From a virus: DNA of 23,279 nucleotides. A program made the position numbers and the translations under genes. The stretch lies in the IMG/VR virus record IMGVR_UViG_3300046012_000494, positions 1 through 23,279 of that record; one strand, given 5' to 3'. A model generated the notes under the pieces. The model saw nothing but the letters and a program-made list of their open reading frames with translations. It did no database searches and was not told where the DNA came from. The stretch's first letter is position 1. Every line of letters starts with the position of its first letter. Below, piece after piece: positions 1-23,279 of the stretch.

Positions 1-372
1 CTAGATACGCTCTCTGAGTACCGCCGAAAATATCGCCAGGAGAACAAAGCAAGAAGACTTGCGCATAACTCTATGAGGCGAGTCAGAAAAGCTGGCAATG
101 GCGGAAGCCATACAGCAGATGAAGTTAAATACCTTAAAGAAATACAAAGTTATCAATGTTTAATGTGCCATAAATTTGAACCAGAAATAACTTTAACCTT
201 AGACCATATTCTACCAATTTCTAAAGGTGGTGGAGACGGCATAGGCAATTGCCAGATGCTCTGCAAGTCTTGCAACAGTTCTAAAAACGCCAAATTTATT
301 GATTTTAGAAGAACGAAACCTTCTAAAACTATTCCAACTAACAGACGTGTAACAACGTCAGAAAGGGTGTAA
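1..372 (+). CDS. HNH endonuclease, 5'-truncated by window edge
   Basis: Probable HNH nuclease of the free-standing phage type. It shows a CLMC zinc pair, then DHILPISKGG and LCKSCNSSKN, the usual order of CxxC, the histidine-containing catalytic core, a GG turn, and a second CxxC ahead of N-x3-K. The frame stays open from base 1. The residues before the ATG at 73 are the Arg/Lys-rich leader (YRRKYRQENKARR) common upstream of such domains, and no ribosome-binding site precedes base 73, so the real start lies outside the window. It is more AT-rich than its neighbours, which suggests separate acquisition. It could cut DNA for homing or assist packaging; the sequence does not decide. The family call is firm and the role is open. 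Confidence 0.85.
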   Translation, partial: LDTLSEYRRKYRQENKARRLAHNSMRRVRKAGNGGSHTADEVKYLKEIQSYQCLMCHKFEPEITLTLDHILPISKGGGDGIGNCQMLCKSCNSSKNAKFIDFRRTKPSKTIPTNRRVTTSERV

Positions 373-376
373 CAAC
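347..376 (+). repeat. 10-base direct repeat before the SSB-like gene
   Basis: GTGTAACAAC occurs twice, at 347-356 and 367-376, exactly 20 bases apart. It spans the end of the HNH gene and the start region of the next gene, with a GAAAGGG Shine-Dalgarno between the copies. It might be a regulatory site or chance; two copies are weak evidence. Confidence 0.3.
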
Positions 377-377
377 C

Positions 378-977
378 ATGACAACCGAGACAATGAGTGC
401 TAACCAACTTAACGAACTTGACGAACTACTTGGCTGGAATTTCACTGAAAAATCTGGCGGGGGGTTTGAAGACAACGCAATAGTACCGGATGGGTGGTAT
501 CTGATGGAGCTTGTACGTATCGGGAAACCCTATCTCTCCAAAGGCCAGTATGGTGACAAGACTAAGTGTGTTTTCGAGTTCTGTATTCAAGGGGAGGCTG
601 ATAAACAGAACCGCCCGGTGGATAGCGAATTCCAAGGGGGGAAAATCCCAGCATTTGTAAACATCGAAGCCAAAGACCCGGTTAAAAGCACGATGTATCC
701 AATGATTTCGTCTTTGTTGGGAGAAGACGCCAAAGACTACAGTGAGAAGCATGGCGCGGTTCACCCTTCCATGCTGGTCGGTAAGCAGTGCTGGGTCCGG
801 GTTAACACCACCGCTAACGAGAAAGGCGACTTCCGCTCTTTCCTAAACGAGTTCAAAGCGGAGTTGCCGGTTATCCAGTTCGGTTCTGGTAAAGCGGCCG
901 GACAAGGCCAACCCAAAGTACCGCTGGGGACTCGCGCCCAGCAGCCCCCCCAGGCGACCGGGAAGTCCCCTTTCTAG
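378..977 (+). CDS. Single-stranded DNA-binding-like protein (OB-fold)
   Basis: A 199-residue protein likely to coat single-stranded DNA during phage replication. Residues about 35-165 have the alternating strands of phage SSB-like/DUF669-like proteins: PDGWYLMELVRIGKP, then KTKCVFEFCIQGE, GGKIPAFVNIEA, and late GKQCWVRVNTT with FLNEF. The last 35 residues are a Gly/Pro/Gln-rich flexible tail ending in Ser-Pro-Phe. Cellular SSB tips also end in Pro-Phe, where they recruit partners, although the acidic stretch usual before it is absent here. The start is supported by GAAAGGG about 10 bases upstream. Placement directly before the primase-helicase gene fits the role. The assignment rests on pattern and context, not on catalytic residues. 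Confidence 0.6.
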   Translation: MTTETMSANQLNELDELLGWNFTEKSGGGFEDNAIVPDGWYLMELVRIGKPYLSKGQYGDKTKCVFEFCIQGEADKQNRPVDSEFQGGKIPAFVNIEAKDPVKSTMYPMISSLLGEDAKDYSEKHGAVHPSMLVGKQCWVRVNTTANEKGDFRSFLNEFKAELPVIQFGSGKAAGQGQPKVPLGTRAQQPPQATGKSPF

Positions 978-979
978 CA

Positions 980-1023
980 CCAAAGAAACAGGCGGCTCTC
1001 CCGGCAAGGTGGGCCGCCTTTGG
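980..1023 (+). terminator. Hairpin after the SSB-like gene, possible terminator
   Basis: GGCGGC (991-996) pairs perfectly with GCCGCC (1013-1018). CCAAA (980-984) can extend the stem with TTTGG (1019-1023) across a bulge. It sits in the gap after the stop at 977. The U-tract is only three bases, so termination would be partial at best. It may instead be a processing or stability hairpin separating SSB and helicase expression levels. Confidence 0.45.
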
Positions 1024-1068
1024 ACGGTTTAAGTAACAAGCGATTAACAAAAAACCAGGAAAACGACT

Positions 1069-3120
1069 TTGATGAAGCTATCGGTTAACAGAGCAGTAGT
1101 CAATAAAAGTAAGGATTGGGAAATACTTGCTACTCGCTTTGTGAATGAAGATTTAAGTTTAGACCAACTGGCGTTAGAAGTTAATGCCGGTCATGCATTT
1201 TCAACCCAACACAAAGGCCGTAGGCAACAAAACAATTTCCTGGCGGCCGGTTATATCGCCCTGGACTTCGACCGGGCCGGGCCGGATGACGTGCTGGAGA
1301 TAATGAGTGACCCGATTGTTTCCAACTACCACGGCCTGTTTTATTACACGTTCTCCAGCACCCCCCAGGCGCCCAAATTCCGAATTGTATTTGAACTTGA
1401 TAATCCGATCTACGACCCGGAATACTACCGCGAAGTTGTAACGGCTTTTATTTGGAAGTTTGCCGCTAACGCTGATGATACCTGCACCGACCCATGCCGG
1501 TTGTTTTACGGTAGTAAGGACAGCAGCCCGACTTTTACAAATAACATCCTACCCATGTCAGTGGTTGCAAAAGTCAGGAAGAACCACCGGGTTTATTTAG
1601 ACCAGGAAAGAAAAGACCAGGAAGCGGCCGATGCAGAACGGCGCAAAGTATTAACCCCTTCCGGCGGTAACTCCGAAAAAGGTAAGAAAGCTTTTCTCGA
1701 AAAAGTGTTGGACCGGCATTGCGAAAGAATCCGGGCAGCTATTAAAGGCGAACGCCACCACACCCTTAGAAATTCCTCCCGCGTCATGGGCGGTTATCTC
1801 CAGGGGGAGCCGGGACTTGTTACCGAAACAGAAATACGCCGCCGCCTGGAAGAAGCCTATAGCGGCCACCCCGGCCTTAATCGGCGCGAAATGCACCAGA
1901 CAATCCAATGGGGAATTGAACATGGCAAAACTAACCCCCTATATATTCCAGAGTTACCGGACTACAAAAAGATATTGGACTTCTCGGAATGGTCCGGCCA
2001 GAGCCAGGGGCAGCCGTCAACCCAAAAGCCGCCCTCAAATGTCGATACCGAAACCGGCGAAGTCATTGACGGCGAACCGGGCGAACCGAAGAAAGAAACT
2101 TACCAGTATTTCCCACTACTGACTTTTGAAGAACTGGGCGGCCTGCCAAAACCAACCTGGCTGATTGAACCTATCTTAGTCCGGGGCTATCTGGCCTGTA
2201 TCTACGGCCCGACACAAACCGCTAAGAGTTTCTTAATGCTTGACCTGGCCCTCCAGGCGGCCGCTGCCGGGCATAAAGTAATTTATGTAATAGCTGAGAG
2301 TGCTAACGGCTACTATGCCAGGGCAAACGCCTGGTATAGATACCACGAACAAATCCCCAACGATAACATCCGGTTTATCCCTATGCCGGTACAACTTCTT
2401 CTGCCGGAGCAGGTGCTGCGGCTGGAAACCACTATTGACGACTTCTATAAGGAAGACCCCCCGGCATTCGTAATCTTTGACACCCTGAGCAAGTGCTACG
2501 TGGGCGGTGACGAAAACGACGCAAAGGATATGCGGTTGTTTGTTTCGGCCTGTGACAATTTAAGGCGCAAATATAACGCGACGATTGGTGTCGTTCACCA
2601 CTCCCCGAAGATGGGCGGTAGCCCGCGCGGTTCGAGCGTTATAACCGGCGACTTTGACACCATCATTGAAACCGCAAAGAAAGTCGATAACGACCAGAAA
2701 CTGATTACCGTCAAATGCGAAAAACAAAAAGACGCTAAAGAGTTCGGAACCAAACTTTACCGGCTCCAGACGACCGGCGACCTCTTTGAATTTGAAGATA
2801 GTTGCGTCCTGGTCGAAGAAGACGAAAGCGGTAACACTGGCAATTATCAAAATCAAGATAGATTACCGGCCCTGGGTAGGACCATCCTTGAAACCCTGAA
2901 TCAGTCGGCTATCGAAAGTGAGGGTCTCACTTCCGCCAAGTTGATGAGCATTTTAGAGATCGACCCGAAGACCGAGAAAAGCGCAAAAGCTATCTTCTTT
3001 AGGGTTTTATCTAAAATTGTGGATTTGCGGCTGGCTGAGAAAGTTCTCACCGGCCGAAGTCCGGTATTTAAAGTCACCCAGGCCGGTAAGGATTACCTCT
3101 TACCACAAGACTTATTTTAA
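1069..3120 (+). CDS. Replicative primase-like / RecA-like helicase fusion
   Basis: A 683-residue replication protein that likely combines priming with DNA unwinding. Residues about 55-165 resemble the prim-pol-like N-terminal fold, with YIALDFD (D66, D68 as metal ligands), YYTFSSTPQAPKFRIVF and DPCRLFYGS. Residues 230-290 look like a PriCT-type helical segment. Residues 350-545 are an AAA_25/RepA-like RecA fold: P-loop GPTQTAKS at 380-387, Walker B FVIFDT ending near D471, and VVHHS about 508-512. The C-terminal 80 residues look like a winged helix. The P-loop has Ala where Gly normally precedes Lys. The frame opens TTG-ATG; ATG at 1072 has AGGA about 11 bases upstream and the TTG at 1069 about 8, so the start is uncertain by one residue. 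The candidate origin lies directly downstream. Confidence 0.85.
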   Translation: MMKLSVNRAVVNKSKDWEILATRFVNEDLSLDQLALEVNAGHAFSTQHKGRRQQNNFLAAGYIALDFDRAGPDDVLEIMSDPIVSNYHGLFYYTFSSTPQAPKFRIVFELDNPIYDPEYYREVVTAFIWKFAANADDTCTDPCRLFYGSKDSSPTFTNNILPMSVVAKVRKNHRVYLDQERKDQEAADAERRKVLTPSGGNSEKGKKAFLEKVLDRHCERIRAAIKGERHHTLRNSSRVMGGYLQGEPGLVTETEIRRRLEEAYSGHPGLNRREMHQTIQWGIEHGKTNPLYIPELPDYKKILDFSEWSGQSQGQPSTQKPPSNVDTETGEVIDGEPGEPKKETYQYFPLLTFEELGGLPKPTWLIEPILVRGYLACIYGPTQTAKSFLMLDLALQAAAAGHKVIYVIAESANGYYARANAWYRYHEQIPNDNIRFIPMPVQLLLPEQVLRLETTIDDFYKEDPPAFVIFDTLSKCYVGGDENDAKDMRLFVSACDNLRRKYNATIGVVHHSPKMGGSPRGSSVITGDFDTIIETAKKVDNDQKLITVKCEKQKDAKEFGTKLYRLQTTGDLFEFEDSCVLVEEDESGNTGNYQNQDRLPALGRTILETLNQSAIESEGLTSAKLMSILEIDPKTEKSAKAIFFRVLSKIVDLRLAEKVLTGRSPVFKVTQAGKDYLLPQDLF

Positions 3121-3123
3121 GTA

Positions 3124-3236
3124 AGTTGGTAACAGGTAACAGCAGGTAATTACCAGGTAATTGCTACCAGGTAACAGGTAACACAGGTAATTCCCCCCTT
3201 TAGGGGGATTACCATTACCATTACCTGTTACCAACT
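3124..3236. repeat. CAGGTAA iteron array with inverted repeat, candidate replication origin
   Basis: The 144-base gap after the helicase gene holds six direct copies of CAGGTAA, starting at 3133, 3143, 3154, 3168, 3175 and 3184, and one inverted copy at 3221-3227. The block is bounded by a perfect 16-base inverted repeat (AGTTGGTAACAGGTAA at 3124-3139 and its complement at 3221-3236). At its centre GGTAAT and CCCCC (3186-3198) pair with GGGGG and ATTACC (3203-3213). Direct iterons, a central cruciform and a replication gene alongside are the classic arrangement of iteron-type origins. No T-run follows the hairpin, which argues against a simple terminator. Function is inferred. Confidence 0.6.
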
Positions 3237-3264
3237 ATTACCGAAAAGTTGAGAAAGATAAAAG

Positions 3265-3987
3265 ATGCTACAAGCCACAGACCAAAACCAAAACCAAATA
3301 CTTAGCTGGGAAGCAAACCGGGATGACAATTATTTTTGCCCTGGTTGCAAAGAACAGGTTGTCTATAAAAGTGGGGTAATTGTTTGCGCCCATTTCGCAC
3401 ATAGACCGAATAGCCTTTGCTCTTTCGCAACTGGGGAAGGCGCCCGGCATGAAGAAATGAAATACCAAATCTCCAGGTACATAAAAGAGCCGATGCAAGT
3501 TAGTTTAGAAGTACCGTTCGGAAAAGAACACCGGGCCGATATGGTTATCACATCCGGCCGGGATCGGCTAGTAGTCGAATGCCAGGCGTCTGCTATCTCG
3601 ATACCAAACTGGGAAGAAAGGAACCGCTATTACAACTCTAAAGGTTATCCGGTTTTATGGGTTTGGGATTTAGATCGAGTAGGTGTGGAGGATTCCAGAA
3701 TACCGGCCGAAATCAGAAATTGTCATTATAAATCTTTTGGGAAAGTTTATGTACTTAACCCGGAAGGTAGCTTACTAGCTTGTCATCTACGCTATAGAAC
3801 AATGACCATAGCTTATAAGAATTTTATTAAACCACCTTTCCAGGTTACATCTTTTCAAACAAAAGAAAATTTCAAATTAGCTCAATTAGGTGAGGGTATC
3901 TTCTGGACAACCCGGAAACAATCCCAACAAAAAATTGATGATTACAACAGGCAAGCAGCAGAAAATAACAGAAAGAGGTTAAGTTAA
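3265..3987 (+). CDS. CoiA-like zinc-finger nuclease
   Basis: A 240-residue protein of the CoiA-like family, known in competence systems and found in phages. An N-terminal metal-binding part has CPGC (25-28), HFAH (43-46) and C52. A restriction-endonuclease-like core follows: HEEMK (62-66), then RAD (90-92) and VECQAS (104-109). D92 and E105-x-Q107 are the likely metal ligands of a PD-(D/E)XK-type site. NWEERNRYYNSKGYPVLWVW matches the conserved block after the active site. It probably processes DNA during recombination or replication. GAGAAAG lies about 9 bases before the ATG. The C-terminus is Gln/Asn/Lys-rich. It is more AT-rich than the preceding gene. The family is well supported and the biological substrate is unknown. 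Confidence 0.75.
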   Translation: MLQATDQNQNQILSWEANRDDNYFCPGCKEQVVYKSGVIVCAHFAHRPNSLCSFATGEGARHEEMKYQISRYIKEPMQVSLEVPFGKEHRADMVITSGRDRLVVECQASAISIPNWEERNRYYNSKGYPVLWVWDLDRVGVEDSRIPAEIRNCHYKSFGKVYVLNPEGSLLACHLRYRTMTIAYKNFIKPPFQVTSFQTKENFKLAQLGEGIFWTTRKQSQQKIDDYNRQAAENNRKRLS

Positions 3988-3989
3988 AA

Positions 3990-4217
3990 ATGCTAACCAC
4001 CACTTCCTACCCTTCCATCGTCATCTACCGCCACCACTTCATGGCGATCCTTTACAGCCAGGACGATAAAGCTTTGACCGCTGTAGGCAACTGCATAGCC
4101 GCCCTGGTGCCGGCCGGTCACATCGAACTACCCATGCTGGTGGCAGCCGGCCAGGAGAGGCGAGAGGAAATTAAAAACAAGATTGGCGCAAGAGCAGCGC
4201 AGGAGATAACCCATTGA
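3990..4217 (+). CDS. Small hypothetical protein
   Basis: A 75-residue protein that I do not recognise. It has a hydrophobic N-terminal half and middle (SIVIYRHHFMAILYS, then LTAVGNCIAALVPAGHIELP) and a charged helical C-terminus rich in Glu, Arg and Lys. No clear membrane segment or metal site is visible. It begins two bases after the CoiA-like stop. AGAGG lies about 13 bases upstream of the ATG, a long spacing. Its TGA overlaps the TTG start of the next nuclease gene (TTGA), so the two are probably translated together. It may be an accessory to the neighbouring nucleases, but nothing in the sequence proves that. Confidence 0.6.
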   Translation: MLTTTSYPSIVIYRHHFMAILYSQDDKALTAVGNCIAALVPAGHIELPMLVAAGQERREEIKNKIGARAAQEITH

Positions 4218-5023
4218 CCACTTACCAGATGGTTGACCCTTCCAACGAACGGACTTTGACCAACCAGTTAAGGGCTTACGCCTCTGAGAAGGCGCTCAAG
4301 GGGCCGCAGAGGGTTTCAAGGTCTATTCATGGGTCGGGCTATTGGCACTGTTCCAGGGAGCAATTATATGGTTTGTTGGGGTATGAGCCAACCGATAAAA
4401 AATATAATTGGCAGTGGGATTTAGCAGCACGAACCGGTGATGCTCTGCATGGGATGATTCAGCAAGAGTTTGTCGATAGTGGCAAAGCGGTTATTTTAGC
4501 CAATGGGAGACCTGCCATTGAGTTGACGTTGGGGAGTGATTGTCTGCCTCCTGATGTGGCAAGAGAGTTTGCCAATTACAAAATGGGCATAAGGATTGAT
4601 GCGGTTTTGTATGGTTCGGAACCAAAATTACATATCCCTGTCGAAATTAAAACAGTTGCCGGTGATTATTTAAATGGATCAAACCAGAGGTACTTTCCCG
4701 GTAGGTTAGCGGATTATGAAGCCCAAATTCAGGCCCAAATGCATTTCTACCGTAACCATATAACCGGAGAGCGTTCTCAGTTCGGGGTCGTCTATGTGAT
4801 AAATCGAAATGATGTTTCAGATAGGCGCGAGTACCTGATTGAGTATAATCCCAGGTTTATGGAGGCGGAATTAGAAAGAGTTGTAAGCATTCGTGACCAC
4901 TGGCTCCGGGTGCAGTTGCCCGAACCCGAGGTTTCTAGAAAAAATTGTGGGTTTTGTAATTGGGTCAGCCTTTGTCCAGCTACTTTGAAAGACAAACGTG
5001 AAGGCGGGTACAGAGGCAAATAA
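4214..5023 (+). CDS. Cas4-like PD-(D/E)XK nuclease with Fe-S cluster motif
   Basis: A 269-residue nuclease resembling the Cas4/AddB/PDDEXK_1 group, likely a DNA end-processing exonuclease. Active-site residues are visible in order: H79 (ALHGMI), D129 (RIDAVL), E144 and K146 (PVEIKT), and a Gln-rich motif running to a Tyr (EAQIQAQMHFY, about 169-179). Four cysteines in the spacing of Cas4-type iron-sulfur clusters are C46, then C245, C248 and C254 (CGFCNWVSLC). The start is TTG at 4214, overlapping the previous stop, with AGGAGA seven bases upstream. No CRISPR repeats or other cas genes are present, so this is a phage recombination or replication nuclease rather than part of a CRISPR locus. 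It may work with the SSB-like and CoiA-like proteins. Confidence 0.85.
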   Translation: MTTYQMVDPSNERTLTNQLRAYASEKALKGPQRVSRSIHGSGYWHCSREQLYGLLGYEPTDKKYNWQWDLAARTGDALHGMIQQEFVDSGKAVILANGRPAIELTLGSDCLPPDVAREFANYKMGIRIDAVLYGSEPKLHIPVEIKTVAGDYLNGSNQRYFPGRLADYEAQIQAQMHFYRNHITGERSQFGVVYVINRNDVSDRREYLIEYNPRFMEAELERVVSIRDHWLRVQLPEPEVSRKNCGFCNWVSLCPATLKDKREGGYRGK

Positions 5024-5032
5024 CCGAACTTA

Positions 5033-5044
5033 GGGATATATCCC
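5033..5044. other. 12-base perfect palindrome upstream of small-gene cluster
   Basis: GGGATATATCCC lies in the 45-base gap between the Cas4-like gene and the next gene, just ahead of an AAAGGAG ribosome-binding site. It could be a dimeric operator or a short hairpin. There is one copy only, so confidence is low. Confidence 0.25.
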
Positions 5045-5068
5045 CCACCAGAAAGGAGCCACCTAACC

Positions 5069-5311
5069 ATGTACAACCCCGGCCAGAACTCTAGCCACTA
5101 CAACCGCAAACAGTCCGACATCCAGTACCACGAGGCCCAGGAACGCCGTCTGAGGGAGGAAGCACACAAAGCCCTGGCGTGGCTCAAAGCGGAGGGCTAT
5201 GAGGTCAGGGTGAACCGCACCGGGCAAAGCGTGGCAGGGAACCGTGGTATTGGGGTGCTGCCCTGGCCGACCAGGCGGGGAGATGGATACATAAGCTGGC
5301 AGGTTAGATAG
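5069..5311 (+). CDS. Small hypothetical protein, charged helix
   Basis: An 80-residue unrecognised protein with a strong start signal (AAAGGAG about 10 bases before the ATG). The middle is a long charged helix, Glu/Arg/Lys-rich with regular leucine and alanine (RRLREEAHKALAWLKAEGYEV). It is followed by a short Gly-rich part and a terminal GDGYISWQV strand. It opens the run of small early-type genes between the nucleases and the packaging genes. No catalytic motif is visible. Confidence 0.65.
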   Translation: MYNPGQNSSHYNRKQSDIQYHEAQERRLREEAHKALAWLKAEGYEVRVNRTGQSVAGNRGIGVLPWPTRRGDGYISWQVR

Positions 5312-5349
5312 TTTGAATTTTAACAAGAAATAGAAAGGACAGGCCCACC

Positions 5350-5595
5350 GTGGAAATCATCATCATTATCGTCATTATGCTCGCAGTCTTAGCAATCCAC
5401 TTGCGCCGGTTGGGCCTGGCCCGTGAAGCCGATGCCGAGTGGCAAACCCAGGACAAGCTTGACCGGGATGAGGAGTGGGAGGCTATGGGCGTGTGGGCGA
5501 GAGAGCATCCCCGGTCAAAGCCGAAACTGCCCCGGCTTGAGAGTTTGAGAGAACGTGAAAGTGGAAGTGGGAAAAGAAAGAAGGTAAGAGTATGA
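5350..5595 (+). CDS. Small single-pass membrane protein
   Basis: An 81-residue protein that starts at GTG with AAAGGA upstream. Residues 2-16 are an uninterrupted Ile/Val/Leu segment (EIIIIIVIMLAVLAIH) that should anchor it in the membrane. The remaining 60 residues are highly charged, alternating acidic and Arg/Lys clusters, and end in KRKKVRV. The positive-inside rule would place the Arg-rich part in the cytoplasm. Phages encode many such anchors in host-takeover regions; no specific function can be assigned. Its TGA overlaps the next ATG (ATGA), so translation is probably coupled. Confidence 0.65.
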   Translation: MEIIIIIVIMLAVLAIHLRRLGLAREADAEWQTQDKLDRDEEWEAMGVWAREHPRSKPKLPRLESLRERESGSGKRKKVRV

Positions 5596-5795
5596 AAGGT
5601 TCAGTGCGTTTCTGCCCTAATTGCAAAAGTCTTAAAGATTTAGCCGAGTTTCTAGGTCACAGAGATGACGCTAGAACCGAACTCGGGGAAAATGCATGGT
5701 GTCTGACTTGTTGCAGTAGGGCCAGGTATATGACCGACCGTTACGAGACGTATTACCGGCCAATTATGGAAAGAGGAAGGGTGGTGAAAGCATGA
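5592..5795 (+). CDS. Small zinc-ribbon protein
   Basis: A 67-residue protein with two cysteine pairs, FCPNC (8-11) and WCLTCC (about 37-41), that should hold one zinc ion. The pattern CxxC-x3-K-x4-EF, a Gly-containing loop, CxxC, then an Arg/Tyr-rich helix (RARYMTDRYETYY) is the zinc ribbon often fused ahead of HNH or endonuclease-VII-type domains in phages. Here it stands alone with no nuclease domain. It may bind nucleic acid or protein, or be the remnant of a larger nuclease. It is coupled by ATGA overlaps to genes on both sides. Confidence 0.65.
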   Translation: MKGSVRFCPNCKSLKDLAEFLGHRDDARTELGENAWCLTCCSRARYMTDRYETYYRPIMERGRVVKA

Positions 5796-6010
5796 GTAGC
5801 AGAAAAATCAATTTAGCGATTAACATCCCCGAAAAGGAATTTTTCGATTGGGTTAAGCAGTTCGCCCCGGAGGTTTCCCCGGATGCTGAATTAGTAGCGA
5901 TTATTCCAGTCCCGGATAACCACGAAATAGTGGTTAGGGTGCATTCGGATAAAGAGCATACTCTCAGTTACTTGAAGAAAAACGCCAAACCGAAGGGGGT
6001 TTCAAAATGA
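5792..6010 (+). CDS. Small hypothetical protein
   Basis: A 72-residue unrecognised protein. It reads as a compact alpha/beta fold: strand INLAINIP, an amphipathic helix EFFDWVKQFAP, strand ELVAIIPVP, strand EIVVRVHS, and a basic tail ending KKNAKPKGVSK. No metal-binding or catalytic residues stand out. It is linked by 4-base overlaps to the zinc-ribbon gene upstream and the coiled-coil/zinc gene downstream, so it is part of one translational block. Confidence 0.6.
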   Translation: MSSRKINLAINIPEKEFFDWVKQFAPEVSPDAELVAIIPVPDNHEIVVRVHSDKEHTLSYLKKNAKPKGVSK

Positions 6011-6384
6011 CTCACAGCAAGCCCTCAGAGGCGCAGGACGGGCGAAACGGCCCACAGACGGTAGAAACTACACCCGGCCCGGTTTTAGACCTTGTGGCGA
6101 TTGAGGACCTTAAGTGTGAGTTGCTCGATAGCGCTGTTTGTCTATGGGATTCAGTAGATGTACTTGCCGCAATTGATGGACTGGTAGCCGAGGTCAAGCG
6201 GCTGAGTAATCTTGTGGCACTCTACCGGCGTGACCATGCGGTACAAGCAGCGGTTATTGATAAATTGGATTTGGAGATAGACCACTTGCAGACTGGCAAA
6301 GGTTACACCTGCGCCTGCTGTGGTGGGTGGCAGCCGGACGGGGTGTGCCACGCGTGCAAAGGAGTGAAAGATGCAAAGGCATAG
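6007..6384 (+). CDS. Coiled-coil protein with C-terminal zinc-binding motif
   Basis: A 125-residue protein in three parts: a polar, probably disordered N-terminus (1-30), a central helical region about 33-95 with heptad-like leucines and isoleucines (LVAEVKRLSNLVALYRR and VIDKLDLEIDHLQ), and a Cys-rich end (CACCGGWQPDGVCHAC) suited to bind zinc. The arrangement suggests an oligomer that presents a zinc knuckle to a partner or to nucleic acid. The family is not recognised. It is coupled upstream by ATGA and overlaps the next gene by 14 bases. Confidence 0.6.
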   Translation: MTHSKPSEAQDGRNGPQTVETTPGPVLDLVAIEDLKCELLDSAVCLWDSVDVLAAIDGLVAEVKRLSNLVALYRRDHAVQAAVIDKLDLEIDHLQTGKGYTCACCGGWQPDGVCHACKGVKDAKA

Positions 6385-6634
6385 ACAAGTAGGCCAGCGC
6401 GAGAGAGATTATTTGTTGGGAAGCCCACTTACTGAACGGGAATTAGCAATAATCCGCATGATAACTCAGGACAAGAACAATGCTGAAATAGGTCGCTATT
6501 TAGGTATAGCTGGGAATACCGTCAAAAACCATATTACGGCTTGTTTCGGTAAGTTAGGAGTTTATAGCAGAGTTGGCCTTGCCGTCTGGTACGTCACGAA
6601 ATATGGCAATCCTTTTCGACAATTAGCAAGTTAG
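6371..6634 (+). CDS. LuxR/GerE-type helix-turn-helix regulator (first of two)
   Basis: An 87-residue protein that is almost only a LuxR-type DNA-binding domain. LTERELAIIRMI opens helix 1, AEIGRYLGIAGNTVKNHI is the helix-turn-helix, and FGKLGVYSRVGLAVW is the closing helix. There is no receiver or ligand-binding domain, so activity is probably set by its own level or by partners. AAAGGAG lies six bases before the ATG, a strong site, inside the preceding gene's end. It lies just upstream of the terminase genes, the position held in many phages by a late-gene activator, which suggests but does not prove that role. Confidence 0.85.
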   Translation: MQRHRQVGQRERDYLLGSPLTERELAIIRMITQDKNNAEIGRYLGIAGNTVKNHITACFGKLGVYSRVGLAVWYVTKYGNPFRQLAS

Positions 6635-6649
6635 GAAACCCAGCCAACT

Positions 6650-6925
6650 ATGACCAACCCAACCGCCACCAATCTAAACCTAAACCAGCAGAGCCAGCCG
6701 CTAGAGCATCTTACCCGGCGCGAGCGGGAGGTAGCTTCGCTTGTGGCGTTGGCCCTGACTGATCGGCAGATAGCAGGGATTATCTTCATCTCACCCGAAA
6801 CAGTCAGATACCACATTAAAAGTATTTGTTCAAAGTTGGCTTTGCCGAATAGAACCGCCATTTGCCGCTGGGTGCTGGTTACGCATTACGAAGAAAATAC
6901 TACTGTTTTGGGTAGTGTGCTTTAG
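6650..6925 (+). CDS. LuxR/GerE-type helix-turn-helix regulator (second of two)
   Basis: A 91-residue stand-alone LuxR-type domain after a 20-residue polar leader. LTRREREVASLVALALTD, then RQIAGIIFISPETVRYHI as the helix-turn-helix, then SKLALPNRTAICRWVL. The Glu of the RREREV motif, the TVRYHI recognition helix and the KL spacing fit the family. It begins 15 bases after the first copy; the two share the fold but differ clearly in sequence, so duplication is old or they were acquired separately. The Shine-Dalgarno is modest (AGGAAA about 13 bases upstream). The pair could act as a heterodimer or as successive regulators. Confidence 0.85.
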   Translation: MTNPTATNLNLNQQSQPLEHLTRREREVASLVALALTDRQIAGIIFISPETVRYHIKSICSKLALPNRTAICRWVLVTHYEENTTVLGSVL

Positions 6926-6993
6926 ACCAGCCTGGTGGATAATTAAAGCAGCAAATTAGAATTAATTATCTGAGAGAGAGAGGCGGCAACCAC

Positions 6994-7101
6994 ATGACAA
7001 AGGCAAAGCACATTAAGCGGTTGGCATTCCGGGCATTAACCCTGGCAATCGTTCTTCAGGCTTTTATCTACTATGACGGGGTCTGGCATTTAGTGGGGTA
7101 G
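6994..7101 (+). CDS. Tiny hydrophobic membrane peptide (35 residues)
   Basis: ATG at 6994 with a GAGAGAGG-type site about 10 bases upstream opens a 35-codon frame ending TAG at 7101. The product starts with basic residues (TKAKHIKR) and continues with a hydrophobic segment (LAFRALTLAIVLQAFIYY), ending WHLVG. This is a plausible single-pass inner-membrane peptide with its N-terminus in the cytoplasm. It fills the gap between the second LuxR-type gene and the next gene. It is too short for firm assignment; the ribosome site and the neat gap-filling are the support. Confidence 0.5.
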   Translation: MTKAKHIKRLAFRALTLAIVLQAFIYYDGVWHLVG

Positions 7102-7110
7102 AACAAAGCA

Positions 7111-7353
7111 ATGGAACTACTGCCCTATCATCAACGCTTCCAGCTTGCCGTCCGGCCCAGGCCACCTGTTGACCCTGGTCAATACCCCGACTACCGCGCA
7201 GCGTTAAGGGCGGTACACGGTTCCCGGTGGGGGCCACTTCAAATCCTACTTCAAAAGCGGTTCAAGGGCGGTAAAAGTTTCAGTGACCTGGAAGTGGGTA
7301 GGTTGATTGGGCTGAAGGATGAGTATGAGGGCGGGGTGGGTAGGAAGGGTTAG
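7111..7353 (+). CDS. Small hypothetical protein before terminase
   Basis: An 80-residue unrecognised protein that starts nine bases after the membrane peptide gene. The N-terminal third is Pro/Arg-rich (VRPRPPVDPGQYPDYR). A basic segment with helices follows (LQILLQKRFKGGKSFSDLEVGRLIGLKDEY), then a Gly/Lys-rich tail. The start lacks a good Shine-Dalgarno. Basic character and location next to terminase would fit DNA binding, but no known motif is present. Confidence 0.55.
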   Translation: MELLPYHQRFQLAVRPRPPVDPGQYPDYRAALRAVHGSRWGPLQILLQKRFKGGKSFSDLEVGRLIGLKDEYEGGVGRKG

Positions 7354-7388
7354 TCAGTCAGAGTTTGTAACATGGGGTTAGTAATCAA

Positions 7389-7880
7389 GTGGCAAGACCG
7401 AAACGTACACCGTTAGAGCGTGAACAGGATTTAGCGAAGCTATCTCAACTTTACCTTGTTGGGAAGCCTCAAGTTGACATGGCTACTGAGATGGGAGTTT
7501 CTCAGCAGCAAATTAGTTATGACTTGAAAATACTTCAAGAACGGTGGGTGAAGTCCGGCGCAGCCAACATGGATGAAGCCAAAAGCCGGGAGTTGGCAAA
7601 AATTGATAACCTTGAACGCACCTACTGGGCTTCCTGGGAAACCACCCAAAAACTAATAGTGCTACCTGATAAAACTTCGATTGAAGCGAAGAACGTTCCA
7701 GGCGACCCGCGTTACCTGACCGGGGTACAGTGGTGCATTGAGCGCAGGGCGAAACTCTTAGGGCTGGATGCGCCTGCTAGAACTGAAGGCAAGCTTGAAG
7801 TGACCGACCCCTACAGCGAAATGATTAAGAAGCTTAGAGCGGAGCGCAATATACAACAACAGCCTGAGCCTGGGGAATAG
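7389..7880 (+). CDS. terS: Terminase small subunit
   Basis: A 163-residue protein that likely recognises the packaging site and loads the large terminase. The N-terminus is a homeodomain-like helix-turn-helix: LSQLYLVGKPQVDMATEMGVSQQQISYDLKILQERW, about residues 17-55. A helical middle follows (SRELAKIDNLERTYWASWE, probable oligomerisation), then an EGKLEVTDPYSEMIKKLRAER tail of the kind that contacts the large subunit. The start is GTG at 7389 with only a weak GGGGTTA site. It ends 12 bases before the large terminase gene. Length and order fit the family; the assignment relies on both. Confidence 0.8.
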   Translation: MARPKRTPLEREQDLAKLSQLYLVGKPQVDMATEMGVSQQQISYDLKILQERWVKSGAANMDEAKSRELAKIDNLERTYWASWETTQKLIVLPDKTSIEAKNVPGDPRYLTGVQWCIERRAKLLGLDAPARTEGKLEVTDPYSEMIKKLRAERNIQQQPEPGE

Positions 7881-7892
7881 CAAGGACAAAGA

Positions 7893-9383
7893 TTGTTAGA
7901 CACGCTGCTCAACACAACCGAATATATCGAAACGCTGCTGGTTGTAAAATCCAAAGAGCGTAAGACTTTGCCTTTTCGCTTGACCCCAATCCAGCGTAAA
8001 GTTGTTACTGAGCAACGCCTCCGCAATATCTACCTTAAGCCCCGGCAAGTTGGGTTATCCACTCTTATACTTGCTCAGAATTTCGCCAGGGTTGTGACCG
8101 AGGAAAACTTTACAGCCGTTACAGCCGCCCATGACGCGGATACTACTGAAATTCTATTCGATACCATCCACTACTTTTACAACAACTTACCGCCGGAGTT
8201 CAGGCCGGTTGCAAAGTATTCTAACCGGCGCGAGTTATATTTCCCGGTCCTCAATTCCCGTTACATCGTCTTTACAGCCGGGGGCAAGAACGGGCCGGGT
8301 CGGGGCACAACCGCAAATGCTATTCACGGCTCAGAGGTCAGTCGCTGGCCCAACCCCGACCAGATTTTCGGCGGCCTCATGGAGTCGGCCACCAAAAGCG
8401 CAATGGTAGACCTTGAGAGTACAGCCAACGGCGCGGGGGGCTTCTTCCACAATTTGTACACCGAAGCCACCGCCGGGGTGAACGGCTACCGGGCGCATTT
8501 CTTCCCCTGGTGGGAACAGACCGAATACCGCTTGAGCGATAAAGAAGCGGCTGCTTACATGGTTGATACCGGGCGTGAGCTTTCCGAAGACGAAACGCGG
8601 CTAATGGAACGGGCCGGACTTGACCGCTCTCAAATCAACTGGCGTCGTTGGAAACGTTCAACCCTTAAAGCCCTGTTCTTTCAAGAATACCCGGAAGATA
8701 GCGAAACCTGTTTTATTACCAGTGGTAACAGTTTCTTTGAAACCGACATTGTTCTCAGGGCTAAAACGGTAGGCGGGCGGCTCCCCATCGAAACAAAAGA
8801 CAACGGTAACTTATTGGTCTGGGAGCAACCACAACCCGGCCAGGATTATGTCATCGGGGCCGATGTTGCTGAGGGCTTATCAGACGGTGATTATTGCTCG
8901 GCTTATGTGCTTAAACAGTCTACCGGGGAGGATGTCGCCGCAATGCACGGGCGTTGGAGTCCTCATGTCTATGCCGGGAAATTAGAAGCCCTGGCCGCAA
9001 CTTACAACCAGGCATTAGTTGGGGTTGAGCGCAATAATCACGGCCATGCTGTGCTTACCACGCTAATAAATAACGGGACGGGTAATTGCCGTATTTACAA
9101 GCACCGGGACTATGACCAGCACGGGCAAGAGCAATTGAAACCGGGCTGGCCGACTACCAGTAAGACCAAGCCTATTATGCTTTCCAGCCTGGCTAAAGCC
9201 CTGGAAGACGCGCCGGAGAACTTCAAAGATAACGCGATGCTTGGCGAGTGTCTTACTTTTACTTACCATGATGACGGCTCAGTAGGGGCGCAATCAGGTT
9301 GCTATGATGACCGGGTAATGGCCCGCGCTATAGCTTTGGAAATATGGAAACATCCGGCCCGCCCCGGTTTCCGCCGGTTGTAA
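7893..9383 (+). CDS. terL: Terminase large subunit
   Basis: A 496-residue ATPase-nuclease motor that translocates phage DNA into the prohead and cuts it. The ATPase part has LKPRQVGLST (48-57), the Arg-x-x-Gly-type P-loop of terminases. HGSEVSRW (E148) is Walker B plus catalytic Glu, and DLESTANG (173-180) is the coupling motif. The RNase-H-like nuclease part has VIGADVAEG (D324), GVERNNHG (E379) and CYDDRVMA (D472/D473). The start is TTG at 7893 with AAGGAC 6 bases upstream. Length is normal and all key residues are present, so it is expected to be functional. The domain order and nuclease motifs resemble phages with HK97-type heads. Confidence 0.95.
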   Translation: MLDTLLNTTEYIETLLVVKSKERKTLPFRLTPIQRKVVTEQRLRNIYLKPRQVGLSTLILAQNFARVVTEENFTAVTAAHDADTTEILFDTIHYFYNNLPPEFRPVAKYSNRRELYFPVLNSRYIVFTAGGKNGPGRGTTANAIHGSEVSRWPNPDQIFGGLMESATKSAMVDLESTANGAGGFFHNLYTEATAGVNGYRAHFFPWWEQTEYRLSDKEAAAYMVDTGRELSEDETRLMERAGLDRSQINWRRWKRSTLKALFFQEYPEDSETCFITSGNSFFETDIVLRAKTVGGRLPIETKDNGNLLVWEQPQPGQDYVIGADVAEGLSDGDYCSAYVLKQSTGEDVAAMHGRWSPHVYAGKLEALAATYNQALVGVERNNHGHAVLTTLINNGTGNCRIYKHRDYDQHGQEQLKPGWPTTSKTKPIMLSSLAKALEDAPENFKDNAMLGECLTFTYHDDGSVGAQSGCYDDRVMARAIALEIWKHPARPGFRRL

Positions 9384-9406
9384 TGATAATGAGGAAGGGA
9401 TAGGTT

Positions 9407-9625
9407 ATGGATTTAGACCGTGTTAGCAAAGAGAATCTACAAGTTATGGTGGTAAGTTTAAGTAAACTTGTAGATATAAGTGTTGAAGCGTCTTTAAAGA
9501 CTGTAGGTGCGATTCGGGTATTTTCGCCTTCTGGTGCCGCATACTATGACCAAATAATAGAAATGATCAAGAAGAACCATGAGGTTATTTTGAACCCTCC
9601 AACTGTAGATGGGGAGAAAGTATGA
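9407..9625 (+). CDS. Small hypothetical protein
   Basis: A 72-residue unrecognised protein, AT-richer than terminase. An amphipathic helix comes first (SKENLQVMVVSLSKLVDISVEASLKTV), then IRVFSPSGAAYYDQIIEMIKKN. GAGGAAGGGATAGG provides the ribosome site before the ATG. Its TGA overlaps the methyltransferase ATG (ATGA). It looks like a helical accessory protein; no motif gives a function. Confidence 0.6.
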   Translation: MDLDRVSKENLQVMVVSLSKLVDISVEASLKTVGAIRVFSPSGAAYYDQIIEMIKKNHEVILNPPTVDGEKV

Positions 9626-10251
9626 CACTAGAGGTAACAAATAAGGCAATCCGCTTAAACTTAGGGGCCGGTAACTTCAAACCGCCCGGTTGGCTGTCAG
9701 TCGATATTGTCCCGGAGTTCGAGCCGGATTTGCTTGAAGACATTACCACCTTACCGAGCTTCGAGCCTGGCAGCGTGGACAGCATATTTTCGGGCCACTG
9801 TATAGAGCACGTCACAGACCCCATGGCCGCCCTGTTGCGCTGGTTTGAAATCCTCCGGCCCGGTGGCGACATAACTTTAAGTTGTCCTGACCACCAGGCA
9901 GCCGTCAATCTTTGGATGACCGCCCAACCTTTCCCGGTGCTGACCGACCAGCCCTTAACCGGGCTATTGGCAGTTACCACCGGGTTCTACTCATTCGCCC
10001 AGTACCAGCAGATGAAAGCCGCCAACCCGTTAGCCGCCGAAGCTCAGTCCCACAAACGCAGCCTTGACCTGCCCGTCTTATCTGCCCTCATGCAAGCCGC
10101 CGGGTTTGTCGGGTTGGAAAAGATTGACGAAACGATGCATGAATGCGCTCCTAATTTCGCTGAAAAAGTTACATGGCAGCTAATGTTACGCGGTTTGAAA
10201 CCACAATGGAAAAGGGATAGGAAGAAAGGAAGAAAAACTTACAATGGATAA
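9622..10251 (+). CDS. SAM-dependent methyltransferase (class I)
   Basis: A 209-residue methyltransferase of the Methyltransf_11-like type. Motif I is LNLGAGN (12-18). An acidic residue follows at D28 (SVDIV), then SIFSGHCIEH (54-63), then LRPGGDITLSCPD (78-90), the usual motif IV/V run. There is no target-recognition domain and no DPPY or PC motif, so it is not a typical DNA adenine or cytosine methyltransferase. Small-molecule, sugar or protein substrates are more likely. It lies in the accessory block between terminase and portal. It could cooperate with the glycosyltransferase at 20021-21358 in decorating particles or a host glycan; that link is inference. Confidence 0.85.
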   Translation: MTLEVTNKAIRLNLGAGNFKPPGWLSVDIVPEFEPDLLEDITTLPSFEPGSVDSIFSGHCIEHVTDPMAALLRWFEILRPGGDITLSCPDHQAAVNLWMTAQPFPVLTDQPLTGLLAVTTGFYSFAQYQQMKAANPLAAEAQSHKRSLDLPVLSALMQAAGFVGLEKIDETMHECAPNFAEKVTWQLMLRGLKPQWKRDRKKGRKTYNG

Positions 10252-10714
10252 AACCGTTTATATATTTTCTGGTTGGACACATGAGGCTGTTGATAGAATA
10301 GCCGACCAACTTAGAAAAGCAAACGAACCTAATGAATTCGATAAGTCAATGATTTTGTTATCCGGCAATTTACCGGAATACGGCAAAAGAGTTACGACTG
10401 ATAAAGTTGAGGATATTACTTTTGCTGATTTTATCCAGGAAGTATTGAGAAAAAAAGGGAAAGTAGGAGATAGCATGGCCGATGTTTCCTCAGTATTGCA
10501 GGTTGAAATCAACCAGGTCTATTTAGAAGCATTAAAACAGCAAATCAAAAGAATAGCCGACCTTGAAAAGCTAGTGCCGTTAGTGGGCCAGTTAATCACC
10601 GAAAACGGTAAGCAACTTGAGTTAATCCGGGGCTTGCAAGATCAGATAAACAAGTTGCTTGCGCTCCGGGAAGCCGATAACCAGGCGGTCTTAAAAGCGT
10701 TTTCAATTCGCTAG
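10244..10714 (+). CDS. Coiled-coil hypothetical protein with possible internal start
   Basis: A 156-residue unrecognised protein overlapping the methyltransferase by eight bases. The N-terminal half is globular (TVYIFSGWTHEAVDRIADQL). The C-terminal half (about 78-150) is a continuous helix with hydrophobic heptads (VYLEALKQQIKRIADLEKL, LIRGLQDQINKLLALRE) and is a likely coiled coil. An in-frame ATG at 10475 has AGGAG five bases upstream, a better site than that of the first start. The coiled-coil half could therefore also be made alone as a 79-residue protein. Function unknown; it may be structural or a regulator. Confidence 0.6.
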   Translation: MDKTVYIFSGWTHEAVDRIADQLRKANEPNEFDKSMILLSGNLPEYGKRVTTDKVEDITFADFIQEVLRKKGKVGDSMADVSSVLQVEINQVYLEALKQQIKRIADLEKLVPLVGQLITENGKQLELIRGLQDQINKLLALREADNQAVLKAFSIR

Positions 10715-10733
10715 AGGACTAACCATAACTACC

Positions 10734-10964
10734 ATGTCCAACCCACAGCCGCCCGACCAGACAACCGAACAGCCACAGCCCCAAGAGCAGCCCCAACAGA
10801 AGAAGGGGCCGCGTATTCGCTGGCTTGACGTGCGCTTTAACGGGACGCTGGTCTGCCGGGTGAACGCTGCCGACCCGACCCACTTGCAGATGCAAGCAAG
10901 GGCGCATGGGCAACGCCGGGTGGTGGAAGTCAGTACAAAGTCGTTGGGCGTGACGGGGATTTAA
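10734..10964 (+). CDS. Small hypothetical protein with Pro/Gln-rich N-terminus
   Basis: A 76-residue protein with a low-complexity N-terminus of Pro, Gln and Glu (about 4-23), then a basic KKGPRIRW and a small beta-rich part (LDVRFNGTLVCRVNAAD, RRVVEVSTKSLGVTGI). No family is recognised. The start is an ATG at 10734 with only a weak AGAGGA site. The flexible head and compact tail would suit an adapter protein; this is description only. Confidence 0.5.
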   Translation: MSNPQPPDQTTEQPQPQEQPQQKKGPRIRWLDVRFNGTLVCRVNAADPTHLQMQARAHGQRRVVEVSTKSLGVTGI

Positions 10965-10977
10965 GGGTAAAGTAGGG

Positions 10978-10983
10978 TATAAT
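10978..10983 (+). promoter_or_regulatory. Possible -10 box before the 136-residue gene
   Basis: A perfect TATAAT sits 23 bases before the ATG at 11007, followed by AGGAGGGG. No -35 element lies at 16-18 bases and the extended TGn motif is absent, so this may be chance in a GTA-rich stretch. Confidence 0.25.
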
Positions 10984-11006
10984 AGGGGTAGGAGGGGAAT
11001 GATAGC

Positions 11007-11417
11007 ATGAGTGATATTCCAGACTGGATTTATAAAATTTACGGCGGCCTAAATCTAACGCAAGCCGTTGAAATAATAGCTTCTTACGGGTATCCGATGG
11101 ATTGGCCGGAAGGGGTTGAAGAGTTCGTCGTAGATACTGAAGACCGACTCTTTCCTTACGCCCCTATCGTTATTCACCTGCGCCCACGGGTGAATATGGT
11201 ACTTCAGGAGACTATAGAAGAACCTGATTACATTACTTTAGGTGGCCGCCCTATAACCGCCCTACAGGCTATGGTAAAAACAAAAACAATTGTTTATAAA
11301 GCGGCGAAAAGGGGTTATTCGTGCTGGGTAGAAAAAGAACGTCTTGACCGCAAGACCAGTAGAGGCCATTGGGTTAATTTCTACTGGTGGGATTGGAAAT
11401 TAGAAGGAAAGAAATAA
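11007..11417 (+). CDS. Hypothetical protein, aromatic-rich
   Basis: A 136-residue protein that I do not recognise. It is rich in Trp and Tyr (WIYKIYGG, YGYPMDWPEG, WVNFYWWDWKLEG). AGGAGGGG lies about 10 bases upstream of the ATG. The central region looks beta-rich (APIVIHLRPRVNMVLQE) and the C-terminal part basic (KAAKRGYSCWVEKERLDRK). It stands between the terminase block and the portal promoter and may have its own promoter. An accessory cargo gene is likely, but no function is visible. Confidence 0.6.
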   Translation: MSDIPDWIYKIYGGLNLTQAVEIIASYGYPMDWPEGVEEFVVDTEDRLFPYAPIVIHLRPRVNMVLQETIEEPDYITLGGRPITALQAMVKTKTIVYKAAKRGYSCWVEKERLDRKTSRGHWVNFYWWDWKLEGKK

Positions 11418-11422
11418 CCCTA

Positions 11423-11451
11423 TTGACAGTAGTAACGTAATATGGTAAATT
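11423..11451 (+). promoter_or_regulatory. Strong sigma70-type promoter before portal gene
   Basis: TTGACA at 11423-11428, a 17-base spacer, and TAAATT at 11446-11451 preceded by TGG (extended -10). Predicted transcription start is near 11458. An ATATTG-ACCG-CAATAT palindrome (11454-11469) spans the start point and could be an operator. It probably drives the head-gene operon, or a short RNA ending at the downstream hairpin. Confidence 0.75.
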
Positions 11452-11457
11452 AGATAT

Positions 11458-11537
11458 TGACCGCAATATTTTAATATTTAGAACGCCCATGAGCGTCCCG
11501 ATTGACTACCGAGAGTAGTTGATAAGGGGCGCTTTTT
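11458..11537 (+). ncRNA. Structured leader RNA / possible attenuator or small RNA
   Basis: From the predicted start to the U-tract is about 80 bases. A long hairpin fills the end: AGCGTCCC (11492-11499) pairs with GGGGCGCT (11526-11533), and the inner ATTGACTAC (11501-11509) pairs with GTAGTTGAT (11515-11523) around a CGAGA loop. TTTTT runs 11533-11537. A small competing stem ACGC/GCGT (11483-11496) shares the left arm. A nine-codon frame (ATG at 11489, TAG at 11516) runs through the hairpin. The AAGGGG ribosome site of the portal gene is inside the stem. It may be an attenuator and translational switch, or a terminated small RNA. No known RNA family is recognised. Confidence 0.55.
11492..11537 (+). 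terminator. Intrinsic-terminator-like hairpin overlapping portal ribosome site
   Basis: Seventeen base pairs, including G-U pairs, with one small internal loop are followed by five Ts. This is structurally a good intrinsic terminator, yet it lies only two bases before the likely TTG start of the portal gene. Full termination would silence the head operon from this promoter, so conditional read-through or antitermination is expected if it works. Confidence 0.55.
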
Positions 11538-11539
11538 CA

Positions 11540-13846
11540 TTGTCACAACCACAGCAGCCCACCAACAATAACCACAACCAGACCCGGCCCCGCTTGCCCT
11601 TCTTTGTCAAGCCGGGGGCTTTGGCTACCCGCTTTGTGCAAGCCTCCAAGTCGTTCCTGGGGACATTCTCAGGCTCCGGCGGTTCGGTGGTTGGCCTTGA
11701 CAGTGGCGGCAGCGGCAACGGCATATTCGGCGGATACCGGCCCTCTAACGCCAACTTTACCAACCTTCCCATATCCCGGTTCAGGAATACCGGCGATTAC
11801 CTGGGCGCTTACAGTTCGATTGCCTCGGTCTATATTTGCGTCAATACGATTGCCAATTCCATAGCGGGGCTGCCCACCGACTTCATTGACCAGACGGGCA
11901 AGACGATTGCTACCCTCGGCCAGAAACCGGCAGAGGACAACTCCCTGGCCGCCCTCCTCGAACATCCCAACCCTTACCAGGACTGGTACGAGCTAAAAGA
12001 AACGCTGGCCGCTCACCTGGAGCTTTGCGGTAACGCCATCCTACTTATGGACAACATGGACGGTTTAGGCCGCCCTGAGTGCCTGTACCCGCTTAACCCG
12101 GCCTATATCAAGCTGGCTGTGTCACCTGATAGCGGCATACTTGGTTACATTTACGAACCGGGCGGCACTTCTAAACGGGTCTACGAACCTGACGAAATTC
12201 TCCACTTTAAAATGAGCAACCCGTCCTCAATCTTCTGGGGGCAAGGGACGCTGCAAGCCCTGGCCGGAAACCTCAATACCGAGATAGACATTAGCGACTC
12301 GGTCCAGGCCCTTTACCAGAACGGGGCGGTTATTCCAGGCGCATTCGTGGCTAAAGAACATATGACCGACCCGGACTTTGCGCGGCTTAAAGAACAGTTG
12401 TTGCAAGAGCATACCGGGATTTCCAACTTCTTTAAGCCCCTACTACTTGACGGCGGTCTGGACTGGAAGTCCATGAGCATAGGTCATACCGACCTGGGGA
12501 CTACCGACATTCGCAACTTGAACAGGGAAGAAATCTTCATGGGCTTTGGCGTTCCCATTTCCGAGGCGGGCCACCAGGGCCGTGCCAACGTCAAGAACGA
12601 CCACCTGACCGAAGTCTTCTGGTTAAACACAATTGCCCCCAAGACCCACCGCTTTGAGGGCGGGTTCAAGAAGCTGACCAAACGCTACGACCCGCGTTAC
12701 TCAATCAAATTCCCTTTGCCTATCAAAGTAGCCGAAGCGGAAATGCTGGACAACGTGATTAAGGTTGACAAGCTAACCAGCCTGTCCAACTCCGAGAAAC
12801 GCAAGGCGATTAAGACCATTACGGGTGAACAGTTCGGTTGGGGCGATATACCGGACGAAATGCCGCAAGAGGCGGCTGATGCAAGGCCGCAGCCCCAGGA
12901 CATTCGCGAAACCCTTAACCCGCAAAATGACCCCAAATTATCCTCATCCCCGGCTCAATTACCGACAGGGGAGCAAGCACCAACGCAAGCACCAACGCAG
13001 GCACAGCCTGAGAAACCGGGACTGACCGCTAACAATCAGGGCAAAGCCTTAACTCTGACTCTGACCGAGGACGCGAAAGCGGCTATCTGGCAGGACTTCG
13101 ATAAGAAAGCCACCGGCCTTGAGAAAGAGTTCGCCTCCGAGATTGAGGACGCGCTAACCGGCCTGGTTGATGACTTCTTATCCGAGCTTGACCTGTCCAC
13201 TGACAGTACGGCAGACACGGCAGACCAGGGCGCAAAAGCTCTCGGTATCTCACTCGGTATTCAAAAGCTCGGCACTGTTTTGATTGACCGCTTGCATAAG
13301 GCCGCCCTACCGCACATTACACAGGCTGTAATTGCCGGGTATCTGGATGCCACCCTCAACCACATGGGGCCAACCGGGAGCGGAAATCAAACAGGGGTAG
13401 CGAAAGAGGCGAAAGCCAGGGCCGCGCAAATGGCCGAAACGGTCTGGAAGAATACGAAGGATGCCATAGCCGCAATTACCGAGAATACCAGCGGTAAATC
13501 CCAGGCCGAGCAGATAAAGGAAATCCGAAACCTGTTTGACAGCGCGAGAGCGGCCACGATTGCCGGGACGGAAACGGTTAGCGCCCTCAACTACGGCAAG
13601 CTGACCGGGTTCGATGCTGCCGGGCAGAAGTCCCTCATGTGGGTCACGCGCCGGGACGGGCGGGTAAGGCATACCCACGCAAAGGCAGACGGGCAAGTCA
13701 GGCAAGACGGCAAAGCCTTCGAGGTTGGCGGCTACGAATTGAAATACCCCGGCGACCCGGACGCACCGGCCAAAGAGCGGGTCATGTGCCGTTGTACCCT
13801 CGCGGCATCGACCAGTGACGACAACGACAGTGTTAACGGCGGTTAA
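11540..13846 (+). CDS. Portal protein fused to MuF-type head morphogenesis domain
   Basis: A 768-residue fusion from the TTG at 11540, chosen because AAGGGG lies 10 bases upstream; an in-frame TTG at 11519 would add seven residues but lies inside the hairpin. Residues 75-420 are an HK97-type portal, the dodecameric DNA gate at the head vertex: YSSIASVYICVNTIANSIAGLP about 91, LYPLNPAYI, DEILHFK, FGVPISEAG about 336. A Pro/Gln/Thr linker follows about residue 440-490. The C-terminal part contains a MuF domain (about 660-755): ARAATIAGTETVSALNYGKL, then RRDGRVRHTHAKADGQV, and ERVMCRC at the end. MuF proteins are minor head proteins, usually separate. The fusion fixes portal and MuF copy number at 1:1. 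Boundaries are approximate. Confidence 0.9.
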   Translation: MSQPQQPTNNNHNQTRPRLPFFVKPGALATRFVQASKSFLGTFSGSGGSVVGLDSGGSGNGIFGGYRPSNANFTNLPISRFRNTGDYLGAYSSIASVYICVNTIANSIAGLPTDFIDQTGKTIATLGQKPAEDNSLAALLEHPNPYQDWYELKETLAAHLELCGNAILLMDNMDGLGRPECLYPLNPAYIKLAVSPDSGILGYIYEPGGTSKRVYEPDEILHFKMSNPSSIFWGQGTLQALAGNLNTEIDISDSVQALYQNGAVIPGAFVAKEHMTDPDFARLKEQLLQEHTGISNFFKPLLLDGGLDWKSMSIGHTDLGTTDIRNLNREEIFMGFGVPISEAGHQGRANVKNDHLTEVFWLNTIAPKTHRFEGGFKKLTKRYDPRYSIKFPLPIKVAEAEMLDNVIKVDKLTSLSNSEKRKAIKTITGEQFGWGDIPDEMPQEAADARPQPQDIRETLNPQNDPKLSSSPAQLPTGEQAPTQAPTQAQPEKPGLTANNQGKALTLTLTEDAKAAIWQDFDKKATGLEKEFASEIEDALTGLVDDFLSELDLSTDSTADTADQGAKALGISLGIQKLGTVLIDRLHKAALPHITQAVIAGYLDATLNHMGPTGSGNQTGVAKEAKARAAQMAETVWKNTKDAIAAITENTSGKSQAEQIKEIRNLFDSARAATIAGTETVSALNYGKLTGFDAAGQKSLMWVTRRDGRVRHTHAKADGQVRQDGKAFEVGGYELKYPGDPDAPAKERVMCRCTLAASTSDDNDSVNGG

Positions 13847-13924
13847 CGAAACTTAAGGCATAAAGAACCATAGCAAAGCAAAGCAGAACCAAAACAGAAA
13901 GAAAGATAAAGGAGTTTACCAAAA

Positions 13925-14323
13925 ATGGCAGAACACACTCAAGAAACGCGGGTCGTCAAGCTCGGTGGCCTGGTGTCGAGCGGCACAGCCGTCACGGGTT
14001 ATGAGGAAGTGGATTACCCGTCCAATTCCACCTTGATTATTGACGCGCTTGCGGTCGGCACAAGCTGGAACATCGCCCTATCAACCGGGACGGCTACCGG
14101 GGCGGCTGGTACGGCGGTAGCGATTGGCGGGGCTAACAACGTGTCCAGCACTTCGGCGGGGGTTGTAGCCTACCACCTTAACGACAAGCTCTCGAAGTAT
14201 ATCTATTACAACGTGAGCGGGGTCGGGACTGGCACGGTTGCCCCGGTGCTGTACAACCAGGGCTTTAGCAACAGCAGCCAGGCCACTACCGGCACGAACG
14301 TAGTCACTCCGACCGAGGCCTAA
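13925..14323 (+). CDS. Small structural protein, possible head decoration
   Basis: A 132-residue protein very rich in Gly, Ala, Thr, Ser and Val (STGTATGAAGTAVAIGGAN, SGVGTGTVAPVLYNQGFSNSS). This composition is typical of extracellular or virion beta-structured proteins. AAAGGAG lies 10 bases before the ATG, one of the better ribosome sites here, which suggests abundant expression. Placement between portal-MuF and the capsid gene favours a head decoration or head-fibre role. There is no family match I can name. The 78-base gap before it is A-rich and holds nothing else. Confidence 0.6.
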   Translation: MAEHTQETRVVKLGGLVSSGTAVTGYEEVDYPSNSTLIIDALAVGTSWNIALSTGTATGAAGTAVAIGGANNVSSTSAGVVAYHLNDKLSKYIYYNVSGVGTGTVAPVLYNQGFSNSSQATTGTNVVTPTEA

Positions 14324-14324
14324 A

Positions 14325-15266
14325 CTAGTGAATTATTTTGTAGCGGAACAGTTTTCTATTTTCAGGCAACTTACCACATGGTTTGCAAAACCCATGTATG
14401 GAACTCTGCCTGAGAGGAACTCCACAAGCAGAACAAATCTTTGGGGGAATATTAGCATAATAAGTTTTTGCTGGTCCCCATTTACGTTCAAGCCCAAAAC
14501 TTGTGCCGGCCTGCAAAATACCCATAACTTCTCTAGTTTGCAAGTTACCTCTAAACCAGAGTTGAACGGCTTTAGTTCTGGTAAGGCTGTTTATCTTGCT
14601 AGTACCTTTATAGCCAAGCTCGACCATAGTTTTCTGAAACCATTCAAGTGCAAGTTGGTTTCCGGTTATAACAATACGTTCTTTAAATTTATCCGCAACA
14701 ACATTGCCATCGCCATCAACCCAGCCTCTAAGGAAGTGTGGGAGAAGGTCAGTAGGTATCTCAGGCGGGATAAAGTTATAGGACTTCCTGGGGATTACAC
14801 CCCATTTAAGGAGTGTGGCATCAAGCCCCCAATGAGCCAGGGAAATAGAAACCATATCTCTAGGTTTCCTAGCCCTAGTTCTAATTTCGCCAGAGTAATT
14901 AATATCTTGAACGAATTGTTGCAGATGGTTCTTATCGGCACAACCGAGTTCAAGAGATACCGTGGTGGCATACCCAGATTTATTGATATTCCCATCCGCA
15001 AAAATAAACCCCGCCCAATAAGCGGTTTTTGGAGTGAGTTCATCGAAAAACCCATAGTCAAAGGTATTCTTTCGGGAATTGCCCCCGTTCCTTTGATTAC
15101 GTCTGGGAGAGTAAACACCTTTGGCTTTAAACAGGCTATTCAGATTGCCATTATTTATATGGTATTTCTTTTGAAGCTGTGTAGTCAAAGCCCCGCCGAG
15201 GTATTCAGAAACTATAGTTTCTTGCAATTTTTCGGGTATGTAGTTGTAATTTCTATTATCGCTCAT
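14325..15266 (-). CDS. LAGLIDADG homing endonuclease
   Basis: A 313-residue free-standing homing endonuclease, the only clear gene on the minus strand. Two LAGLIDADG helices are present, WAGFIFADG (84-92; D91) and FLRGWVDGDG (178-187; D186), so it should act as a monomer. An N-terminal part has helix-turn-helix character (LTTQLQKKYHINNGNLNSLF), and a C-terminal zinc ribbon has CSAC and CKPC. The ATG at 15266 is chosen over the TTG at 15272 because the promoter places the transcript start at or beside this ATG. It lies between the decoration-like gene and the capsid gene, ends one base from the former's stop, and is AT-richer than both. It probably cuts homologous capsid-region DNA lacking the insert. 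Confidence 0.93.
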   Translation of the reverse strand: MSDNRNYNYIPEKLQETIVSEYLGGALTTQLQKKYHINNGNLNSLFKAKGVYSPRRNQRNGGNSRKNTFDYGFFDELTPKTAYWAGFIFADGNINKSGYATTVSLELGCADKNHLQQFVQDINYSGEIRTRARKPRDMVSISLAHWGLDATLLKWGVIPRKSYNFIPPEIPTDLLPHFLRGWVDGDGNVVADKFKERIVITGNQLALEWFQKTMVELGYKGTSKINSLTRTKAVQLWFRGNLQTREVMGILQAGTSFGLERKWGPAKTYYANIPPKICSACGVPLRQSSIHGFCKPCGKLPENRKLFRYKIIH

Positions 15267-15272
15267 ACTCAA

Positions 15273-15301
15273 ATTATAGCAAGGAAAGTTCCTATTGTCA
15301 A
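15273..15301 (-). promoter_or_regulatory. Perfect consensus sigma70 promoter for the homing endonuclease
   Basis: Read on the minus strand: TTGACA (15301 to 15296), exactly 17 bases, then TATAAT (15278 to 15273). This is a full match to the consensus at both elements. The expected start point, about seven bases downstream, coincides with the A of the ATG at 15266, which predicts a leaderless mRNA. It also overlaps the translation-initiation region of the capsid gene on the other strand. Confidence 0.85.
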
Positions 15302-15319
15302 ATTGAGGCTGAGCAAGTA

Positions 15320-17605
15320 ATGCAAGACTTTACTTTCCCATTCGCAATATCTAGTAAGTCGGTTGCAGAAATATATCACGATGGCGAAGTCGGGATTTAT
15401 ATAGAAGGTTACTGCGCCGTGTGGGGGCCGCGTGACCGGGTTGACGAGAACTGGCGGTTAGACCTGTCGCGAGGCCGGACTTCTCGCAAGGCGCTGGAAA
15501 CCTACTTTGAAACCAACCCGATTGTCCTGTTCAATCACGGGCGGGACAGACAGGTGGGCCATAAAGCGGTCGGCGTTACGGTGGAATACCGCATTGACGA
15601 CACCGGGGTGTGGGTCAAGGACTTCATTCCAAAGCCCAGCGAGAAAGCGGTTGAGCTAACCGACATCTACAACAAAATCAAGGGCGGCCTTTACCGGGCT
15701 TTCTCGATTGCCGGGGTATGGGCCAGGAACGCCGCTAAAACGATTGTTGAAATCCAGGATGTTTACGAACACTCGATTGCACCCGTCCCGGTGCAAGGTC
15801 TGGCAACCTTCTCACTTTGTAAGTCACTCGAACTGCAAAGCGATTACGGCTTGAGCGTGGAAGATGCCTTCACATTGGCCGGTTCAGGGGCCGGGGTTTA
15901 TAGCGAAGGTGAGAAGGCCGGGGCGCGTAACAGCCGGACGGACAAAGCGGCTATTGAACAGGCGATTGCTTTACTCGAAGCCCTGACCGGTGAGAGTGAC
16001 GAAGACGATGGGCCGGACGGTGGGGCAACGCCAATGCAGAAGAACAGCAGTAGCAAGCCCAGGACAGGCATGACCATGACAGGCGGCAAGCCCAACCCTT
16101 TCTCAGCAGGGAAAGACATGGGTTCGATAACGGCAACAAGTTCTAAAAGTGAGGAACTTCAACTGAAGCAAGCCCTCAACAATTTAAAAGCACAAGGAGT
16201 TGAAACCAAAATGAGCGCAAAAACTCAAGACAAAGCGGCTGTTGAGGGCGGCAACAATGACCAGGACAGCCAGCAAGACCAGGGAACCATCACCTTTAGC
16301 GGGCCGGAAGCTAAGGCCATTCAGGAAATGTTAGCTGAGCGCGAAACCCTCAAAATTGAGGCGGCAGCTAAAGCGATTGTCGAGGCGCAACTGGCGAAAG
16401 AGGAAGCCGATGCCCAGGCCGAAGCCGATGCCAAACGCAAGTATGATGAGGAAGTCAACGCCAAAGCCCTTGAAATTGGCAAGGCATGGCGGCTAGGTAG
16501 CCGCATGAACTTCGGGGGCGATGCTGCGGCCAAGTCTTTCAACATCAACAAGGGTGCGGCTAAAAACGAGTTCTCCATTCTGAAGTTTGCCAAGTACGGT
16601 AAAGAGGGCCGGGAATGGCAGTACATCGAAAACCAGAAAGGCCTTGACGCGGGCTACAAAGCCCTGAATGAAACCGTTGGCAGCGCGGGCGGTTATCTTG
16701 TGCCTACCCAGCAGTCCACCGAGATTGTAGACCTCTTACGGGCGCAAGCGGTTGTCCGGCAAATGCCAGGGGTCCGGGTTATCCCGATGAGCAGCGACAC
16801 CATGACCATGCCCAGCCTGACCGCAGGCGCTTCCGCTTATTGGGGGGCGGAGGGCGCGGCCCTGACCACCAGCCAGCAGACCTTCGGCCAACTGCGCTTT
16901 GTGGCCCGTAAGCTTTACGCGGTGGTCCAGGTAACTAAGGAAATGATGGCTGACGCCAACCCCGGCATTGAGCAGATTGTCCGTGAGGACATCGCGGCGG
17001 CCCTGGCCCTCAAAGAAGATGACGCTTTCCTTCAGGGTAGCGGCAGCGGGGAAACCCCCAAAGGTATCTTGAACTCTGGCATTGGCACATTCGCCTATAC
17101 CACCGGGGCCGCTTCCGCCGCGCCTGAGTACAAAGCCTTTGTCAAAGCGGCTGGCCTTGTCCGAAACAACAACGCCCGGCCCAACGGCATGGTGATGCAC
17201 TCCCGCATCAGCGACCAGGTGCTTTCGGCAATCGACACCACCGGACAGCCTATCGCCTTGAACGCTATCGGCGGGTTCCGCTGGGCCGACATCGAGGCCG
17301 CGCAGGGCCGGACCTCGAATGACCCTAATCAGGTTCAGTTCGGGCGGTTAGTCGGTATGACCCAGGCCAACGCTAACCAGCTAACCATGAGCGCCAACAC
17401 CTCCGGCACTGGCACGGTCCTGGTCGGCGACTGGTCGAAAGTGCTTATCGGCGACCGGCAAGACCTTGAACTTGAAATTGACCGCAGCCTGGGCTTCCTG
17501 TCCGATACGGTCTATATCAAAGTGACCAAACGCTGCGACATCGTGGTAAGTATCCCCGGAGCCTTCTGCTCCGTGACTTTATTTCCGGGTCTGGATGTGG
17601 CATAG
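15320..17605 (+). CDS. Prohead protease - scaffold - major capsid protein fusion
   Basis: A 761-residue polyprotein holding three functions normally split between two genes. Residues 1-165 are an HK97-type prohead protease: FNHG (H73), RAFSIAG (S129) and YEHSIAPVPV (E150). Residues 166-320 are a low-complexity acidic/Gly/Ser linker. Residues 325-390 are a charged Ala/Glu/Lys helix typical of the scaffold (delta) domain. From about 420, an HK97-fold major capsid protein follows: SAGGYLVPTQQSTEIVDLLR, YWGAEGAALTTSQQTFGQLRF, LYAVVQVTKEMM, ALALKEDDAFLQGSG and FLSDTVYIKV. The upstream ribosome site is weak (GAGG, 11 bases). An in-frame ATG at codon 298 has its own AAGGAG. Self-cleavage should release mature capsid. 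Confidence 0.92.
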   Translation: MQDFTFPFAISSKSVAEIYHDGEVGIYIEGYCAVWGPRDRVDENWRLDLSRGRTSRKALETYFETNPIVLFNHGRDRQVGHKAVGVTVEYRIDDTGVWVKDFIPKPSEKAVELTDIYNKIKGGLYRAFSIAGVWARNAAKTIVEIQDVYEHSIAPVPVQGLATFSLCKSLELQSDYGLSVEDAFTLAGSGAGVYSEGEKAGARNSRTDKAAIEQAIALLEALTGESDEDDGPDGGATPMQKNSSSKPRTGMTMTGGKPNPFSAGKDMGSITATSSKSEELQLKQALNNLKAQGVETKMSAKTQDKAAVEGGNNDQDSQQDQGTITFSGPEAKAIQEMLAERETLKIEAAAKAIVEAQLAKEEADAQAEADAKRKYDEEVNAKALEIGKAWRLGSRMNFGGDAAAKSFNINKGAAKNEFSILKFAKYGKEGREWQYIENQKGLDAGYKALNETVGSAGGYLVPTQQSTEIVDLLRAQAVVRQMPGVRVIPMSSDTMTMPSLTAGASAYWGAEGAALTTSQQTFGQLRFVARKLYAVVQVTKEMMADANPGIEQIVREDIAAALALKEDDAFLQGSGSGETPKGILNSGIGTFAYTTGAASAAPEYKAFVKAAGLVRNNNARPNGMVMHSRISDQVLSAIDTTGQPIALNAIGGFRWADIEAAQGRTSNDPNQVQFGRLVGMTQANANQLTMSANTSGTGTVLVGDWSKVLIGDRQDLELEIDRSLGFLSDTVYIKVTKRCDIVVSIPGAFCSVTLFPGLDVA
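16211..17605 (+). CDS. Internally initiated scaffold - major capsid protein (nested product)
   Basis: The ATG at 16211 is in frame with the fusion gene and preceded by AAGGAG (16194-16199) at an 11-base spacing, a better site than that of the full gene. The product would be 464 residues: a short polar lead (SAKTQDKAAVEGG), the scaffold helix and the whole HK97-fold capsid domain, without protease. A phage head needs hundreds of capsid subunits but few proteases. A nested start would solve that ratio, as with the lambda Nu3 scaffold inside gene C. The start is inferred from sequence only. Confidence 0.55.
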   Translation: MSAKTQDKAAVEGGNNDQDSQQDQGTITFSGPEAKAIQEMLAERETLKIEAAAKAIVEAQLAKEEADAQAEADAKRKYDEEVNAKALEIGKAWRLGSRMNFGGDAAAKSFNINKGAAKNEFSILKFAKYGKEGREWQYIENQKGLDAGYKALNETVGSAGGYLVPTQQSTEIVDLLRAQAVVRQMPGVRVIPMSSDTMTMPSLTAGASAYWGAEGAALTTSQQTFGQLRFVARKLYAVVQVTKEMMADANPGIEQIVREDIAAALALKEDDAFLQGSGSGETPKGILNSGIGTFAYTTGAASAAPEYKAFVKAAGLVRNNNARPNGMVMHSRISDQVLSAIDTTGQPIALNAIGGFRWADIEAAQGRTSNDPNQVQFGRLVGMTQANANQLTMSANTSGTGTVLVGDWSKVLIGDRQDLELEIDRSLGFLSDTVYIKVTKRCDIVVSIPGAFCSVTLFPGLDVA

Positions 17606-17627
17606 CCTATCAATTTAGTCAACAATA

Positions 17628-17654
17628 GGGGCTTTACCTGAAAAGGGAAGCCCC
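17628..17654 (+). terminator. Hairpin after the capsid gene, possible partial terminator
   Basis: GGGGCTT (17628-17634) pairs perfectly with AAGCCCC (17648-17654) in the gap between the capsid and connector genes. No T-run follows, so it may lower downstream transcription or protect the 3' end of capsid mRNA rather than terminate fully. Confidence 0.45.
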
Positions 17655-17680
17655 ATAACGAAAGATTTGATTGATAAGCC

Positions 17681-18625
17681 ATGCGAGTCCTTGAAATTGC
17701 GGTTCAGCCGGACATAGCCAGCATTACCGGCTATTACGACAAGTTAAAACTTTACAAGTCGGCCACCTATGACGGTACTTACGCCGAGGTAACCCCGGCT
17801 ACTTCGCTTGTTAGCGGTCAGACGGTTTACCCCATTGTCGATAATGCCGGGGTCGCCTCCGACTTCTACCGCTTTTCCTATTACAAAAGCACCCCCACTA
17901 CCGCCGAGAGCGGCCAGCTTGACCTCCCGGTCTATTACTGTTCGATAGCCTCTCTGAAATCCCGGCTGAACGAAACCGGCACGTCCGATGACTCAAACTT
18001 TGTTGACGCGGTGGCGGGTGCTACCGGGGCGGTTAAACGCTACTGCAACCGGCAATTCGGGCAAGTCACCGAAACCCGCTATTTTGAAGGGCCGTCCTTC
18101 AAAGGCCAGTACACCGGGCGAGCGCCTCAAATACTTTATGTAGACGACTTGCTTTCCGTGAGCGAACTGAAAGCCGATTACACCGGGGGCCTGGCCGGGG
18201 CTTCTCTTACCACCCTGACCATTAATACCGATGTCTATTTGTGGCCTCAAAACGTAGCCAGCCAGGGCGAACCCTATACCGGGTTGGCCTTTGTGCCAAT
18301 GGCTAACTTTCAGGTTCAGGCCATTCAACCCGGCACTTACCGCGACTTTGCCAGCGGCCTTTATTGGCCGAGGGGCTACCAGGCCGTCCGGGTGACAGGT
18401 ACATGGGGCTGGCCGGTCAACCCGATTACTCAAAGCCCCATTCCGCCCGATGTAAGAGAGGCTTGCTTGCAAATAGCCGCCCGGATTTACAAGGGCCGGG
18501 ACAACGCCTACAGCCGGGCAGTCGGTAACGGCGACCTGGGAACGCTCAAGATAGCCGATGACCTGATTAACGGCTCCACCAGGGCGTTACTCGAAACCTA
18601 CCGCAGGAAGCACCCGAATTATTAA
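17681..18625 (+). CDS. Head-tail connector (gp6-like) with N-terminal beta domain
   Basis: A 314-residue neck protein. Residues about 85-310 match the HK97 gp6-like connector pattern: YYCSIASLKSRLNETGTSDDSNFVDAVAGATGAVKRYCNRQF at the start, VTGTWGWP in the middle, and PPDVREACLQIAARIYKGRDN near the end. It should form a ring under the portal. Residues 1-85 are extra: a beta-rich segment (KLKLYKSATYDGTYAEVT, LVSGQTVYPIVDN, FYRFSYYKS) resembling a fibronectin-III/Ig-like module, uncommon at the front of such connectors. The start has no strong Shine-Dalgarno, so translation may depend on the upstream operon. Connector assignment is solid; the front domain is described, not identified. Confidence 0.8.
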   Translation: MRVLEIAVQPDIASITGYYDKLKLYKSATYDGTYAEVTPATSLVSGQTVYPIVDNAGVASDFYRFSYYKSTPTTAESGQLDLPVYYCSIASLKSRLNETGTSDDSNFVDAVAGATGAVKRYCNRQFGQVTETRYFEGPSFKGQYTGRAPQILYVDDLLSVSELKADYTGGLAGASLTTLTINTDVYLWPQNVASQGEPYTGLAFVPMANFQVQAIQPGTYRDFASGLYWPRGYQAVRVTGTWGWPVNPITQSPIPPDVREACLQIAARIYKGRDNAYSRAVGNGDLGTLKIADDLINGSTRALLETYRRKHPNY

Positions 18626-18656
18626 AGATTGGTAAGGGAGGAAAGGCAAAAAGAGG

Positions 18657-18929
18657 ATGGCAAGAGTAAAGAAGATTGAATTAAGCGGGCCGCAACTTCT
18701 GGAAGCTTTGCAACCGCTATTAAAGGAGCAACTCCCGCCCGATGCAAAGGTAGTAGCGAGTTACGTCCGGGGTCAGACCGGGGCCGGGGTACTAATTGAA
18801 TCCGCCGACTACAACGACATTGAGGGAGGCGATCTGGTCTTTTACGCGCCCGAACTCGAAGCGGCCCTGGTCGAAGTGGTTGCTGAATCCGGGGCTGAAC
18901 CCGAAACCAACAAGGCCGACAAGAAGTGA
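18657..18929 (+). CDS. Small acidic hypothetical protein in neck operon
   Basis: A 90-residue protein with an N-terminal helix (PQLLEALQPLLKEQLP), then a beta segment (AKVVASYVRGQTGAGVLIESADY, GGDLVFYAP), and an acidic helix ending in a charged tail (AESGAEPETNKADKK). GGGAGG lies about 17 bases upstream and GAGG directly before the ATG. The TGA overlaps the GTG start of the gp10-like gene. Position between connector and gp10-like protein suggests a minor head-tail joining role; no family is recognised. Confidence 0.6.
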   Translation: MARVKKIELSGPQLLEALQPLLKEQLPPDAKVVASYVRGQTGAGVLIESADYNDIEGGDLVFYAPELEAALVEVVAESGAEPETNKADKK

Positions 18930-19261
18930 AAATCGGTTTCAAGGTCACAAAGGACACCATCACGCCGAAGCTAAACAGTTTCCCGGAGGACGTGCAATCC
19001 GAGGTAAGGGCGCGGTTTCCGAATGTGGGCCGTCAACTGGTCGGCGCTGCTCAGTCAATTGTAGCCGTCCGTACAGGCCGCTTAAGGGCTTCCATCGGCT
19101 ACGAAGTGCGGGGCGGTACAACTGTGAGCCTTTACGCTGATACGCCTTACGCAGCCATTCAGGAGCGGCGCAAACCGTACCTACGGCCAGCGTTAGAGCG
19201 TAATACGCAGTTCATTATAGCCGAGTATACGGACGCAATAGTTAAGGCAATGCTTAGATGA
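18926..19261 (+). CDS. HK97 gp10-like neck/head closure protein
   Basis: A 111-residue protein of the HK97 gp10-like group, a small virion or assembly protein at the head-tail junction. Typical features: an early helix with FPEDVQSEVRARFPNVGRQLVGAAQSIVAVRTGRLRASI, where RTGRLRASI is the hallmark, then ADTPYAAIQE and RPYLRPALERN near the C-terminus. The start is GTG at 18926, overlapping the previous TGA (GTGA), and its TGA overlaps the next ATG. The gene is normal in length. Confidence 0.85.
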   Translation: MKIGFKVTKDTITPKLNSFPEDVQSEVRARFPNVGRQLVGAAQSIVAVRTGRLRASIGYEVRGGTTVSLYADTPYAAIQERRKPYLRPALERNTQFIIAEYTDAIVKAMLR

Positions 19262-19716
19262 CAGCTAACAAAACGATAACCGACATTATAAGCGCCGCTA
19301 ACGCCATATTTATGACCGTACCAGGGATAAAGCGGGCTTACGCCGAAGCGCCCGACACGCCACCTAGCGGCTCCGGTGACTTGCCATGCGTCATTCCGCT
19401 TGTCCAGTCGGTTGCAACACCACCCGCCCAGGCTTTCGGCTTCCAGCGCAAGGACTACTCGATTAAGTTCCTCCTGCTGGTCGCCCACTACTCGAAGGGT
19501 TTAGTAGCGATTGAGAAACAGGCCAGGCCGTTTATCGACAGTGTACCGGACGCTTTCTTCCCGCACGTGAAACTTAATGACGCGGGGATTGACCATGCCA
19601 ACGTTGATGAAATGCATTACCGGGCGCTGGAGTATACACCCGGCGGGGCGGTCTACGTGGGGTATGAAGTAATGCTTTCCGCAACTATCAAGAATGTGTT
19701 AACGCAAGGGGTCTAG
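19258..19716 (+). CDS. Tail terminator-like protein
   Basis: A 152-residue protein in the position and size of tail terminator/completion proteins, which cap the tail tube and join it to the head. It begins with a helix (ITDIISAANAIFMTV), continues with PCVIPLVQSVATPP, then a beta strand with RKDYSIKFLLLVAHYS, a helix (IEKQARPFIDSVPDAFF), and a final strand pair (YVGYEVMLSATIKNVL). The pattern fits the gpU-like fold in general terms. Coupled by ATGA to the gp10-like gene. The call is by context and fold pattern. Confidence 0.65.
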   Translation: MTANKTITDIISAANAIFMTVPGIKRAYAEAPDTPPSGSGDLPCVIPLVQSVATPPAQAFGFQRKDYSIKFLLLVAHYSKGLVAIEKQARPFIDSVPDAFFPHVKLNDAGIDHANVDEMHYRALEYTPGGAVYVGYEVMLSATIKNVLTQGV

Positions 19717-19765
19717 GTCAAGGTAATTCGAGAGGCAAGGAATAGGGGAAAGGGAAAGGGGAATT

Positions 19766-20017
19766 ATGAGTAAGTTTAGAAAAAGGCCAGTTGTTATTGA
19801 GGCGTTCAAATACGGGATTGATCATCGACCTGATTGGTTTCAAGACAAAGTTAAAAGCTTGGATATTATCACATTCCCCAAGTATTGCGACATCAGTACT
19901 TTGGAAGGTGTAATGCGGGCCGTCTTTGGCGACTACGTTATCCAGGGTATAAAGGGTGAAATTTACCCCTGCAAAGCAGACATATTTATCGCTACTTATG
20001 AGCCGGTAGAGGGTTAG
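19766..20017 (+). CDS. PGDYG-like conserved phage protein
   Basis: An 83-residue protein of a common phage family. KFRKRPVVIEAFKY at the start and GDYVIQGIKGEIYPCKADIFIATYEPV at the end match its two conserved blocks. The role of the family is not established. The site AAAGGGG lies about seven bases before the ATG in a purine-rich gap (19717-19765). It is AT-richer than the tail genes around it and likely an accessory insertion in the tail operon. Confidence 0.7.
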   Translation: MSKFRKRPVVIEAFKYGIDHRPDWFQDKVKSLDIITFPKYCDISTLEGVMRAVFGDYVIQGIKGEIYPCKADIFIATYEPVEG

Positions 20018-20020
20018 CAG

Positions 20021-21358
20021 ATGACCAGGACGCAGCAGAAACCTAGAGTTTTGGGCTTATATGATGGCCTCGACAGTGGCTGTAGCTATTACCGCTTGAT
20101 TAGCCCGTTTGTCGAGCTATCCAGCATGGGCCGGGTTTACGACTACCTTTCGCTGGCTAATGACGATGGGGGTTTCACCCAGGCTCAAAAGCGGTTAGCC
20201 GGGGCCACCTACGAGATGACCACACTTTTAAGGCCGGTGGTATCGCTTGACGGTCAGGAAAACCAGCCGGTAGACGCGGTCAACCTTGAGCTTATCAAGA
20301 TGCTGATTGAGCGGGTCCACCAGGCCGGTTCGCTCTTTGGCGGGGACATTGATGACGATATGTGGTCAGTTGAAAAGCACAACCCGGCTTACGAGGCTTT
20401 AGGCGAACATACCCCCGAACGTATCAAAGTAACTCTCAAAGGCATGGACTTTGTGACCTGCTCTACTCAATTTCTCCGGCAGCGCATTATGGACGTTTGC
20501 GGGGTTGAGAGTGACCGGGTGGTGGTTGTCCCCAACCTGATTGACTTTGACCTTTACAACCGCGAGGACTGGATTATGGACGGCCCAGCACCTGAACCAG
20601 GCGAAAGCGAACCCCAAAAGGTGCAACTTTCAATGCCTCAAATCCGCCACAGGAGGCTTACCGGGCTGGGCGTGAATGACGCTACCAAGCCGGTAGTTAT
20701 CGGCATTCAGGGCGGGTTGTCCCACATTGAGGACTGGAAGCAGGTATCCAAGTCACTAAAGAAAGTGGCCGCGAAATACGGTAAACGGGTACGGTTCGTC
20801 ATCGGCGGGGGTAACTTCGACTACTTGAAAGAGGACTTGAAAGAGGCTACCGAGGCCGGGCTGGTCTGGTGGAAAACCTGGACTCCCTTTTTGCAACACT
20901 CCGAAACGGTCATGAGCTTTGACATCAACCTTTGCCCGCTTGAGCCAACCCTGTTTAACCGCTCGAAGTCGGCAATCAAATACCTTGAGGCCGGGGCTGC
21001 CGGGGCTGCCTCGGTGGTGTCGCCTACCGTGTACGAGGACTACGTAACGCCTGGGGCCACCGCTTTAGTAGCCAGGGAGCCGGACGACTGGTTTGAGGCC
21101 ATTTGCGCCCTGATTGATAAGCCCGAAGCCAGGCGGGAGATGGCCCGCAACGCCCACATGGTAGTCAAGAGTAGTTATGACCAGTCTTCCCACGCCTACC
21201 TCTGGCACAACGCCTACAGCGGCCTTTACGGGCGGTACGGGCGCAGCCTGGCCGGGAAGGTTGACCGGGCGGCAATGGCCGAAGCGGTTGAAATGCAAGC
21301 GATGGCCGAGTACCAGAGGGCGCATAAAGAGCGGTTGGCCGAAATGGTAGCCAGTTAG
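20021..21358 (+). CDS. Glycosyltransferase, GT-B fold (family 4-like)
   Basis: A 445-residue cytoplasmic glycosyltransferase. The N-terminal domain has GCSYYRLISPF (20-30) and DIDDDMW. The hinge-following domain starts with PVVIGIQGGLSHIEDW, then VRFVIGGGNF. The donor-binding motif FNRSKSAIKYLEAGAAG (about 312-328) matches the GT4-like region that contains the E-x7-E motif, though only the Glu of YLEAG is clear. VSPTVYEDYVTPGATALVA follows, and the tail is helical. It sits between the neck genes and the tail tube, where no morphogenesis function is expected. Likely a cargo gene that glycosylates a virion protein or a host surface or signalling molecule. Donor and acceptor cannot be read from the sequence. 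Confidence 0.85.
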   Translation: MTRTQQKPRVLGLYDGLDSGCSYYRLISPFVELSSMGRVYDYLSLANDDGGFTQAQKRLAGATYEMTTLLRPVVSLDGQENQPVDAVNLELIKMLIERVHQAGSLFGGDIDDDMWSVEKHNPAYEALGEHTPERIKVTLKGMDFVTCSTQFLRQRIMDVCGVESDRVVVVPNLIDFDLYNREDWIMDGPAPEPGESEPQKVQLSMPQIRHRRLTGLGVNDATKPVVIGIQGGLSHIEDWKQVSKSLKKVAAKYGKRVRFVIGGGNFDYLKEDLKEATEAGLVWWKTWTPFLQHSETVMSFDINLCPLEPTLFNRSKSAIKYLEAGAAGAASVVSPTVYEDYVTPGATALVAREPDDWFEAICALIDKPEARREMARNAHMVVKSSYDQSSHAYLWHNAYSGLYGRYGRSLAGKVDRAAMAEAVEMQAMAEYQRAHKERLAEMVAS

Positions 21359-21391
21359 CCAGTTAAAAGCAAAAGCAATAAGGGGTTTAGA

Positions 21392-21420
21392 TTGTTACAA
21401 TCGGCTAAAAATGATATAAT
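21392..21420 (+). promoter_or_regulatory. Extended -10 sigma70-type promoter for the HNH gene
   Basis: TTGTTA (21392-21397), 17 bases, then TATAAT (21415-21420) preceded by TGA as an extended -10. The predicted start is near 21427, giving a leader of about 130 bases before the ATG at 21559. Within the leader, TGGTA (21426-21430) can pair with TACCA (21440-21444). The gap from 21359 to 21558 contains no gene. Confidence 0.75.
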
Positions 21421-21533
21421 AGAGGTGGTAAAAGGACGCTACCAACGCCCTTCTACCAATGCGTTTAACCTGATTTCGGCAGGTCAAGGCAAGAGTAATT
21501 ATACCACGAATAATGCTTTTCCCCCTTCCCCTG

Positions 21534-21552
21534 CCTCCTATTTTCAAGGAGG
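21534..21552 (+). promoter_or_regulatory. Hairpin sequestering the HNH gene's Shine-Dalgarno
   Basis: CCTCCT (21534-21539) pairs perfectly with AGGAGG (21547-21552) around a seven-base loop. AGGAGG is a full Shine-Dalgarno six bases before the ATG at 21559, so the folded RNA hides it. This predicts low or conditional translation of the endonuclease, comparable in logic to the stem-loop that restrains phage T4 I-TevI. Confidence 0.75.
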
Positions 21553-21558
21553 TCAATT

Positions 21559-22137
21559 ATGCCTTTTACTATTACTTGCGGTTACTGCAAGAACCCTTTC
21601 TCTTCAAAAAGTTCTACCCGTAAATATTGCTCTACTACTTGTGCTGGTATTTTTAATAATAATACCAAGCCTTTTGAAGAAATATTCTGGTCACAGGTTG
21701 ATGTATCAGGTGGCCCTGATGCTTGCTGGCCCTGGGCTGGCGGGCGAAACAAAAACAACTACGGCACTCTCAAACGAAAAGGTAAAAATTACCTTGCCCA
21801 CCGAATTGCTTATACCCTTACCTATGGGGCTATCCCAGAGGATAAACCCCACATTTGTCACGCTTGCGACAACCCGCCATGCGTCAACCCGCGTCACTTA
21901 TGGGCGGGTACTAATCTGGATAACGTCAAGGACAAAATTAAAAAAGGCCGGGGCGCGAAGACATATTCAAACAATGGGGAAAACCATTGGAAAACAAAGT
22001 TAACAGCAACGCTAGTGCGCGAAATGCGCGATTTGTACAACAAGGGGAATTTAAACGCCCCCGCGATAGCTAAAATTTATGGAATTAACCGCACTACTTG
22101 CTACAACATTGTTACCGGGCAAAAGTGGCGGATTTAG
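21559..22137 (+). CDS. HNH homing endonuclease
   Basis: A 192-residue free-standing endonuclease. N-terminal zinc ribbon: CGYC (7-10) and YCSTTC (24-28). Central HNH core (about 55-125): CWPWAGGRNKNNYGTL, LAHRIAYTLTYG (H81), HICHACDNPPCVNPRHLWAG and TNLDNVKDK, the HNH_3 layout with N110 and H113. C-terminal helix-turn-helix (about 165-190, APAIAKIYGINRTTCYNIV) for site recognition. The start has a perfect Shine-Dalgarno held in a hairpin. It lies between the glycosyltransferase and tail tube genes and is AT-richer than both. All catalytic residues look intact, so it is probably active. Confidence 0.92.
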   Translation: MPFTITCGYCKNPFSSKSSTRKYCSTTCAGIFNNNTKPFEEIFWSQVDVSGGPDACWPWAGGRNKNNYGTLKRKGKNYLAHRIAYTLTYGAIPEDKPHICHACDNPPCVNPRHLWAGTNLDNVKDKIKKGRGAKTYSNNGENHWKTKLTATLVREMRDLYNKGNLNAPAIAKIYGINRTTCYNIVTGQKWRI

Positions 22138-22151
22138 AAGGAGTAAAAACG

Positions 22152-23144
22152 ATGGGTGCTACACAGTTACAAAGGATTCAGGTTGGCCCAGAAACGGTTA
22201 AAGGTACGGCGGTCACTACCGGGAAGGTGCTAACCGGCATCAAGGGCCAGATTGCCGACATGAGCGAACTAAAAACAGTTCAAAACGATTACCAGACCGG
22301 GCTAATGACCGGGAGTGACCAGGGAGCGCCCGTCTTTGTGAGTGACGTTTTCGAGGTAGCCCTTGACGGTGACTTTACACCTGAAAACGGGGCGTACCTT
22401 CTTAATGCCGCCTGGGGCAGCGCAACCCCGGCCACCACCGCGTCAGTTCTGACCGCTGCCTGGACCTTCGCCGCGCCCACTACGGCGATTAACAGCCCTA
22501 AGACGCTGACGGTTCAAACGGGCGATAACACCGAGCAGTTAAAAGGTTCTTACGGGCTGATAACCGACTTTGAAATCAAGGGCGCGGTCAACGATGTCTG
22601 GAAGTTCACCGGGAAACTACAGGGCCGCTCGGTGAGTGCAGCCTCCACCGGGTTTGACAGCGCAACCGCCCTGGCCGCAACGCCTTTGCAGACCAACATG
22701 ACAAAGGTCTTCATGGACGCGGCCTCCGGTACGGTTGGCACAACCCAACTGACCGCCACCGTCCGAGAGTTTAGCTTGAAGCCAAAGAGCGGCTTCCACC
22801 ACAAGCAATTTCAGGACGGGGTACTTTACCCGACCAGTGACGGGCAAGCTAAACCGGAAGCCACGCTTGACCTTGTGCTGGAGTACAACTCGAACGCAAT
22901 CGGGTTACGGGCCGACTGGAAGAACAAAGCGGCTAAACGGGTCCGGGTGCTGAACGGGGCCTCGGCTACGGCTACCCCGGCGGTCTATTTCGATGTAGCC
23001 GGGTACGTGTCCAAGTTCCAGCCGTTAGGCGACAAGGACGGCAACTCGATTGTGGGCGTAACGCTGACCTGCGCTCCGCAGGGGACGACTAACCTCGACT
23101 TCTGCAACTTCAAGGTCATCAACACACTGACCGGGGGTCTTTAG
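22152..23144 (+). CDS. Major tail tube protein
   Basis: A 330-residue protein from the ATG at 22152, chosen because AAGGAG lies eight bases upstream; an open frame running back to 22098 overlaps the HNH gene and lacks such a site. The sequence has the features of siphovirus tail tube proteins: an N-terminal QVGPETVKGTAV arm, a GIKGQIADMSELKTVQNDYQTG loop, a beta-rich core (VFEVALDGDFTPENGAYLLNAAWG, YGLITDFEIKGAVNDVWKFTGKLQG), and a C-terminal half with EFSLKPKSGFH and LDLVLEYNSNA. It should polymerise into the tail channel. Length and position after the neck genes support the call. Confidence 0.8.
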   Translation: MGATQLQRIQVGPETVKGTAVTTGKVLTGIKGQIADMSELKTVQNDYQTGLMTGSDQGAPVFVSDVFEVALDGDFTPENGAYLLNAAWGSATPATTASVLTAAWTFAAPTTAINSPKTLTVQTGDNTEQLKGSYGLITDFEIKGAVNDVWKFTGKLQGRSVSAASTGFDSATALAATPLQTNMTKVFMDAASGTVGTTQLTATVREFSLKPKSGFHHKQFQDGVLYPTSDGQAKPEATLDLVLEYNSNAIGLRADWKNKAAKRVRVLNGASATATPAVYFDVAGYVSKFQPLGDKDGNSIVGVTLTCAPQGTTNLDFCNFKVINTLTGGL

Positions 23145-23216
23145 TTTCTAGGTTCTAGGTAGCAACAGCAGGTAGGCAATAGGTAAGAGGAAAAGGAAAA
23201 GGAAAGGTAAATCTAG

Positions 23217-23279
23217 ATGAACGTTAACAAGCTCAAAGGCATCAGGCACACTTTCAGTTACATGGGGGAGCGGATTGCT
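23217..23279 (+). CDS. Start of a further tail-operon gene (3'-truncated)
   Basis: An ATG at 23217 opens 21 codons to the window end (MNVNKLKGIRHTFSYMGERI and onward). Purine-rich GGAAAAGGAAAGG lies upstream. The place after a tail tube gene usually holds a tail assembly chaperone, and the short visible part would not conflict, but it is too little to assign. The 72-base gap before it holds AGGT and AAAAGG repeats only. Confidence 0.55.
   Translation, partial: MNVNKLKGIRHTFSYMGERIA

Follow-up and report, generated by a model that had tools for sequence, protein, structure and literature searches.

The window analyzed here is a 23,279-nt stretch of viral DNA (IMG/VR record IMGVR_UViG_3300046012_000494; IMG/VR records are fragments), and the element under study lies directly upstream of its portal-MuF fusion gene. 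The portal-MuF protein is 768 aa long, and TTG 11540 is in frame with it. Extra (cargo) genes occupy 9407-11417 between terminase and portal, and a 136-aa ORF upstream of the leader has its stop codon at 11417, 6 nt before the beginning of a promoter. A search for relatives of this ORF found none; it is preceded by a TATAAT-like box and a strong Shine-Dalgarno (SD) sequence (10964-11007). The features of the element are as follows.

11423-11451, + strand: sigma-70-type promoter, TTGACA-N17-TAAATT with an extended -10 (TG), 10/12 consensus positions
11458-11490, + strand: predicted 5' part of the leader RNA, A/U-rich with little structure (prefix fold -3.8 kcal/mol)
11489-11518, + strand: mini-ORF within the hairpin (ATG...TAG, MSVPIDYRE), sharing the frame of the portal gene and lacking an SD
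11491-11534, + strand: terminator-type hairpin; two 9-bp helices, outer and inner, separated by a G/AA internal loop and capped by the loop CGAGA
11523-11529, + strand: SD sequence UAAGGGG in the right arm of the hairpin, a good SD match by inspection
11533-11537, + strand: U-tract (T5), the 3' end of a short RNA as predicted from sequence
11540-13846, + strand: portal-MuF fusion gene with a likely TTG start (Pfam PF04860, 2.8e-51, and PF04233, 8.5e-11; phrog_2662)

The mini-ORF is probably incidental. Read-through of its TAG into the portal frame was considered and ruled out, because TAG ends a neighbouring gene (10714, by eye) and recoding is not needed. Elsewhere in the window, a LAGLIDADG-type endonuclease gene lies on the minus strand within the head operon (14325-15320) and has a perfect 12/12 extended -10 promoter (15301-15273, minus strand). 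An HNH endonuclease gene (21385-21575) has TTGTTA-17-TATAAT and a 15-bp hairpin upstream, the hairpin pairing better on the minus strand. Two adjacent small LuxR/GerE-type helix-turn-helix genes (6371-6925) are possible regulators.

A first-pass annotation, made from the sequence alone, had described a consensus-like promoter leading into a 17-bp terminator-type hairpin that contains the ribosome site of the portal gene, and this anatomy was recovered. The promoter consists of TTGACA (11423-11428), a 17-nt spacer and TAAATT (11446-11451) with TG ahead of the -10 hexamer, and ranks second best in the window on either strand in a scan that scored promoters against the consensus only. The hairpin has 18 bp, in two runs of nine pairs separated by the G/AA break; its core GCGUCCC/GGGGCGC together with the inner AUUGACUAC/GUAGUUGAU accounts for the 16-17 bp originally seen. 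For 11458-11545, the minimum free energy (MFE) is -25.3 kcal/mol (z -3.35), a value equalled by 2/200 shuffles. We assign the hairpin to the + strand RNA (-24.0 kcal/mol, versus -14.5 for the complement), since its G-U pairs turn into A-C mismatches in the complement. The T5 run is followed by CA and then by TTG 11540, so that it ends two bases ahead of the likely portal start, as annotated. The ribosome site is likewise in the right arm, and the four Gs of UAAGGGG are paired with a probability of 1.0.

The features of an intrinsic terminator are present (d 9.1, core -21.0 kcal/mol, UUUUUCAUUG), and this is the sole positive terminator score in the 23 kb on both strands, the score being a d'Aubenton-Carafa type formula and not a measurement. 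By itself, a terminator of score 9.1 is unremarkable in 23 kb: the score was reached somewhere in 15/60 single-strand shuffles. A promoter of at least 10/12 with a terminator 35-140 nt downstream occurred in 8/600 shuffles (both strands), and the same combination at d≥9 and dG≤-20 in 0/600.

Two alternative pairings are available to the leader of the window. ACGC (11483-11486) is complementary to GCGU (11493-11496) in the terminator left arm; this 4-bp pairing ranks 10 of 16 against unrelated leaders, which is not above chance. The second combines GAACGCCC with the right arm and the U-tract, and requires a blocked left arm to form (-15.1 kcal/mol, versus about -25 for the main fold).

Searches with the window returned no close relative of the phage in viral, genome or phage collections. 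A DNA search of phages, an exact search for the hairpin pattern, a search of genome contigs, and scans with the portal, the capsid and the 136-aa ORF gave nothing close; portal relatives were obtained, with only about one quarter to one third of their residues in common. A search of Rfam with the window gave no family above the gathering threshold, and a single lncRNA match of chance level at a relaxed threshold, in agreement with the first-pass annotation, which recognised no known RNA family in the element. A pRNA-like packaging RNA was also considered, and no structural resemblance was seen. As no close relative was available, the layout was looked for in distant relatives instead.

Loci were collected from many phages by terminase and portal searches. 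A scan that was not conditioned on the finding covered 123 loci (987 kb) with 288 promoter-like sites, and terminators were sought around each site. Terminators 59-112 nt after the -10 hexamer formed 15 pairs, or 13 distinct modules after removal of duplicates, and 12/13 are on the late-gene strand; the 260 nt before the promoters contained no terminator at any of the 288 sites. Modules adjoin the portal in the window, L017, L066, L067 and L087, and precede a gene that heads the terminase operon in L063, L064, L066 (first copy) and L120, this gene being TerS-like in L064 and L120. The U-tracts of these modules end about 10-20 nt ahead of the start codon. The leader of L017, whose portal is 26.6% identical to that of the window, contains TTGACA-18-TAGAAT with TG, and a 19-bp hairpin follows after a gap of 95 nt; the leader as a whole folds with z -5.36. 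The layout is not universal, since no leader terminator was found in L038-L044, which have a portal tblastn match and belong to a set of eight loci taken from phage records at portal or terminase matches. The majority of the surveyed portal loci are without such a module.

The order of promoter and terminator bears on a housekeeping explanation, in which the hairpin is merely the terminator of the upstream cargo genes (9407-11417) and the promoter is fortuitous or constitutive, with no regulation involved. Extra genes do sit between terminase and portal, and many terminators close such gene blocks. However, the promoter precedes the terminator in the window and in a dozen other modules, and the opposite order is absent within 260 nt; we regard this explanation as improbable.

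The position of the U-tract bears on a second alternative, in which the product is the 80-nt RNA itself, a phage small RNA of trans-acting or structural function that is made from a promoter of its own and ends at its own terminator. A single-stranded A/U-rich 5' part followed by an intrinsic terminator is the anatomy of many bacterial small RNAs, and the first-pass annotation had listed this option. Against it, the U-tract is repeatedly placed 8-20 nt before the start codons of virion genes, which argues for control in cis. This alternative is very improbable in our estimate; attenuation would yield the terminated RNA, about 80 nt long, as a by-product.

A third alternative is that control is mainly translational, with the hairpin masking both the SD and the start region, and with the U5 run as an incidental feature. 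The full pairing of the SD in a hairpin of -24 kcal/mol favors it, and the suggestion that the element blocks translation is compatible with this copy. It does not extend to the other phages, as the recurrent feature is a stem with a long U-tract, and by inspection the hairpins of L066, L067 and L087 contain no SD. Mainly translational control is quite unlikely.

Two further leaders were noted during the survey. L066 has a second promoter-terminator module (1081-1200), located before an HNH-type gene that heads its terminase operon, and the sequence of this leader differs from that of the L066 portal leader. In L158 (1500-1580), L159 (3800-3870), L162 (3760-3840) and L170 (3770-3840), an apparent second leader RNA type has a 5' hairpin and, after it, an ACUAYGWGA-like loop sequence just before the portal-leader terminator stem, apparently an antiterminator with a different loop.

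Nearer relatives of L066, L067 and L087 were then retrieved using these as queries. In the L067 family, a long hairpin and a U-tract end directly before the portal at 16 loci. Portal leaders with antiterminator and terminator RNA are those of L067, L087, L126, L128, L130, L132-L139, L202, L203 and L206; the RNA was also noted in L215. The same portal occurs on genome contigs that include those of Candidatus Taylorbacteria, Kaiserbacteria and Nomurabacteria, and the hosts of these phages are therefore most likely Patescibacteria.

Pairing tests included 15 of the 16 loci. The terminator stem sequences vary across the family, yet remain complementary: terminator arms paired with their own partner give -16.4 kcal/mol, versus -8.1 kcal/mol with exchanged partners (0/5000 permutations as good). 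Upstream lies an antiterminator core of 30 nt, in which a 5' strand forms a 6-bp helix with the terminator left arm, the latter serving as the 3' strand. Between the two strands come a bulge of 2 nt, in most cases GA, and then a 4-bp hairpin whose 5-nt loop is generally rich in A. The antiterminator and terminator helices are mutually exclusive. In register, 82/90 antiterminator positions pair, versus 65 expected (0/20000; register by eye). The first 15 core sequences were registered by eye, and for this reason the register-free permutation and the out-of-sample test matter. Without hand alignment, antiterminator strands give -10.1 kcal/mol with their own partner and -8.1 kcal/mol with exchanged ones (0/5000). 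In five sequences outside the training set, 45/50 positions pair (1/20,000 shuffles as good).

Pairing holds in 93.6% of cells of the gap-free 30-nt core, with a covariation of 0.689 versus 0.283 when shuffled. Addition of the five further sequences gave 92.5% paired and a covariation of 0.705 (0.300 ± 0.033 shuffled), with two-sided changes in 8/10 pairs, and sliding the partner by one column lowered antiterminator pairing to 44-52%. Unconstrained MFE folds of L067, L087, L132, L134, L066, L139 and L203 switched with length: the prefix up to the left arm folds into the antiterminator, and the full leader into the terminator. Taken from sequence comparison, the portal leader of the Patescibacteria phages thus looks like a genuine attenuator, in which terminator and antiterminator both covary.

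A covariance model (R1) was built from 11 core sequences and searched against about 1.5 Mb. It matched portal leaders of this group only (E 3e-7 to 5e-4), the next matches being at chance level, and recovered the unseen cases L202, L203 and L206 (E 4e-7 to 2e-5). The L128 phage carries a second copy of the RNA before its prohead protease-capsid genes, and a third, similar leader before a small gene, probably structural, two genes upstream. That a single phage has three copies, each ahead of a virion operon, argues for a common trans-acting factor. Rfam contained no match to representative relative loci, no published description of this RNA was found in the open-access literature, and the ICP1/PLE transcriptome paper contains no matching capsid leader attenuator.

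Membership of the window element in the R1 family was considered and dropped: the model gave the window hairpin (11494-11533) 10.4 bits (E 1.4), with a better chance match elsewhere, and across the window record nothing at E≤1. What the window has is the arrangement, namely a promoter, a leader, a long terminator hairpin and a U-tract ending just before the portal start. The element would thus share the layout of the Patescibacteria leaders and is not demonstrably the same RNA family.

Among known systems, the RAT elements of BglG/LicT/SacY are imperfect antiterminator hairpins of about 30 nt that take up the terminator left arm and are mutually exclusive with the terminator (PMC3369936), resembling the mutually exclusive antiterminator of the Patescibacteria phage leaders. 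The latter differ in having a GA bulge and one 5-nt loop, versus two asymmetric internal loops in RAT, and in preceding virion operons rather than sugar genes; the window copy shows no demonstrated antiterminator. CAT_RBD (PF03123) was not found in the phage records, some of which are fragments, whereas control genomes gave matches. In ANTAR (AmiR/NasR/EutV) dual-hexaloop leaders, P2 comes after the P1 hairpin, and the distal strand of P2 overlaps with the terminator (PMC3369936). The phage leaders are alike in this order, but by inspection their loops have 4 and 5 nt and lack the A1/G4 hexaloop. A search of the phages for ANTAR proteins was empty, but its positive control gave no match either. 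Autogenous attenuation of a structural-protein operon, as in ribosomal-protein leaders (B. subtilis rplJL, PMC4538822), is a possible model.

Lambda pR'-tR' with Q offers another comparison, in which late genes are expressed by read-through of a terminator near a strong promoter. If the window element were controlled in this way, a processive antiterminator loaded on the DNA would modify polymerase at the promoter, and polymerase would read through the leader terminator and later ones, making an RNA switch unnecessary. The layouts are alike (strong promoter, short terminated leader, late genes), and no antiterminator RNA is visible in the window copy. For lambda Q, both a DNA element and a pause close to the promoter are needed (PMC7171158). 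An imperfect 23-nt direct repeat in the window (11421-11443/11455-11477, 74%) spans the -35 and start region, but may be a chance event. The window module also differs from pR'-tR' in standing directly at the portal, with its terminator abutting the start codon, and in one phage several operons each have a copy. Relatives use an RNA antiterminator, and neither a Q21-type (PF06530) nor a NusG-type gene was found in the phage records or in the 23-kb window fragment, where no antiterminator protein was recognised and where Q21-type was the only Q family searched separately. DNA-loaded antitermination of the Q type is unlikely, and remains the strongest rival for the window copy.

Our preferred reading, held with moderate confidence, is that the window element is a promoter-proximal transcription attenuator heading the portal operon, with secondary translational gating. 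RNA polymerase would start near 11458 and transcribe about 75-80 nt, and by default transcription would stop at the hairpin and U5 just ahead of the portal start. A signal keeping the hairpin from forming or acting would allow transcription into the portal and downstream head genes. We infer termination at the hairpin, its conditional nature, and its relief by a trans-acting, probably phage-encoded factor. As the hairpin pairs the portal SD, leaked transcripts would be poorly translated. The U-tract of no more than five residues weighs against this reading. Attenuation had been the first of the options in the first-pass annotation; it gains strongly, by comparison, from the recurrence of modules before portal and terminase genes and from the covarying antiterminator of one phage group, but not from the window's own 4-bp alternative. 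Judged by its layout, the element is probably an attenuator to which this copy adds a sequestered SD, and probably an on/off gate for virus head production.

More tentatively, and with less confidence than for the window element itself, the element may belong to a widespread, undescribed regulatory layer in tailed phages, consisting of promoter-leader-terminator gates that stand at the first codon of the portal and other virion operons and are opened by a trans-acting factor via an antiterminator RNA. If so, attenuation rather than promoter choice would switch head-protein synthesis, which bears on the timing of late genes in most non-model phages, where neither a phage RNA polymerase nor a known Q/N protein is at hand. 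For Patescibacteria phages, a covarying switch that one phage repeats ahead of its portal, its capsid operon and a small structural gene is a concrete and testable answer, and the antiterminator RNA provides a handle for finding the factor that binds it. The window points to the same logic in phages of other hosts.
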